NCBI GenBank assembly: GCA_905339405.1
Contig: CAJPGC010000028.1
Coordinates: 1 to 64,000, forward strand
Length of the DNA stretch: 64,000 bases
Direction: 5' to 3'
DNA from: an uncultured bacterium
GTDB lineage: Bacteria; Desulfobacterota; GWC2-55-46
Numbering within the stretch: the first letter of the stretch is position 1; each line of letters opens with the position of its first letter. Shown in pieces: positions 1 to 64,000 of this stretch. The position numbers were made by a program, and so were the translations under genes. The notes under the pieces are model-generated. The model ran no database searches, was not told the origin of the DNA, and saw nothing but the letters and a program-made list of their open reading frames with translations.

Positions 1-141
1 GAGATGGTAATGCCCGGCGACAACGTTAACATAGAAGTCGAGCTCATAAACCCGATAGCCATGGAAGAGGGCTTGAGGTTCGCCATCCGCGAGGGCGGCA
101 GGACCGTTGGCGCGGGCGTTGTGACCAAGATAATAGCGTAA
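1..141 (+). CDS. tuf: Elongation factor Tu, C-terminal fragment (truncated by window start)
   Basis: Frame-1 translation [46 protein letters not shown] matches the EF-Tu C-terminus; located directly upstream of rpsJ. Confidence 0.96.
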
Positions 142-199
142 CTTTGACCGCACGGGCATCGCCCGGCGGATTACGGAACAAAAGGTACGGAGTTTAAGG

Positions 200-511
200 G
201 TGGATAACCAGAAGATCAGAATAAGGCTTAAAGCTTTCGACCATAGGCTTCTCGACAAGTCGGTGAAGGAGATCGTGGATACTGCCAGGAGAACGGGCGC
301 GACGATAAAGGGCCCTATCCCCCTGCCGACCAGGATCAACAGGTTCACCGTCCTGCGCTCCCCGCACGTGGACAAGAAGAGCCGCGAGCAGTTCGAGATC
401 AGGACTCACAAGAGGCTGATGGACATCATGGAGCCGACCCAGAATACTGTGGACGCTCTCATGAAGCTCGACCTCCCGGCGGGAGTGGACGTGGAGATAA
501 AGCTCGAGTAG
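200..511 (+). CDS. rpsJ: 30S ribosomal protein S10 (GTG start)
   Basis: [42 protein letters not shown]10 operon order. Confidence 0.98.
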
Positions 512-598
512 TCTCCGCCGCCCGAGAGGCAAGCATTTAAATCCAAAATTAAGCGTGCATGCACCCGCGAGGGGGCCAATGCGGCAAGGGTTAGGAAG

Positions 599-1228
599 AT
601 GATTGAAGGGATTGTCGGAAAAAAACTGGGTATGACCCATATATACTCCGAGGACGGAGCAATGGTCCCGGTAACGGTCGTAAAGACCGGCAACACGGTC
701 GTGCAGAAGAAGACCGCCGAGAAGGACGGTTATGAAGCCGTGCAGGTAGGTTTCCTCGAGAAAAAAGAGCAGAGGGTCAACAGGCCGATGAAGGGCCACT
801 TCAAAAAGGCCGGCGCCCCCTGCTTCTACCACCTCGTCGAGCTCAAGGCCGCTGACATGGGCGCCATCCAGCCCGGAGCGGCTGTCAACGCCCCTGACGT
901 CTTCAAGATAGGCGACTGGGTAGACGTGACCGGCACTTCTAAGGGTAAGGGCTTCATGGGTTCCATGAGGAGGCACAACTTCAGCGGCGGCGCCGAGTCC
1001 CACGGCTCGATGCACAACAGGGCCCCCGGCTCCATCGGTTCGAGCTCCGACCCCTCCAGGGTCTTCAAGGGCATGAAGATGGCAGGCCACATGGGACACG
1101 CGAAAGTGACCGTCCAGAACCTCAAAGTAGTTGGAATCAGGGCCGAGGAGAACGTCCTCCTGATAAAAGGAGCCGTCCCGGGGCCGATAAACGGCATAGT
1201 CGTGATAAAAAAGGCGATAAAGAAGTAA
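599..1228 (+). CDS. rplC: 50S ribosomal protein L3
   Basis: IVGKKLGMTHIYSEDG ... GTSKGKGFMGSMRRHNF ... GHMGHAKVTVQNLKVV. Confidence 0.98.
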   Translation: MIEGIVGKKLGMTHIYSEDGAMVPVTVVKTGNTVVQKKTAEKDGYEAVQVGFLEKKEQRVNRPMKGHFKKAGAPCFYHLVELKAADMGAIQPGAAVNAPDVFKIGDWVDVTGTSKGKGFMGSMRRHNFSGGAESHGSMHNRAPGSIGSSSDPSRVFKGMKMAGHMGHAKVTVQNLKVVGIRAEENVLLIKGAVPGPINGIVVIKKAIKK

Positions 1229-1306
1229 TAACCCGTTTTTTGGGTTGAGAATATACTCGGGATTGTGTATATTTAGCGTTTAACTGAAACTTCAAGGACT
1301 CCGGTA

Positions 1307-1924
1307 ATGAACGTAGAAGTGTTGGACAACAACGGCTCAAAAGTTTCTGAGATAGCCCTCAGCGAAGCTGTCTTCGGCGGAGAAGTAAAAGAGCACCTCT
1401 TTTACGAAGTCGTCAAGATGCAGCGCGCCAACAAAAGGGCTGGCACCGCCTCGACCAAGACCAAAGGCGAGGTAAGCGGAGGAGGAATAAAGCCCTGGAA
1501 GCAGAAGGGCACCGGGCGCGCAAGGTCCGGCTCCATCAGGTCCCCGCTCTGGAGGCATGGCGGCACTGTCTTCGGCCCGCACCCCAGGGACTATTCCTAC
1601 AAGCTCCCCAGGAAGGTCATGAAGGAGGCGTTGAAGAACGCCATTAAGCTCAGGGCCGGCGAGGGCAGGATAAAGGTGTTCGACGCCATCTCCCTTTCGG
1701 AGCCCAAGACGAAGGCAGCGCTCGAGCTCCTGAAGAAAACCAACCTTCAGAACGCGTTGATCGTGATCGAAGGCGAGAACAGGAACCTGGAGCTTGCCGT
1801 GAGGAACCTGAAGGACTTCCAGGTCCAGAAGGTCGTCGGCCTCAACGTCTACGACATACTCAATTACGACAACCTGGTGATAACCAGGAGCGCATTAGAG
1901 AAAGTAGAGGCGATGGTGCAATGA
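1307..1924 (+). CDS. rplD: 50S ribosomal protein L4
   Basis: KPWKQKGTGRARSGSIRSPLWRHGGTVFGPHPRDYSYKLPRK. Confidence 0.98.
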   Translation: MNVEVLDNNGSKVSEIALSEAVFGGEVKEHLFYEVVKMQRANKRAGTASTKTKGEVSGGGIKPWKQKGTGRARSGSIRSPLWRHGGTVFGPHPRDYSYKLPRKVMKEALKNAIKLRAGEGRIKVFDAISLSEPKTKAALELLKKTNLQNALIVIEGENRNLELAVRNLKDFQVQKVVGLNVYDILNYDNLVITRSALEKVEAMVQ

Positions 1925-2208
1925 AGAACCATTATGAAATCATAAAAGCCCCGGTCATAACCGAGAAGAGCACCGCTGCGAGCGCAGTGGGCAAGGTAGT
2001 ATTCTGGGTGGAACTGACCGCCACCAAGCAGGAGATCAAAGAGGCCGTCGAGAAGGTCTTCAACGTGAAGGTCCTCGGCGTGAACACCGAAAGGGTCGCT
2101 GGCAAGATGAAGAGGATGGGCAAGTACCAGGGCCAGAGGCCGACCAGGAAGAAGGCCTACCTCAAGCTCCGCGAAGGCGACAAGATAGAGATCTTTGAGG
2201 GCGTGTAG
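1921..2208 (+). CDS. rplW: 50S ribosomal protein L23
   Basis: IIKAPVITEKST ... VNTERVAGKMKRMGKYQGQRPTRKKAYLKL; ATGA overlap with rplD. Confidence 0.97.
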   Translation: MKNHYEIIKAPVITEKSTAASAVGKVVFWVELTATKQEIKEAVEKVFNVKVLGVNTERVAGKMKRMGKYQGQRPTRKKAYLKLREGDKIEIFEGV

Positions 2209-2242
2209 GCCATAAAATTTTCCCGAAGAGAAGAGAAGGACT

Positions 2243-3064
2243 ATGCCAGTAAAAAAGTTTAAACCGACATCCCCCGCTCTGAGGCAGAAGACCACGATGG
2301 TCTTCGAGGGCATCGCGAAGAAGCGCCCCGAAAAGGGCCTGACCGCGCCCATAAAGAAGACCGGCGGCAGAAACAACAACGGCCGCGTGACCAGCCGCTG
2401 GATAGGCGGAGGCCATAAGAGGCTTTACAGGCTCATCGACTTCAAGAGGGACAAGATAGACATCCCGGCCAAGGTCGCCTCAATCGAGTACGACCCGAAC
2501 CGCAGCGCCAACATCGCTCTTTTGAACTACGCCGACGGCGAGAAGAGGTACATACTCGCCCCCGTTAACCTCAACGTCGGCGACACTGTAATAGCGGGCC
2601 CCGGCGCGGACATAAAGCCCGGCAACGCTCTGCCGATACGCTCCATACCGGTCGGCAGCTTCGTCCACAACGTCGAGATGCGCAAGGGCAAGGGCGGCCA
2701 GTTGGTCAAGAGCGCCGGCTCCTATGCCCAGCTCATGGCGAAAGAGGGAGACTACGCCACTTTGAAGCTCCCCTCCAGCGAGATGAGGTTTGTCCTTCAG
2801 GACTGCTACGCTACCGTCGGTCAGGTAGGCAACATCGACCACGAGAACGTGACCATAGGAAAGGCCGGAAGGAGCCGCTGGCTCGGCAAGAACCCGAAGG
2901 TCAGGGGCGTCGCCATGAACCCCGTCGACCATCCGCACGGCGGCGGCGAAGGCAAGAGCAAGGGCGGCAATCATCCCACGAACCCCTGGGGCGTGCCCAC
3001 GAAGGGCTACAAGACCAGAAGGCGCAAGTACACTGACAAGTATATAGTTACCAGGAGGAAATAG
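2243..3064 (+). CDS. rplB: 50S ribosomal protein L2
   Basis: [30 protein letters not shown] ... [26 protein letters not shown]. Confidence 0.99.
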
Positions 3065-3066
3065 CG

Positions 3067-3354
3067 GTGCGTTCTTTAAAAAAGGGCCCGTTTGTAGACG
3101 AGCATCTCATGGAAAAGGTCAGGGCGGCCGGCGATTCCAGGCAGAAGAAGGTAATAAAGACCTGGTCGAGGCGCTCTATGATAATCCCGGAAATGGTCGG
3201 TTTCACGATGGCCGTCCACAACGGAAAGAAGTTCGTTCCCGTGTTCGTGACCGAGAACATGGTCGGCCACAAGCTCGGTGAGTTCTCCCCGACCCGTACC
3301 TTCCACGGCCACTCAGGGATAAAGAAGGCCAAGGTCCCGGGCGCCAAGGGCTAA
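3067..3354 (+). CDS. rpsS: 30S ribosomal protein S19 (GTG start)
   Basis: [17 protein letters not shown] ... [29 protein letters not shown]. Confidence 0.98.
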
Positions 3355-3394
3355 TAACCGGACCGGCAAGTAACGTCAAAGGAGCTGCATTAAA

Positions 3395-3727
3395 ATGGAA
3401 GCCAAGGCTGTTCTCAAATATTTAAGGACCTCACCGCAGAAGGCGCGGCTTGTCGTGGACCTTATCAGAGGAAAGAAGGTCGACGAGGCCATAACGATAT
3501 TGAACTACAGTGAAAAGGCCGTGAGCCGCGAGCTCGTGAAGCTCGTGAAGAGCGCTGTAGCCAACGCCGAGAACACCAAGAACCTTGACGTGGACAAGCT
3601 CTTCGTGAAGACCGCATTCGTCGACGGCGGACCGGTTCTGAAGCGCACCCACTCGAAGGCGATGGGCAGAGGCGCCCTCATAAGGCGCAGGACGAGCCAC
3701 GTGACTGTCGTCCTCGGCGAGAGATAA
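3395..3727 (+). CDS. rplV: 50S ribosomal protein L22
   Basis: AKAVLKYLRTSPQKARLVVDLIRGKKVDEA ... RRRTSHVTVVLGER. Confidence 0.98.
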   Translation: MEAKAVLKYLRTSPQKARLVVDLIRGKKVDEAITILNYSEKAVSRELVKLVKSAVANAENTKNLDVDKLFVKTAFVDGGPVLKRTHSKAMGRGALIRRRTSHVTVVLGER

Positions 3728-3781
3728 AAGGCAAAAGGATAACGCGACTTTTTAAAGCTCTTAAACAACGGAGGTCGTTTT

Positions 3782-4444
3782 TTGGGTCAGAAGGTTCATC
3801 CAATAGGATTCAGGCTCGGCATTTCGAAAGGCTGGAACTCGAGATGGTACGGTGAGAAGAACTACGCGGCTTTCGTCCACGAGGACTTGAAGCTCAGGAA
3901 GTTCACCAAGAAGAAGCTTTTCCACGCCGGCATCTCCTCGATTGACATCGAGAGGACCGCGAACAAGGTCAAGGTCATCATCAGGACCGCCAGGCCGGGC
4001 ATAGTCATCGGCAAGCGCGGCTCCGAGATAGACGTGATGAAAAAGCAGCTCGCGCAGCTTACGGGCAAGGCGGTCGACCTCGAGATAATCGAAGTCAGGA
4101 AGCCAGACACCGACGCTCAGCTCGTGGCCGAGAACATCGCGCTCCAGCTCGAAAGAAGGGTATCCTTCAGGAGGGCCATGAAGAAATCGGTCACCTCCTC
4201 TCTGAGGATGGGCGCGAAGGGCATCAAGATAATGTGCGCCGGAAGGCTCGGCGGCGCCGAGATCGCCAGGAGCGAGTGGTACAGGGAGGGCAGGGTCCCT
4301 CTCCATACACTCAGGGCCGACATAGACTACGGCCAGGCGGAAGCCCTCACGACTTTCGGAATCATCGGCGTGAAGGTGCTGATATACAAGGGTGACGTTG
4401 TGACTCAAAGGGCCGTTGCCGACGATACGGCTTCAGCACAGTAA
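3782..4444 (+). CDS. rpsC: 30S ribosomal protein S3 (TTG start)
   Basis: [22 protein letters not shown] ... [14 protein letters not shown]-type C-terminus. Confidence 0.98.
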
Positions 4445-4459
4445 GGGGATTTTTGAGCC

Positions 4460-4873
4460 ATGTTGATACCAAAAAAGGTTAAATTCAGAAAGCAGCAGAG
4501 GGGCAAGAGGCGCGGACTGGCACACAGGGGTTCAGACCTCTCGTTCGGCAACTTCGGCCTCCAGGCCACCGAGTGCGGCTGGCTGTCCACCAGGCAGATA
4601 GAAGCCGCCAGGATCGCGATGACCCGCTTCATCAAGAGGGGCGGCAAGATCTGGATAAGGGTGTTCCCCGACAAGCCGGTCACCAAGAAGCCGGCCGAGA
4701 CCAGGATGGGAAGCGGCAAGGGGGCCCCGGAAGACTGGGTATGCGTCATTAAGCCAGGCCGCATACTCTATGAGATGGAAGGCGTGACCGAGGCCGTGGC
4801 AAGGGAAGCTTTCAGGCTCGCGGCGCACAAGATATCACTTCCGACAAAGTTCATTAAAAGGGAAGCAATATGA
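4460..4873 (+). CDS. rplP: 50S ribosomal protein L16
   Basis: [55 protein letters not shown]. Confidence 0.98.
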
Positions 4874-5064
4874 AACCGGCAGAAATAAGGGATTTGAAGC
4901 TCGATGAGGCGAAAGCCAAGGCCGCTGAGCTCACCAAGGAGCTCTTCAACCTGCGCATGCGCCATGCGACCAACCAGCTCGAGAACCCGCTTAAGCTTCG
5001 TTTGCTCAAGAGGGAGATCGCAAGGATAAAGACCGTCGTAGCCGAGAAGGAGAGGGTAAAGTAA
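4870..5064 (+). CDS. rpmC: 50S ribosomal protein L29
   Basis: [56 protein letters not shown]. Confidence 0.96.
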
Positions 5065-5065
5065 G

Positions 5066-5332
5066 ATGGCAGAGGCAAAGACACCGCACAAAAAGACTCT
5101 CATCGGAAGCGTGCTCACGAGCGGCAAGATGGACAAGACCATCGTCGTCTCCATTGAGAGGCTCGCCAAGCACCCCTTCTACGGCAAGTACGTCAAGAGG
5201 CGCGTGAAGTACAAGGCGCACGACGAGAAGAACGAATGCGGCGCCGGCGACAAGGTCGTGATCGTTGAGACCCGTCCCCTTAGCAAGACCAAGAGGTGGC
5301 GCGTTAAAGAAATTCTGGAGAAGGCAAAATGA
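5066..5332 (+). CDS. rpsQ: 30S ribosomal protein S17
   Basis: [69 protein letters not shown]. Confidence 0.97.
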
Positions 5333-5697
5333 TACAGATCAGGTCAATCCTCGGCGTCGCTGACAACTCTGGCGCCAAGAAGGTCTCCTGCATAAAGGTC
5401 ATAGGCGCTTCAAACAAGCTCATCGCCACCATCGGCGACGTCATTGTCGTCAACGTCAAGGAAGCTGTCCACGACGGCAAGGTGAAGAAGGGCGAAGTAG
5501 CGAAGGCCGTGATCGTGCGCACGAGGAAGGAAACCAGGAGGCCTGACGGCTCCTATATAAAATTCGACGAGAATTCCTGCGTTATCATCAACAAGGATAA
5601 CGAACCGGTCGGCACCAGGATCTTCGGCCCGGTGGCAAGGGAACTGCGCGCAAGGAAGTTCATGAAGATCGTCTCCCTGGCGCCCGAAGTACTCTAA
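5329..5697 (+). CDS. rplN: 50S ribosomal protein L14
   Basis: [24 protein letters not shown] ... [28 protein letters not shown]. Confidence 0.98.
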
Positions 5698-5712
5698 AAT
5701 TTTCAGCAAAGG

Positions 5713-6039
5713 TTGAGTGAAATGGCATTGAAGATAAGGAAAGACGACCAGATAATGGTTGTGGCCGGCAAGGAAAAGGGCAAGACCGGCAAGATCCTCA
5801 GGGTGGACCCTGAAAAGGAAAAGGTCTATGTTGAGAAGCTCAACATGGTCAAGCGCCACCAGAAGCCCTCGGCGAAGTACAAGCACGGCGGCATCATCGA
5901 GAAAGAGGCCCCGATACACGCCTCCAACGTGATGATACTGTGCGCCAAGTGCAAGGGCCCGGTCAGGGTCGGCAGGAAGCTGGACGGCGACCGCAGGGTG
6001 AGGTTCTGCAAAAAGTGCGGTGAGGTGCTCGACAAATGA
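5713..6039 (+). CDS. rplX: 50S ribosomal protein L24 with C-terminal CxxC...CxxC zinc-ribbon-like motif
   Basis: [25 protein letters not shown] ... [32 protein letters not shown]; start could be the second Met (MALKIRKDD). Confidence 0.96.
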
Positions 6040-6581
6040 CCAGTCCAAGGCTCAAGGAAAAATTCGCAAAAGACGTTATTCCCGCGATGATGAAGGAGTT
6101 CAACTACTCCAGCGTCATGCAGGTGCCCAAGCTTGAGAAGATAACCCTCAACATCGGTCTCGGCGAAGCTGTCAAGGACGTCAAGCTCATCGACGCGGCC
6201 ACCCGCGACCTTACCGCCGTGACCGGCCAGAAGCCGGTCGTGACGAAGGCGAAGAAGTCGATAGCGACCTTTAAGCTGCGCGCTGGCATGCCGATAGGCT
6301 GCATGGTCACGCTCCGCGGCCCCAAGATGTTCGAGTTCTTCGACCGCTTCGTGAGCTTCGCCGTCCCCAGGATAAGGGACTTCAAGGGAATGCCCGACAA
6401 GTCCTTCGACGGCAGGGGCAACTACACCATAGGCGTAAAAGAGCAGATAATATTCCCCGAGATCGAGTACGACAAGATAGACAAGATCAGGGGCCTCAAC
6501 ATAACCATAAACACCACTGCCAAGTCCGATGAAGAGGCGAAGGCGCTCCTGAAGCACCTCGGCATGCCCTTCAGGAGCTGA
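6036..6581 (+). CDS. rplE: 50S ribosomal protein L5
   Basis: [42 protein letters not shown]. Confidence 0.98.
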
Positions 6582-6607
6582 GCAAAGTTAGACCGGAGGT
6601 AACACAA

Positions 6608-6793
6608 GTGGCTAAGAAGTCGCTCATAGCGAAGGCCAAGAGAAAAGCGAAGTTCAAGGTCAGGGAATACAACCGCTGCCCCATCTGCGGCAGGTCGAGG
6701 GCCTATTACAGGAAGTTCGACATGTGCAGGCTCTGCATGAGGAAGATGGCTCTGAAGGGCGACCTCCCGGGCGTTGTGAAGGCCAGCTGGTAA
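6608..6793 (+). CDS. rpsN: 30S ribosomal protein S14, zinc-binding type (GTG start)
   Basis: [40 protein letters not shown]. Confidence 0.97.
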
Positions 6794-6821
6794 AACATTA
6801 GATATAACGGAGAAGCAAAAG

Positions 6822-7220
6822 ATGTCAATGACTGATCCGATCGCGGACATGCTCACAAGAGTAAGGAACGCGGTCCAGGCGAAGCAGCAGGAGGTCATAG
6901 TACCGGCCTCCACAGTGAAGCTCGACATTGCGAGGATATTGAAGGAGGAAGGGTACGTTAAGGACTTTTCCACCTACAAGGACGGCGCGAAGGGCTTCAT
7001 CAAGATACAGCTCAAGTGGGGAGCCGCCAAGAAGACCACCATCACCAATATCAAAAGGGTGAGCAAGCCTGGCCTGCGTAAGTATGTCGGCAAGGAAGAG
7101 ATACCCAAGGTATTGAACGGTCTGGGCATCGCGATAGTCTCCACTTCCAGGGGCCTCATGACTGACAGAAAGGCCCGCGAACTCGGAGTGGGCGGCGAGC
7201 TCATCTGCACGGTATACTAA
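6822..7220 (+). CDS. rpsH: 30S ribosomal protein S8
   Basis: [18 protein letters not shown] ... [26 protein letters not shown]. Confidence 0.98.
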
Positions 7221-7261
7221 GCACGGTCCGAAGCAATCAACTGACCGAGAGGGATTCGTAA

Positions 7262-7810
7262 ATGTCAAGGATAGGTAAACTTCCAATAGCACTACCAGCC
7301 GGAGTCAAGGTCGCCTTCGAAGGCAGCCTCATGAAGGTGTCCGGCCCCCAGGGCGCTCTCGAGCTTCCACTTCGCACAGAAGTGAAGGTCGAGCTCAAGG
7401 ACTCCCAGATACAGGTCACCAGGATCGACGATACCAGGACTCCGAAGGCCCTTCACGGGCTCACGAGGACCCTCATCGCGAACATGGTCAAGGGCGTGAC
7501 CGAAGGCTTCCAGAAGAAGCTCGACATCGTGGGCGTCGGCTACAAGGCAGACGTACAGGGCTCGACTCTGAACCTCGCGCTCGGTTATTCGCACCCGGTC
7601 AAGTACGAGCTCCCCAAGGGGATAAGCGCAACGGTTGAAAAGCAGACCTCGATCACGGTCAAGGGCGCCGACAAGCAGCTTGTCGGACAGGTGGCCGCTG
7701 ACATAAGGGCGTTCAGGAAGCCGGAACCCTACAAGGGCAAGGGCATCAAGTACTCTGACGAGGTAATCAGGAGAAAGGCCGGAAAGGCCGGCAAGGCCGG
7801 AGGTAAATAA
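7262..7810 (+). CDS. rplF: 50S ribosomal protein L6
   Basis: [33 protein letters not shown] ... [26 protein letters not shown]. Confidence 0.98.
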
Positions 7811-7815
7811 GGCAG

Positions 7816-8178
7816 ATGAACGGAAGAGTGGAAAAGCTCAGCGGCTGGGAAAGAAGAAAAGAGCGCGTCAGGAAGAAGATAAAGGGCACCACAGAGCGTC
7901 CCAGGCTCAACGTGCACAGGTCCAACAAGCACATATACGCGCAGATAATAGACGACGCAACCGGCAAGACCCTCGTGGCCGCCTCTACCAAGAGCAAGGC
8001 GCTCGAGAGCCACGACGGCAAGAAGGTGGAAGCAGCCAAGCTGGTCGGCGCCACCATCGGCAAGCTCGCACTTGAAAAGGGCATCGACAAGGTCGTTTTC
8101 GACAGGTCCGGCTACATCTACCACGGCAGGATAAAGGCCCTGGCAGACGGAGCAAGGGAAGCCGGCCTCAAGTTCTGA
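7816..8178 (+). CDS. rplR: 50S ribosomal protein L18
   Basis: [34 protein letters not shown] ... [28 protein letters not shown]. Confidence 0.97.
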
Positions 8179-8258
8179 TTTTTTCTCAGGCTAGCGGTTA
8201 ACATAATTCATCCGGTTTTGGGGTTACCTCCAAACAAGAACCAAAAGGGAGGCTTTTT

Positions 8259-8759
8259 TTGGAGAAGATAGACGTAAACGCCTTGGAGCTTAAGGATAAG
8301 CTCGTATACCTCAACAGGGTCGCCAAGGTCGTCAAGGGCGGCAAGAGGTTCAGCTTTAACTGCGTAGTGGTCGTCGGAGACGCCAAGGGTCACGTTGGCA
8401 TCGGCCTCGGCAAGGCCAACGAAGTCCCTGAAGCCATAAGAAAGGCCATAGAGCAGGCAAAGAAGGCCCTGATCCGCGTTCCCATAGTGAAAGACGGCAC
8501 CATCCCTTACGAGGTGACCGGCGCTTACGGGGCAGGCAGGGTGTTCTTGAGGCCCGCGTCCCCCGGTACCGGAATAATCGCCGGCGGCGGAGTCAGGGCG
8601 GTCGTCGAGTCCGCTGGAATAACCAACGTTCTCACGAAGTGCCTCGGCACTAACAACCCCCACAACGTCGTGAAGGCCACGATGGACGCGCTGGCCCAGC
8701 TCAGGAGCCCTGAGAACATCGCCGATACCAGGGGCAAGCAACTCGCAGAGGTAATGTGA
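8259..8759 (+). CDS. rpsE: 30S ribosomal protein S5 (TTG start)
   Basis: [53 protein letters not shown]. Confidence 0.98.
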
Positions 8760-8935
8760 TGGACAGGAAGATAAAGGTAACTCTCAAGAAGCGCCCGGCA
8801 ACCGAAAGACTGAGGATAATACTCCTCGGGATCGGGCTCAAGAAGACCAACTCCACTAAGGTCCTTTCAGACACCCCTTCAATAAGGGGCATGGTAGGCA
8901 AGGTCTCCCACCTGGTAACGGTCGAAGAGGCGTAA
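8759..8935 (+). CDS. rpmD: 50S ribosomal protein L30 (58 aa, not in ORF track)
   Basis: Manual translation [58 protein letters not shown]; position between rpsE and rplO. Confidence 0.93.
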
Positions 8936-8987
8936 GCGCCGCACAAGCTGTTCTAACAATAAGAAAAGAGCTTCAAGGGGATTATAG

Positions 8988-9425
8988 ATGCTGGACAGAC
9001 TTAAGGCGCCCAAGGGCGCGAACCAGAAAAAGACCAGGCGCGGGCGCGGTGAAGGCTCAGGCCTCGGCAAGACTTCCGGAAGGGGCGGCAAGGGCCAGAC
9101 CGCCAGAAGCGGCGGCAACATAAAGCCCGGTTTCGAGGGCGGCCAGATGCCCCTGCAGAGGAAGCTCCCCAAGAGGGGCTTCACGAACATATTCAGGACC
9201 GCCTACCAGGTCGTGAACGTCGGCGCCCTTGCCAACGCCTTCAAGGCGGGCGAGACCGTTGACCCTGCGGCGATACTGGACAGGGGCCTCATCAAGAGGA
9301 AGATGCTCGTCAAGGTACTCGGCGAAGGCGAGATAACCGTCGCCATGACCGTGAAGGCCAACAGCTTCAGCAAGTCCGCCATCGAGAAGATAAAGGCGGC
9401 TGGCGGTGTGGCGGAGGTAATCTGA
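8988..9425 (+). CDS. rplO: 50S ribosomal protein L15
   Basis: LKAPKGANQKKTRRGRGEGSGLGKTSGRGGKGQTARSGG. Confidence 0.98.
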   Translation: MLDRLKAPKGANQKKTRRGRGEGSGLGKTSGRGGKGQTARSGGNIKPGFEGGQMPLQRKLPKRGFTNIFRTAYQVVNVGALANAFKAGETVDPAAILDRGLIKRKMLVKVLGEGEITVAMTVKANSFSKSAIEKIKAAGGVAEVI

Positions 9426-9426
9426 G

Positions 9427-10740
9427 TTGGCGGCTCTCACTCCGAACATAAGCAAGATCCCGGAGCTAAACCGCCGTATCCTCATAACGCTCGTGATGCT
9501 CGCCATCTTCCGGATAGGGGTATTCATTCCCACGCCCGGAATCGACAGCGAGGCCCTGGCCGGTTTCTTCAAGTCCGCCAGCGGCACGCTCCTTGACTTC
9601 GCGACGATGTTTACCGGAGGAGCGCTCGAGCGTTTCTCCGTTTTTGCGCTGGGCATAATGCCCTACATCAGCGCCTCCATCATCATACAGCTCCTTACGG
9701 CGGTCGTTCCGCAGCTTGAAAAGCTCCAGAAGGAAGGCGACGCCGGTAGAAAGACCATAACCCAGTACACCAGGTACTCTACAATCGGCCTCAGCCTGGT
9801 CCAGGGCTTCATGATAGCCGTGGGCCTCGAGTCGATGAGGGGGCCCGCTGGCGAGCCCATCGTCCTCAGCCCGGGCTGGGACTTCAGGATTCTGACGATG
9901 ATAACGCTCACCTCGGGCACGGCTTTCCTCATGTGGCTGGGCGAGCAGATAACCGAGAGGGGCGTCGGCAACGGCATATCCCTCATAATATTCGTCGGCA
10001 TCGTTGCAAACATGCCTTCGGCCATGTACAATACCGTTCAGCTCGTGCGGGCCGGCGAGATGAGCGTTTTCGTAATCTTCTTCCTCCTCGCCCTCATGGT
10101 GGCGGTCGTGGCTTTCATCGTCTTCATGGAGATGGGGCAGAGAAGGATACCGATACAGTACCCGAAGAGAGTGGTCGGCAGAAAGGTCATGGGAGGGGGC
10201 ACCCAGCACCTGCCGTTGAAGGTCAACACCTCCGGCGTAATACCGCCCATATTCGCTTCGTCGATAATCGTCTTCCCGGCGACTATCGCGAACTTCATTG
10301 ACGTACCGTACATGAAATGGCTCTCGGACAGCCTCATGCCCGACGGTCTGATTTATAATTTGCTCTACATAGTCCTTATAGTGTTCTTCACGTTCTTCTA
10401 TACTGCCATACAGTTCAACCCGAAGGACGTCGCGGAGAACCTGAAGAAGTACGGCGGCTTCGTACCCGGCATAAGGCCGGGCGCCAACACGGCCGACTAC
10501 CTCGATACAGTGCTCACGAGGCTTACCGTATGGGGAGCCATATACCTGGCTGCCGTCTGCGTTCTGCCGAGTTTCCTCATAGCCGAGTTCAACGCGCCTT
10601 TCTACTTCGGCGGAACGGCGCTCCTCATCGTCGTCGGCGTCGGCATGGACACGGCCCAGCAGATAGAGTCTCATATGCTGGCCAGGAGCTACGAGGGGCT
10701 TCTTAAAAAGGGTAAAATAAAAGGCAGAGGCCTGTCATGA
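9427..10740 (+). CDS. secY: Preprotein translocase subunit SecY (TTG start)
   Basis: ISKIPELNRRILITLVMLAIFRIGVFIPTPGID ... QRRIPIQYPKRVVGRKVMGGGTQHLPLKVN. Confidence 0.98.
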   Translation: MAALTPNISKIPELNRRILITLVMLAIFRIGVFIPTPGIDSEALAGFFKSASGTLLDFATMFTGGALERFSVFALGIMPYISASIIIQLLTAVVPQLEKLQKEGDAGRKTITQYTRYSTIGLSLVQGFMIAVGLESMRGPAGEPIVLSPGWDFRILTMITLTSGTAFLMWLGEQITERGVGNGISLIIFVGIVANMPSAMYNTVQLVRAGEMSVFVIFFLLALMVAVVAFIVFMEMGQRRIPIQYPKRVVGRKVMGGGTQHLPLKVNTSGVIPPIFASSIIVFPATIANFIDVPYMKWLSDSLMPDGLIYNLLYIVLIVFFTFFYTAIQFNPKDVAENLKKYGGFVPGIRPGANTADYLDTVLTRLTVWGAIYLAAVCVLPSFLIAEFNAPFYFGGTALLIVVGVGMDTAQQIESHMLARSYEGLLKKGKIKGRGLS

Positions 10741-11402
10741 ACATAATTCTTCTCGGGGCTCCGGGCGCGGGCAAGGGGACTCAGGGCAATATCCTTGCCG
10801 AAAAGTTCAGGATTCCGCAGATATCAACCGGAGACATCCTGCGCGCGAACGTCAGGAACAAGACCCAACTCGGCCTCAAGGCAAAAGAGTTCATGGACAA
10901 GGGGGCGCTGGTCCCCGATGACATAGTCGTAGGCATGGTCGTCGACCGCATAAACGAGGAGGACGCCAAAGCCGGGTTCATCCTCGACGGCTTCCCCAGG
11001 AACATCAACCAGGCCGAGGTCCTCGAGAAGACCCTCTCCTCGATGGGAAAGTCCATCGGGTCGGTCGTAGGCATAGAGGTCGACAGGAAAGAGCTCGTCA
11101 GGAGGCTTTCCGGCCGCAGGGTCTGCAGGAAGTGCGGCGCCAGCTACCACGTGATATTCAACCCGCCGGTCAATATCGGGATGTGCGACAAGTGCGGCTC
11201 CGAGATATACCAGAGGGACGACGACAAAGAAGATACCATCGAGGCAAGGCTCAAGGTTTACGAGCAGGAGACCTTCCCCCTCGTCGATTATTACTCCAGG
11301 AAGGGCCTTTACAGGGGGATAGACGGCAAGGGCTCCGTAGACCAGATAACCTCGACCATCATGGGTGCGATTGAAGGAAGCGATAATTCTAAAGTCTCCT
11401 GA
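10737..11402 (+). CDS. adk: Adenylate kinase with Zn-type LID domain
   Basis: MNIILLGAPGAGKGTQGNILAEKF; LID with CRKCGASYHV...CDKCG. Confidence 0.98.
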   Translation: MNIILLGAPGAGKGTQGNILAEKFRIPQISTGDILRANVRNKTQLGLKAKEFMDKGALVPDDIVVGMVVDRINEEDAKAGFILDGFPRNINQAEVLEKTLSSMGKSIGSVVGIEVDRKELVRRLSGRRVCRKCGASYHVIFNPPVNIGMCDKCGSEIYQRDDDKEDTIEARLKVYEQETFPLVDYYSRKGLYRGIDGKGSVDQITSTIMGAIEGSDNSKVS

Positions 11403-12126
11403 TGAGATAAAGTCCATGCAGGCCGCAGGCGCTGTAGTTGCCGAGGTCCTCGAGGTACTGAAAGCAAACGTGAGGCCGGGCGCAACAACCCTGGACCTTG
11501 AAAAAATAGCCGAAGAAGAGACTAAAAGACTTAAGGCCAGACCCGCCTTCAAGGGGTACAGGGGCTACCCGTTCTGCCTGTGCACTTCGATAAATAGCGA
11601 AGTCGTTCACGGGATGCCCTCGAAGAAGACCCTGAACGAAGGCGATATCGTGAGCATCGATTACGGCGCTCTGGTAGACGGCTTCTACGGGGACGCGGCA
11701 GTGACCGTTCCAGTCGGGGCGGTCAGTGAAGATGCCGCGAGGCTCATGAGAGTCACCGAGGAATCTCTCGGCAAGGCCATAGAGGCAGCAAGGGAAGGCG
11801 CAAGGCTTCAGGACATATCCTTCGCTGTCCAGTCCCATGTCGAGCCGCACGGTTTTTCCGTGGTAAGAGAGTTCGTCGGCCACGGAATAGGACGTGAACT
11901 CCACGAGCCTCCCCAGGTGCCGAACTTCGGGATACCCGGAAGGGGAGTAAAGCTCAAGGCCGGGATGGTGCTGGCCATAGAGCCGATGATAAACGCGGGC
12001 GGCTGGGCGGTAAAGGTACTTTCCGACGGCTGGACCGCCGTCACCGCGGACGGGAAACTTTCGGCGCACTTCGAGCACTCCGTAGCGATAACCCCCGAGG
12101 GGCCGCTGGTGCTCACGAAGATATAA
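11365..12126 (+). CDS. map: Methionine aminopeptidase, type I (start uncertain; ORF overlaps adk)
   Basis: [23 protein letters not shown] ... [24 protein letters not shown] ... [20 protein letters not shown]. Confidence 0.96.
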
Positions 12127-12143
12127 TCTCAAAAAGGAACGGA

Positions 12144-12362
12144 ATGGCAAAGGAAGAGGCGATACAAGTTGAAGGGACGGTAATAGAGACTCTGCCGAAC
12201 GCCATGTTCAGGGTAGAGCTCGAGAACGGCCACAAGGTGCTCGCGCACGTGTCCGGCAAGATGAGGATGCACTTCATAAAGATACTCCCCGGGGACAAGG
12301 TCACCATAGAGCTTTCACCCTATGACCTCACCAGGGGCAGGATTACATACAGGGCAAAGTAA
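12144..12362 (+). CDS. infA: Translation initiation factor IF-1
   Basis: [70 protein letters not shown]. Confidence 0.98.
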
Positions 12363-12394
12363 GCAATATCCGAAACGATTCAAAGGGGAATGTG

Positions 12395-12508
12395 ATGAAG
12401 GTAAGGAGCTCGGTAAAAAAGATCTGCTCGAAATGCAAGATCGTCAAGAGAAGCGGCGTGGTAAGGGTGGTCTGCGACAACCCCAAGCACAAGCAGAGGC
12501 AGGGATAA
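12395..12508 (+). CDS. rpmJ: 50S ribosomal protein L36 (37 aa, not in ORF track)
   Basis: Manual translation [37 protein letters not shown]; between infA and rpsM. Confidence 0.95.
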
Positions 12509-12553
12509 TAAAGGCCAAGGCCTTTCGTCAGCATAGTAAAAGGAGGAATCAAG

Positions 12554-12928
12554 TTGGCTAGGATTGCGGGTGTAGACCTTAACAAGAACAAGAGGATCGA
12601 CGTGGCCCTCACCAAGATCTTCGGCATAGGCCAGGCCTCTGCCAAGAAGATACTCGGGATGGCTCAGGTGGAGCCCTCTATAAAAGTGCAGGACCTCACG
12701 GAGCCCCAGGTCGCGGCCATCAGGAAGGCCATCGACACCGACTTCAAGGTCGAGGGAGACTTGAGGAAAGAGGTCTCCATGCACATAAAGATGCTCATCG
12801 ACATCGGCAGCTACAGGGGAGTGCGCCACAGGAAGAACCTTCCGGTGCACGGCCAGAGGACCCATACCAACGCCAGGACCCGCAAGGGACCCAGGAAGGG
12901 CGTCGTGGCCTCAAGGAAAACCGAGTAG
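12554..12928 (+). CDS. rpsM: 30S ribosomal protein S13 (TTG start)
   Basis: [33 protein letters not shown] ... [28 protein letters not shown]. Confidence 0.98.
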
Positions 12929-13051
12929 GCCGTAAAAAATACTGGATTTTCTCTCAGGACTTGGGGCATAATACATGTTTCGCCCTTTAGGCCCTGTTCT
13001 GTTCAAGAGCCGATAACCGCAGAAAAGAATTTGAGGTCCCGGAGGACATAG

Positions 13052-13426
13052 ATGTCGAAGGTAAAGAAGGAAAAAAGAGCGGTATCAAAGGGCGTCGCGC
13101 ACATCAAGTCGACGTTCAACAATACCATAATCAGCATAAGCGACCCGGCCGGAAACGTAATCGCCTGGTCCAGCTCAGGCGCGCAGGGCTTCAAGGGCTC
13201 CAGGAAGGGAACCCCTTTCGCGGCGCAGGTCGCGGCTGAGGTTGCGGCGAAGAAGGCCATAGACAGCGGCGTCAAGACGGTAGACGTTTACATAAACGGC
13301 CCCGGAGCCGGCAGGGAAGCTGCATTGAGGTCCCTCCAGGCGGCCGGTTTCAGCATAAGCCTCATCAGGGACGTAACTCCGCTGCCGCACAACGGCTGCA
13401 GGCCTCCCAAGAGGCGCAGGGTCTAA
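13052..13426 (+). CDS. rpsK: 30S ribosomal protein S11
   Basis: [46 protein letters not shown] ... [18 protein letters not shown]. Confidence 0.98.
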
Positions 13427-13504
13427 CAGAACGAATTTTTCGCGCCCCCTTGGGCGCTCCCGAGCGGGCAAAAACCGTCCCGCGGGAAAAAGGGAGGAAA
13501 GAAG

Positions 13505-14134
13505 TTGGCAAGGTATACGGAATCAGTTTGCAAGGTCTGCAGGCGCGAGGGGATGAAGCTTTTCTTCAAGGCCGAGAGGTGTTTCACCGACAAGTGCGCG
13601 TTCGAGAGGAGGGCTTACGCTCCCGGACAGCACGGCCAGGGAAGGGGAAAGGTCTCCGAGTACGCTCTGCAGTTGAGGGAAAAGCAGAAGGTCAAGAGGG
13701 TATACGGCCTGATGGAGAACCAGTTCAGGAACACCTTCGCTGACGCCGAGAGAAGCAAGGGCATCACCGGCGAGAACCTCATCTCCCTTCTCGAGAGAAG
13801 GCTCGACAACGTCATCTACAGGACCGGCATCGCGGGTTCCAGGACCCAGGCCAGGCTGATGGTCACGCACGGCTACGTCCGCATCAACGGCAGGAAAGTC
13901 GACATCCCTTCTTACAGGGTCAAGCAGAACGACATCATCGAGGTGGCCGACAAGAGGAAGAAGGAGCCCAGGATAGCCGACAGCATCAAGGCGGCCGAAA
14001 GCCGTCACGGGGTCCCGGAGTGGCTCAGGCTGGACAAGGACAACCTCAAGGCTACGGTCGTGAGGCTGCCCAGGAGAGACGACACGACGCTGCCGATGCA
14101 CGAGCAGCTCATAGTCGAGCTCTACTCCAAATAA
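13505..14134 (+). CDS. rpsD: 30S ribosomal protein S4 (TTG start)
   Basis: ARYTESVCKVCRREGMKLFFKAERCFTDKCAFERRAYAPGQHGQGRGKVSEYALQLREKQKVKRVYG. Confidence 0.98.
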   Translation: MARYTESVCKVCRREGMKLFFKAERCFTDKCAFERRAYAPGQHGQGRGKVSEYALQLREKQKVKRVYGLMENQFRNTFADAERSKGITGENLISLLERRLDNVIYRTGIAGSRTQARLMVTHGYVRINGRKVDIPSYRVKQNDIIEVADKRKKEPRIADSIKAAESRHGVPEWLRLDKDNLKATVVRLPRRDDTTLPMHEQLIVELYSK

Positions 14135-14232
14135 TTTCTGGAAGACCTAACCCCTGTTCTGGCGGGCCCGGCCCGCAGCGGATTCCTATTATTCAGGTCT
14201 GACCATAATTTTTAGACAAGGACGGGTACACC

Positions 14233-15252
14233 ATGCAAAAAAACTGGCGTGACCTTATTAAACCGAAAAAGCTCGAGGTGGACAAGGACACACTTACGCT
14301 CACCTACGGCAAGTTCGTGGCCGAGCCTCTTGAGAGGGGTTTCGGTGTTACGATAGGCAACGCCTTAAGAAGGATACTGCTTTCATCTTTGCAGGGAGCC
14401 GCCATCACCTCCGTGAAGATCGACGGAGTCCTGCACGAGTTCTCATCCGTGCCAGGCGTTAAGGAAGACGTCTCTGACATAATCCTGAACCTCAAGCAGG
14501 TCAGGCTCAAGCTCCACGGCGAAGGCCCCAAGACGATAAGGATAAAGAGCTCCGGCGACAACGTAGTCAGGGCCGGCGACATAATAACCGATTCCACTGT
14601 CGAGGTTTTGAACCCCGACCAGCACATCGCGACCGTCTCCAGGGACTCGAAGTTCGATTGCGAGCTCAACGTCAGCACCGGCAAGGGTTATGTCTCTTCC
14701 GAGAAGAACAAGCTCCCCGAGATGCCGATAGGGACCATCGCCATCGACTCCATATTCCAGCCCGTCAGCAGGGTGAACTTCAACGTCACCCACGCCAGGG
14801 TAGGCCAGAGGACCGACTACGACAAGCTCGTCCTCGAAGTCTGGACGACCGGCGCCATCGACCCGCAGAGCGCGGTCGCCGTCGCGGCGAAGATATTGAA
14901 GGACCAGCTCTCCGTTTTCATCACCTTCGAGGAGGGTGAGGAGGAAGGCGGCTTTGAAAGGGGAGATGCCAAGCCCCAGTTCAACGACAACCTCTTCAAG
15001 ACCGTCGATGAGCTCGAGCTTTCCGTGAGGTCCGCGAACTGTCTTAAGAACGCCGACATAAAGTACATCGGCGAGATGGTCCAGAAGTCCGAGCAGGAGA
15101 TGCTGAGGACCAAGAACTTCGGCAGGAAATCGCTTAATGAGATAAAAGAGATCCTGAAGGGTATGGGGCTCGACTTCGGGATGAAGCTCGACGGGTTCCC
15201 TTCTCGCAAGGACCTCGACGCCACGCATTCAGAGCAGAAGGAGACCGCTTAA
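14233..15252 (+). CDS. rpoA: DNA-directed RNA polymerase subunit alpha
   Basis: [61 protein letters not shown]. Confidence 0.99.
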
Positions 15253-15264
15253 GGGGATTGCCTT

Positions 15265-15846
15265 ATGAGACATAACAGAGACGAAAAAAGGTTTGACAGG
15301 ACATACAGCCATTTGAAGAGCATGCTTTCCAACATGACGAACGACCTTGTCATGTACGGAAGGATAAGGACCACCACGCCGAAGGCGAAGGTCCTGAGGA
15401 GCTACGCCGAGAAGATGATAACCCTCGGCAAGGACGGAAGCGTGGCCGCCAGGCGCAGGGCCATGGCCTTCATGAGGAACAAGGCCGCCGTAACGAGGCT
15501 CTTCGACGCTGTCGCCCCTCAGTTCAAGGAGCGCAACGGCGGCTACACCCGCATACTGAAGCTCGGCAACAGGCCCGGCGACAACGCCGCGATGGCGATT
15601 ATAGAGCTCGTCGAAGGCCAGCAGGCAGCGGCAGCGATTGAAGCCCCGAAGAAGAAGGCCGCGGTAAAGAAGACCGCGAAGGCCCCGGCCGCTGAAAAGA
15701 AGGCCGCTCCCGCAAAGGAGAAGAAGGAGGCAGCCCCCAAGAAGGCAGCCGCTCCCAGGAAGAAGGCCGCCGCCGCTGAAGGCGAAAAGGAAGCAAAGCC
15801 CGCTGTGAAGAGGACCAGGAAGAAGGCGACTGAATCCGAGTCCTGA
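15265..15846 (+). CDS. rplQ: 50S ribosomal protein L17 with long Ala/Lys-rich C-terminal tail
   Basis: MRHNRDEKRFDRTYSHLKSMLSNMTNDLVMYGRIRTTTPKAKVLRSYAEKMITLGKDG; tail PKKKAAVKKTAKAPAAEKKAAPAKEKKEAAPKKAAAPRKKAAAAEGEKEAKPAVKRTRKK. Confidence 0.97.
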   Translation: MRHNRDEKRFDRTYSHLKSMLSNMTNDLVMYGRIRTTTPKAKVLRSYAEKMITLGKDGSVAARRRAMAFMRNKAAVTRLFDAVAPQFKERNGGYTRILKLGNRPGDNAAMAIIELVEGQQAAAAIEAPKKKAAVKKTAKAPAAEKKAAPAKEKKEAAPKKAAAPRKKAAAAEGEKEAKPAVKRTRKKATESES

Positions 15847-15860
15847 GGATAGATTTCCAA

Positions 15861-15894
15861 AAAGGGCGGGTTGAAAGACCCGCCCTTTTTTTTA
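15861..15894 (+). terminator. Rho-independent terminator after rplQ
   Basis: GGGCGGGT-tgaaag-ACCCGCCC followed by T-run. Confidence 0.9.
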
Positions 15895-15970
15895 TTAACA
15901 CTGCGGAGGCGTTCAGCTCCACGGGTGGGCGCAAGGGGCTTTTTTCAAGGCGTCATGCGCCAGGGAAAAA

Positions 15971-15998
15971 TTGATTTTATTGTAAATTCCTCTATAAT
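15971..15998 (+). promoter_or_regulatory. Putative sigma70 promoter upstream of the HU-like gene
   Basis: TTGATT-N16-TATAAT. Confidence 0.55.
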
Positions 15999-16106
15999 CA
16001 CTATATGCGGGGCCCGGCCAGCGTGAAGGCACCAATCGGTCCTCCGGGACGCCGCTCCGCCTGTATCTCAAGGGCCGTTGAAGAGCCCTAAAAACTGGGA
16101 GGTGCC

Positions 16107-16403
16107 ATGTCAAAGCCTATGACCAAATCACAGATCGAAGACCAGATATCAAAAGAAACGGGCGTGCCGAAAAAGTCCGTTAAGGAAGTGCTCGCGAAGC
16201 TTTCCGACCTGGCTTACAAGGAAGCCAAGAACCAGTTCACCGTGCCGGGCATCGGCAAGCTCGTGCTCGTGAACAGGCCCGCGAGGACGGGAAGGAACCC
16301 CAGGACGGGCGAAGAGATACAGATACCGGCAAGGCAGGCCGTCAAGTTCAGGATAGCCAAGGCCTGCAAGGACGCCGTGCTTAAAGAGGGCGAGGGCGCC
16401 TGA
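16107..16403 (+). CDS. HU/IHF-family DNA-binding protein
   Basis: MTKSQIEDQISKETGVPKKSVKEVLAKLSDLAYKEAKNQFTVPGIGKLVLVNRPARTGRNPRTGEEIQIPARQAVKF. Confidence 0.88.
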   Translation: MSKPMTKSQIEDQISKETGVPKKSVKEVLAKLSDLAYKEAKNQFTVPGIGKLVLVNRPARTGRNPRTGEEIQIPARQAVKFRIAKACKDAVLKEGEGA

Positions 16404-16410
16404 CGGCGCC

Positions 16411-16761
16411 TCAGTTCTCCGAGCTCTTGTACCTGTAGGAATATACGACGTCGTTCTTGAGGACCAGTTCAAGGACTGTTTTCTTCTCCCTGCTGATGAC
16501 GTCATTTTCAACGACCCCCCCGAGATACGAGGGGGTTTTCTTTTCCATGAACACGTAGGACATCCGCTCTTCGTTGTTCTCGAAGCTTACCTCCGAGGGC
16601 GTTCCGAAGGCCGCGAGGACGGCCTGCCTCGTCGTGACGCCCGGCTTCAGCTCGAGCACCTTCTCCTTGTCTACCTTGACACCTTCGGTCTTCGTCACTG
16701 AAGCGCATCCGGCGAGCATGAGCCCGGTTATGGCAGCTATCAAAATCCTTTTCATCTTCAT
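16411..16761 (-). CDS. Small lipoprotein, SmpA/BamE-like fold (inference)
   Basis: MKMKRILIAAITGLMLAGCASV lipobox; LKPGVTTRQAVLAAFGTPSEV resembles SmpA/OmlA 'G.t...v...lG.P'. Confidence 0.65.
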   Translation of the reverse strand: MKMKRILIAAITGLMLAGCASVTKTEGVKVDKEKVLELKPGVTTRQAVLAAFGTPSEVSFENNEERMSYVFMEKKTPSYLGGVVENDVISREKKTVLELVLKNDVVYSYRYKSSEN

Positions 16762-16833
16762 CCTCCGGTTGTTGAACATACATGACGAGCGCATTCCCGG
16801 CGGCTCTGCCGCCGGGAACCTTCAATGAGACTT

Positions 16834-17907
16834 TCAGGCCTCGGCTACTCCGTCCCTGGTCCTGTTCTTCACGTCGTACATCGCGTGGTCGGCTTTTTGA
16901 ATGAGCTCTTCCTTGGTTTCCGCGTCCTCGGGAAGGGAGGCGACCCCGAAGCTTGCCGTAAGCCGTATGTTAATCCCTTCATCGGCCAGAAAAGACGTCT
17001 CCTTTACCGACTGCCTGAGCTTTTCAGCCACGAGCGCCGCGTTCTTCTTGGACGTCCCCGGCATGAGGATGACGAACTCGTCGCCGCCGTACCTGCAAGC
17101 CATGTCGACGGTGCGCAGCATCGACGCCAGCAGGCGGGCGGCCTCTTTTAAGAGCTTGCTTCCCGCAAGGTGGCCGTGGACGTCGTTTACTTCCTTGAAG
17201 TAATCGAGGTCGAGGAAGATCATCGAGAGCTCGTAGCCGAACCTCCTGGCCCTCTCGACCTCGTAGTCGAGCCTGCTGTGCAAAAACCTCGAGTTGTACA
17301 GCTTCGTGAGGTCGTCCGTTATGGTCAGTTCCTGGACCCTCTTGAGGAATATGGCGTTCTCTATGGCGATGGCCGTGAAGTCCGCGAGGGTCGTTAAAAC
17401 GAGCAGGTCTTCCTCAGAGAAACCCTTGTCCTCCTCGACCTTGTTTATGAGCTCGATGACTCCGAGGCATTTGCCGCGCGTCGTAAGCGGTACGCAAACT
17501 ATCGACTGGGTCGTGAAGTGGGAGACCTCGTCCGCCTTCCTGGAAAAGCGCGGGTCTTTGTTGACGTCAGGCACGAGAAGGGGTTTCATCTCCCTTGCGA
17601 CCCATCCGGCAACCCCCTCGCCGACCTTGAGCCTCATGTCCTTGAGCTTGTCGGAACCGGCCCCGACGACGATCTCGAACCTGAGCTCGCTGGTCTCCTC
17701 GTCCAGGAGAAGCAGGGACCAGTTCCTGGGCTGGAGAAGGTCGCTTATCTTCTCCATGACCATGTTGAGGATCTCTTTGTGGTCGAGGGTGGAGGTGATG
17801 GCCTTCCCTATTTCAGTGAAGGTGGCGAACTGAAGTTTCTTGAGCTCGAGCTCTTTCGACTCGCGCGGGCTGTTTTCAGGAATGGCGCGTTCCTTTGCGT
17901 TTTCCAT
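16834..17907 (-). CDS. GAF domain-diguanylate cyclase (GGDEF) protein
   Basis: GAF-like N-terminal region (VGEGVAGWVAREMKPLLVPDVNKDPRF); CRYGGDEFVILMPGTS motif; start chosen at MENAKERAIPE. Confidence 0.9.
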   Translation of the reverse strand: MENAKERAIPENSPRESKELELKKLQFATFTEIGKAITSTLDHKEILNMVMEKISDLLQPRNWSLLLLDEETSELRFEIVVGAGSDKLKDMRLKVGEGVAGWVAREMKPLLVPDVNKDPRFSRKADEVSHFTTQSIVCVPLTTRGKCLGVIELINKVEEDKGFSEEDLLVLTTLADFTAIAIENAIFLKRVQELTITDDLTKLYNSRFLHSRLDYEVERARRFGYELSMIFLDLDYFKEVNDVHGHLAGSKLLKEAARLLASMLRTVDMACRYGGDEFVILMPGTSKKNAALVAEKLRQSVKETSFLADEGINIRLTASFGVASLPEDAETKEELIQKADHAMYDVKNRTRDGVAEA

Positions 17908-17956
17908 CTGCAAAATATAACTTAAAGGGCTTTGAAAATCAAGGAACGCCGCTCCC

Positions 17957-18835
17957 TTAGAGGCTCCTGTCAAAGGGGCGGAGCCACCCCTGGAAAAGCC
18001 TTGTAATTGGCCCGGGCCTGCTGTTGCCGACTTTGGCCGTGCCGATTTTGACGAGAGGGACGGCTTCGGTTATCGAGTTGGTAAGAAATGCTTCGTCGGC
18101 TTCTTCGAGGGCCTTTATCGAAAGCGGCCCTTCTGAAAAAGGTATGCCGTGCTCTTTTGCGAGCCGTTTGACTTCCCCCCTTATGACGCCTGGCAGAAGG
18201 CCCGTGGAGCGGCCTGAGGCCAGGGCGGGCGTCATCAACCGGCCGCCTTTCACTGCGAAGACGTTGGAAGAGCCCCCTTCGGTGAGTTGGCCGTCCTTCG
18301 TGAAGAGAGCCTCAAAGGCCCCGGCTTTGGCGGCTTCGATCTTCGCGAGGACGCTGGCGATATAGTTAAGGGACTTTACGCCCGGCAGGGCAGGGGAGAT
18401 GTCTGAAACAAGGATTGCCTTGACGCCCTTTTTACGGAGGACCGCGAGGGCCGCTTCATCTATTTTTCTGGTGACGATTATGGTCGTGGGGAGGATGCCT
18501 TTCGCCGGAAGGTGGCTGCCCCTGTCGGCCCCTCTCGTGACGATGAGCTTGACGCTGGCTTCGCCTTCCTCCAGCCGGTTTTTCCTGAGGAGAGTCTCTA
18601 TCGCTCCGGCCAGCGCCTCTTCCACGAATGGCCTCAGCGAAGGTATGTCCATGTGAAGGGCTCTTGCGCCCTGAAGGAGCCTCTTTATGTGCTCATTCAG
18701 GAAGAGCGGCTTTCCATCGACGGCCTTCAGCGTTTCGAAGAGTCCGTCTCCGTAGTTGAGGCCCCTGTCGAATACGCTGACGGAGGCCTTTGAGGCGTCA
18801 ACGAGCTTTTTGTTCAGGTATACGTATTCCTTCAT
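17957..18835 (-). CDS. Aminotransferase class IV (aminodeoxychorismate lyase / branched-chain aminotransferase-like)
   Basis: VSVFDRGLNYGDGLFETLKAVDGKPLFLNEHIKRL ... SSNVFAVKGGRLMTPALASG.STGLLPGVIRGEV; adjacent to pabB-like gene. Confidence 0.88.
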   Translation of the reverse strand: MKEYVYLNKKLVDASKASVSVFDRGLNYGDGLFETLKAVDGKPLFLNEHIKRLLQGARALHMDIPSLRPFVEEALAGAIETLLRKNRLEEGEASVKLIVTRGADRGSHLPAKGILPTTIIVTRKIDEAALAVLRKKGVKAILVSDISPALPGVKSLNYIASVLAKIEAAKAGAFEALFTKDGQLTEGGSSNVFAVKGGRLMTPALASGRSTGLLPGVIRGEVKRLAKEHGIPFSEGPLSIKALEEADEAFLTNSITEAVPLVKIGTAKVGNSRPGPITRLFQGWLRPFDRSL

Positions 18836-20133
18836 CAGGCAACCCCCAGCGCTCTCAGGAAGTCCTGCGCCTTTAAGATGGTCTCGTCGTATTCGTCTTC
18901 AGGGACAGAGTCAGCGACGATGCCGCCGCCGACGCTAAGGTGAAGACGTCCGTCCTTGTAAAGCGCGGTCCTTATCGCGACCGAGACTTCAGCCGCCCCT
19001 GAAGCGTCGAACCAGCCGATGCCTCCCGTATATATCGAACGGGCGGTCTTCTCGATCTCGTCTATTATCTGCATGGCCCGCACTTTGGGGGCCCCCGTGA
19101 TTGACCCGCCCGGGAAGAGCGCCCTCAAGGCCGCAGGAGAATCCATTGAGGCGAGTTTTCCTCTTATTGTCGAGACCATGTGGTGCAGGTGCGGGTATGT
19201 GACTATCTCCTCGAAAGATGAGACCTCTACAGAGCCGGGCAGGCAGACCTTGCCGAGGTCGTTTCTTTCGAGGTCTACTATCATGACGTGCTCGGCACGC
19301 TCCTTGCGGCTTGCTCGCAGCTCCTCAACAAGCGCCTTGTCCTCGACAGGGCCGCTTCCGCGCTTCCTGGTGCCCTTTATGGGGCAGGTCTCGGCGACGC
19401 CACCAGCGACCCTCAGGAGGCACTCCGGAGAATTGGAGATTATCTGGAAGCCGCCGAAGTCGAGATACGAGCTCATCGGCGCGGGATGCGTCTCGAGGAG
19501 CTTCATGTAAAGTGCGAACGGGTCGCCTTTCCATTCAATCGTTAACCTGTGCGAGAGGTTTATCTGGTAGATGTCGCCTGAGCCGATGTACTCTTTCGCT
19601 TTCCTGACCGACGCCATGTACTCTTCTTTTGAAGTGTCTGAGGAGAACCCTTTTGCCTTCGGTATGACGGCAGATTCAAAAGACGGCGCTGCTTCGAGCA
19701 GCTCTTTGTAAAGGGCCATTCTTTCCGGAGAAGCTGAGCGCGAAGCAAGATATCCCGCGCGCTCCTCGTGGTCGTATACGAATACCGGGTCGTAGAGCCC
19801 GCCCATGAAAAGAGGTATTTCGGGGCCGTCCTTTTTCCTGAATTTGAGGCCCGGCTCGACAATGCCCTTGAGGTCGTATGAGAAGTACGCGACGGCTCCC
19901 GAGGTGAAGGGGAACGGGCCTTTCTTGCTGCCACCGAGTCCGGCGATGGCACTGGAGAGGGCCTCGAAAGGGTCCGCTCCTTCGGCAACATCTATGGAAA
20001 GCGGGCCTGCTCCTGCGTAGGAATATCTCCTGCCTGTCTCGCCTTTTCCTGAAAAGAGAAAAGGACGGCCCAGCTTTTTGAGGGCGAGGAATGCCGCCTC
20101 TGGAGTGATGCCTTTTAATTGTTCGATGCGCAT
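18835..20133 (-). CDS. pabB: Aminodeoxychorismate synthase component I (PabB-like)
   Basis: Chorismate-binding signature CPIKGTRKRG...LRASRKERAEHVMIVDLERNDLGKVC...GSITGAPKVRAMQIIDEIE; start trimmed to MRIEQLKGITPE (ORF track extension rejected). Confidence 0.88.
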   Translation of the reverse strand: MRIEQLKGITPEAAFLALKKLGRPFLFSGKGETGRRYSYAGAGPLSIDVAEGADPFEALSSAIAGLGGSKKGPFPFTSGAVAYFSYDLKGIVEPGLKFRKKDGPEIPLFMGGLYDPVFVYDHEERAGYLASRSASPERMALYKELLEAAPSFESAVIPKAKGFSSDTSKEEYMASVRKAKEYIGSGDIYQINLSHRLTIEWKGDPFALYMKLLETHPAPMSSYLDFGGFQIISNSPECLLRVAGGVAETCPIKGTRKRGSGPVEDKALVEELRASRKERAEHVMIVDLERNDLGKVCLPGSVEVSSFEEIVTYPHLHHMVSTIRGKLASMDSPAALRALFPGGSITGAPKVRAMQIIDEIEKTARSIYTGGIGWFDASGAAEVSVAIRTALYKDGRLHLSVGGGIVADSVPEDEYDETILKAQDFLRALGVA

Positions 20134-20226
20134 GAAATGGAAGGATAATACGCTTTCGTGCCTCTGGTCAAGGGCGCCATCATTATGTGGTGAAAATGGA
20201 GCCTGGTTATAGTATATTTGTCGGAT

Positions 20227-21294
20227 ATGGCCAGAAGAATTACAAGACAATTGAACATCGGCGGCGTCAAGGTCGGCGGCGACTCTCCGGTCACATTGCA
20301 GTCGATGACGAACACAGACACCTCTGACGTAGCCTCGACCGTCGCGCAGATAAAGGCCCTTGAAGAGGCAGGTTGCGAGATAATCCGCGTTGCAGTCCCT
20401 GACATGGGCTCTGCAGAAGCCATAGGCGAGATAAAAAGGTCGATATCCATCCCGCTTATCGCGGACATCCATTTCGACTGGAGACTCGCGATAAAATGCC
20501 TCGAGGGCGGGATAGACTGCCTGCGGATAAACCCCGGCAACATAGGCGACCGCGACAGGATAAGGCAGGTTGTAAAGGGCGCGGCCGCCCGTGGCGTGCC
20601 GATACGGATAGGCGTAAACGCCGGTTCGCTCGAAAAGGACATTCTCGCCCGCTACGGCCACCCCACGGCCGAGGCGCTCGTCGAGAGCGCGATGCGCCAT
20701 ATTTCGATACTCGAAGAGATGGACTTCCGCGACATAAAGGTTTCTCTCAAGGCCTCGAGCGTGCCGTTGACCGTGAAGAGCTACAGGCTGCTGGCGAAAG
20801 AGGTAGACTACCCGTTCCACATCGGCATAACCGAAGCCGGCACGCTCTTTTCCGGCGCTATAAAATCAGCGGCAGGTCTCGGCATACTCCTTTCGGAAGG
20901 CATCGGAGACACCATGCGCGTCTCCCTTACCGGAGATCCGGTGGACGAGGTGAGGGCCGGATGGGAGATACTGAAGGCCCTCGAGATGCGTAAGCGCGGG
21001 GCTACGATAATCTCCTGCCCGACCTGCGGCAGGCTCAAGTTCAACAGCATAGCCATAGCGAAGGAGATAGAGACGAGGCTCGCCAACCTGAAAGAGTCGG
21101 TCAAGGTGGCGATAATGGGTTGCGTCGTAAACGGCCCGGGAGAGGCTATTGAGGCCGACATAGGCATTGCCGGAGGCGACGGCGCGGGGATGCTCTATGT
21201 CAAAGGCAAGCAGGTCAGGAAAGTAAAAGAGGAAGAGATCGTAAAAACTGTGCTCGAAGAGGTCGACAGGCTGCTCGCCGAACGGAAAAACTGA
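20227..21294 (+). CDS. ispG: 4-hydroxy-3-methylbut-2-enyl diphosphate synthase (flavodoxin)
   Basis: RRITRQLNIGGVKVGGDSPVTLQSMTNTDTSDVAST ... CPTCGRLKFN ... VAIMGCVVNGPGEAIEADIGIAGGDG. Confidence 0.97.
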   Translation: MARRITRQLNIGGVKVGGDSPVTLQSMTNTDTSDVASTVAQIKALEEAGCEIIRVAVPDMGSAEAIGEIKRSISIPLIADIHFDWRLAIKCLEGGIDCLRINPGNIGDRDRIRQVVKGAAARGVPIRIGVNAGSLEKDILARYGHPTAEALVESAMRHISILEEMDFRDIKVSLKASSVPLTVKSYRLLAKEVDYPFHIGITEAGTLFSGAIKSAAGLGILLSEGIGDTMRVSLTGDPVDEVRAGWEILKALEMRKRGATIISCPTCGRLKFNSIAIAKEIETRLANLKESVKVAIMGCVVNGPGEAIEADIGIAGGDGAGMLYVKGKQVRKVKEEEIVKTVLEEVDRLLAERKN

Positions 21295-21295
21295 T

Positions 21296-21727
21296 ATGGA
21301 TAAGTTCATTCTTCACGAGCGCCTCGTCAACGACACAGTCGAGGTCATGGACTTGAGGGTCTGCCGCGTCCTCCTCATGAATGATTCGAGTTTCCTTTGG
21401 CTCATACTCGTGCCGATGCGCCCGGGTGTTACAGAACTGCACGAGCTTTCAAAAGAGGACAGGGGCGTCCTTATCGAGGAGACCGCCTCCGCGTCGGCCG
21501 CCATAAGCGCCGCCTTCAGCCCGGACAAGATAAACATCGGCAGCCTCGGCAACCTCGTCTCCCAGCTCCATGTGCACGTAGTGGGCCGGAAAAAGACAGA
21601 CCGCGCCTGGCCAGGCCCAGTCTGGGGAAGCGGGCCTTCCGTGCCTTATTCCCCTGAACTGCTCGAAAAGACGCTCTTCGCCTTGAGGGCCGCCCTCCGG
21701 AAAGAACTCTCCTCCTCCGCTCCTTGA
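21296..21727 (+). CDS. HIT-domain hydrolase
   Basis: LSKEDRGVLIEETASASAA...INIGSLGNLVSQLHVHVVGRKKTDRAWPGPVWG (QLHVHVVGR HIT motif). Confidence 0.9.
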   Translation: MDKFILHERLVNDTVEVMDLRVCRVLLMNDSSFLWLILVPMRPGVTELHELSKEDRGVLIEETASASAAISAAFSPDKINIGSLGNLVSQLHVHVVGRKKTDRAWPGPVWGSGPSVPYSPELLEKTLFALRAALRKELSSSAP

Positions 21728-21751
21728 CATCAGTTGTGCCGGTTATACAAT
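21724..21751 (+). promoter_or_regulatory. Putative sigma70 promoter for the alcohol dehydrogenase gene
   Basis: TTGACA-N16-TACAAT overlapping the HIT gene stop codon. Confidence 0.6.
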
Positions 21752-21774
21752 CAAATCAGAGGAATGGATTGACC

Positions 21775-21797
21775 AGGGGGCCTCAAGCCCCTTTTTT
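21775..21797 (+). terminator. Rho-independent terminator-like hairpin between HIT and ADH genes
   Basis: GGGGGCctcaaGCCCC-TTTTTT; lies between the putative promoter and the ADH start. Confidence 0.6.
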
Positions 21798-21819
21798 GCT
21801 TTCAGAACGGAGGCAAGCC

Positions 21820-22860
21820 ATGAAAGCTCTCGTATATCACGGCCCCGGCAAAAAGGCCTGGGAAGAGCGGCCCATGCCGAAGCTTGAAGACGAAAAAGAC
21901 GCGATTGTGAAAGTGCTGAAGACGACAATCTGCGGCACTGACCTGCACATAATGAAAGGCGACGTGCCCGAAGTGACCGACGGGCGCGTGCTGGGACACG
22001 AAGGAGTTGGCGTCGTGGAGAAGACCGGCAAATCGGTCGGAAACTTCAAACCCGGTGACAGGGTGCTCATCTCATGCATCACCTCTGACGGGACCTGCGA
22101 GTTCTGCAAGAAGGGGATGTACTCTCATTGCGTCAACGGTGGCTGGATACTCGGCCACACCATAGATGGCACGCAGGCCGAGTACGTGAGGATACCGTAC
22201 GCCGACACCAGCCTCTACGCGATACCTGAAGGGCTGAACGAGGACGCTTTCGTAATGCTATCGGACATCTTCCCTACGGCATTCGAGTGCGGCGTGCTGA
22301 ACGGCCGCATAAAGCCAGGAGACACCGTAGCAATAGTCGGCGCGGGGCCTGTGGGGCTCGCCTCCCTCCTTACGGCGAAGTTTTACTCACCGTCGCGCAT
22401 AATGATGATAGACGTGGACGAGGGGAGGCTTGCCGTGGCAAGGGAGCTGGGCGCGACCGACGTCGTTAACAGCGCCGAGGGCCCGGCAATTGAAAAGGTA
22501 ATGGAGCTCACCGGAGAGCGGGGAGTGGACGTCGCGATAGAGGCCGTGGGGTCGCCCGTGACCTTCGGGATATGCGAGGCGATAGTGGCCGCCGGAGGGC
22601 ACATAGCAAATATCGGCGTCTTCGGCCAGAGCGTGGACCTCCACATGGAGAGGCTCTGGTCTCACAACATAACCCTGACCACCAGGCTCGTCGACACCGT
22701 CACGACGCCCATGCTCCTGAAGAGCGTCGAGTCCGGCACGCTCCACCCCGAGCGTCTGGTGACGCACCACTTCGCCTTGAGCGACATCATGGACGCCTAT
22801 GAGACTTTCTCCAACGCCAGGAAGGAGAAGGCCCTGAAGGTGGTGCTCGAGAACAGGTAG
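21820..22860 (+). CDS. Zn-dependent alcohol dehydrogenase (MDR family)
   Basis: MKALVYHGPGKKAWEERPMPK ... TTICGTDLHIMKGDVPEVTDGRVLGHEGVGVVE ... GAGPVGLASLLTAKFYSPSRIMMID. Confidence 0.93.
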   Translation: MKALVYHGPGKKAWEERPMPKLEDEKDAIVKVLKTTICGTDLHIMKGDVPEVTDGRVLGHEGVGVVEKTGKSVGNFKPGDRVLISCITSDGTCEFCKKGMYSHCVNGGWILGHTIDGTQAEYVRIPYADTSLYAIPEGLNEDAFVMLSDIFPTAFECGVLNGRIKPGDTVAIVGAGPVGLASLLTAKFYSPSRIMMIDVDEGRLAVARELGATDVVNSAEGPAIEKVMELTGERGVDVAIEAVGSPVTFGICEAIVAAGGHIANIGVFGQSVDLHMERLWSHNITLTTRLVDTVTTPMLLKSVESGTLHPERLVTHHFALSDIMDAYETFSNARKEKALKVVLENR

Positions 22861-22862
22861 AA

Positions 22863-22890
22863 AAGAGGCCCGAAAGGGCCTCTTCCTTTT
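22863..22890 (+). terminator. Rho-independent terminator after ADH
   Basis: AAGAGGCCC-gaaa-GGGCCTCTT then T-rich tract. Confidence 0.8.
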
Positions 22891-22980
22891 TCGCCTTCCT
22901 TCCCAGAATACTCTTGGAATGTCATCCCTGTCTGAGGTACAATAATAAATTAATCTTCAATTCAATTCGGACGGAAAATC

Positions 22981-24840
22981 ATGCTGAAAGTAAACAATCT
23001 CTGCAAGCAATACGGCCCACAGGTGCTCTTCGAGGACGTCTCGTTCAGCCTTACACAGGGCGAGAAGGTCGGTCTCGTAGGCAGGAACGGACATGGCAAG
23101 TCCACTCTTTTCAAGATTATACTCGGCCAGGAAGAGGCCGACTCCGGCGAAGTCTCGGTGCCGAAGTACTACAGGACGGGCCACCTTTCCCAGCGGATAG
23201 ACTTCGCTGAGCCCACCGTCATCAAGGAGGCCTGCCTGGGCCTGCCGCACAACGAGGACGGGATAGACGAGACCTACAAGGCTGAAGCAATCCTCATGGG
23301 TTTGGGGATAGGGGAGGAGCTTTTCGAGAGCAGCCCGTTGAGCCTATCGGGCGGCTATCAGGTAAGGCTCAACCTCGCGAAGGTGCTGGTCTCGGGCCCT
23401 GACCTCCTGCTGCTCGACGAGCCCACTAACTACCTTGACATCGTCTCGGCGAGATGGCTGGAGAGGTTCCTTCGCGAATGGAAAGGCGAGCTCATCATGA
23501 TAACCCACGACAGGGGCTTCATGGATGCCGTTACCACCCACACGATGGCAATACACCGCTGCAAGGTCAGGAAGGTGCAGGGGCCGACCTCGAAGCTCTA
23601 TGAGCAGATATTGACCGAAGAGGAGACCTACGAGCAGACCAGGCTCAACGAGGAGAAGAAGAGGGCCGATGTTGAGCGCTTCATCGCGCGGTTCAGGGCT
23701 TCCGCCACGAAGGCCTCTGCCGTGCAGTCCAGGGTTAAGGCCCTGGAGAAGAAGGGGAAGCTCGAGGAGCTCAGGGACATAAAGAACCTAGACTTCGCCT
23801 TCAACGCGGCCCCGTTCCAGAGCAAGTACCTCCTCGAGGCGAGGGATCTTACCTTCGGCTACGGAGGCGACAGCCCGCTTCTAATAAACGGCTTGAGCTT
23901 CACGGCCGCCAAGGGCGACAGGATAGGCGTCATCGGCAAGAACGGCAGGGGCAAGTCGACGCTTTTGAACCTCCTGAACGGCGAGCTCAAGCCCTTGAAC
24001 GGGGACGTCAACGTAAACCAGAACACAAGGACGGCCTTCTTCGGCCAGACGAACATAGACAGGCTCACGAAAGCGAATACGGTCGAGCAGGAGCTCATGA
24101 ACGCGCACCCTGCCTGCACGCGCGGCATCGCCAGAAAGATATGCGGGTCGATGATGTTCGAGGGGGACAACGCCCTCAAGAAGATAGAGGTCCTTTCCGG
24201 CGGCGAGAGGGCCAGGGTCCTTCTGGGCAAGCTCCTCGTCTGCCCGGCAAACCTCCTTTTGCTTGACGAGCCGACCAACCACCTCGACATGGATTCCATC
24301 GACTCTCTCATCGAGGCCATAGACGCCTTCAGCGGCGCGGCCCTGATGGTCACGCACAGCGAGCTCATGCTGGACGCGCTGGCAACCCGCCTCATAATCT
24401 TCGACGGCGGGACCGTGTCGCTCTTTGAGGGCGGCTACAGGGAGTTCCTGGAGAAGGTCGGCTGGGAGAGCGAGGCCGCCGAGGACAAGAGCGCCAGGAA
24501 GCCCAAGGCGGCAAAGGGCGTCAACAGGAAGGAACTAAGGAAGCTCAGGGCCGATCTTTCAGCTGAAAAGACCAGGGTCATCGGCCCGATACAGAAGAGG
24601 ATAGCCGCCATAGAAGGCTCCATCGTAGAGACTGAAAAGCTGGCCGAATCCGAGAACAGGCTGCTTTTGGCGGCCTCAGAGGCGGTTGCGGCCGAGGCGA
24701 TAAGCGTTCATTCAAAGGCTTACCATGACGCGATGGGGCAGATGGACAGCCTCTTCGATGAGCTTGAGACGCTCACGGCGGAGCTGGAGTCGAAGACGGC
24801 CGAGTTCGACCAGAGGCTGCGTGAAGCGGGTTTCGAATAG
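22981..24840 (+). CDS. ABC-F family ATPase
   Basis: Two ABC modules: GLVGRNGHGKSTLFKIILG / LSGGYQVRLNLAKVLVSGPDLLLLDEPTNYLD and GVIGKNGRGKSTLLNLLNG / LSGGERARVLLGKLLVCPANLLLLDEPTNHLD; no TM domains. Confidence 0.95.
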   Translation: MLKVNNLCKQYGPQVLFEDVSFSLTQGEKVGLVGRNGHGKSTLFKIILGQEEADSGEVSVPKYYRTGHLSQRIDFAEPTVIKEACLGLPHNEDGIDETYKAEAILMGLGIGEELFESSPLSLSGGYQVRLNLAKVLVSGPDLLLLDEPTNYLDIVSARWLERFLREWKGELIMITHDRGFMDAVTTHTMAIHRCKVRKVQGPTSKLYEQILTEEETYEQTRLNEEKKRADVERFIARFRASATKASAVQSRVKALEKKGKLEELRDIKNLDFAFNAAPFQSKYLLEARDLTFGYGGDSPLLINGLSFTAAKGDRIGVIGKNGRGKSTLLNLLNGELKPLNGDVNVNQNTRTAFFGQTNIDRLTKANTVEQELMNAHPACTRGIARKICGSMMFEGDNALKKIEVLSGGERARVLLGKLLVCPANLLLLDEPTNHLDMDSIDSLIEAIDAFSGAALMVTHSELMLDALATRLIIFDGGTVSLFEGGYREFLEKVGWESEAAEDKSARKPKAAKGVNRKELRKLRADLSAEKTRVIGPIQKRIAAIEGSIVETEKLAESENRLLLAASEAVAAEAISVHSKAYHDAMGQMDSLFDELETLTAELESKTAEFDQRLREAGFE

Positions 24841-24854
24841 AGCTGAAATGGAAA

Positions 24855-24888
24855 AGGGGGCTGCCGCCAGGCAGCCCCCTTTTTTTAT
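24855..24888 (+). terminator. Rho-independent terminator after ABC-F gene
   Basis: AGGGGGCTGCC-gcca-GGCAGCCCCCT + T8. Confidence 0.92.
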
Positions 24889-24905
24889 TCAGGCCAGTCT
24901 TTTTT

Positions 24906-25349
24906 TCAGAATACCCAGAGTACCGGGCATGGAGATTTTCTCGTGACGTTGTCCGTTATGCTTCCGGCGAAGAGCTTGCCTATGGGCGAATACCGGTGCG
25001 TGGACATTATTATCAGGTCGGCCCCTCTCTCTTCGGCGACGGCGACTATCTCGTGCGAGGCGTCTCCTTCGCGCAGGAGGGTGTCCACATGGGCCGCGCC
25101 GAGCGTCTTGAGCTTTTCGGCGGCGCTTTCAAGGATTGCCCTTCCTTCACTGAGCCATTCCTTATGGATGGTGTCCCATTCCGGAGAATTAGTGACAAGG
25201 TGGCCGGCGCGGTGCCATTTCTCAGTGATATGCAGGAGCGTTATCTTGGCTCCCGAGACCTTGCTGAGATAGGCCGCGTGCTTGAGCGACTTTTCAGAGA
25301 GCTCAGTTCCGTCGATGGGGCAGACTACCGTTTTATATTCCATACGCAC
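24906..25349 (-). CDS. Universal stress protein (UspA family)
   Basis: YKTVVCPIDGTELSEKSLKHAAYLSK ... ADLIIMSTHRYSPIGKLFAGSITDNVTRKSPCPVLWV. Confidence 0.93.
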   Translation of the reverse strand: MRMEYKTVVCPIDGTELSEKSLKHAAYLSKVSGAKITLLHITEKWHRAGHLVTNSPEWDTIHKEWLSEGRAILESAAEKLKTLGAAHVDTLLREGDASHEIVAVAEERGADLIIMSTHRYSPIGKLFAGSITDNVTRKSPCPVLWVF

Positions 25350-25408
25350 CTCAGGGTATTTTAGGCGCCGGCAAGCCCGTTAAGGCCGCCGGCGCCGTTT
25401 TTGGCGTA

Positions 25409-26632
25409 TCAGTAGACGCTCTTCGCTTCGGAGAGCGCCTTGCCGCCCTTGCCGACCCAGGTGGTCGTCCAGCGGCGCTGGACAACCCTCATGACGAGGA
25501 ACACTACAGCGGCAAGTACGATGAAGGCTATGAACCCGGATGCGAAAGAGCCGGTGTACTGCTTGGACAGGCCCATCGCGTTGGGGATGAAAGCGCCGCC
25601 CAGGGCCCCTATCTCACCTATCATGCTTCCGGCCACGGCCGTGGTCGTGGGCCAGCGCAGCGGCACGAGCTGGAAGAGCGAGCCGTTGCCCATTCCGAGG
25701 AAGGCGAAGCAGATCATGAACAGCCCCGTCGTTACCGTGAGGGAGGGAGCGCCGCTCAGCAGGAGCATGACTACGATGACGCCTATGAATACCAGCGTCA
25801 GGGAGTTGATGCCGCCCCATTTGTCGGAGATGTAGCCGCCCACTATCCTGATGGCGCTGCCCATTACCGCCGCGAGCATCGTAAGCTGTCCGGCCTGTAC
25901 CTTTGTGACGCCGAACTGGTCATGGAAGAAAGTGGGCAGGAAGTTTGCCAGCCCGATGAAGCCGCCGAAGGTTATGATGTAGATGGCGTTGAACATCCAG
26001 CCGTCTTTTTCAACAAGGCAGCTGACAAGCTCTTTCAAGGTGTGGTGCTCCCTGTCAGGGGGCTCCTTGGCGAAGATAAGCATTATGAGGAAAGGCAGGA
26101 GCATCGTGAGTGCCGCGAAGCCGTAAACCGTCTGCCAGCCGTACTTCATCGCCAACGGAGGCGCGAAGAGCACCGCGAGGACCGTTCCGCTGTTGCCTGC
26201 TCCGGCTATACCCATCGCAAGACCCTTGTACTGCGGGGGGAACCATCCCGAACCGAGCGAGAGGGCGACGCCGAAAGACGCGCCTGCTATGCCGAGGAGG
26301 ATACCCATCGCCAGGACGTCGTCGTAGGTGTTGACAGCGTAGTACCCGTACAGCATCGCAACCAGTATCAGGCCCATCTCGACCAGGGCCGCGTTTTTCC
26401 TGCCGATGTACTGCGCCATGACGCCGAGAGGGAAACGCATGAGGGCGCCGGCCATGATGGGTATTGATATCATGAAGCCTTTTTGCGCCGGTGAAAGGTT
26501 GAACGCTTCGCTTATGAAGGGGGCCATGGCTCCGTTAAGAACCCAGATCGCAAAACAGAAGTCGAAATACAGAAATGAAGCAATGAGCGTCGGCACGTGG
26601 CCTGCTTTAGCGAACGCTTTCCAGTTTGCCAT
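25409..26632 (-). CDS. MFS transporter, NarK/NasA nitrate-nitrite transporter-like (407 aa)
   Basis: PFISEAFNLSPAQKGFMISIPIMAGALMRFPLGVMAQYIGRK ... GIAGAGNSGTVLAVLFAPPLA (NarK nitrate signature) ... GGYISDKWGG. Confidence 0.88.
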   Translation of the reverse strand: MANWKAFAKAGHVPTLIASFLYFDFCFAIWVLNGAMAPFISEAFNLSPAQKGFMISIPIMAGALMRFPLGVMAQYIGRKNAALVEMGLILVAMLYGYYAVNTYDDVLAMGILLGIAGASFGVALSLGSGWFPPQYKGLAMGIAGAGNSGTVLAVLFAPPLAMKYGWQTVYGFAALTMLLPFLIMLIFAKEPPDREHHTLKELVSCLVEKDGWMFNAIYIITFGGFIGLANFLPTFFHDQFGVTKVQAGQLTMLAAVMGSAIRIVGGYISDKWGGINSLTLVFIGVIVVMLLLSGAPSLTVTTGLFMICFAFLGMGNGSLFQLVPLRWPTTTAVAGSMIGEIGALGGAFIPNAMGLSKQYTGSFASGFIAFIVLAAVVFLVMRVVQRRWTTTWVGKGGKALSEAKSVY

Positions 26633-26814
26633 TTCTCTCTCCTTTGGAATTTGACGTGGCGGCTTTGAAACAGAAGGGAATTAAAGCGCCAAAAGAGAGC
26701 CGTATTTTTTTGGATGGATTATTGCTGGTTGCGCAGGCGCCAGGAAACGCGAGTGACCCCTGAAATATCAGCACTAAGCCAAAAAAATGCGACTGTGCCT
26801 TTCGGGTAACTCAT

Positions 26815-26842
26815 CGTTATATCCTGAGCGGTAGATATAGCG
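26815..26842. repeat. Imperfect inverted repeat CGTTATAT-N12-ATATAGCG (ModE-box-like half sites, wider spacing)
   Basis: Seen directly; lies in the predicted leader of the 407-aa narK-like gene. Confidence 0.35.
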
Positions 26843-26844
26843 GT

Positions 26845-26873
26845 GAGGAAGTGAATTCCCCATTCACTTCTTC
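26845..26873. repeat. Strong hairpin, 12-bp arms with a 5-nt loop
   Basis: GAGGAAGTGAAT-tcccc-ATTCACTTCTTC (one G.T pair); no following T-run on either strand. Confidence 0.75.
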
Positions 26874-26896
26874 GTTCTGATCGGATTGTTTAACTT

Positions 26897-26925
26897 AAAA
26901 TAGCAATACCAGGAAAAAATGTCAA
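26897..26925 (-). promoter_or_regulatory. Putative sigma70 promoter for the 407-aa narK-like gene
   Basis: Minus strand TTGACA-N17-TATTTT. Confidence 0.6.
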
Positions 26926-26930
26926 GCGAA

Positions 26931-26948
26931 ATGTGAGAGGCGTCACAT
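26931..26948. promoter_or_regulatory. CRP/FNR-superfamily-type operator (CRP/HcpR-like)
   Basis: Perfect palindrome aTGTGA-gaggcg-TCACAt between divergent promoters. Confidence 0.65.
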
Positions 26949-27002
26949 TCGCCGGGGCTGGAATATAGTTAAATCTCTAATGCCGGCTTAATCCAGCCCG
27001 AG

Positions 27003-27008
27003 TATAAT
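27003..27008 (+). promoter_or_regulatory. Putative -10 element upstream of micropeptide genes (weak -35)
   Basis: TATAAT 47 nt before the ATG at 27055; no good -35 hexamer at 17 nt. Confidence 0.45.
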
Positions 27009-27054
27009 GGAAACGTAACAAGGCAAGAAAAAAAGAAGAAAAGGAGGAAAGAAA

Positions 27055-27144
27055 ATGAACAGGACAGCCGAAATAATAGACCTGCTGGTGGCAGTCGGCA
27101 ACATAGCTGTAGCAAGCCTCCTGATCTTCATAGTGGGGCTGTAA
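27055..27144 (+). CDS. Predicted 29-aa single-TM micropeptide (not in ORF track)
   Basis: AAGGAGGAAAGAAAATG RBS/start; MNRTAEIIDLLVAVGNIAVASLLIFIVGL*. Confidence 0.6.
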   Translation: MNRTAEIIDLLVAVGNIAVASLLIFIVGL

Positions 27145-27255
27145 AAAAAGCGGAAGGTTTCAAACCTAATCTTCCCTTAATGTGCAAACGGGTAAGATGG
27201 TGTCTGGTAAGAGGTAATAATAATGACGGAATCTAACATTAACGGGAGGAAGCAG

Positions 27256-27354
27256 ATGAAAAAGGACATAATAGCAGACCTGTATTTTCCGCTTGCGTTC
27301 ATCTTCGGCCAGCTTGTAATAGCGATTGTAGCGGCTGCGTCGATAACCGCTTAA
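27256..27354 (+). CDS. Predicted 32-aa single-TM micropeptide (not in ORF track)
   Basis: GGGAGGAAGCAGATG RBS/start; MKKDIIADLYFPLAFIFGQLVIAIVAAASITA*. Confidence 0.6.
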   Translation: MKKDIIADLYFPLAFIFGQLVIAIVAAASITA

Positions 27355-27395
27355 CTGGCGGTTTTCACATGAGAAAACACAAGACGTACTGTTAA

Positions 27396-27425
27396 AGGGG
27401 GGGGTGTTGAGCCCTCCCTTTTTTC
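27396..27425 (+). terminator. Terminator-like hairpin after micropeptide genes
   Basis: AAGGGGGGGG-tgttgag-CCCTCCCTT followed by T-run (some G.U pairing). Confidence 0.6.
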
Positions 27426-28290
27426 ATTTCAATCCAAATTCGCCCCTCTAAAAACCTGAATCAAATCCAAAATGCATATTGAGAGCCACCTTTGCGTAAC
27501 ATGGCCGGATATTCGTGTTACTGAAAGGTAACACCGCTGGAATTGCTTGTTTTTCAAAGGCGATGCGGCGACCCGCTTGAGTATCACTTTCGTAGGTGTA
27601 ACTTTTTCGTAACGCGTGGGGTACATGAGTTTTTTTGACCACGAAAACTGGATTCTACAAAAAACATTAGAAAAACATGATGTTATCCTCCAATTCCGGC
27701 TTCTGCTTCGTTCTGGTATGCATATTGCAAAATATATCTGTTGAATCGACAAGCAGCAACGGACGCATGGGCGCCAGTGGCTGAGGAAAGGCTTGAAGGA
27801 AGGTTTTTTTGCGATGAGCGGCGGAAAAAGACCTGAACCGGAAAGTCTTCAGATTTTTTTTCAAATTCCTCGTCATTCAAGGCAGGTCCATGCTCCCTGC
27901 GTGCGGACATCCTTGATTTGCCTGGCAGGCCGGTAAAGCGGCCTGGCCTCTTTAGATGGCGTTTTCTTTCACATTCCATCCGGTTTGGGAAAAATACGCT
28001 TCATCGGCAGGGATGCCCCCAAGGGGATAAGTACCGTCAATTTTGGCCATGTCGCATGGCCGGCCCGTTTGTCCACAACCGGCGGGGTGCCAGTTAATCT
28101 GCACCCTGAAGGAGAGGCCGGGACGACCCGATAGGCCAGGGCTGTCATCTTTTATATGGATTCACGCGGCTGTATCGGGGAACTGATCCGCCCTTTTTGC
28201 AGGTTGTCGTCTCCTGGGCCCACGGCGGGCTTTCGGAGGCCTGGCGCCAGGGCCGCGCCATTATTTTGATGATTCTTCATAAGCCCTTCA

Positions 28291-28313
28291 AAGTAACAAT
28301 GCCATTGTTACTT
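28291..28313. repeat. Perfect inverted repeat AAGTAACAAT-gcc-ATTGTTACTT
   Basis: 10-bp arms, 3-nt spacer, in an otherwise gene-poor interval. Confidence 0.7.
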
Positions 28314-28691
28314 AATATATCAGTCAGTTGAAGTACTCTGGTTGCCAGCAGAACACCCCACAGTTTCGCAAGGCGTATGCTTTGCGTGCGCCAGGCGTTC
28401 CCTTTAGCCGTATGCGAGAGGGAAGGGATGAAAAAACATCCATCAAACGTCCATGTACAGGGAAAATCCTGTTCAGGCGCGCTGCCCGCCTTATCATTAA
28501 TATAGTCGGTGGGCGCACGGACTCTTGGGGTGTATCTGGCTAAAGGCGGTTTTCCGGGCCGGGCGGCTTTCGGAAGTGGAATTTTTCAGGGTGGGTAACC
28601 AGTTCGGCGATCCCATCATTAATGCCCGGGGAGGCTTTCTTTTGGCAGCCTGCAAGCCCTATTCGGGCGGTTCAGTACGGAGGTGGCCTTA

Positions 28692-29099
28692 ATGAGGATC
28701 ATGGTCTGCCATGATGGTTCGCAAAGGTCTCAATCGGCGTTGGAGAGGACCGCGGAGCTGTTCCGGGTCCAGAACCCCGAAATAATACTCGTTACAGTAG
28801 TCGAAGAGCCGCTTGACGCCACAAGCCAGGACGAGGCGAACTTCGAGAGCTGGCGCGCCTCCAGGGGCGACAGCCTCAAGGAAGCGGCTGACTGGGTGGC
28901 CGGGCACGGGCTTAACGTCGAAGCCGTCCTCGCGGTCGGAGACCCGAGGAAGATGCTTATAGAAGCCACCGAGAACAAGAACCCCGACATACTGGTCGTG
29001 GCCGGGAGGGGTTCGGGGCTCCTTCAGGGCATGGTCCTCGGAAGCGTCAGCGCCTTTCTTGTGCGCAACGCCGAGTGTCCGGTCCTCGTGATGCATTGA
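28692..29099 (+). CDS. Universal stress protein (UspA family)
   Basis: MRIMVCHDGSQRSQSALERTAELF ... DILVVAGRGSGLLQGMVLGSVSAFLVRNAECPVLVMH; RBS cggaggtgg. Confidence 0.92.
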   Translation: MRIMVCHDGSQRSQSALERTAELFRVQNPEIILVTVVEEPLDATSQDEANFESWRASRGDSLKEAADWVAGHGLNVEAVLAVGDPRKMLIEATENKNPDILVVAGRGSGLLQGMVLGSVSAFLVRNAECPVLVMH

Positions 29100-29263
29100 C
29101 AGGGATTTTGTCCTGGAGCGCTAACGGCGCACCCGGCATCTCCCGCGTCGATTTTGCGATATTAAAAAAATACCGGTAAGTTTTCACTTCTGCGTTTGTG
29201 GAGGCGTCCCCCCGTGACGAGCTTCGATTGCCAGACGCATCTGACTTTCCCCGGAGGTCCTAA

Positions 29264-30760
29264 ATGGGAGATAGGGAAAGAATGGGGTGGGGCGACCTGC
29301 TGAGCTTCGGCAGGCAGGATGTCGCCGCCCTGCACAAAACGTGGTTCGCCTATTTTCTCACCTTTTTCGTCTGGTTCAACATGGCCCCCCTGGCGACCAC
29401 CATCATCAAGACCTCTGTCCTGACGGCGGACGACCTCAAGCTGCTGGCCGTCTGCAACGTAGCTCTGACCGCTCCAAGCCGCTTCATCATAGGAATGCTC
29501 ACCGACAGGTTCGGCCCGAGGAACACCTTCACCGCTATCATGACCGCGATGTCGCTCCCCTGTTTCGCTTTCGCGTTTTCAGACACCTATACGCAGATGC
29601 TCGCTTCAAGGCTCATCCTTTCGATGGTCGGCACCGGCTTCGTCGTCGGCATACACATGACCTCGCTGTGGTCCAAGCCCAGGGACATCGGCTTCGCGCA
29701 GGGGGTGGAGGCCGGCCTTGGAAACTGGGGAGCTTCGATAGCGGCGATACTCTTGCCTGTAGCGGCGCTGAACCTGTTCGGCTCGTGGAGATACGCTGCC
29801 GCGGCAAGCGGCCTTGTAATGCTCATCTACGGTTTGTATTACAGGGCCTCTATTACTGACGGCCCCCAGGGAGCCTGCCGCAAGCCCGCCGGGGGCTCAG
29901 TCATAGAGGTCTCCACCTGGTGGGACATGATAAGCGCCATGTTCTGGATGGTGCCAGTGACCGGAGTGCTCGCGCTCGTCGTCTGGAGGCTTCGCGCGGT
30001 GGGTTTCCTGAGCGTCGAGGCGGCCGCTGCCGCGTACGCCGTAATAGGCGCGGCCGTGCTCTTCCAGGCGGGGCGTATAGCGTGGCGCAATTACCCATTG
30101 CTAAAGGAGGGCGTGCCAGAGGACGATAAGTACAGGTTCGCGGACGTAGGGGCGCTGTGTCTGTGCTTCGCGGCCTCGTTCGGCGCTGAGCTCGGCGTCA
30201 TCTCCATGCTCCCGCAGTTCTTCGAGAAGAACTTCAGCCTGAGCCCGCAGCTGGCGGGCCTCATGGCGGCCATGTTCGCGTTCATGAACATATTCTCGAG
30301 GTCGCTCGGGGGGCAGATATCGGAGAAGTGCCCTTCCAGGAGAGGTGCGATGCTCGTCTACCTGGCTGGCACCGGCGTTTCGTTCTTCCTCATGGGGCTC
30401 ATCGATTCAAACTGGCCGCTGTGGCTCGCTGCCGCTGTGACAATAGCGTGCGCGCTCTTTGTCACCGGCGCGTGCGGGGCCACGTTCGCCATCGTCCCGC
30501 TCATTAAGAGGCGCGTTACGGGACACATAACCGGGTATGTCGGGGCTTTCGGCAACGTCGGCGCGCTCGCGTACCTGGTAGCGTACACGTTCGTCGACGA
30601 CAGCCGGTTTTTCAATATCATGGGCGCCGCCGCGCTCTTTACGTTCATGTTCTGCTTTTTCTTCCTCAGGGAGCCTGCCGGTGCGTTTTCGCAGGAATAC
30701 CAGATAACGAGCGGCGGCAAGGCCGCCTTGAAGGGCCGCCCCCTGGTCCGGAAGACCTGA
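29264..30760 (+). CDS. MFS nitrate/nitrite transporter, NarK family (498 aa)
   Basis: WFAYFLTFFVWFNMAPLATTI ... GVEAGLGNWGASIAAILLPVAAL ... GYVGAFGNVGALAYLVAYTF (two NarK signatures). Confidence 0.9.
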   Translation: MGDRERMGWGDLLSFGRQDVAALHKTWFAYFLTFFVWFNMAPLATTIIKTSVLTADDLKLLAVCNVALTAPSRFIIGMLTDRFGPRNTFTAIMTAMSLPCFAFAFSDTYTQMLASRLILSMVGTGFVVGIHMTSLWSKPRDIGFAQGVEAGLGNWGASIAAILLPVAALNLFGSWRYAAAASGLVMLIYGLYYRASITDGPQGACRKPAGGSVIEVSTWWDMISAMFWMVPVTGVLALVVWRLRAVGFLSVEAAAAAYAVIGAAVLFQAGRIAWRNYPLLKEGVPEDDKYRFADVGALCLCFAASFGAELGVISMLPQFFEKNFSLSPQLAGLMAAMFAFMNIFSRSLGGQISEKCPSRRGAMLVYLAGTGVSFFLMGLIDSNWPLWLAAAVTIACALFVTGACGATFAIVPLIKRRVTGHITGYVGAFGNVGALAYLVAYTFVDDSRFFNIMGAAALFTFMFCFFFLREPAGAFSQEYQITSGGKAALKGRPLVRKT

Positions 30761-30797
30761 TGCGCGCCCCGGGCTGGCGGCGTACCAGGGGTATGAA

Positions 30798-30830
30798 TAC
30801 TTTTTTTTAAAAAAAGTACATCATGTGATG
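30798..30830. repeat. Two abutting palindromes upstream of/overlapping a promoter
   Basis: TACTTTTTTTTAAAAAAAGTA (30798-30818) then CATCATGTGATG (30819-30830). Confidence 0.6.
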
Positions 30831-30857
30831 GACACGAGGTTTTTTTTGTATTATAAT
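30829..30857 (+). promoter_or_regulatory. Putative sigma70 promoter
   Basis: TGGACA-N17-TATAAT. Confidence 0.6.
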
Positions 30858-31001
30858 CCCGCCATACTTAAAACTGAATACAGGTCCCGAAAGGCCCCTT
30901 TGACTTTTTTGGAGGGGACAGCGAGAAATCGCTGGACAGGTCCGGATGAATCTGGTAATTTACGCGTGCTCAGCGGACAAACTATTCAAACCCCCAGGGG
31001 C

Positions 31002-31511
31002 ATGAAAGCCTTGACCTCAAGCGAACGCGTATATCCTGACCACGGACCGAACGGCACCCGCTCGGAGGACTCTAAACAGGTGAGTCGAAGGATCAGAAAA
31101 GGGCTCAGGCAGCTCTGCCAGAGCCTATTTTGTATAGCTGCCCTTAAGCTGTGTACCGCCGCCGGGCGTCTGCGCCCGGAAGCGAAGGCGGCCTCCAATG
31201 GGGCCGCGGCGAGCGGCATTGACATGCGCTCAGAGGAGAAGGCCCTTTCCAGCGCCTTGGCCCTTGTCGGCAAGGTCTTAAGTTCATTACCCACCAAAGA
31301 GAAGCACGTCAACTCATTAAGCGCCATCGAGGTCTTCGTCTCCAAACTCCGTGAAGAGGTCCTGGAGTTCGCGGCTCCGGACAAGGCAGAGAAAAAGCCT
31401 TTCCCCCGCTTCGGAAAAAGGACCAGGGTTACCCGGAGCCCGGGGCTGGAGAACCTTAAGGTGACGCTTAATCTTGCCAGAGGCGACCTAGAAGCATCAC
31501 TCGCCTTTTAA
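31002..31511 (+). CDS. Hypothetical protein (true start uncertain; ORF track gives 30825)
   Basis: Open frame with plausible helical C-terminal half (EEKALSSALALVGKVLSSLPTKEKHVNSLSAIEVFVSKLREEVLEFA); upstream part overlaps a promoter so is unlikely coding; no family recognised. Confidence 0.35.
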   Translation: MKALTSSERVYPDHGPNGTRSEDSKQVSRRIRKGLRQLCQSLFCIAALKLCTAAGRLRPEAKAASNGAAASGIDMRSEEKALSSALALVGKVLSSLPTKEKHVNSLSAIEVFVSKLREEVLEFAAPDKAEKKPFPRFGKRTRVTRSPGLENLKVTLNLARGDLEASLAF

Positions 31512-31645
31512 TCTATTCAATCCATGGCCTAAAGACGGCATCCTCCCACAATTACCGGGGCTGCGCTTGTATCGCCTCCCTCCTAGACGGGCGAAAGGCA
31601 GCCGGGCCGGAACGGGTCCATGGTGGATATAAAGGGTTCCAAAGA

Positions 31646-31670
31646 ATTATCTATGAAAAGCATAGATAAT
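31646..31670 (+). repeat. Perfect inverted repeat/hairpin in the leader of the cytochrome-nar operon
   Basis: ATTATCTATG-aaaag-CATAGATAAT, 33 nt upstream of the ATG at 31704. Confidence 0.7.
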
Positions 31671-31703
31671 AAAAAGCGAGCAGCGGTAAAGGAGGTGTAG
31701 AGT

Positions 31704-32336
31704 ATGGATTTAAGGAGTTGTAAGACAATCTTGGTGAAGGGACTGCAACTCGGGTTCGCGCTGAGTCTCGTTGCCGGCATTGCGCCTATGAAGGCCATTG
31801 CTGAAGACGCGGCTGCTGGTGCGGCTCCCGCTGATGCGGCGGCTGTTGAAGCCCCGGCTGAGGCTCAGGCCCCGGCCGAGACTGGTGACGCGGCGATCGG
31901 CAAGATGTACTTTACAGGCGAGAAGAGGTTTGAGAGCGGCGCCCCGGCGTGTATTTCCTGCCACAGCGTCAGCTACGGTTCTCTCAACGGCGGCGTGCTT
32001 GGTCCGAACCTGACCAAGGTTTATGCCGACGAGTCGAAGAACCCGCTTCTGAGCTCGGCCTGGATCAACGGCGGTTCCCCTGTGATGGCTCCCATCTTCA
32101 GCCAGAAGAACGTGACTGACGAGGAAGTCTCCCACTTGAGGGCGTTTTTCGCCGAGCAGTCCAAGGGTGAAGTAGCATCCTCCCAGACCGGCACTTTCAC
32201 CATCATCGGGTTAGGCGGCTTCGTAGGTATACTGATTGTCTTCAATATTATCTGGAGCGGCCGCTACAGAAACAGGAACAAAGGCACCGCCCACGATGCC
32301 CTTTGGAGAAACTACGGCGGAAAAGGAGGGAGGTAA
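31704..32336 (+). CDS. Membrane-anchored monoheme cytochrome c, first gene of the nar operon
   Basis: N-terminal hydrophobic/signal region, Ala/Pro/Glu linker, single CISCH heme motif, distal PVMAPIF Met ligand candidate, C-terminal TM (FTIIGLGGFVGILIVFNIIW); 4 nt from narG. Confidence 0.85.
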   Translation: MDLRSCKTILVKGLQLGFALSLVAGIAPMKAIAEDAAAGAAPADAAAVEAPAEAQAPAETGDAAIGKMYFTGEKRFESGAPACISCHSVSYGSLNGGVLGPNLTKVYADESKNPLLSSAWINGGSPVMAPIFSQKNVTDEEVSHLRAFFAEQSKGEVASSQTGTFTIIGLGGFVGILIVFNIIWSGRYRNRNKGTAHDALWRNYGGKGGR

Positions 32337-32340
32337 ATAG

Positions 32341-35300
32341 ATGGCTACCTGGATTCAAGACGAGATAAACCCCGGTAAAAGGGGTTGGGAAGAATATTAC
32401 AGGAACCGTTGGCAGTATGACAAGACCGTGAGGAGCACCCACGGCAACAACTGCACCGGCGGCTGTTCCTGGATGGTTTACGTAAAGGACGGCATCATCA
32501 CCTGGGAGTTGCAGGCTGTCGACTATCCGAAGCTGGACCAGTCGATCCCGCCTTACGAGCCGAGGGGCTGCCAGAGGGGTATATCTGCCTCCTGGTACGT
32601 CTACAGCCCGCTGCGTATCAAGTACCCGTATTGCCGCGGCATACTCCTGGACTCCTGGAAAGAAGCAAGGGCCAAGCATTCCGACCCTGTCGACGCCTGG
32701 AGGTCCATTGTCGAGAACGCCGAGCTTCACAAGAAGATCAAGTGGTCGAGGGGCAAGGGCGGCTTCCGCAGGTTTGATTGGGACACCGCGGCCGAGATAA
32801 TCACCGCAGCCCACATCTACACCATAAAGAAGTACGGTCCGGACAGAATCATCGCGTTCTCGCCGATCCCGGCCATGTCGCAGATCAGCTACGCTTCCGG
32901 CGCCCGCTACAACCAGCTCATCGGCGGCGTTCATCTGAGCTTCTATGACTACTACACCGACCTTCCGAGCGCCGAACCCGAAGTCTGGGGCGAGCAGACC
33001 GACTCCTGCGAAAGCGCTGACTGGTACAACGCCGGTTACGTGGTCCTGTCCGGAGCCAACCCGAACATGACCAGGACCGCCGACTGCCACTTCATCTCCG
33101 AGCTCAGGCACGGTGGAGCGAAGATGGTAGTTTGCGCGCCTGACTACTCTCAGGTCACGAAGTACGCCGACACCTGGGTACCCGTGAAGCCCGGTTCCGA
33201 CTCTGCCTTCTGGATGGCCATCAACCACGTCATCCTCAAGGAGTTCTACGTCGACAAGAAGACCCAGTACTTCGAGTCCTACGTGAAGCAGTTCACCGAC
33301 CTCCCGATGCTCGTCAAGCTCGAAAAGGGCAAGGACGGCTGGGAGCAGGGCCGTTTCCTTACGGCGCATGACCTTGCGGAGTACGACGGCGAGGACAACC
33401 CGGAATGGAAGCAGTGCATGTGGGACGAGATCACCGGCAAGGCCGTCGTAGTAAACGGCTCCGTGGGCTTCAGGTACCCCAACAAGCACGAGAACCACGG
33501 CAAGTGGAACCTCATGCTCAAGGAGTCCAGGACCCAGAAGAACATCACCCCGTCGCTGTCCGTCCTTGACCACAAGGAAGACGCGATAGAAGTGAACTTC
33601 TACGAGGTCGACAAGCCGGAGAAGTACAAGAGGCAGGTGCCTGTCAGGTACGTGCAGACCAAGGAAGGCAAGCAGCCTGTCGCGACCGTATTCGACCTCA
33701 AGATCGCCCATTGCGGCGTCTCGAGGAAGGGCCTTACGGGCGACTACTGCAGGAACTACGATGACGACAGGGGCTTCTCTCCCGCGTGGCAGGAGAAGTA
33801 CACCGGCATCGGACGCGACACCGTAATCCAGATCGCCAGGGAGTTCGCCAACAACGCGGACGCGACCAAGGGCCGCTCGATGATCATCACCGGATCGAGC
33901 TACAACCACTGGTACCACTCCAACCTGCTGTACAGGACCGCCATGGACGCTCTCATGCTTTGCGGTTCCATAGGCAGGAACGGCGGCGGTCTGCAGCACT
34001 ACGTCGGCCAGGAAAAGCTCGCCATGTTCGACTCTTGGGGCCAGATAGCCCATTCGTTGGACTGGATCAGGCCTCCCAGACTCATGAGCGGCCCGTGCTT
34101 CTGGTATTCCACGACCGGCATGTACAAGTACGACGGCGCCATAGCCGAGTACCACAACGTCCCGGACAAGAACAAGCTCGAGTTCCAGCATACCCACGAC
34201 TACAACACAAGGGCCGTAAGGCTGGGCTGGATGCCGTGCTTCCCGCAGTTCAACAAGAGCTCCATCGCCATGGTCGAGGAAGCCCAGAGGGCCGGCGCGA
34301 AGAACGACGCCGAAATAATCGACTATGTCGTGAAGCAGCTCAAGAGCGGCGCGCTCGAGTTCTCCATACAGGACCCGGACGCTCCGGAGAACTGGCCGAG
34401 AGTCTGGTTCATATGGAGGGCGAACGCGCTTGGTTCTTCCGCCAGGGGCCAGGAGTACTTCCTCAGGCACGTCCTCGGAACGCATAACAGCGTCATCGCG
34501 GACGAAGTCGCCAAGCCGTTCATCAAGGAGTCGAAGTACAGGGAGTCCCCGCTTGGCAAGCTCGACCTGCTGGTCGACCTCAACATGCGTATGAACACGA
34601 CCCCGACGTACTGCGATATCGTCCTCCCGACCGCTCACTGGTACGAGAAGGAAGACATCAACACCACCGAGCTCCACTCCTTCGTCCATCCCATGGGCGC
34701 GGCCGTTCAGCCGAACTGGGAAGCGAAGACCGACTGGGATGCCTTCAAGTTCATCTCGAAGAAGTTCTCCGAGCTGGCCAAGAAGCACTTCCAGAAGCCC
34801 GTCAAGGATATCGTCATGAACCCGCTTATGCACGATACCCCGGGCGAGATAGCCCAGCCGGCCACCAAGGGCGTGCTGGACTGGAAGAAGGGCGAGTGCG
34901 AGGCGATTCCTGGTAAGACGATGCCGACCTTCGCCATCGTGGAGAGGGATTACACCCAGATCGACAAGCAGTACACCTCGGTCGGACCCCTCCAGAAGGG
35001 CAAGTACGGCTTCCACGGAATCATGCTCGAAGGCAAGGAGCTCTATGAGAACTACCTCAGCCAGGAGCACATAGAGAAGAAGGAAGTCAACGGCCAGAAG
35101 CTCATCTCCCTCGAAACCGCCAAGGACGCTGCGAACTTCGTTCTCGCGTTCTCCGGCGCCACGAACGGTGAAGTCTGCTTCAGGCAGTGGTGGGAAGAGG
35201 AGCATCACACGGGTCTCCATGGCCACGAGTACCTCGAAGCCAGGAAACAGGCCCGCGCGGTATGCCCCGAAGTCAAGTACCTCATACCTGACGAAAGGGT

Positions 35301-36069
35301 ACACGGCCTCGCTCACGAGATGGGCAGCGGCAACAGGAACGTCTCCATGACTTACGACGACATCGTCGCTCAGCCGAGGAGATGGCTCACCAGCGCGCTG
35401 TGGACGGGCGACAACAGAAGGGGCAGGGCTTACGGTACCTGGACCATCCAGACCGAGCAGCTGGTGCCCTGGAGGACGCTTTCCGGCCGTCAGCACACTT
35501 ATCTTGACCACCCGGTCTACCTGGACTTCGGCGAAGCTCTCGCGACCGCCAAGCACAGGCTGAACCCGGCCAAGATGAACGAGGTGCAGAAGTCCGACAA
35601 GACCGACGCGCTCCACCTCAACTACATCACGCCGCACAGCAAGTGGGCCATTCACTCCACCCACTACGACAACCTCAGGATGCTCACGCTGTCCAGGGGA
35701 GGCAACTCCATCTGGATCAACGACAGGGATGCTGAGAGCGTAGGCATAAAGGACAACGACTGGGTCGAGGCGTACAACGACAACGGCGTGTATGTTTCCC
35801 GTGCCGTAGTCAGCGCCAGGATACCGTCCGGCTCCTCCTTCGCGTACCACTCTCAGGAAAGGACGATCAACGTCCCGAAATCCGAGCAGAGGAACAAGAT
35901 AAGGGGTGGATACCATAACTCACTCACCAGGCAGAGGCTTAAACCGCAGCTCATGACCGGCGGATACGGCCAGTTCTCCTACGGCTTCAACGCGTGGGGC
36001 CCGATCCCGATCATCAGGGATACGACGGTGCTGGTGAGGAAAATGAGAAACCAGGAGGTGAAGTGGTAA
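32341..36069 (+). CDS. narG: Respiratory nitrate reductase alpha subunit
   Basis: RNRWQYDKTVRSTHGNNCTGGCSWMVYVKDGIITWE; SFYDYYTDLPSAEPEVWGEQTDSCESADWYN; ITGSSYNHWYHSNLLYR; end-to-end resemblance to E. coli NarG. Confidence 0.97.
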   Translation: MATWIQDEINPGKRGWEEYYRNRWQYDKTVRSTHGNNCTGGCSWMVYVKDGIITWELQAVDYPKLDQSIPPYEPRGCQRGISASWYVYSPLRIKYPYCRGILLDSWKEARAKHSDPVDAWRSIVENAELHKKIKWSRGKGGFRRFDWDTAAEIITAAHIYTIKKYGPDRIIAFSPIPAMSQISYASGARYNQLIGGVHLSFYDYYTDLPSAEPEVWGEQTDSCESADWYNAGYVVLSGANPNMTRTADCHFISELRHGGAKMVVCAPDYSQVTKYADTWVPVKPGSDSAFWMAINHVILKEFYVDKKTQYFESYVKQFTDLPMLVKLEKGKDGWEQGRFLTAHDLAEYDGEDNPEWKQCMWDEITGKAVVVNGSVGFRYPNKHENHGKWNLMLKESRTQKNITPSLSVLDHKEDAIEVNFYEVDKPEKYKRQVPVRYVQTKEGKQPVATVFDLKIAHCGVSRKGLTGDYCRNYDDDRGFSPAWQEKYTGIGRDTVIQIAREFANNADATKGRSMIITGSSYNHWYHSNLLYRTAMDALMLCGSIGRNGGGLQHYVGQEKLAMFDSWGQIAHSLDWIRPPRLMSGPCFWYSTTGMYKYDGAIAEYHNVPDKNKLEFQHTHDYNTRAVRLGWMPCFPQFNKSSIAMVEEAQRAGAKNDAEIIDYVVKQLKSGALEFSIQDPDAPENWPRVWFIWRANALGSSARGQEYFLRHVLGTHNSVIADEVAKPFIKESKYRESPLGKLDLLVDLNMRMNTTPTYCDIVLPTAHWYEKEDINTTELHSFVHPMGAAVQPNWEAKTDWDAFKFISKKFSELAKKHFQKPVKDIVMNPLMHDTPGEIAQPATKGVLDWKKGECEAIPGKTMPTFAIVERDYTQIDKQYTSVGPLQKGKYGFHGIMLEGKELYENYLSQEHIEKKEVNGQKLISLETAKDAANFVLAFSGATNGEVCFRQWWEEEHHTGLHGHEYLEARKQARAVCPEVKYLIPDERVHGLAHEMGSGNRNVSMTYDDIVAQPRRWLTSALWTGDNRRGRAYGTWTIQTEQLVPWRTLSGRQHTYLDHPVYLDFGEALATAKHRLNPAKMNEVQKSDKTDALHLNYITPHSKWAIHSTHYDNLRMLTLSRGGNSIWINDRDAESVGIKDNDWVEAYNDNGVYVSRAVVSARIPSGSSFAYHSQERTINVPKSEQRNKIRGGYHNSLTRQRLKPQLMTGGYGQFSYGFNAWGPIPIIRDTTVLVRKMRNQEVKW

Positions 36070-36070
36070 T

Positions 36071-37591
36071 ATGGATCTCAGAGCTCAACTTTCAATGAGT
36101 TTTCATATGGACAAGTGCATCGGCTGCCATACCTGCAGCGTGTCCTGCAAGAACGTGTGGACATCGCGCAGAGGCGCCGAGTACATGTGGTGGAACAACG
36201 TCGAGACCAAACCCGGCGCCGGCTACCCCCTCACCTGGGAAGACCAGGAGAGGTACAGGGGCGGTTGGGAAGTCTCCGGCGGGTCACTGAGGCTTAAGCT
36301 CCTCAAGGGCCCCGGGAAGATAAGGACGCTGGCGAACATATTCTTCCAGCCGAACCTTCCGACGATAGACGATTACTACGAGCCGTTCACCTACGACTAT
36401 CAGAACCTGTTCAACGCTCCCGCGGGCGATGACCAGCCGACCGCAAGGCCGCGCTCGCTCATCACCGGCGAGTTCATGGAGAAGATAGCCCTCGGACCGA
36501 ACTGGGACGACGACATGGGCGGTTCGCCCCTGTACGCGGCGAACGACCCGAACCTCAAGGGCCTCTCGGAGTCCCAGAAGGAGATGCTGACCAAGTTCCA
36601 CAAGCTCTTCTTCTTCTACCTCCCGAGGATCTGCAACCACTGCCTCAACCCGGCTTGCGTAGCGTCCTGCCCGTCAGGCGCCATCTACAAGAGGGGCGAG
36701 GACGGCATAGTCCTGATAGACCAGGACACCTGCCGCGCCTGGAGGTTCTGCGTCTCTGCTTGCCCGTACAAGAAGCCCTACTACAACTGGGCGAACGGCA
36801 AGTCCGAGAAGTGTATCTTCTGCTATCCGAGGACCGAGACCGGCCAGGCCAACGCCTGCGCCCATGCCTGCACCGGCAGGATCAGGTTCGTCGGCGTGCT
36901 CTTCTATGACGCTGACAGGATAGAGGAGGTCGCAAAGACCCCGGACGAGAGACTCGTGGACGCCATGAGGGACATCGTCCTCGATCCTAACGACCCCAGG
37001 GTCATCGAAGAAGCCAGGAAGCAGGGCATCGACGAGAACTGGATAGTGGCGGCTCAGAACTCCCCTTCGTACAATCTGTTCAAGAAGTGGAGAATCGCGA
37101 TGCCCAACCATCCGGAGTTCAGGACTCTTCCGATGAACTTCTACGTTCCGCCTCTTTCGCCGGTCCTTCACAACGCGAAGGCCGAGAACGGCGGCACCTT
37201 CGACAGCGAGTCCATGGAGTTCTTCAACTCCATAGACAAGATGAGGATACCCGTAAGATACCTCGCTAACATGCTTAGCGCCGGTAACGAGCAGGTTGTC
37301 ATCGAGTCGCTCAAGAAGCAGATGGCTGTAAGGCTGTGGGTACGTCAGCAGAGAGTCGGCGACATCGGCGACAGCGCCGCCAAGGCCGCTCTCTCGGCAG
37401 TTGGCCTCACCCCTGAGGAAGCCTTCGAGATCTACAAGCTGGTCTCGCTGGGCACCTTCCAGGAGAGGTTCGTAATACCCGAGACCCATCGCGAGACGAT
37501 GACCACGGTCGACCCCAGGCTCATGTACGAGAAGAGGGGCACGGTCGGTTTCGGTTCCAAGAAGCAGGAACTCGTCTCGAGGCAGTGGTAA
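36071..37591 (+). CDS. narH: Respiratory nitrate reductase beta subunit
   Basis: [64 protein letters not shown]-type; [15 protein letters not shown] (Trp-containing 3Fe-4S site). Confidence 0.97.
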   Translation: [506 protein letters not shown]

Positions 37592-37594
37592 TCG

Positions 37595-38143
37595 GTGGGA
37601 ACCGGAAAGAACATATACGGGCTTCTTGCCGGGCTGCTTGAGCACCCGGGGGAGGATATCAAGATAAAGGCCGAGCAGTGCATCAAGGCCCTGGCCGATT
37701 ATCCGCAGTATCCTCCCGAGATCGCAGAGGAGCTGAAAAAGTTTCAGAAGGACCTGGAGCACATCCCCCTTGATGACATCAAGGGGGTGTACTCCTACAC
37801 CTTCGAACTTTCGAGCGACTTCACGATGGATATGGGCTACCATATCTTCGACGGGTTCAGGCGCTCGAACAGCCTCGCGGCCATCAAGGGCATGTATATG
37901 GACAAGGGTTTCCCATTCGAAGAGCGCGCTGGAGGAGAGCTGCCTGACAATCTCCCGGTAATACTGCACTTCATGTCGTTCACGGACGACGATGACCTGC
38001 TGAAGAACTTCCGGGAGACGTTTCTTGTCAAGGCGCTCGAGAAGCTCCAGAAAAACTTCGAGAGAAACAAGAAGAACCTCTACTGGCACGTAATCAACGC
38101 CGTTTACAGAATCATCGACAAAGACGTAAAAGGAGGAGAGTAA
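37595..38143 (+). CDS. narJ: Nitrate reductase assembly chaperone (GTG start)
   Basis: LLAGLLEHPGEDI...; position between narH and narI; YTFELSSDFTMDMGYHIFDGF. Confidence 0.88.
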   Translation: MGTGKNIYGLLAGLLEHPGEDIKIKAEQCIKALADYPQYPPEIAEELKKFQKDLEHIPLDDIKGVYSYTFELSSDFTMDMGYHIFDGFRRSNSLAAIKGMYMDKGFPFEERAGGELPDNLPVILHFMSFTDDDDLLKNFRETFLVKALEKLQKNFERNKKNLYWHVINAVYRIIDKDVKGGE

Positions 38144-38841
38144 TGGACAATGTCCTGTTTGGCGTGATGCCGTACATCTTGTTGATGACGGCTATCGTCG
38201 GTGCAATATGGAGATTCAGAAGCAACAAGTACACGTGGTCGTCACAGTCGTCCCAGTTCCTTGAGAACAAGACCCTGTTTTTCGGGTCCTTCCCCTGGCA
38301 CTACGGGATCATAACGATCCTCCTGGGACACATACTGGGACTGTTCATACCGAAGAGCATCGTGCTCTGGAACTCGGTTCCCCTGAGGCTCTATGTGCTC
38401 GAGCTTACCGCCCTGGCCCTCGGCTTCCTCGCCCTGTTCGGTCTTCTGGCCCTTATCTACAGAAGGCTTACGAACAGCAGGGTGAAGGCCGTAACTTCCG
38501 GCTGGGACGTGCTCGTGCTCATCATCCTCCTCATACAGGTGGTTACCGGCATCGGAAACGCCATCCTCTACAGGTGGGGTTCCAACTGGTACGTCGCGAC
38601 CGCTGTACCCTGGATGTGGTCGGTCCTGAAGCTGCAGCCCAACGTTGACCTCGTGGCCAATCTTCCTCTCATCACGAAGACCCACATATTCAACGCGCTG
38701 CTCTTCATCGGGCTTATCCCGTTCTCGAGGCTCGCGCACTTCGTGGTCATCAACCCCTACAAGTACCTCGTACGCCCCTATCAGGTCGTAAGGTGGTACC
38801 GCAAGGGCGGCCCGACCGTGAACATCGTTTCGTACAAGTAA
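38143..38841 (+). CDS. narI: Respiratory nitrate reductase gamma subunit (cytochrome b)
   Basis: FFGSFPWHYGIITILLGHILGLFIP ... PLITKTHIFNALLFIGLIPFSRLAHFV; five TM segments with His ligands. Confidence 0.95.
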   Translation: MDNVLFGVMPYILLMTAIVGAIWRFRSNKYTWSSQSSQFLENKTLFFGSFPWHYGIITILLGHILGLFIPKSIVLWNSVPLRLYVLELTALALGFLALFGLLALIYRRLTNSRVKAVTSGWDVLVLIILLIQVVTGIGNAILYRWGSNWYVATAVPWMWSVLKLQPNVDLVANLPLITKTHIFNALLFIGLIPFSRLAHFVVINPYKYLVRPYQVVRWYRKGGPTVNIVSYK

Positions 38842-38847
38842 CATGGT

Positions 38848-38880
38848 GGGTGGGCGTCTTCGGACGCCCACCCGCTTTTT
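38848..38880 (+). terminator. Rho-independent terminator after narI
   Basis: GGGTGGGCGTC-TTCG-GACGCCCACCC then gcTTTTT; UUCG tetraloop. Confidence 0.95.
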
Positions 38881-38968
38881 AAAGGGGTTAAAGGGCGCTG
38901 CGATTTTCTAAATTTTTCCTCTGAGATCTGGCTTAGCTGCACAATTTGAAACAAGGAGAAAATCTGCA

Positions 38969-40678
38969 ATGGCGAAAATACAAAAATGGGAGCCGGAAAA
39001 TGAACAGTTCTGGCGTGAAACCGGCAGCTCACTGGCGTGGCGCACGTGCGGTATAACCACGTTCTCGCTCATATTCTCATTCGCGACATGGTTTGTCATG
39101 AGCGCCGTGGTCGTAAGGCTTCCTAACATAGGCTTCAAATTCACCACAATGGAACTGTTCTGGCTAGCGGCCATACCGGGCTTCGCTTCCGGTATACTGA
39201 GGCTCATTCACTCCTTCTTTATCCCCGTCCTTGGAACACGACCGGTCGTGAGCATCGCGACCATCATCAAGCTCATTCCCATGGTATGGCTCGGTTACGC
39301 GGTTCAGGACACTTCTACGCCGTGGTCAACCTTCATGATAATCGGCTTCCTCAGCGGTATGGGCGGCGGAGACTTCTCCTCGTACATGCCTTCAACCAGC
39401 ATATTTTTCCCCAAGAGGCTTCAGGGCCTCGCGATGGGCATCCAGGCCGGTATCGGCAACTTCGGCGTCAGCGTCGTTCAGTTCGTGACGCCGTGGATAG
39501 TCGGTTTCGTACTTGTCGGCGGAGCCTACGGCCTGCCGCAGGTATTCACCAAAGCCGACCCTGTTAAAAAGGGCACGGTAACAGTGACGAAGGACGCCTC
39601 CGGCGTAGTTACCGACGTCGTTGTCAATGACCCTGCGCTCGCGGCCGCCGTGGTCGTCACCAGGGACGCCTCCGGCGTTCTCACCGGTGTTGCGCTCCAG
39701 GAAACCGAAACGGTAAAGATCCTGAAAGCCGATGTTGTAAAGGACGAGGCTACCGGCAAGATAACCGCCGTGAAAAAGTCAGAAGGCTACCTCCTTGACG
39801 TCAAGAAGAACGACGCTGGCGCGATCGTGGATGTGACCGTCAAGAAGGGCATCAAGAAGGCGATGTGGCTTCATAACTCCGCGTTCTGGTATGTGCCTGT
39901 CCTCATCCTCGCCTTCATACTCAGCGTTTTCGGCCTCAAGAGCATAGACCCTGCGGCGCTCGGCATCAAGGGCGGCGCCTTCAAGAAGATGTTCCAGATA
40001 CTCAGCTCCAAGTACAGGGCCCGCACCCATACCTGGAACTGCACCATAACCTACATAGCTTCATTCGGTTCTTTTGCCGGTTACGCTGCCGCTTTCCCGA
40101 TGATGATCAAGATCATCTACGGCGGCTTTGACGGCGCTCCGGACCCGCTGAAGTACGCTTTCTTCGGCCCGCTCATCGGCGGAGTTTCCCGCGCGGTCAC
40201 AGGCGGCATCTTTGACAAGATCGGCGGCAGCAAGGGCATGCACTGGTGCCTCATCGGCCAGATAATCGGCTGTTTGGCCCTTATTTTCGGCGGCTACCTT
40301 ACTCCGACCACTCTTGAGCAGTTCCCGATGTTCGTTTACATCATGCTCTGGATATTCCTGATGACCGGCATCAACAACGCCGCCACCTTCCGCCAGTACC
40401 CGATAGTGTTCGCGTATTCGCCCGCCCAGGGCGCGCAGATGCTTGGCTGGACCGGCGCGTGGGCGGCATTCGGCCCGTTCATATGGACCAGCCTCATCGG
40501 TATGTCCATAACGAAGACAGGCAGCGCCATAACGTTCTTTGTTGGCGCCGCTATCTTCTACGCCTACGCCTTCATCCTCAACTGGTGGTACTACACCCGT
40601 AAGGGGTCCGAAAGGTACGATTACGGCAGCAGCGGCGGCACGTGGTGGGACAAGGCCAACAAGTCCGACTTCCAGTAA
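38969..40678 (+). CDS. narK: MFS nitrate/nitrite transporter, NarK family, with large periplasmic-loop insertion (569 aa)
   Basis: GLAMGIQAGIGNFGVSVVQFVTPWIVGFVLVGG (TM5 signature) then ~110-aa non-MFS insert, then TM6 onward; GGIFDKIGGSKGMHW. Confidence 0.9.
   Translation: MAKIQKWEPENEQFWRETGSSLAWRTCGITTFSLIFSFATWFVMSAVVVRLPNIGFKFTTMELFWLAAIPGFASGILRLIHSFFIPVLGTRPVVSIATIIKLIPMVWLGYAVQDTSTPWSTFMIIGFLSGMGGGDFSSYMPSTSIFFPKRLQGLAMGIQAGIGNFGVSVVQFVTPWIVGFVLVGGAYGLPQVFTKADPVKKGTVTVTKDASGVVTDVVVNDPALAAAVVVTRDASGVLTGVALQETETVKILKADVVKDEATGKITAVKKSEGYLLDVKKNDAGAIVDVTVKKGIKKAMWLHNSAFWYVPVLILAFILSVFGLKSIDPAALGIKGGAFKKMFQILSSKYRARTHTWNCTITYIASFGSFAGYAAAFPMMIKIIYGGFDGAPDPLKYAFFGPLIGGVSRAVTGGIFDKIGGSKGMHWCLIGQIIGCLALIFGGYLTPTTLEQFPMFVYIMLWIFLMTGINNAATFRQYPIVFAYSPAQGAQMLGWTGAWAAFGPFIWTSLIGMSITKTGSAITFFVGAAIFYAYAFILNWWYYTRKGSERYDYGSSGGTWWDKANKSDFQ
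39584..39841 (+). repeat. About four degenerate tandem coding repeats inside narK (units near 39584, 39656, 39734, 39800)
   Basis: VTKDASGVVTDVVV / VTRDASGVLTGVAL / VVKDEATGKITAVK / VKKNDAGAIVDVTV; 15-nt exact match GGACGCCTCCGGCGT at 39592 and 39664. Confidence 0.8.
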
Positions 40679-40745
40679 GTAGCTGACCGGGCAAGCTGTA
40701 AAAGCATCTCAGGCGGTCACAAGCCTGCGTGATTGATGGTAACGA

Positions 40746-40780
40746 GCATGGGGGAGAGTTTTCTCCCCCATGCTTTTTTT
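40746..40780 (+). terminator. Rho-independent terminator after narK
   Basis: GCATGGGGGAGA-gttt-TCTCCCCCATGC + T7. Confidence 0.95.
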
Positions 40781-40905
40781 CTTGCGGGTGCCGTATGGCA
40801 GTTTTAAGCCGCATTGGGCCGCTAAATGGCTTTTAATGACCCGCGAGATGTGGTATTTTGTAAAATCGAATTTATTCGTGCAAGTGAACTGGAGGACAAG
40901 GCAAT

Positions 40906-41112
40906 ATGGGGTCTATGGATTTTGAGTTGACTATTGCGGGCATCGCGTACGGTGTCCTTTTAGTATTGGCTACCTTTGTAAACAACAAGGTAATCGAGGC
41001 TTTCAGGCTTGACGTCATATTCATGCGCAACCCTACGCCTGCCACCAGAAACGTCAACCTCGTAGCTGGTCTGGCTATAATTGGCTACAACGTCTATACC
41101 CTGCTCTGGTAA
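40906..41112 (+). CDS. 68-aa predicted two-TM membrane protein, unknown family
   Basis: RBS ctggaggacaaggcaatATG; MGSMDFELTIAGIAYGVLLVLATFVNNKVIEAFRLDVIFMRNPTPATRNVNLVAGLAIIGYNVYTLLW. Confidence 0.7.
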   Translation: MGSMDFELTIAGIAYGVLLVLATFVNNKVIEAFRLDVIFMRNPTPATRNVNLVAGLAIIGYNVYTLLW

Positions 41113-41268
41113 CCATTTCACGCCGGGCAGCCGCATTCCCTTTCCACGCAGGAGGTGGATTTTCTGGACGCTTTTTGCCTGCCTCATCCGGCCTCCCTGT
41201 TAGCCCGTTTCCCCAGTGAGCCTGTTTTTTTTATGCTAAATCGCGTAGTTGCCGCCGCTCAGCCCTGT

Positions 41269-41297
41269 TTGACGCCTTGAACTTACTCCGATATAAT
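41269..41297 (+). promoter_or_regulatory. Strong putative sigma70 promoter
   Basis: TTGACG-N17-TATAAT, 47 nt before the ATG at 41344. Confidence 0.75.
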
Positions 41298-41343
41298 TCC
41301 TGCAAGTTCAGGATTTTACAATTTTAAAACGGAGGAAGAAGCT

Positions 41344-41658
41344 ATGGGAAAGCATGACAGGCTGGACACTTTTGGCGTAACTGTTATCGACAAGGATGCG
41401 TACGCGAAAAAACAGGACTATGTAGTTAAAAACTGCAAATGCCCCACCTGTCCCACCTATGTCGCCGGGGACGCTCCGGTCGGCTACTGTTTTCCGCTCA
41501 TAGGCACGAGCGCCAAGATACAGAAGGAAGTGAACTGTATCTGCGGGACCTGTCCCATTTACAAGGAATACGAGCTCAACCATTCTTTTTATTGCACAAG
41601 GTGCTCCCAGGTCTGCCAGATGCTCAAGACCGAGGGCGCTGCCGCCCAGGGCACATAG
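41344..41658 (+). CDS. Cys-rich small protein, DUF2769-like
   Basis: CKCPTCPTYVAGDAPVGYCFPLIGTSAKIQKEVNCICGTCPIYKEYELNHSFYCTRCSQVC; 10+ Cys in CxCxxC patterns; RBS cggagg. Confidence 0.75.
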   Translation: MGKHDRLDTFGVTVIDKDAYAKKQDYVVKNCKCPTCPTYVAGDAPVGYCFPLIGTSAKIQKEVNCICGTCPIYKEYELNHSFYCTRCSQVCQMLKTEGAAAQGT

Positions 41659-41674
41659 CCCTTATACCCGCTCA

Positions 41675-41711
41675 CTGGAAGGGGCGCGCGCCCCTTCCAG
41701 ACAAGCTTTTT
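41675..41711 (+). terminator. Rho-independent terminator after DUF2769-like gene
   Basis: 26-nt perfect palindrome CTGGAAGGGGCGCGCGCCCCTTCCAG, then acaagcTTTTT. Confidence 0.75.
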
Positions 41712-41848
41712 CATCTGAAAACCCCTCTGAAATCCCCTGAAAAACCCTTTTCTTCCAACCCTTTTGGTCTGGACAAAACCGGCCCAGTTGTAGTAATATC
41801 AATTAACACCCAAAATTGGTGAATAATTCTATTTCGAGGAGATTTGTA

Positions 41849-42355
41849 ATGGAGATTACCACCCCGGAGCAGGCCAAGGAAACCGTCAAGAAGTGGCTGG
41901 AGGAGAACCACCACGAAGTAAAGGAAATAACCGACGAAAACGCCACTTTTCATTTCGAGATCGACTACCCCCTCGGCTCCATGAAGAGGCAGAGGGTCAT
42001 CCAGCCCAAGGAGTTCCCGTCCCTTATCGTCGTGCTTAACGGCGTCAGCATCGCGGCGGAGCACGCCGAGAAGCTCAAGTCCATGCAGCCCAACGACAGG
42101 GAAGCTTTCTACAACGAGATAAGGAAGGACCTCCTGTTCCTCCAGAACAGCTACGACCTCAACGCCGACGAGGCCGGGGTTGCCAAGCAGGTGCAGTTCT
42201 CTTACGAGTTCTACTACGACGCTCTTACCAAGACCAAGCTTTACGAAGGGCTTCTTCTCAACCACAGGACGCTTCTTTACATAATAACAAAGTTCAACGA
42301 CGAGTTCGGCATGCCGATGATGCGCGACCAGAAGGGCGACGTAGGCCACGCGTAA
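41849..42355 (+). CDS. DUF2299-like protein of unknown function
   Basis: MEITTPEQAKETVKKWLEENHHEVKEITDENATFHFEIDYPLGSMKRQRVIQPKEFPSLIVVLNGV; family name from memory, unverified. Confidence 0.6.
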   Translation: MEITTPEQAKETVKKWLEENHHEVKEITDENATFHFEIDYPLGSMKRQRVIQPKEFPSLIVVLNGVSIAAEHAEKLKSMQPNDREAFYNEIRKDLLFLQNSYDLNADEAGVAKQVQFSYEFYYDALTKTKLYEGLLLNHRTLLYIITKFNDEFGMPMMRDQKGDVGHA

Positions 42356-42380
42356 TGCCGGCTTAACCAGGAGGGTTCCC

Positions 42381-43193
42381 ATGGCTCCACAACTGCTCGA
42401 GATAATGTACAAATGCATGCATAACTCCTGTTACGTCAACTGCAGGGAAGGTATCCTGACGGTAGAGGAGGGAAGGTTCAAGGAGCTGTCTTCCAAGGAC
42501 GAGGAAGGCGTTTTCAAGAGCCCCCGCGGCATTTGCAGGATGGGTTTCTCCCAGAACTTCCAGGTCGTGAAGATGCAGCATCTCGGCTCGGGCGTACCCT
42601 TTGACCAGGGCACTTCCCAGCTCGACCCTTCTGAGAACCCGCTCATCATCCTCGTCGAGGAGCACAAGGCGATAAACGCCAGGCTCGAGAAGATAGAGGA
42701 GCACCTGAAGAAAAGGGACTTGGACGCCCTGTGGGTCGCCACCAGGGAACTCGAGAACGACCTTGTGCTCCATTCCGGCATCAAGGAAGAGGAAGTCCTG
42801 TTCGGACTTACCCAGGGCCTGCTGCCCTTCGGCGAGACGCTCCAGGACATCATCAAGGAGGAGCACAGGGAGATAATAACCCTGCTGCACAACTTCAGGG
42901 AGGCCCTCGAGATAGGCGAGCTGAACGACGGCATAATAGACTCCGTCATCGTGAGCCTCAGGGGCCACATAAGGAAGGAAGACCAGGAGTTCTTCGAGAT
43001 AATAGACAAGTGCCTTAACGACGAGATAAGGCTCAACATCACCGCCGGGATGAAGGCCGTTGAAGAGAAGTTCGTCAGGGTCGAAGCCGGGGTAAGGAAG
43101 ATGAACGTCAAGCAGCTCTCGAAGCAGGAGCACTACCATGACCAGGTCATGGCCATGAGGGAGGCCGGCTGCGATACCTGCTGCGGCCACTGA
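42381..43193 (+). CDS. Hemerythrin/HHE-domain protein with Cys-rich N- and C-termini
   Basis: LVEEHKAINARLEKIEEHL ... LVLHSGIKEEEVLF ... IIKEEHREIITLLHNF ... LRGHIRKEDQEFFEI (HHE ligand pattern); N-term YKCMHNSCYVNCREG, C-term CDTCCGH. Confidence 0.85.
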   Translation: MAPQLLEIMYKCMHNSCYVNCREGILTVEEGRFKELSSKDEEGVFKSPRGICRMGFSQNFQVVKMQHLGSGVPFDQGTSQLDPSENPLIILVEEHKAINARLEKIEEHLKKRDLDALWVATRELENDLVLHSGIKEEEVLFGLTQGLLPFGETLQDIIKEEHREIITLLHNFREALEIGELNDGIIDSVIVSLRGHIRKEDQEFFEIIDKCLNDEIRLNITAGMKAVEEKFVRVEAGVRKMNVKQLSKQEHYHDQVMAMREAGCDTCCGH

Positions 43194-43362
43194 TTTTAAA
43201 AATTGCTATTTTTTCCGATCTCTTTGTCAGGCTGGAAATAAAAATGCTCACATATTGTCATATATGCTGCGCTTTTTATTTCCATCCTTCCTCGACCTCG
43301 GAAAAATTATCTAATTTTTAGAGGCACTCGGCACCCTTAAGCCCATCAAGACAAAAAAGAAA

Positions 43363-43390
43363 GCCGCGAAGCACCCGCTTCGCGGCTTTT
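43363..43390. terminator. Bidirectional terminator between convergent genes
   Basis: GCCGCGAAGC-accc-GCTTCGCGGC flanked by A-run and T-run. Confidence 0.85.
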
Positions 43391-43411
43391 CTATTTTAAA
43401 GGGTTTTTCTA

Positions 43412-43792
43412 CTATAAAGGTATGTGGATGTACACCAGGTAGAGCCACATGGTGATGAGTGTCGCGCCCAGCCAGCTCACGTACTTGAAAGCCCGCCTGC
43501 TCCTCGAATGGACGATGAGGAGCTTGCACGCTATGACCAGCGCTCCGGTGATCCACCCGCCGACCGACCAGAGGCTGAGGCCGTAAGTAGCGAAAGACGA
43601 TATGGCGAGGATTCCGAAGATGCCGAAGGCGATGAAGCCGTTGCCCCGGTGTATCTTGCGCTCAACTCTGCCCTTGCCCTTGACCATCTGCAGGCCGCTT
43701 ATGAAGCTCGAGGTGGCCAGTATCATTCCTATGCTGGCCAGCACCGTCGTGAAGTTGGTGAACGCGTTCAGAAGCTCGAGTATGGCTTTCAT
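43412..43792 (-). CDS. Small four-TM membrane protein, unknown
   Basis: MKAILELLNAFTNFTTVLASIGMILATSSFISGLQMVKGKGRVERKIHRGNGFIAFGIFGILAISSFATYGLSLW...; overlaps the adjacent NosD-like gene. Confidence 0.75.
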   Translation of the reverse strand: MKAILELLNAFTNFTTVLASIGMILATSSFISGLQMVKGKGRVERKIHRGNGFIAFGIFGILAISSFATYGLSLWSVGGWITGALVIACKLLIVHSRSRRAFKYVSWLGATLITMWLYLVYIHIPL

Positions 43793-44616
43793 CCTCTCTC
43801 CTTGTAGAGCGCCTTCAGGAGGCTCTTCTGCAGCAGGTAGGAGACTACCCCCAGGTAGATGAGGAAGATCGGAAGTATGAGGAACAGGTTGGGGATGGTC
43901 GTGTTCTCCGAGACCTCGTTGCCGTTCGATTCGCTTATGACTATGCCGTAGGTGTTCCTCAGGGTCTTGTTGCCCGTTATGATGTTCCCGGTAGAGGCGT
44001 AGACCATTATCCCGTCCCAGGAATTGAGGTTTACGTTGTTTGCGACGACCCTGTTGCCGTCAGAGTTGCTTATGAAAAAGCCCTTGTCCCTGTTCAGGCT
44101 GGCCGTGTTGCGCTCGACCCTGTTGTTGTCGGATTTCTCCATGTAAAGGCCGTACTGGGCGTTCGAGTTCGAGATGTTGTCCGTCAAAGTGCTGTTCGAC
44201 GTGCCGTGCATTACCATGCCCGAGCCGTTGTCGGTGAACTGGCAGCCGGTTATCGTGACGTTGCTGGCTCCCGACGTGAGGACGCCCGCGACCAGAGAAC
44301 CTGTTGCTGAAAACCCCGTGACTGTCGCGTTCACGGCTTTGTCTATCTTAATGGACGGTCTGGATTCGTCAGCGGCCTGGATAAGCGTCGAGGACGCTCC
44401 GGCGACGGATTTCAGTACGAGCGGTTTTTGAATGAGGAGGTTTTCCCTGTATACGCCCTCTTTGACGACTATCTCGTCGCCGGGCGCGGCCATCTCTATT
44501 GCCTGCTGTATGCTTTTGAAGTCTTCCGGGACATGGATGATTGCAGCCCTGGACGCGTCTGTCCAGAGTAACGATGAGGCAAGCACGAGTGCGGTTGTCC
44601 AGAAGGCTTTTGCCAT
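43789..44616 (-). CDS. NosD-like right-handed beta-helix protein with signal peptide and C-terminal TM
   Basis: IIHVPEDFKSIQQAIEMAAPGDEIVVKEGVYRENLLIQKPLVLKS ... repeated N.I..N...NNYGI..; C-term FLILPIFLIYLGVVSYLL. Confidence 0.85.
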   Translation of the reverse strand: MAKAFWTTALVLASSLLWTDASRAAIIHVPEDFKSIQQAIEMAAPGDEIVVKEGVYRENLLIQKPLVLKSVAGASSTLIQAADESRPSIKIDKAVNATVTGFSATGSLVAGVLTSGASNVTITGCQFTDNGSGMVMHGTSNSTLTDNISNSNAQYGLYMEKSDNNRVERNTASLNRDKGFFISNSDGNRVVANNVNLNSWDGIMVYASTGNIITGNKTLRNTYGIVISESNGNEVSENTTIPNLFLILPIFLIYLGVVSYLLQKSLLKALYKERG

Positions 44617-44934
44617 TCAGGGAATAAAACCGGGCAAACGGATGAGGATGCCAGTCGCCGGGGGTCGTATAAAGGATTTAATATCGGAAATTTTATCAGG
44701 AAAGTTACAGAAAGTCCATTTTTTTGTCCTGTTTCGGGCCGGTGAGGGACATTCCACTCCCTCTCAAGCTGGCCGCTTCCGCCGCCGCCCCCTTCCTTGA
44801 CAATCATCCCCCCTGTGTTAGGGTCTTATAAGCTGGCCGAAGTACCCGGACAGCGGCCGCAAACCTGACCTGTTAACAAAAACAGCCTTTTTCCCGCCGT
44901 AATGCCGTCGTTGGCTTCAGAAACGGAGGCGCTC

Positions 44935-45333
44935 ATGGACGCCGAGGCATTCGGTCTCTCGCAATGGCCTTTAGCGGCCTACTTTCTCATCGTAATCCTG
45001 CTCGTTTCCTCAATGCTCCTCTTTTCCTGGCTCCTGGGCGAGCGAAAAAGGCACAGGACGACCGCAGAGCCTTATGAATCGGGCATTGCGGCGACCGGGT
45101 CGGCCCGTTTGCGCTTCGACATGAAATTCTACATAGTAGCCATGCTCTTCGTCATCTTCGACGTCGAGGCGGCCTTCATCTACGCGTGGGCCGTCGCCGT
45201 GCGCGAACTAGGGTGGGCTGGCTTCATCGAGGCGGCCGTCTTTATAACGGTCCTGCTGGCCGCTCTCGTGTACCTGTGGCGCATGGGCGCGCTCGACTGG
45301 GGCACGTCCGGCCACATGAAAAAGAAGGTTTGA
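44935..45333 (+). CDS. nuoA: NADH-quinone oxidoreductase subunit A
   Basis: [46 protein letters not shown] before ATG 44935. Confidence 0.95.
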
Positions 45334-45346
45334 AACGGGGGGAGCA

Positions 45347-45961
45347 ATGCGCTGGACTCTTGAAAAGCCTCAGGACTTGAAAAGAGATGAAAAAAAAGAC
45401 GACAGAGGTTTTGTCCTCTCGACCCTCGAAGGCCTTCTGGCCTGGGGGCGCAAAAACTCCGTCTGGCCGCTGAACTTCGGCCTCTCCTGCTGCTACATAG
45501 AGATGGCGGCGAGCTTCACCAGCAGATACGACATAGCCCGTTTCGGCTCCGAGGTCATACGCGCCTCGCCACGCGAGGCCGACCTCATGATAGTGGCCGG
45601 TACCGTCTTCATAAAGGCCGCGCCCATGGTCAGGAGGGTCTACGAGCAGATGCTCGCGCCCAAATGGGTCATCTCGATGGGTAGTTGCGCCAACTCAGGC
45701 GGCATGTACGACATCTACAGCGTCGTGCAGGGCGCTGATTCGATCCTCCCCATAGACGTCTACATACCCGGCTGCCCGCCGCGGCCCGAGGCCGTGATGG
45801 AAGGGCTCCTCCTGTTGCGTGAGCTGGCCGGGAAGGAGAGGCGGCCTGTCTCATGGGCTGCGGGGCCGCAGGACGTAAGGCGGCCTCAGATGCCTGTCCA
45901 GCGCGAGTTGAAGACCTGGCGTCAGGAGATAAAAGAGCTTAGAAACCCGGACAAGGTATGA
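45347..45961 (+). CDS. nuoB: NADH-quinone oxidoreductase subunit B
   Basis: [19 protein letters not shown]...[65 protein letters not shown]. Confidence 0.98.
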
Positions 45962-45990
45962 GGGACATCAACCTCAAAAAATGAAAACGT

Positions 45991-47736
45991 ATGGGACCTG
46001 ACACCCTCGTCATAGAAGAGCTCACGGCCAGGTTCGGCGAAGCCGTCTCAGCTGAGGCTTGCGCCGACGCCATACCAACGGTATGGACGGCCCCGGAGAG
46101 GCTCACTGAGGTACTGAAGTTTCTCAAGACGGGGCTCAACTACCCCTACAGGACGCTCTATGACCTCACGGCCATAGACGAAAGGACGAGGCAGAACAGG
46201 CCCGTACAGGCCAATGGCGACTTCACGGCAATCTATCATCTTCTTTCAATGGAGCGGAATGGCGACGTAAGGGTCAAGGCGGCGCTCCCTGGCAACAGCC
46301 TGTCCCTTCCGACGGCTACAGGCATTTGGAAGTCGGCGAATTGGTACGAGCGCGAGGTCTGGGACCTGTTCGGGATAGAGTTCGAGGGGCACCCTGACCC
46401 GAGAAGGATTCTTCTCCCGCATACGTGGAAGGGACATCCGCTCCGCAAGGACCACCCCGCGAGAAGGACCGAGATGGGCAGGTTCGTCTTCGACGAGGAG
46501 AAGCAGGCTGAGGAGGAGCTGTCCCTGAAGTTCCGGCCCGAGGACTGGGGCATGAAGGCCAATTCCGACGGCACGGAGTTCATGTTCCTCAACATGGGTC
46601 CTCACCATACGGGCACGCACGGCATAATGAGGGTCCTTCTGGAGCTTGACGGTGAAGAGATAAGGGACGCCGCCCTGGACATAGGCTATCACCACCGCGG
46701 GGCCGAGAAGATGGGCGAGCGTCAGAGCTGGCACACGTACATCCCTTACACCGACAGGGTCGACTACCTCGGAGGAGTGCTCAACAACTTCCCATACGTG
46801 CTGGCGGTCGAGACCCTCGCCGGAATAGACGTGCCGGACAGGGCAAAGGTAATAAGGGTCATGCTTGCCGAGCTTTTCAGAATCATGAGCCACCTTGTCT
46901 GGTTCGGGACTTTCGCGCAGGACCTGGGACAGGTCTCGCCGGTATTCTTCACCTTCAACGACAGGGAGCGCGCCTTCGGCATAATAGAAGCCATATGCGG
47001 CTTCCGCATGCACCCGGCGTGGTTCAGGATTGGAGGGGTAGCGGCAGACCTGCCAAAAGGCTGGGACACCCTCGTGAGGAGTTTTACGAAGTACATGCCG
47101 TCGCGCCTGAGGGAGTACGAGAAGGTAGTGCTACGGAACAGCATCATAAAGGGGCGCACAAAGGGGCTTGGGGTCTTGAGCCTCGATGACGCAATAGAGT
47201 GGGGCGTGACCGGGCCGAACCTGCGCGCGTGCGGCATGGCGTGGGACCTCAGGAAAAAAAGGCCTTATTCAGGCTACGACCAGTTCGAGTTCGAGGTGCC
47301 GACGGCAGAAGGCGGCGACAGCTACGACAGGGTCTGGGTGAGGTTCCAGGAGATGTGGCAGTCACTCAAAATAGTCGAGCAGTGCCTTAACAACATGCCG
47401 CAGGGGGCCTACAAGTCTGACCACGTGCTGGCAACGCCGCCGAGGAAAGAGAAGACCATGAAGGACATAGAGACCCTCATCGACCATTTCCTCGACGTAA
47501 GCTGGGGGCCTGTAATACCTGCAGGAGAGGCCGCCTTCGGGGTGGAAGCCTCGAAGGGCAACAATACCTACTACCTCGTGAGCGACGGAGGCACCGGGCC
47601 GTACCGGGCGAGGATAAGGACGCCTTCTTTCCCGCATCTTCAGACGGTGCCGGGGCTTTGCAGGGGGCTTGAGGTCGCAGACCTCGTCGCGATACTCGGC
47701 TCGATAGATTTCGTCATGGGCGACGTGGACAGGTAA
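45991..47736 (+). CDS. nuoCD: NADH-quinone oxidoreductase fused subunit C/D
   Basis: C domain ([41 protein letters not shown]) continuous with D domain ([23 protein letters not shown]). Confidence 0.98.
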
Positions 47737-47755
47737 GAAAAGGAGGGCTTGGCAG

Positions 47756-48229
47756 ATGCTTTCAAACGAGGAGAGGATGGAGATAGAAGAGGAGCTCAAG
47801 GCCGTCCCGTTCAAGAGGGCAGCCTCAATAGACGCGCTCAAGGTCGTGCAGCGCCACAGGGGCTGGGTCGACGACCAGGGTCTCAAGGACGTAGCATCCA
47901 TGCTGGAGATGCCGCCTTCGGAACTCGACGGCGTGGCGACCTTCTACAACCTCATATTCAGGCGTCCTGTGGGCTCACACGTGATACTCGTCTGCAATAC
48001 CATCTCCTGCTGGATGATGGGCTGCGAGGACCTTTTGAAAAGGCTCACCGAGCGGCTCGGCGTGCCCCTGGGTTCCACGAGCGCGGACGGCGGGTTCACG
48101 CTGCTTCCAGTCCCGTGCCTCGGCGCGTGCGACCAGTCGCCGGTCATGATGGTCGACGGCAAGCTGTACGGCAATCTTACGCCAGAAAAGGTCGACGAAG
48201 TCCTGAAGGAGAACGGATGGAAGGGCTGA
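47756..48229 (+). CDS. nuoE: NADH-quinone oxidoreductase subunit E
   Basis: ALKVVQRHRGWVDDQGLKDVASMLEMPPSELDGVATFYNLIFRRPVGSHVILVCNTISCWMMG. Confidence 0.97.
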   Translation: MLSNEERMEIEEELKAVPFKRAASIDALKVVQRHRGWVDDQGLKDVASMLEMPPSELDGVATFYNLIFRRPVGSHVILVCNTISCWMMGCEDLLKRLTERLGVPLGSTSADGGFTLLPVPCLGACDQSPVMMVDGKLYGNLTPEKVDEVLKENGWKG

Positions 48230-49497
48230 GCGAAAGACCTTTGACGGCGATGATGAAGGCTGACAAGTCCGCCGTGACGCTCTCCGAGTACGAAAAGGCG
48301 GGCGGCTACCAGGCATTGAGAAAGGCGTTGAAGACCGGGCCTGTGGAATTGCAGCGCATTGTGAAGGAATCGAACCTCCGCGGCAGGGGAGGCGCGGGCT
48401 TCAACACCGGGATGAAGTGGAGCTTCGTGCCAATGAACGCCGAGGGGCCGAGGTACCTCGTCGCGAACGCGGACGAGATGGAGCCGGGGACTTTCAAAGA
48501 CAGGATGCTTCTGGAGGGCAATCCTCATCAGCTCATCGAGGGGATGATAATCAGCGCTTTTGCCATCGGGGCCTCCCAGGCGTACATCTTCCTGAGATGG
48601 GAGTATACCCTCTCAGAGGAGCGCGTCGCGAAGGCCTTGAAAGAGGCTTACGCGAAGGGTTATCTCGGGCGCGAGATACTGTCGTCCGGGTTCGGTCTGG
48701 ACATAAGGCTCCACGTAAGCGCGGGGCGCTACATTTGCGGCGAGGAGACTGCGCTCTTGAACGCGCTCGAGGGCAGGAGGGCGGTGCCCAGGGCAAAGCC
48801 GCCGTTCCCGCAGGTAAGCGGCTTGTGGGGCAGGCCCACGGTCGTGAACAACGTCGAGACGCTCTCGAACGTGCCGCACATAATCGCCAACGGCGCCGAG
48901 TGGTATAGAAAGCTCAGCCGCTCTGAGGACGGAGGAACGAAACTGTACGGCGTGAGCGGCAGGGTCAGAAGGCCAGGCCTCTGGGAGCTGCCGATGGGGA
49001 CAACCATAGGCGAGATATTCGAAGAGCACGCCGGAGGCATGAGGGAGGGTATGAACCTCCGCTGCCTAATACCAGGAGGGGCCTCTACCGAGTTCCTCAC
49101 CGATGAGCATTTCGGCGTGAAGATGGACTTCGATTCGGTAATGCAGGCGGGAAGCCGCATGGGCACCGGCACGATGATTGCCGTGGACGACAGGACCTGC
49201 CCGATAGGCGTGCTCCGCAACCTCGAGCAATTTTTCAGCCAGGAGTCATGCGGTTGGTGCACGCCGTGCCGCGAGGGGCTCCCCTGGGTCGAAAAGACGC
49301 TCGGCGCAATAGAGGAAGGGCGCGCCAGGCCGGGCGACCTCGAGGTGCTCGAGATGCACGGCGCGTCGCTGTGGATTGGCAGGACGTATTGCGCTCTCGC
49401 GCCGGGAGCGATGGAACCCTTGAGGAGCGGCCTCAAGCTTTTCAGGGGCGAATTCGAGCGCCATATAAAAGAGAAGGGCTGCCCTTACAGGCACTGA
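48217..49497 (+). CDS. nuoF: NADH-quinone oxidoreductase subunit F
   Basis: NLRGRGGAGFNTGMKWSFVP...YLVANADEMEPGTFKDRMLLEG...ESCGWCTPCREGLPW; start trimmed to MEGLSERPLTAMMKA. Confidence 0.97.
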   Translation: MEGLSERPLTAMMKADKSAVTLSEYEKAGGYQALRKALKTGPVELQRIVKESNLRGRGGAGFNTGMKWSFVPMNAEGPRYLVANADEMEPGTFKDRMLLEGNPHQLIEGMIISAFAIGASQAYIFLRWEYTLSEERVAKALKEAYAKGYLGREILSSGFGLDIRLHVSAGRYICGEETALLNALEGRRAVPRAKPPFPQVSGLWGRPTVVNNVETLSNVPHIIANGAEWYRKLSRSEDGGTKLYGVSGRVRRPGLWELPMGTTIGEIFEEHAGGMREGMNLRCLIPGGASTEFLTDEHFGVKMDFDSVMQAGSRMGTGTMIAVDDRTCPIGVLRNLEQFFSQESCGWCTPCREGLPWVEKTLGAIEEGRARPGDLEVLEMHGASLWIGRTYCALAPGAMEPLRSGLKLFRGEFERHIKEKGCPYRH

Positions 49498-49501
49498 GGA
49501 A

Positions 49502-52213
49502 TTGATGGCAAAAATATTGATACACGGCAAAGAGTACGAAGTCGCTGACGGGCAGAACCTTTTGCAGGCCTGCCTTACCCTCGGCTTCGACATACCCTAT
49601 TTCTGCTGGCATCCGGCCATGCACTCGGCGGGCGCGTGCAGGCAGTGCGCCGTAAAGGTATTCAGGGACGAAAACGACACTCGTGGCAGGATAATCATGT
49701 CCTGCGTGACGCCGGTGGCCGAGGGAATGAGGGTCTCAATAGACGACGCCGAGGCAAAGGCCTTTCGCGAGAACGTCGTCGAGTGGCTTATGTCAAACCA
49801 CCCGCACGACTGCCCTGTCTGCGATGAAGGCGGCGAGTGCCATTTGCAGGACATGACGCAGATGACAGGGCACGTCTACAGGAGGTTCCGTTTCAAGAAA
49901 AGGACTTACAGGAACCAGTACCTCGGCCCCTTGATAAATCATGAAATGAACCGCTGCATACAGTGTTACAGGTGCGTGCGCTTCTACAAGGGCTACGCTG
50001 GCGGCAATGACCTTGACGCCTTCGCCTCCAGGAACAGGGTCTACTTCGGCAGAAGCGAGGACGGAGCTCTCGAGAGCCCCTTTAGCGGAAACCTCGTCGA
50101 GGTCTGCCCGACCGGGGTCTTCACAGACAAGACGTTCAGGGCGCATTTTACGAGAAAATGGGACCTGCAGACAGCCCCTTCGGTCTGCGTCCATTGCGGC
50201 GTTGGCTGCAATACGATACCCGGCGAAAGGTACGGCGAGCTCAGACGTATAAGGAACCGGTACAACGGGGAGGTCAACGGGTACTTCCTCTGCGACAGGG
50301 GCAGGTTCGGTTATGAGTTCGTGAACAGCCCCATGCGTCTTAAAAAAGCCGTTATTAAAAATGGCGAAGGCGGCCAGGCGGTCTCAAAAGAAGAGGCCTT
50401 GAAGCTGATAGCGCGCATGATTGGCATGGGCGGGAAGGTCATGGCGATAGGCTCGCCGCGCGCATCCGTTGAAACTAATTTCGCTCTAAGAGAGCTTAGC
50501 GGGGCTGAAGATTTTTATTCCGGTTTTTCGAGGCAGGAGGCGGCACTCGTCTCTCTTGTGGTCGAGGTCATGGCAAATGGGCCTGCCAGCTCGCCTTCGC
50601 TCAAGGAGGTGCGCGGAGCGGACGCGGTGCTCGTCCTCGGCGAAGACGCCACGAACACGGCCCCGGTGCTTGCTCTTGCGCTCAGGCAGGCGGCAAAGAA
50701 CGGCCCTCTAAAGGCCGCCATGCAGCTCGGCATACCATACTGGGACGACATGGCGATAAAGACGGCGACGCAGGGGAAAAAAGGGCCTTTCTATTCGGCC
50801 GCCCCTTACGCGACGGCGCTCGATGACGTTTCTGTGAAGACCTTTTACGGCCCGCCCGAAGAGATTGCCCGTTTTGGCATGGCAATAGCAAGGGAGCTGA
50901 ACGGCAGCCTTCCTCAAGTGGAAGGGCTCGATGACGAGACCGCTTCGCTTGCCCGCGAGGCAGCCGCCGCGCTACTTGCGGCCGAAAGGCCTCTTGTCGT
51001 CTCCGGCACAGGCTCTGGGAGCGAAGCAGTCATTCAGGCCGCGGCTAACATCGCGTGGGCTCTTTGCGGCGTCAACAGGCAAGCCTTCCTTTCGCTCGTC
51101 ATGCCCGAATGCTCGACCCTGGGCGCGGCACTCATCGACAGCAGGGGTTTGGACAAGGCAGCTGAGGCGGCCGCCTCAGGGGGCTTTGATACTCTCGTTG
51201 TCGCGGAGAACGATATTTTCATGCGAATGGAAAGGGAAGATGCAAAGGACTTCCTGGACTCTTTCAGCAACGTCATAGTCATCGACCACATAATAACTGA
51301 CACGGTCAAGGCGGCGCACGTCGCGCTCCCGGGAGCGGCCTTTGCCGAGTCGACCGGCACGCTCGTCAGCTTCGAGGGCAGGGCGCAGAGGTTTTTTCAG
51401 GTCTACGCACCGGAAGACGAAAGGCAGGCTGCCTGGCGTTGGCTGAATGATATGACGGATGCAGCTGGAGTCAAACGCTTGAGGTGGGAAATACTCGACG
51501 ACGTGACAGCCGCTGCAGCTTCGGCTATTTCGGCGCTTGGAAAGTTGACGCAGGCCGCGCCTTCTGCCGCTTTCAGGATAGCCGGACAGAAGATAGCGAG
51601 GCAGACTCACCGCCGGAGCGGGCGGACAGCTGTCCGCGCCGAAGAGATATACGAGCCGAAACCGCCGGATGACATGGATGCGCCTTTTACATTTTCAATG
51701 GAGGGCTTTCAGGGGCAGCCGCCTTCGCCGCTTGTCCCTCGCTTCTGGTCGCCGGGATGGAACTCGGTGCAGTCGATTACGAAATACCAGGAGAGCGTTG
51801 GCGGGCCGATGAGAAGCGGCGACCCGGGCGTGAGGCTTATCGAGCCAAAAGTCGTGGCCGCGCCGTTTTTCAGGGCCGCGCCAATACCTTTCAAAGCCCG
51901 CAAATACGGCTGGCTCCTTGTGCCGATGCACCGTATTTTTGGCTCCGAGGAATTGAGCCTTTTGTCCGCTCCCCTCGCGGGTCTTACTGCAAGGCCGTTT
52001 GTCGGCTTATCGAAGGAAGACGCTGAAAGGCTCGAGGCTGAGGAAGGCGAAGAGATAATCGTCCGCTCGGGAGGCAAAGAACTCAGTCTGCCCGCGACTA
52101 TTGTCCGCGGGCTCGTCCAGGGCGTCGCCGCCCTGCCGCATTTGCCCGGGATCTCCATCGTGACACTCCCTGCGTGGGGCGTGCTCGCTAGGGCGAAGAG
52201 AAAGGCAGCCTGA
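49502..52213 (+). CDS. nuoG: NADH-quinone oxidoreductase subunit G (N7-cluster cysteines present)
   Basis: [64 protein letters not shown]. Confidence 0.95.
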
Positions 52214-52224
52214 CCGGAGGTAAT

Positions 52225-53178
52225 ATGACGGGCGTAATGGTCCCGCTGGTCACGATGATAGCCATCCTCGTCTCTCTTACCACGATGAGCGCGGCGCTTA
52301 TCTGGATGGAAAGGCGCCTCCTCGCCTTATGGCAGGACAGGTACGGCCCGAACCGCGTTGGGCCGTTCGGGCTTCTTCAGGTTGTTGCCGACATGCTGAA
52401 GATATTCGCGAAGGAAGACTGGGTGCCGCCTTTTTCCGACAAGGCAGTCTTCGTGCTCGCCCCTGCGGTTGTAATGACGGCCGCGCTCCTTGCCTTCGCT
52501 GTGGTGCCGTTCACTCCCGGCGTTTCGATTGCCGACCTGGACATAGGCATACTCTTTTTCCTTGCGGTCTCATCCCTCAACATATACGGGATAGTGCTCG
52601 CGGGATGGTCGTCTAACAGCAAGTACTCGCTTCTCGGCGGAGTGCGCGGAGCAGCCCAGATGCTGAGCTACGAGGTTTTCATGGGCCTCTCCCTCATGGG
52701 CGTCGTGATGCTCGCGGGGAGCTTCAATCTGAGGGATATTGTCGAAGCTCAAAGGGGGCTCTGGTTTTTCGTGCCGCAGCTTCCTGGCCTCGTAATCTTT
52801 TTTATCGCCGGACTCGCAGAGACGCACAGGATACCGTTTGACCTGCCAGAGGCGGAAAACGAGCTCGTGGCCGGGTATCATACCGAGTACTCCGGCATGA
52901 AGTTCGGGATGTTCTTCGTCGGCGAATACCTGGGGATAGTCCTTATATCCGCTCTCATCACAGCGCTCTTTTTCGGCGGCTGGCTCGGGCCGTTTCTGCC
53001 GCCTGCCGTCTGGTTCGTCATGAAGACCCTCTTCTTCGTCATGCTCTTCATTCTGCTGCGGGCGGCCCTTCCGAGGCCGAGGTTCGGCCAGCTAATGAGC
53101 TTCAGCTGGAAGCTGATGTTGCCGCTTAGCCTTTTGAACGTACTCGCTACCGGAGCTATTCTTCTCGCGAGGTCTTAA
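52225..53178 (+). CDS. nuoH: NADH-quinone oxidoreductase subunit H
   Basis: [41 protein letters not shown] ... [34 protein letters not shown]. Confidence 0.98.
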
Positions 53179-53195
53179 GCATACAGGAGGCTTTC

Positions 53196-53711
53196 GTGTT
53201 GAGCATACTCGACGCCATATGGAGGATGTTCCTCCACGCCTTCAGGGAAAGGGTCACGGTCCAGTACCCTGACGAGAGGCCCGTGCTCCCTCCCAGGTAC
53301 AGGGGCCGGATAATACTTTCGCGCGACCCTGACGGACAGGAAAGATGCGTTGCCTGCTACCTGTGCGCCGCCGCCTGCCCGCCTGACTGCATCTCATTGC
53401 AGGCGGACGAAGACGGAGACGGCAGGAGGTACCCTGCGTTTTTCCGGATAAACTTCTCCCGCTGCATATTCTGCGGCTACTGCGAGGAGGCCTGCCCGAC
53501 CTACGCGATACAGCTTACGCCGGATTACGAGATGAGTGAGTTCAAGAGGCCGTCTCTCGTGTACGAGAAAAAAGACCTGCTCATAAGCGGCACGGGCAAA
53601 TACCCCGGTTACTGGTATTACAAGGTGGCCGGAGTCGCCTTGAAAGGCAAAGACAAGGGCGAAGGGGCCGAGGAGGAAGCGCCTGTCGACGTAAGAAGCC
53701 TCATGCCATAG
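53196..53711 (+). CDS. nuoI: NADH-quinone oxidoreductase subunit I
   Basis: [21 protein letters not shown] ... [29 protein letters not shown]. Confidence 0.97.
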
Positions 53712-53717
53712 GAGGTA

Positions 53718-54239
53718 ATGATGGAAGCTCTTTTTTACGTATCGGCCGTAGTCGCGGTCATAGCTACCCTCAGGGCGGTCACGGGAAAAAACGCCGTCCA
53801 CGCCCTTTTGTATCTCGTGGTTTCGCTCCTTGCGGCCGCGCTGGTATTCTACTCGCTGGGCGCTCCGTTCATAGCAGCCCTCGAGGTAATAATATACGCC
53901 GGGGCTATAATGGTGCTCTTTATTTTCGTCGTCATGATGCTGAACCTGGGGCCCGGCGCGGAAAGGCAGGAGAAGAGCCTGCTTGACCCGAGGGCATGGG
54001 CCGGGCCTGCGCTGCTCGCGTTCGCGCTTGTGGCGGAGCTCCTTTATTCGTTCTCTGGCGGCGGGGGCACGGCAGAGGCCAACGCGCAGTACATAAACCC
54101 GAAGGCGGTAGCATTGACGCTTTTCGGCCCGTATTTTATCGGGGTCGAGCTGGCGTCACTTCTTCTCCTGGCCGGGCTGGTTGCGGCCTGGCACCTCGGC
54201 AGGAGGGAAAAGGAGGCAACGCATGACAGTCCCGGCTGA
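53718..54239 (+). CDS. nuoJ: NADH-quinone oxidoreductase subunit J
   Basis: GAPFIAALEVIIYAGAIMVLFIFVVMMLNLG. Confidence 0.96.
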   Translation: MMEALFYVSAVVAVIATLRAVTGKNAVHALLYLVVSLLAAALVFYSLGAPFIAALEVIIYAGAIMVLFIFVVMMLNLGPGAERQEKSLLDPRAWAGPALLAFALVAELLYSFSGGGGTAEANAQYINPKAVALTLFGPYFIGVELASLLLLAGLVAAWHLGRREKEATHDSPG

Positions 54240-54528
54240 ACACGCGCTTGCGCTTGCAGCTGTCCTTTTCTCCATCGGCCTTGCCGGTGTCCTGGCAAGA
54301 AGGAACATCATCTTCATGCTCCTGTCGATAGAGGTGATGCTCAACTCCGCGGGACTCGCTTTCATCTCGGCAGGCTACATGCACGGGCACCCTGACGGGC
54401 AGGTCATGTTCATATTCATATTGGCGATGGCGGCGGCCGAGGTCGTTGTCGGCCTTTCGCTGGCTTTGAGGATTTACGGCAGTTTCAAGAGCCTCGATGC
54501 AGATGCGGCAAGCAGCATGAGGGGGTAG
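54223..54528 (+). CDS. nuoK: NADH-quinone oxidoreductase subunit K
   Basis: MTVPAEHALALAAVLFSIGLAGVLARRNIIFMLLSIEVMLNSAGLAFI. Confidence 0.96.
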   Translation: MTVPAEHALALAAVLFSIGLAGVLARRNIIFMLLSIEVMLNSAGLAFISAGYMHGHPDGQVMFIFILAMAAAEVVVGLSLALRIYGSFKSLDADAASSMRG

Positions 54529-54530
54529 GA

Positions 54531-56396
54531 ATGTACGAGCTACTATGGCTTGTCCCGGCTTTACCGTTCGCCGGTTTTCTCATACTGGCCCTCATCGGTC
54601 GCGTCCCTTCGGCACGTGCCGCAGCCGCCGTTGGCGCTCTCTCAGTCGGCCTCTCGGCCGCGTTGACCCTCTATATCGGCTACGAGTACCTTGTAAGCCC
54701 GCCAGAGGGCGGCGCTTTCACTCAGAGCCTGTGGCAATGGATAAGCGCAGGAGGGCTTCAGGTAACGGCCGCTTTGAGGCTCGACGCTCTCTCACTTCTC
54801 ATGGCCGTGGTAGTAACGTCTGTCGGTTTCCTAATTCACCTGTACTCGATGAGGTACATGGCGGGGGACGACGGGCTGAGGCGTTTTTTCGCTTACATGA
54901 ACCTCTTTACAGCCTCGATGCTCGTCCTCGTGCTCTCCGACAACCTGCTCTTTTTGTACGTGGGCTGGGAAGGCGTGGGCCTCTGCAGCTATCTCCTCAT
55001 CGGTTTCTGGTACAAAGAGCGATACAACGGCTACGCCGCCAGGAAGGCCTTCATAGTGACGAGGGTGGGGGACACGCTTTTCGCAATCGGCATATTGGTT
55101 CTCTTCACCGGGCTCGGCACGATGAACATACAGGAGCTGATGACGAGGGCAACCGCGGAGTGGGCTGGAAGCGGCCTGCCGACACTCGCGGCGGCGCTTT
55201 TACTCGGGGGCGCGCTCGGGAAATCGGCCCAGCTGCCGCTCCAGACGTGGCTGCCTGACGCGATGGCCGGCCCGACACCAGTGAGCGCGTTCATCCACGC
55301 GGCCACGATGGTAACGGCAGGCGTCTACCTCATTGCCAGGACGCACGCGCTCTTCGATCTCGCCCCTGAGGTGATGTCCGTCGTCGCGGTCATAGGGGCG
55401 GCAACCCTTCTTCTCGCATCTTTCAGCGCGCTCGTGCAAAAAGACATAAAGAGGGTGCTCGCCTATTCCACGATAAGCCAGATAGGCTATATGTTCCTCG
55501 CCCTCGGCGTCGGCGCGCCCCAGGCGGCGATGTTCCACTTCATGACCCACGCCTTCTTCAAGGCGCTGCTCTTCCTGGGGGCCGGGGCCGTCATACTCGC
55601 GATGCACCACGAGCAGGACATGACAAAGATGGGAGGGCTCCGGAAGGAGATGCCCTTTGTCTTCTGGACATTTCTCGCCGGGGCCGCTTCCCTCTCGGCC
55701 CTGCCGTTCGTGACGGCGGGTTATTTCAGCAAAGACCTCATATTGTCGCTGGTCTGGCAGTCGAGCTTCGGCGCGGTGCTCTGGGTCTGCGGGGTCGCGG
55801 GAGCTTTTCTTACGGCCCTTTACACCTTCCGCATGGTCTTTCTCACATTCTTCGGAGAAGGCCGCAAAAAAACCGTGGAAGGGCCCGGAGTTAAAATGGG
55901 GCTGCCGCTTCTGGCGCTCGCGGCGCTTTCAATAGCCGGAGGGTTCGTCGAGACGCCGGAGTTTTTCGGCGGAATGGGCCTGTTCTCGAATTTCCTTTCG
56001 CCGGTTTTCCCTCTGCTTCAGCACGCACAGGAAGAACCGGGTTGGGTTTTGTACGCTGGGGCTGGCGCGCCTGTTGCGGGGCTTGCCGCAGCTTGGCTCT
56101 TTTACGGGCGTAGAAAAGCCGTGGACGCGGTGGAGCAGCCCCTCGGGGCGCTCCGAGGTTTCTGGTTTTCAGGCTGGGGCTTTGACAGTGCCTATGACTT
56201 CATCTTCGTGCGGCCCTTTCTTTGGTTGACCTCGGCTTTGCGGGGCGAGCCTGTTGACCGCCCGTTCAGGTGGGTCGAAAAATTATCCGGGTCGCTGAAC
56301 ACTCTTTTCGTCAGGACGCAGACCGGCAAAGTACGCTGGTACGCAACCGGCATAACAATAGGGGCGGTGCTCGCGCTTTCGGCGGTGCTGTTATGA
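54531..56396 (+). CDS. nuoL: NADH-quinone oxidoreductase subunit L
   Basis: LFLYVGWEGVGLCSYLLIGFWYKERYNGYAARKAFIVTRVGD ... TWLPDAMAGPTPVSAFIHAATMVTAGVYLIAR. Confidence 0.98.
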   Translation: MYELLWLVPALPFAGFLILALIGRVPSARAAAAVGALSVGLSAALTLYIGYEYLVSPPEGGAFTQSLWQWISAGGLQVTAALRLDALSLLMAVVVTSVGFLIHLYSMRYMAGDDGLRRFFAYMNLFTASMLVLVLSDNLLFLYVGWEGVGLCSYLLIGFWYKERYNGYAARKAFIVTRVGDTLFAIGILVLFTGLGTMNIQELMTRATAEWAGSGLPTLAAALLLGGALGKSAQLPLQTWLPDAMAGPTPVSAFIHAATMVTAGVYLIARTHALFDLAPEVMSVVAVIGAATLLLASFSALVQKDIKRVLAYSTISQIGYMFLALGVGAPQAAMFHFMTHAFFKALLFLGAGAVILAMHHEQDMTKMGGLRKEMPFVFWTFLAGAASLSALPFVTAGYFSKDLILSLVWQSSFGAVLWVCGVAGAFLTALYTFRMVFLTFFGEGRKKTVEGPGVKMGLPLLALAALSIAGGFVETPEFFGGMGLFSNFLSPVFPLLQHAQEEPGWVLYAGAGAPVAGLAAAWLFYGRRKAVDAVEQPLGALRGFWFSGWGFDSAYDFIFVRPFLWLTSALRGEPVDRPFRWVEKLSGSLNTLFVRTQTGKVRWYATGITIGAVLALSAVLL

Positions 56397-57934
56397 TACT
56401 CATCTGGATAGTCTTCATACCCGTCATCGGCGGGCTTCTCGCGCGGCTCTCCGGCGGCCTCGGCAGGAGTGCCCCCGCGTGGGTGTCGCTCGGAACGCTT
56501 ACGATCGCTTTTTCGCTGACTGCCGGGCTCTTCGCCGGGGCAGGTGAATCTGCGGAAGGCAGATGGCTTGCCGAGGTGAAACTTCCCTGGATATCCCAAC
56601 TCGGGGTGAGTTTCCATCTCGCGATGGACGGCTTGAGCCTGGCGCTCGTCGCGCTGACGTTTTTTCTCGGCGCATGCGCTGTCGTCTCTTCGTGGACGGA
56701 GGTCAGGGAGAGGTCGGGTCTTTTCCAGCTCAACCTGATGCTGACGATCGCCGGAATAACAGGGGCCTTCCTGGCGATGGACCTTTTTCTCTTTTATTTT
56801 TTCTGGGAGCTGATGCTCATTCCGATGTTCATCCTCATAGCCCTGTGGGGGCACGAGAACAGGCGCTACGCCTCGATTAAGTTCTTCATATTCACTCAGG
56901 CCGGGAGCCTCCTGATGCTGGTAGCGATACTCGTCCTCTTTTTCATCCACGGCAGGGCCACCGGTGAGTATACCTTCAGCTACGAGGCGCTCCTTTCAAC
57001 GCCGATGGGCTATACGGCGGAGTTCCTCCTGATGCTCGCATTTTTCGCGGCGTTCGCGGTAAAGCTGCCTGTGTTCCCTTTCCATACCTGGCTGCCTGAG
57101 GCGCACACGGAGGCGCCAACGGCCGGGAGCGTCATCCTTGCCGGACTTCTCCTCAAGACGGGCGGGTACGGCCTCATACGCTTCGTCGTCCCGCTCTTCC
57201 CGGAGGCGTCCTTTGACTTCGCCCCTTACGCGTTCGCCCTGGCCGTCATCGGCATCATCTACGGCGCGGTGCTTGCCTTCGGCCAAAGGGACATCAAAAG
57301 GCTTGTGGCCTATACCAGCGTCAGCCACATGGGTTTTGTCCTTCTCGGAGTATACGCGTGGAACGAGCTCGCGTTGCAGGGCGTTCTGGTGCAGATGGTC
57401 TGCCACGGGGTGTCAACGGGAGCTCTTTTCATGATTGCCGGAGCCCTGCAGGAGCGGCTCCACACGAGGGACATCTCGGAGATGGGGGGCTTGTGGACCG
57501 GCGCGCCGAAGATGGGGGCCGCCGCGCTCGTCTTCGCACTGGCCTCTCTGGGCCTGCCCGGGCTCGGCAACTTCATAGGCGAGTTCCTCGTCTTCCTCGG
57601 CGTATTCACCGTGAGCCCGGAGGCGGCCATATTGGCGGCAGCGGGGCTTGTGCTCTCCGCGATATATTCGCTCTGGATAATCCAGCGGGTCTTCCACGGC
57701 CCGCAAAAAACCGGCATAACAGATTTCGGGAGGCGCGAGATGGCGGCTTTTGTGCCGATGATAGCCGTTATCGTCTGGCTAGGGCTTTTTCCGCAGCCGC
57801 TTCTCGACCTTTTCGGACAGACTTTGAGGACGCTCAATGTCACGGCGTCAGTGCCTGTGGAGGCCGGGAGCGGGGTCGAAAAGTTAGATGCCGGGTCTGC
57901 CGTTTACAGGATAAGCCTGACGGCAAGGGAGTAA
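56393..57934 (+). CDS. nuoM: NADH-quinone oxidoreductase subunit M
   Basis: FFWELMLIPMFILIALWGHENRRYASIKFFIFTQAGSLLML ... HTWLPEAHTEAPTAGSVILAGLLLKTGGYGL. Confidence 0.97.
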   Translation: MILIWIVFIPVIGGLLARLSGGLGRSAPAWVSLGTLTIAFSLTAGLFAGAGESAEGRWLAEVKLPWISQLGVSFHLAMDGLSLALVALTFFLGACAVVSSWTEVRERSGLFQLNLMLTIAGITGAFLAMDLFLFYFFWELMLIPMFILIALWGHENRRYASIKFFIFTQAGSLLMLVAILVLFFIHGRATGEYTFSYEALLSTPMGYTAEFLLMLAFFAAFAVKLPVFPFHTWLPEAHTEAPTAGSVILAGLLLKTGGYGLIRFVVPLFPEASFDFAPYAFALAVIGIIYGAVLAFGQRDIKRLVAYTSVSHMGFVLLGVYAWNELALQGVLVQMVCHGVSTGALFMIAGALQERLHTRDISEMGGLWTGAPKMGAAALVFALASLGLPGLGNFIGEFLVFLGVFTVSPEAAILAAAGLVLSAIYSLWIIQRVFHGPQKTGITDFGRREMAAFVPMIAVIVWLGLFPQPLLDLFGQTLRTLNVTASVPVEAGSGVEKLDAGSAVYRISLTARE

Positions 57935-57936
57935 AA

Positions 57937-59361
57937 ATGAGCCCTTCGGAACTTTCAGCTCTTCTGCCTATTCTCATAACCGCGGCAGCGGCTTCAGCGC
58001 TGACGGCCGCCGCTGGCTTCTACAGTAAGCACGGCTTCGTCGCCGGGTTCACGATGGCGGCCTTTGCCCTTTCATTCGCGTCGATATTCATCGCAGCCCC
58101 GGCAGCGCCGATTGCGGTGAGTTCGCTTCTTGTGGTAGACGGGTTCGCGCTTTTTTTCATGGGGCTCATCTACGCCGCAGCTTTCGCTGTCGCGCTCCTC
58201 TCGTATGGCTATAACGGAGGCGCAGGTGGAAAACACACCGAGTACTACATCCTCCTTCTGCTCTCGGCGCTCGGCGCGGCGGTGCTGGCCGGAAGCCGCC
58301 ACTTCGCCTCTTTTTTCCTGGGTCTCGAGATTTTGAGCGTATCCCTTTTCGGTCTTGCCGCCTATATGCGCTCGCCAAAGGGCAACGAGGCCGGGCTAAA
58401 ATACCTTGTGCTAGCCGGGGCGTCGTCTGCTTTCCTGGTCTTCGGCATGGCGCTCGTGTACGCAGCGACGGGCTCCATGGAGTTTTCTGCCGCTAGCGCT
58501 CTCGCTACAAGGGGAGGCGGCCCGCTATCTCTGGCAGGCATGGCGCTGATAGTCGCCGGAGCTGGATTCAAGCTGGCTGTCGTGCCTTTTCACGGCTGGA
58601 CGCCTGATGTGTATGAAGGTGCGCCTGCCCCTGTGGGAGCTTTCATCGCCTCTGTCTCAAAGGGCGCGGTGGTAGCCGTCCTCATGCGCCTCATGGGCGG
58701 CTCGCTCGCCTCAGGCGGGCCTCTTTTCACCTTCCTTGCGGCGGTGGCTGTGGCCTCGATGTTCGCCGGGAACCTCCTGGCGCTCTTTCAGGAGAACGTC
58801 AAGCGCGTCCTCGCTTATTCGTCTATCGCGCACCTCGGCTATCTGCTCGTCGCATTTCTCGCCTCCGGCTCTTTCGCGGCCGGGGCCGTGGCGTTCTACC
58901 TGGCCGCGTACTTCGTCAGCATAATAGGGGCGTTCGGGGTCGTCACCGTCCTTTCGGTAAACGGCAGCGACGTCGATTCTCTCGAGAGCTACAGGGGGCT
59001 TGCGTGGAGAAGACCGCTTATCGGAGCCGTATTCACGGCCATGCTCCTCTCCCTTGCCGGCATACCGCTCACGGCCGGGTTTGTGGGCAAGTTCTACCTC
59101 GTAGCGGCCGGGGCCGCCTCGTCCATGTGGATTCTCGTCCTTTCGCTGGCCCTCAGCAGCGTCATCGGCTTTTATTATTATTTAAGGATAATACTCGTCC
59201 TTTTCTCGCCGTCTCCGCGCGAACTCCCTGCCGAGGCCGAAGTACACCCGGCCGGTAGCGCCGCCCTTATGGCGCTTTTTGCCGTACTTGTCTTCATGGG
59301 CGTCTACCCCGGCCCCTTCCTGAGCCTCGTCGGGGCCGCCGCCTCCGGGCTTTGGCAGTGA
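57937..59361 (+). CDS. nuoN: NADH-quinone oxidoreductase subunit N
   Basis: FHGWTPDVYEGAPAPVGAFIASVSKGAVVAVLMRL ... NVKRVLAYSSIAHLGYLLVAF. Confidence 0.96.
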   Translation: MSPSELSALLPILITAAAASALTAAAGFYSKHGFVAGFTMAAFALSFASIFIAAPAAPIAVSSLLVVDGFALFFMGLIYAAAFAVALLSYGYNGGAGGKHTEYYILLLLSALGAAVLAGSRHFASFFLGLEILSVSLFGLAAYMRSPKGNEAGLKYLVLAGASSAFLVFGMALVYAATGSMEFSAASALATRGGGPLSLAGMALIVAGAGFKLAVVPFHGWTPDVYEGAPAPVGAFIASVSKGAVVAVLMRLMGGSLASGGPLFTFLAAVAVASMFAGNLLALFQENVKRVLAYSSIAHLGYLLVAFLASGSFAAGAVAFYLAAYFVSIIGAFGVVTVLSVNGSDVDSLESYRGLAWRRPLIGAVFTAMLLSLAGIPLTAGFVGKFYLVAAGAASSMWILVLSLALSSVIGFYYYLRIILVLFSPSPRELPAEAEVHPAGSAALMALFAVLVFMGVYPGPFLSLVGAAASGLWQ

Positions 59362-59371
59362 CGGAATCTGG

Positions 59372-60589
59372 TTGATTTTGGGGTGGCTTTTGCCTTATCA
59401 TTTCCTTGTGCGTACCCTTTTGTTCAGGCGGGCCCTGCCTGCCGTTGCGCTTATAGTTTTCTCCATTCTGTTCTTCCCTTACGCTTCCCACGCCCGGGAA
59501 AGCGTCCTCAATATCCTATATACCGGCGCGATGAGGGGCGAGCTGGAGCCGTGCGGCTGCTCCCCTGAGACGCAGTCCGGGGGTCTGGCGAGGCTTTCCG
59601 GTTATATCTCAGCGAACAAGGCTGCTCTTACTCCCTACGTGCTCGTAGACGCGGGGAATTCCTTCGAGGGCGACAAGCCGCAGGCAAGGCTCAAATCAGA
59701 GGCCCTCGTGCGCTCGTTCGCGGTGATGGGCTATGACGCGGCAGCCTTGCATATAAGCAAGACTGACATCGACGATGCGTTCATAACCGGACTTGTTGCT
59801 CAGCACAAGGCAGGCGCGCTCCCCCAGGGCAAGTCAATGAAGGCAGTCAGGGACGGCCTGAAGATAAACATCAGCTCTGATGAGAAGCTTGCGAAAAAAG
59901 GGATGATAAACGTCCTTCTTTCCGGCAGGACTGTCGCCGTGTTGAAGGACGTCAAAGGGTGGGACGTCATTGTGACCTCCTCGGGCGAGGAGCTCGAAGG
60001 GCCGGTACAGGCTGGCAAGACCATCATTGTCTCTGGCTTTCCCAAGGGGCAAAAGCTCGGGGTACTTTCGCTCAGGCTCAAGGACGGCCGTGTCACCGGC
60101 TCAACCCATAGATGGCAGCCGTTGATGAAGGACGTCGCCGAAGACCCGGAAGTGCGCTCGATATTGAAGGACTACGACCAGAAGGTCGCCGCCCTTCTGA
60201 AGGAAGAGGAATTGAAGCCCGTGATTGGCGGGCAGTATCTCGGCGCTGAAAGCTGCGTCGAGTGCCATCAGAGCTTCGCAGAGAGCTGGAAGACGACGAA
60301 GCACGCGGGCGCGTTCGCCACGCTTGAGAGGGTTGGAAAATCGAAGGACCCTGAGTGCGTGAAGTGCCACGTTGTGGGCTTCGGCGAAGAAGGCGGCTTT
60401 TTGAGCCTGAAGGCGACCCCGGGGCTTGCGAACGTCCAGTGCGAGTCGTGCCACGGCCCGGGAAGGGAGCACGCGGCAGACTTCGGGCCCATGAGGCCCG
60501 TGGGCATGGACGTATGCCTGAAGTGCCATACGCCCGAGAACAGCCCGCTCTTCAATTACCAGGAATATTACGAGAAGATAAAACACTGA
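59372..60589 (+). CDS. Secreted tetraheme cytochrome c (c554-like C-terminus) with UshA/5'-nucleotidase-like N-terminal region
   Basis: Signal-like N-term; ILYTGAMRGELEPCGCSPETQSGGLARL; four heme motifs CVECH, CVKCH, CESCH, CLKCH. Confidence 0.88.
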   Translation: MILGWLLPYHFLVRTLLFRRALPAVALIVFSILFFPYASHARESVLNILYTGAMRGELEPCGCSPETQSGGLARLSGYISANKAALTPYVLVDAGNSFEGDKPQARLKSEALVRSFAVMGYDAAALHISKTDIDDAFITGLVAQHKAGALPQGKSMKAVRDGLKINISSDEKLAKKGMINVLLSGRTVAVLKDVKGWDVIVTSSGEELEGPVQAGKTIIVSGFPKGQKLGVLSLRLKDGRVTGSTHRWQPLMKDVAEDPEVRSILKDYDQKVAALLKEEELKPVIGGQYLGAESCVECHQSFAESWKTTKHAGAFATLERVGKSKDPECVKCHVVGFGEEGGFLSLKATPGLANVQCESCHGPGREHAADFGPMRPVGMDVCLKCHTPENSPLFNYQEYYEKIKH

Positions 60590-60601
60590 CAGGAGAAAGA
60601 C

Positions 60602-61228
60602 ATGGTTAAAAAGTTCTTAGCGTTGGCCCTTTTCATCCTTCTGCCGGCAATCGCGCTCGCCGCCGCCGGCGCGCCGCAGATAAAGGGGCAGTACACGGCA
60701 GTGCCCGGCAAGGAATTCAAGTACGACGGCAAAACGGTAGAGGTGCTGGAGTTCATGAGTTTCTACTGCGGCACCTGCTACGAGTTCGAGAAGGCCATAC
60801 CCGCCATCAAGGGGAACTTCCCCAAGAAGATAAAATGGAAGCTCGCGCCGGTCTATTGGGGCGAGGGTTCGTCAAAGCCCGGAGAGGCGTACCTCCTCGC
60901 CGAAGAGGAGGGAAAGGGCGAAGCGATGAAAAAGGCCATCTTCAAGGCCCAGTTCATCGACAAGAAGAACATAGGCAGCGTCGAGGTGCTCGAATCTCTT
61001 GCCGCGCAGGCAGGCATGGGGTTTGATTTCAGCAGAAAGCTGAGGAACGGCGCGAAGGCCGCTGAGGCAGCGAAGGCCCTCGACATGGCCAGGGAGTACA
61101 GGGTGGAGGAGACCCCCACGCTCATCATAGCCGGGAATATCGCCACGAACCCTCACGCGTCCGGCCACGACATGAACGACTTCAAGAACAACATCATGAG
61201 CATAATCGGGTCGATTGTGAAAAAGTAG
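60602..61228 (+). CDS. Periplasmic DsbA-like thioredoxin-fold oxidoreductase
   Basis: Signal peptide; VEVLEFMSFYCGTCYEFEKAIP active site CGTC; VEETPTLIIAG cis-Pro region. Confidence 0.88.
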   Translation: MVKKFLALALFILLPAIALAAAGAPQIKGQYTAVPGKEFKYDGKTVEVLEFMSFYCGTCYEFEKAIPAIKGNFPKKIKWKLAPVYWGEGSSKPGEAYLLAEEEGKGEAMKKAIFKAQFIDKKNIGSVEVLESLAAQAGMGFDFSRKLRNGAKAAEAAKALDMAREYRVEETPTLIIAGNIATNPHASGHDMNDFKNNIMSIIGSIVKK

Positions 61229-61250
61229 CTTTCCCGAGACAGGGAATGAG

Positions 61251-61289
61251 AACGGGGGCCCGTCATCTGCTGGGCCCCCGTTGTTTTTT
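61251..61289. terminator. Terminator between convergent genes
   Basis: AACGGGGGCCC-gtcatctgct-GGGCCCCCGTT + TgTTTTTT. Confidence 0.85.
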
Positions 61290-61741
61290 CAGGCAGCCCT
61301 TTTTTCTTCCAGGTTCGAGGTGCAGTGGCTGCACCGGAGCGCTCTCACGGGTATCTCGGAGAGGCACCAGGGACATTCCTTCATGGCCGCTTCTTGCTCT
61401 TTCTCCTTCTTTTTTGCGCCTGCCCATGTTATGACAAGGAACATCGCGAAGGCGATTATGAGGAAGTTCACGAGAAAATTGATGAAAACCCCGTAATTGA
61501 GCGTTATGGCGGCTGCCGCCCGCGCCTCTTCCAGCGAGGCGTAAGGGCCCGGGGTGGCTCCTTCCCTCAGTACCACGAACAGGTTTGAAAAATCGCTTCC
61601 GATGAAAAGGCCAATCGGAGGCATGAGGACGTCCTTGACGAACGAGTTTATGAGAGCGCCGAAAGCCACGCCTATGACAATGCCTATTGCCATGTCGACG
61701 AGGCTGCCTTTGAAGGCGAACTCCTTGAATTCCTTGAACAC
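61289..61741 (-). CDS. mscL: Large-conductance mechanosensitive channel with C-terminal CxxC zinc-ribbon-like tail
   Basis: MFKEFKEFAFKGSLVDMAIGIVIGVAFGALINSFVKDVLMPPIGLF; tail CPWCLSEIPVRALRCSHCTSNL. Confidence 0.95.
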   Translation of the reverse strand: MFKEFKEFAFKGSLVDMAIGIVIGVAFGALINSFVKDVLMPPIGLFIGSDFSNLFVVLREGATPGPYASLEEARAAAAITLNYGVFINFLVNFLIIAFAMFLVITWAGAKKKEKEQEAAMKECPWCLSEIPVRALRCSHCTSNLEEKRAA

Positions 61742-61871
61742 GCTACCTCCTTTGCCCCGTGAAGCCGGGCTGGCAGATAAGTCTCCTTTATTAATAGTGG
61801 TATCCGAAACACGCCTTTGTCAAGCTGCGATGAGTTTGAACAGCCCTGTCAAAGACGGGCACTGGGGCGGT

Positions 61872-61900
61872 TTGACGTTGCCTGAAGTAAGTGATAAAAT
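61872..61900 (+). promoter_or_regulatory. Putative sigma70 promoter for the GGDEF/EAL gene
   Basis: TTGACG-N17-TAAAAT. Confidence 0.65.
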
Positions 61901-61989
61901 TTCACGAGCCTGCCTGTGCCGGGCCGTTCATTCACCCCATCTCGACGCATCCCTCCAGGATAAAACTTCAACCGTACAACCTGTCCTCA

Positions 61990-64000
61990 ATGCAAAAAGA
62001 CGATAGTTCCATTGAAAAGCAGAGTTCGAGAGCCGAGGGCGGGAGCATCCTGAACCCGTATATGCTCTTTTTGAAGACGCTGTCCATCATAGCGGTCTGC
62101 GAATTTTTTGTGATGGTCCTGCTTAATGCCCTGGAAATCACTAACAGTCTTTTTGAGTTCCTTGCCGACTCCTTGATGCTTTCCGCCCTGAGCGCGCCTT
62201 TCCTTTACTACTGGGTCATAAACGTAGTCTCCCGGGCCATTAAGACAGAGGCCATGATGCACCAGGAAGCCCGCGAATGCGAGTTGGTCAACAGGGCGCT
62301 CGTGGAAAAGGTCGCCCTGAAGCAGTACTCGGAGGACATCGTCAAGAGCGTTCCTTCGAGCATAATCGTCGTTTCGAAAGACCAGCGCGTGCTATCGGCC
62401 AACCCTTCTTCCTGCCGCATCCTCGGCAAGGACGCCGTGCCCGGGAAGAAGATATCCGAACTCATCCCTGTCGACGGCTTTGAAGACGAGGTGGCAAAAG
62501 TCTTTGACACAGGAGAGGCCCGGGAGGGCCTTACGCTGGAGCTGAGGGACAGGGAGAAGACGAAATACCTGCAGGCCAACATCGCCATCATACAGTCGAC
62601 CGAGCCCGGCAGCGAGACGAGGGCTCTAATAGTAATCGACGACATAACGAGGCGCATAGAGGACGAGCGGACCATCTTTACGATGGCCTATTACGACCCC
62701 ATGACAGGGCTTCCGAACAGGCTGCTGCTGATGGACAGGGTGACGATGGCCCTCTCTAGCGCCAGGAGGAGCGGCGAGATGGCCGCGGTGCTGTTCCTCG
62801 ACCTCGACCGCTTCAAGTTCGTCAACGACACGCTCGGGCACGAGGCGGGTGACGAGCTCCTTAAAATTGTCGCCGGGAGGCTGAAGCAATGCCTCAGGAT
62901 AACAGATACCGTTTCGCGCTCGAAACCGGCGGGCGCGGAGGCGCCTGCCGTTGAGAATACGGTCGCCCGCCTGGGCGGGGACGAGTTCATCGTGCTGCTC
63001 ACCGGGTTGCCGCAGGACGTCAACGTCATAAACGTCGCCAACAGGATACTCAGCTGTTTCGACTCTCCGGTGAACCTCAAGGGGCATGAGCTTTTCATAA
63101 CGACGAGCATAGGCATAAGCATGTTCCCCTTCGACGGCGACAGCGCAGAGGAACTGCTGAAGAAAGCCGATATGTCGATGTACTGGGCGAAAGAAGAGGG
63201 CAGGAACAACTGCAAGATGTACAACACGTCCCTGGACTCGAGAAGAAAAGACTGGCTGAGGCTGGAGTACAAGCTGCACAAGGCCCTAGAACTCGGGGAA
63301 TTCATTCTTCACTACCAGCCGCAGGTCAACACCGTGACCGGGGAGATAACCGGCGTCGAATGCCTCATACGCTGGCAGGACCCGGAAACCGAGCTGATTC
63401 CGCCCGGCAGGTTCATCCCCATAGCCGAGGAGAGCGGCCTCATAATACCCATAACTTCCTGGGTGCTCCTCAATGCCTGCAGCCAGGCCAACAGCTGGCG
63501 CAACAAGGGCCACGACGGCATCAGGTTCTCGGTTAACATCTCTATGCGCCAGTTCAAGGAGAAGGACTTCGCGTCGACCTTGACCGGCATTCTCAATGCA
63601 ACGGGCCTGCCGCCGGGGTGCCTTGAGATAGAATTGACGGAAAGCATAATCATGACCGACACGGAGCATACGGTCAAGATACTCCAGGAGCTGAAAAAAC
63701 TGGGTATAAGGCTTTCAATAGACGACTTCGGCACGGGTTTCTCGTCGCTCTCCTACCTTAAGACGATGCCTATAGACGTCATCAAGATAGACCGCTCGTT
63801 CATACGCGACATCCCCTCGGACGCCGACGACATCGCGATAACGACGGCCATCATAAACATGGCCCACAGCCTCGGCATCGAGGTCATCGCCGAAGGCGTG
63901 GAGACGATGGAGCAGTTCGAGCTTTTAAGGGAGCTCGGGTGCGACAACATCCAGGGTTATCTGTTCATGAAGCCCGCTGGCGCGCAGGAGACGGAAGCTT
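61990..64000 (+). CDS. Membrane PAS-like/GGDEF/EAL c-di-GMP signalling protein (truncated at window end; not in ORF track)
   Basis: MQKDDSSIEKQSS...; two TM segments; ARLGGDEFIVLLTGLP; VECLIRWQDPETELIPPGRFIPIAEESG; DDFGTGFSSLSYLKTMPIDVIKIDRSF; EGVETMEQFELLRELGCDNIQGYLFMKP. Confidence 0.93.
   Translation, partial: MQKDDSSIEKQSSRAEGGSILNPYMLFLKTLSIIAVCEFFVMVLLNALEITNSLFEFLADSLMLSALSAPFLYYWVINVVSRAIKTEAMMHQEARECELVNRALVEKVALKQYSEDIVKSVPSSIIVVSKDQRVLSANPSSCRILGKDAVPGKKISELIPVDGFEDEVAKVFDTGEAREGLTLELRDREKTKYLQANIAIIQSTEPGSETRALIVIDDITRRIEDERTIFTMAYYDPMTGLPNRLLLMDRVTMALSSARRSGEMAAVLFLDLDRFKFVNDTLGHEAGDELLKIVAGRLKQCLRITDTVSRSKPAGAEAPAVENTVARLGGDEFIVLLTGLPQDVNVINVANRILSCFDSPVNLKGHELFITTSIGISMFPFDGDSAEELLKKADMSMYWAKEEGRNNCKMYNTSLDSRRKDWLRLEYKLHKALELGEFILHYQPQVNTVTGEITGVECLIRWQDPETELIPPGRFIPIAEESGLIIPITSWVLLNACSQANSWRNKGHDGIRFSVNISMRQFKEKDFASTLTGILNATGLPPGCLEIELTESIIMTDTEHTVKILQELKKLGIRLSIDDFGTGFSSLSYLKTMPIDVIKIDRSFIRDIPSDADDIAITTAIINMAHSLGIEVIAEGVETMEQFELLRELGCDNIQGYLFMKPAGAQETEA

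Follow-up and report, generated by a model that had tools for sequence, protein, structure and literature searches.

Two short frames in the window analysed here (the whole stretch of 64,000 nucleotides), P1 and P2, are on the evidence of their sequences genuine genes for single-transmembrane micropeptides. We consider it probable that both are expressed from promoters of their own within a lineage-specific regulon, with a CopR/PmrA-type regulator as the activator, and that their products tune nearby membrane proteins. The features of the region are listed in Table 1. A sequence-only reading of this DNA had picked out the two frames, each behind a strong Shine-Dalgarno sequence and each with one hydrophobic helix, as well as the TATAAT −10 element and the terminator-like hairpin, and all of these are present; the hairpin has 12 pairs, with an MFE of −21.1 kcal/mol and a z of −4.4.

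Table 1. Features of the P1/P2 region, in window coordinates.
Feature	Position	Strand	Conservation or basis
Divergent NarK-family MFS transporter gene	25409–26632	−	TIGR00886 best match; 94–96% amino acid identity, same place in three congeners
Palindrome TGTGA-N6-TCACA	26932–26947	no strand	No second exact match in the 64 kb; 0.02 expected
Direct-repeat box 1, TCTAAT-GCCGG-CTTAAT, two half-sites, 11-bp period	26976–26992	+	Exact match to the lineage-specific promoter
−10 element TATAAT of P1, 10 bp after box 1	27003–27008	+	Conserved in congeners
Shine-Dalgarno AAGGAGG of P1	27041–27047	+	Sequence
P1, single-span micropeptide gene, 29 aa, MNRTAEIIDLLVAVGNIAVASLLIFIVGL	27055–27144	+	Frame kept in G001, G002, G003
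Direct-repeat box 2, CCTAAT-CTTCC-CTTAAT, upstream of P2	27165–27181	+	Kept in G001 and G002
−10-like TAAGAT of P2; TATGAT or TATTAT in congeners	27193–27198	+	Alignment
Shine-Dalgarno GGGAGG of P2	27244–27249	+	Sequence
P2, single-span micropeptide gene, 32 aa, MKKDIIADLYFPLAFIFGQLVIAIVAAASITA	27256–27354	+	Frame kept in G001, G002, G003
Intrinsic terminator hairpin, then T run	27394–27422	+	77–90% identity in congeners

P1 and P2 are not chance frames, because the frames, the promoter and the terminator are conserved in three congeners and the gaps between them are not. The comparison was made with three genomes of the same genus, G001, G003 and G002, the last being the most divergent, and a DNA search finds the P1/P2 block in each (76%, 76% and 69%, respectively). 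Conservation is blockwise; identities to these genomes, in the same order, are 94, 86 and 86% for the P1 promoter, 88, 87 and 73% for the P1 coding sequence, 82, 83 and 68% for that of P2, and 90, 90 and 77% for the terminator, with the spacers between these elements mostly at 19–64%. Both frames are uninterrupted in all three, with none of the frameshifts or stops that would have counted against them, and substitutions fall mainly at third codon positions. Against G001 and G003, P1 has 2–3 amino acid changes per 11–12 nucleotide changes (simulated mean about 7; P = 0.0005 and 0.002), and the same simulation for P2 gives P = 0.05, 0.007 and 0.002 against G001, G003 and G002. The codon-level conservation that had been proposed as a check is thus seen for P2 against all three congeners and for P1 against G001 and G003, but not for P1 against G002 alone, where 13 amino acid changes per 23 nucleotide changes are non-significant (P = 0.42) and most of the changes are conservative. 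The corresponding dN/dS values are 0.06 (G001), 0.11 (G003) and 0.48 (G002) for P1 and 0.15–0.23 against all three for P2, and within the genus 16 of 29 columns of P1 and 17 of 32 of P2 are invariant. These patterns bear on the reading that the encoded amino acids are irrelevant, the frames being leader peptides or belonging to a regulatory small RNA. At other loci short open reading frames do occur 5′ of genes for kinases, for ANTAR regulators and for a DEAD-box helicase, as that reading would have it, but here the nucleotide changes are mostly synonymous or conservative, P1 and P2 have their own terminator, and the first sizeable co-directional gene downstream begins only at 28683; we regard the reading as most improbable.

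The location of the pair is conserved as well. In all three congeners P1 and P2 adjoin the narK-like MFS gene and are placed between it and the nar operon, a conserved synteny of the kind that had been suggested for checking, and the description of this neighbour as narK-like was apt, since its best match is TIGR00886 (7e-73) with a score of 245.8 bits that does not reach the curated cut-off of 311.7. In G002, where neither the universal-stress-protein gene (28683) nor the second MFS gene was found, P1 and P2 still have the first MFS gene on one side and the cytochrome c/NarG genes on the other. We note that three NarK-like MFS genes surround the one nar operon of the window (25409–26632, 29264–30760 and 38969–40678), the last of them unusually long (569 aa). 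Between the divergent narK-like and P1 promoters, and just upstream of the TTGACA-type promoter of the narK-like gene, sits a palindrome with perfect half-sites in G001, G003 and G002, which we take to resemble the sites of CRP/FNR-family regulators; it may act on the narK-like gene, on P1 or on both.

The degenerate box [CT][CT]TAAT-N5-[CT]TTAAT occurs exactly twice in the 64 kb (at 26976 and 27165; 0.09 expected), and because this repeat lies upstream of both genes, P1 and P2 each appear to have a promoter of the same type. The sequence-only reading had described a complete two-gene unit, and its promoter and terminator are real, but the region is not a single unit, as P2 has its own box and −10 (27165–27198); the arrangement is best described, from the signals present, as two putative promoter-gene units sharing one terminator. 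The −10 of P2 is weak in the window, and its distance from the box is one base longer, as it also is in many regulator operons. No convincing terminator was found between P1 and P2, so transcriptional read-through from P1 into P2 is possible. Family-level relatives define the conserved element as TCTAAT-N5-CTTAAT followed 10 bp on by TATAATGG. The arrangement by which an OmpR/PhoB-type (PmrA-box-like) regulon would be recognised, tandem half-sites with an 11-bp period just upstream of a −10, is found at 26976, at 27165 and at about 108 sites in the order.

Comparison of the peptides with known families revealed no match, in agreement with the initial impression that they resemble none that is recognised. 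There are no Pfam or NCBIfam family matches for P1 or P2, and no Rfam match up to E = 1 in 26500–28600 (riboswitch, sRNA or antisense antitoxin). When P1, P2 and eight relatives were searched against Pfam at E up to 10, a setting at which most matches above about 0.1 are lost to the HMMER filters, no KdpF, CydX, CcoS or type I toxin family was matched, and the tested peptides gave a single chance-level match. Profile HMMs of P1 and P2 have confident matches in this genus and no confident relatives beyond it. The size, hydrophobicity and tandem arrays of the peptides (see below) recall, to our knowledge, Ibs, Ldr and TisB, which raises the question of type I toxin-like membrane peptides held down by antisense RNAs. 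This we consider very unlikely: beyond the lack of any Rfam match at the locus and of any peptide match in Pfam other than the chance-level one, the antisense promoter-like site within P1 is weak and the promoter-like sites of the region are near chance level, each gene has an independent conserved promoter and Shine-Dalgarno sequence, and the box is common to non-toxin redox genes. KdpF, a 30-aa accessory peptide co-transcribed with kdpABC and regulated by KdpDE (PMC3618439), together with CydX and CcoS, is like P1 and P2 in size and in its single helix, and is the model for the accessory-subunit idea put forward at the outset; however, no Pfam match links them, and P1 and P2 lie outside the operon of the complex. 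A regulon of two-component-controlled micropeptides with other members at unrelated loci is the stronger lead.

An overview of the promoter across relatives, mostly draft MAGs, shows the extent of this regulon. First, the 48 genomes covered in the order contain about 108 sites that match the 35-bp promoter with up to 3 mismatches, compared with 4 for a reversed control. Secondly, its exact form is present in 14 stretches among 85,462 species genomes, all of them Deltaproteobacteria MAGs, and a phylum sample of 395 genomes searched at up to 1 mismatch has no match outside the order. A viral origin was considered and is unsupported, with zero matches to the promoter in viral contigs. Thirdly, a Shine-Dalgarno sequence and a hydrophobic open reading frame of 20–42 aa follow at +55 to +140 at 49 of 82 distinct sites (up to 2 mismatches), whereas the same criteria are satisfied at 15 of 2,532 random positions of the same loci (0.6%), and about 40% of the promoter sites are without a recognised micropeptide at the expected place; because the data that served to tune the promoter pattern and the micropeptide criteria also supplied the enrichment, these percentages are on the optimistic side, and the difference from random positions and from the reversed pattern can be stated more safely. 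A wider scan lists 85 peptides, a few of which are alternative starts, leaving about 80 that are distinct. The promoter is conserved across relatives, and the P1 and P2 peptides, judged by sequence, are confined to the genus.

The micropeptides are often arranged in tandem arrays of up to seven in a row, and in several genera, the genome of the window included, such arrays are upstream of a DEAD-box RNA helicase gene. In this genome a second array with two boxes is found directly upstream of the helicase gene (G000:C7, L127, about 77433–78350), and the arrangement recurs in other genera at L047, L048, L051, L083, L087 and L104. Cache-domain histidine kinases, NifA-like activators and ANTAR response regulators also recur as neighbours. 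A Cache/HAMP/PAS histidine kinase gene (L117:167–2416; apparent orthologues at L116, L114, L139 and L086) is preceded by a box in several genera, at times with a micropeptide located between the box and the kinase. A box also precedes a TlpA-like thioredoxin gene, itself followed by a gene for a second exported protein, in several genera (L093, L094, L111, L115, L069 and L082), the second protein being DUF3570 at L093, and in genus g9 (L043/L044) a box precedes a gene for a 179-aa exported protein with no Pfam match. In the genome of the window, boxes are further located before ApbE, a ResB cytochrome-c-biogenesis operon and an ANTAR regulator, and at another box a b561/dihaem-cytochrome-c protein is encoded directly behind a further micropeptide; judged from these gene assignments, the non-peptide targets appear to share a redox/envelope theme.

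The genome encodes only three OmpR-family regulators, one of which (C1:24722–25390) shares its operon with genes for a histidine kinase and a cytochrome b561-like protein. Among models, CopR/CzcR fits this regulator best and CopS/CzcS the kinase, in both cases with scores just below the cut-offs; against TIGR01387 (CopR/CzcR/SilR) the regulator scores 274.0 bits where 279.2 are required, making it a close relative and by rule a non-member. A single box is present at this locus, about 160 bp ahead of the b561 gene, and since the operon carries the same box it appears to be autoregulated. The orthologous b561–regulator–kinase loci have an upstream box in the sense orientation in 26 of 30 cases and in the antisense orientation in none, with 1 box in the 61 kb downstream of them (both strands). 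The two other OmpR-family loci of the genome (24 kb) have no box. PhoB-PhoR of this genome and the other CusR-like regulator, C24, were rejected as likely regulators, their loci being without a box and the C24 type being present in motif-less genomes of genus g6 as well. Across the 48 genomes, 28 have both the regulator and the promoter, 5 the regulator only (G033, G039, G041, G046 and G047, which have no 35-bp promoter), 4 the promoter only and 11 neither, a co-occurrence with a Fisher P of 1.5e-4, uncorrected for shared ancestry. In genus g6, five genomes have neither and the sixth, G029, has both. Promoters are present without a close regulator orthologue in G015 (93% complete) and in G012 (100% complete), the latter also retaining a micropeptide array (L026/L035).

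The upstream box at 26 of the 30 loci points to the two-component system of the b561 operon as the autoregulated regulator of the boxes. Alternatively, the boxes could belong to another regulator, with the CopR/PmrA-type protein being merely one of its targets, as G012 and G015 would suggest in keeping boxes without it; this we consider quite unlikely, given that the two remaining OmpR-family loci are without a box, that gain and loss are matched in genus g6, and that the type of half-site fits the PmrA group. The PmrA box is CTTAAT-N5-CCTAAG (PMC3973317) and likewise has CTTAAT-type half-sites placed head to tail and 5 bp apart, although here the first half-site is usually TCTAAT and CopR/CzcR (TIGR01387) is the model nearest to the regulator.

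Starting from the genes, boxes, regulon, autoregulatory box and synteny as read from the sequence, we infer the binding of the regulator to the boxes, the inducing signal and the targets of the peptides as follows. The two head-to-tail half-sites, YYTAAT-N5-YTTAAT, which lie 10–11 bp upstream of the −10, would replace the −35, and the most likely activator is the CopR/PmrA-type (OmpR-family) regulator whose gene lies with those for a sensor kinase and a b561-like protein. An envelope, redox or metal signal would probably activate the kinase; the regulator, once phosphorylated, would then occupy the tandem half-sites and switch on many scattered short membrane peptides and periplasmic redox genes. 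Once inserted in the inner membrane, the peptides would modulate membrane proteins close by, in the way that PmrR acts on LpxT and MgrB on PhoQ; because the neighbours of P1 and P2 are fixed, their targets may be the NarK-like transporter or the nitrate-reductase membrane complex.

Several known systems resemble parts of this scheme. PmrR of the Salmonella/E. coli PmrA regulon is expressed from its own PmrA-box promoter and inhibits LpxT (PMC8129183); compared by regulation only, it is similar in being a small membrane peptide with its own box promoter under OmpR-family control, but it is a single peptide, whereas dozens of unrelated ones in tandem arrays are seen here. MgrB, a 47-aa feedback inhibitor of PhoQ in the PhoP regulon (PMC2789325), is also a two-component-controlled membrane peptide, and several of the present micropeptides adjoin kinase or regulator genes, although MgrB is longer than these. 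Even membrane peptides of random sequence have been found capable of activating PmrB, a kinase, via its transmembrane region (PMC7790251). YohP, a 27-aa stress membrane protein of E. coli, lowers the membrane potential and triggers metabolic silencing (PMC12719787); it is alike in size, single helix and stress-linked expression, but shares no demonstrated regulator or sequence family with P1 and P2. YohP is the precedent for the main rival, which we think on the whole unlikely, that the micropeptides act on the membrane generally (on fluidity or proton motive force) under stress and have no specific partner. Diverse sequences alike only in length and in one hydrophobic helix, behind one type of promoter, would be in keeping with such an action, whereas the residues conserved within the genus and the fixed narK/nar synteny suggest specific partners.

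Membrane peptides under two-component control have so far been described singly or in small numbers; here about 80 distinct unannotated micropeptides of an uncultured order are marked by one type of promoter, which provides a promoter-based route to genes that are missed by ORF callers. The box is order-wide, and the peptides are genus-variable, in tandem, and located beside different membrane, signalling and helicase genes. We tentatively suggest, in what falls slightly short of an even call, that a dedicated two-component system drives this micropeptide regulon and that the box and its peptides constitute a cis-regulatory cassette. If this is true, the cassette would be one from which new membrane regulators arise, and with a candidate regulator linked to it, the function and origin of the micropeptides would become testable by cross-genus comparison.

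Follow-up and report, generated by a model that had tools for sequence, protein, structure and literature searches.

Evidence for modular exchange of a predicted periplasmic β-hairpin domain among NarK2-type nitrate/nitrite transporters

The narK gene and its locus

The window analyzed here is a stretch of 64,000 nucleotides from an uncultured bacterium of the phylum Desulfobacterota. It carries a narGHJI-narK cluster of which narK is the last gene, and the following features were assigned in and around this cluster:

29264-30760, + strand: NarK1-type MFS transporter, insert-less (TIGR00886, E=1.8e-76)
31704-32336, + strand: small c-type cytochrome 5' of narG, a possible but not conserved partner
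32341-36069, + strand: narG (homologues in the same gene order elsewhere)
36071-37591, + strand: narH (gene order in homologous loci)
37595-38143, + strand: narJ (gene order in homologous loci)
38143-38841, + strand: narI (gene order in homologous loci)
38969-40678, + strand: narK, NarK2-type nitrate/nitrite MFS transporter of 569 aa, insert-bearing (E. coli NarK-like)
39413-39505, + strand: TM5 with nitrate signature, residues 149-179 (AlphaFold helix at residues 149-179)
39875-39934, + strand: TM6, residues 303-322 (AlphaFold)
40744-40775, + strand: terminator-like hairpin of 14 pairs 3' of narK, likely transcript end (consensus match only)

NarK is the textbook nitrate/nitrite exchanger, known mainly from work on E. 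coli and Paracoccus. The window NarK matches E. coli NarK (4u4t, E=5.8e-64) in two blocks, residues 3-189 and 298-548, the alignment being interrupted exactly at residues 190-297; this bears out an earlier sequence-only reading of the window, according to which canonical NarK has a short loop here. An AlphaFold model, computed from an alignment of 64 homologues, has the 12-TM MFS fold of NarK (TM-score 0.83-0.90 to target against 4u4w, 4u4v and 4iu9, E down to 2.1e-24). The nitrate signature GIGNFGVSVVQ in TM5 aligns to the E. coli motif, and the substrate arginines R78 (TM2) and R408 (TM8) are invariant in the 64 homologues. The protein thus shares the MFS core, the nitrate signatures and the TM2/TM8 arginines with E. 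coli NarK/NarU (4u4t, 4u4v, 4u4w, 4jr9, and 4iu8), which differ in having no domain between TM5 and TM6. The TIGR00886 model matches residues 29-502 (E=2.4e-68; model positions 5-367/368) with 230.9 bits, below its curated cut-off of 311.7, and we therefore file the protein as a NarK-family relative of the NarK2 type and not as a certified TIGR00886 member; the insert-less NarK1 of the window likewise stays under this cut-off (257.6 bits). Judged by these alignments, the transporter core is that of an ordinary NarK2 relative, for which nitrate/nitrite exchange is predicted.

Sequence and predicted structure of the insert

The interruption corresponds to an insert of ~105 aa located between TM5 and TM6, in which we identified the following features:

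39530-39871, + strand: predicted periplasmic β-hairpin insert domain, residues 188-301 (domain profile matches only NarK)
39578-39625, + strand: unit 1, predicted hairpin, residues 204-219, turn DASG at residue 209 (strands 204-208 and 214-219)
39592-39606, + strand: 15-nt exact match GGACGCCTCCGGCGT, first copy
39650-39697, + strand: unit 2, predicted hairpin, residues 228-243, turn DASG at residue 233 (strands 228-232 and 238-243)
39664-39678, + strand: 15-nt exact match GGACGCCTCCGGCGT, second copy, 72 nt from the first
39731-39775, + strand: unit 3, predicted hairpin, residues 255-269, turn DEATG at residue 259 (strands 255-258 and 265-269); absent from 3-unit relatives in the alignments
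39779-39865, + strand: unit 4, predicted hairpin, residues 271-299, turn NDAG at 281-284, running into TM6 (strands 271-280 and 286-299)

The sequence-only reading had described a tandem-repeat domain of ~110 aa at this place, with units 22-26 aa apart, and our measurements agree: there are four units spaced by 24, 26-27, and 22 aa, and the best internal ungapped score of the insert is 61, against 29.3 +/- 5.5 in 1000 residue shuffles, none of which scored as high. The turn glycine of unit 4 (G284) is invariant in 64 proteins, while linkers vary and total insert length ranges from 88 to 133 aa across relatives. The insert is Lys-rich, with K/R slightly above D/E (16 vs 14 in the window; 18 vs 14-15 in others), aromatic, Cys, and His residues are almost absent, and K292, K296, and K297 are invariant in the family around the window. 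Its composition is no different from that of the rest of narK (GC 0.570 and 0.568 for insert and rest, respectively).

The model predicts one β-hairpin per sequence unit, four in the window, with pairing read from strand order, much as the sequence-only reading had guessed from the repeat pattern; pLDDT is 82-90 through the insert in the full-length model and averages 94.8 for the insert alone, so that the prediction is a confident four-hairpin array and not a disordered, repeat-less segment. The loop is placed on the periplasmic side by homology to NarK crystal structures and NarK topology. Sequence and model alike indicate that the insert is a genuine, separately folding domain.

Searches for a known fold returned only scattered Pfam best matches (E >= 0.001), no match in the PDB by sequence (E >= 0.8) or by fold (best E 0.42), and no known fold among the predicted viral models of BFVD, where MORN-type proteins matched weakly (E about 1-3). 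As in MORN-type single-layer arrays, the unit has ~23 aa and forms one predicted hairpin; however, none of the 64 inserts has the MORN motif (YxGxxxxGxxxGxG-type) or a Pfam MORN match, and the window insert has no Pfam match to this family. SV2A and SV2B, which have a beta-rich luminal domain in a TM loop, were among the MFS matches of the full-length model in the fold search. They resemble the window protein as MFS proteins with a beta-rich extracytoplasmic loop domain, but theirs is of another fold, lies in the TM7-TM8 loop and belongs to eukaryotic vesicle proteins. Among NarK-like nitrate transporters, CRNA of Aspergillus nidulans has an insertion of ~90 residues (residues 221-310; PMC5217062); that loop is predicted to be intracellular, whereas the window insert lies between TM5 and TM6 and is periplasmic by homology.

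The 15-nt match had been taken as a sign of recent duplication. The match is present, but the age it was thought to imply is not borne out: it is mostly accounted for by the common DASGV peptide together with codon bias (3% by codon usage alone), and units correspond by position across phyla, with between-genome scores of 41-55 on the diagonal vs 10-28 off it. Since the units are orthologous by position between genomes, the array is older than its spread over phyla, and since Tandem Repeats Finder detected no repeat in the DNA of the array, it is also old and degenerate. Units 1 and 2 of the window are more similar than average (score 49 vs a mean of 31), an excess that may reflect local homogenization, at most small.

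Distribution among NarK proteins

At least five phyla are represented among the 64 NarKs that carry the same insert. Among relatives of the window genome, we found it in NarKs of its family; within the order, one genome from a different family has two copies, and one further genome of the class also carries it. A scan of named GTDB genomes followed by alignment placed it in Burkholderiales, Gallionella relatives, Thiobacillus, Rhodocyclaceae, and Thiothrix, and further in Geobacter/Desulfuromonadales, Nitrospirota, Bdellovibrionota, and Myxococcales. NarK of E. coli has no insert, nor do the plasmid copies of Thermus and Roseinatronobacter or the paralogues adjoining insert-bearing copies in the same operons. 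The one pattern scan from which prevalence can be read gave about 67 repeat-type sequences in the best 80 of 397 relatives detected.

In a core tree with the insert masked, every insert-bearing sequence falls in one group (support 91; repeat type 100). When 395 genomes of the phylum were searched, only NarK-sized frames, or NarK cut by a contig end, matched the domain profile; nothing else significant was found in the window's own genome, and no match was found on 72,556 plasmids. The insert marks one clade of NarK2-type transporters: it is not a feature of most NarK2 proteins, which would have made it a known one, and its presence in independent genomes rules out that it is private to the window genome or an assembly artefact.

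In one genome (G009; L012 / L074:3433-5208), the insert of the insert-bearing narK is interrupted by an in-frame TAG near the position of window residues 250-254; this copy is either a pseudogene or affected by a sequencing error. We also identified another NarK-like family, of ~537-565 aa, in which additional hydrophobic sequence follows TM6 and resembles an added TM hairpin (L031, L033-L036, L056:7449-9143, L068:7077-8741, L080:7421-9088, and L097:7699-9312).

Probable exchange of insert classes between transporter cores

Repeat inserts have either three units (3-unit class, ~89 aa) or four (4-unit class, ~110 aa); the culturable Roseateles asaccharophilus DSM 25082 and Inhella gelatinilytica 4Y10, for example, have 4-unit inserts. 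Mapped onto the core tree, class state requires 10 changes, six of them forced by strongly supported branches, and monophyly of the 3-unit forms is rejected on the core alignment (AU p=3.6e-29; beta/Geobacter set, p=1.5e-9). In an insert tree built on the 80 columns common to both classes, 3-unit inserts form one clade (99.8). Three groupings are in turn rejected by this tree: the L052/L056/L080 clade of the core tree (p=1e-5), L086 together with the Burkholderiales to which its core is related (p=0.0015) and, less strongly, the window together with L043 (p=0.015). Since these groups were chosen once the trees had been seen, the p-values are only indicative.

Pairwise comparisons give the same picture. 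At 88-91% core identity, inserts are 75% identical within a class and 46% between classes. The window and L043, of the same genus and different class, share 92% aa and 88% DNA identity in the core, and 46% aa and 58% DNA identity in the insert. The clearest mosaic of the set is the Hylemonella sequence L086: compared with the 4-unit Burkholderiales sequences L064, L070, and L082, its core DNA is 86% identical and its insert DNA 57-58% (Fisher p below 1e-20), whereas compared with Rhodocyclaceae L068 its insert DNA is 85% and its core 81% identical. Sliding identities switch at residues ~185 and ~280, and the narK1 gene next to the insert-bearing copy is of native, host type. Class-diagnostic residues are at background level outside residues ~190-300; within the insert, an apparent shift of ~1 residue between classes in the alignment inflates the class signal at columns 202-208, of which the block-wise DNA mosaic of L086 is independent.

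The 3-unit inserts share the diagnostic residues 273N, 278L/I, and 298D/E/Q across phyla and form one clade on the common columns, which rules out slippage or independent unit deletions as the source of the two classes. It should be noted that nearly all sequences in this analysis are MAGs. The parental sequences, however, share only 75-85% DNA identity at the transitions, a divergence that speaks against assembler chimeras. Together, these comparisons support the exchange of insert classes as a module, with breakpoints at the insert edges. Divergent alleles also exist outside the two main classes, as in the betaproteobacterial L093:5787 and L095:5694, both 3-unit, with cores 87% and inserts 40% identical.

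An unrelated domain at the same position in Bacteroidota

Thirteen Bacteroidota NarKs (L110-L122, e.g., L115:5547-5855) carry an insert of ~100 aa at the same TM5-TM6 position that bears no visible resemblance to the β-hairpin insert. MgtE_N (PF03448) is matched by all 11 distinct inserts (E <= 0.05, best 1.9e-12), L115 scores 33.9 bits against a curated cut-off of 25.9, and a profile search matches the solved MgtE structure 8gps (E=8.3e-6). In MgtE itself, MgtE_N is cytoplasmic; in these transporters, the all-alpha MgtE_N-like domain, otherwise cytoplasmic, apparently lies in the periplasm. Since this domain sits at the same place and appears unrelated to the window's β-hairpin insert, it is the position, and not one fold, that would be used.

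A search of the open-access literature for a NarK with an inserted or periplasmic domain found nothing, and neither the hairpin domain and its exchange as a cassette nor the MgtE_N-like alternative appears to have been described.

Selection, candidate partners, and possible role

In close pairs, dN/dS of the insert is mostly 0.1-0.7, about twice that of the core; the insert is maintained by purifying selection and evolves faster than the core. narGHJI lies beside narK in nearly all loci with enough flank, the exceptions within the flanks covered being L098, L101, and L104.

Several candidate partners were considered. Many insert-bearing genomes of the family have no NirS, several nearly complete ones included, and its occurrence does not match the 3-/4-unit class; NirS as a universal partner is not supported. 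The sequence-only reading had suggested NarI or the cytochrome; the cytochrome half of this proposal is weakened, as the operon cytochrome is rarely conserved next to insert-bearing NarKs, while NarGHI would be a candidate. Both NirS and the operon cytochrome are thus unlikely as universal partners. The NarK1 neighbor tracks the insert weakly (partial Mantel r=0.17, 4 of 999) and is at most a weak driver of class swaps. No NrfA turned up anywhere in the family of the window genome. As a separate observation, NirS is encoded by all five family genomes that have an insert-less NarK paralogue (G005, G014, G019, G024, and G026), but by only part of the insert-bearing ones.

We interpret the insert as a periplasmic domain anchored on either side by TM5 and TM6 in an otherwise ordinary NarK2-type nitrate/nitrite antiporter. 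Its 3- or 4-hairpin classes appear to pass from one transporter backbone to another through homologous recombination, the breakpoints lying at the insert edges. As a specificity module of the outer face, the domain may bind some partner or component of the envelope close to the NarGHI/NarK site, and this binding would place the transporter or tune its gating; a cassette swap could then re-match NarK to another partner or to other conditions, with nitrate and nitrite transport still carried out by the conserved core. Overall, we tentatively favor the reading that the insert is an exchangeable periplasmic module with a docking or regulatory role, deduced from context, in the nitrate-respiration machinery, because narGHJI lies beside narK in nearly all loci and because NarK2 of P. 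aeruginosa has been reported to bind NorC in a membrane denitrification complex (PMC5658584), so that NarK2 is able to join such assemblies. Against this stand the faster evolution of the insert relative to the core and the fact that E. coli NarK works without it. More speculatively, the TM5-TM6 loop of respiratory NarK might be a general socket for interchangeable periplasmic modules, whether β domains of 3 or 4 hairpins or, in Bacteroidota, an MgtE_N-like domain, that are traded between species by recombination; the outer face would then be a plug-in determinant of specificity for a nitrate-respiration assembly or sensor not described so far.

The main rival to the docking or regulatory module, which we consider rather unlikely, is a lid over the outward-facing cavity that acts on gating or selectivity with no partner, tuning affinity or nitrate/nitrite exchange, for instance through lysines that attract anions, the 3- and 4-hairpin forms being kinetic variants. 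The tethering to both TM5 and TM6, the Lys-rich composition with its invariant K292, K296, and K297 in the window's family, and the scarcity of aromatic, Cys, and His residues that would point to a cofactor or carbohydrate site fit such a lid; however, the domain carries little net charge, there is no obvious need for a lid to be separately folded and exchangeable, and an all-alpha domain occupies the same site in Bacteroidota.

It is improbable that the insert never moved between species and that the classes descend from old 3-unit and 4-unit paralogues whose cores were homogenized by gene conversion before differential loss. The same tree conflict would result, tandem narK copies are common in these loci, and one genome (G044) has two insert-bearing copies. 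Yet no examined genome holds both classes (the two copies of G044 are both 4-unit; others pair one insert-bearing with one insert-less copy), and the insert DNA of L086 is at least as close to L068 as its core despite faster insert evolution, which fits a recent transfer of the insert.

Near-neutral padding, in an external loop permissive to repeats and indels, would account for a rate above that of the core, the variable linkers and lengths, and the insert-less E. coli NarK; it is made quite improbable by the confident fold, the invariant turn glycine, a dN/dS well below 1, and the retention of the domain in all clade members found. Finally, an arms race, in which phages, bacteriocins, or contact-dependent toxins enter via periplasmic loops and cassette exchange provides escape, would match modular replacement with edge breakpoints and divergent inserts on similar cores (L093/L095; L057/L087), but is very unlikely given two main classes across phyla instead of many alleles, purifying selection inside the insert, and no NarK-using agent found in this analysis or, to our knowledge, elsewhere.

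The interchangeability of the insert suggests a so far undescribed job for the outer face of NarK. A conserved, confidently folded, and unannotated domain, predicted to be periplasmic, is part of NarK in many environmental nitrate reducers, including Gallionella relatives, Thiobacillus, Geobacter, Burkholderiales, and groundwater lineages, and cassette exchange together with the replacement in Bacteroidota provides a natural allele-swap set for asking what this face touches.

Other features of the locus

A 1.9-kb stretch at window positions ~26780-28680 has no convincing ORF and no Rfam match. On the 3' side of narK, a DUF2769 gene and two further genes (41344-43193), the last of them hemerythrin-like by eye, keep their order in relatives of several phyla. 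Another MFS transporter is encoded at 25409-26632 (- strand) and shares 71-75% local identity with transporter genes directly 5' of narK in Bacteroidota loci, suggesting possible horizontal transfer of this gene.
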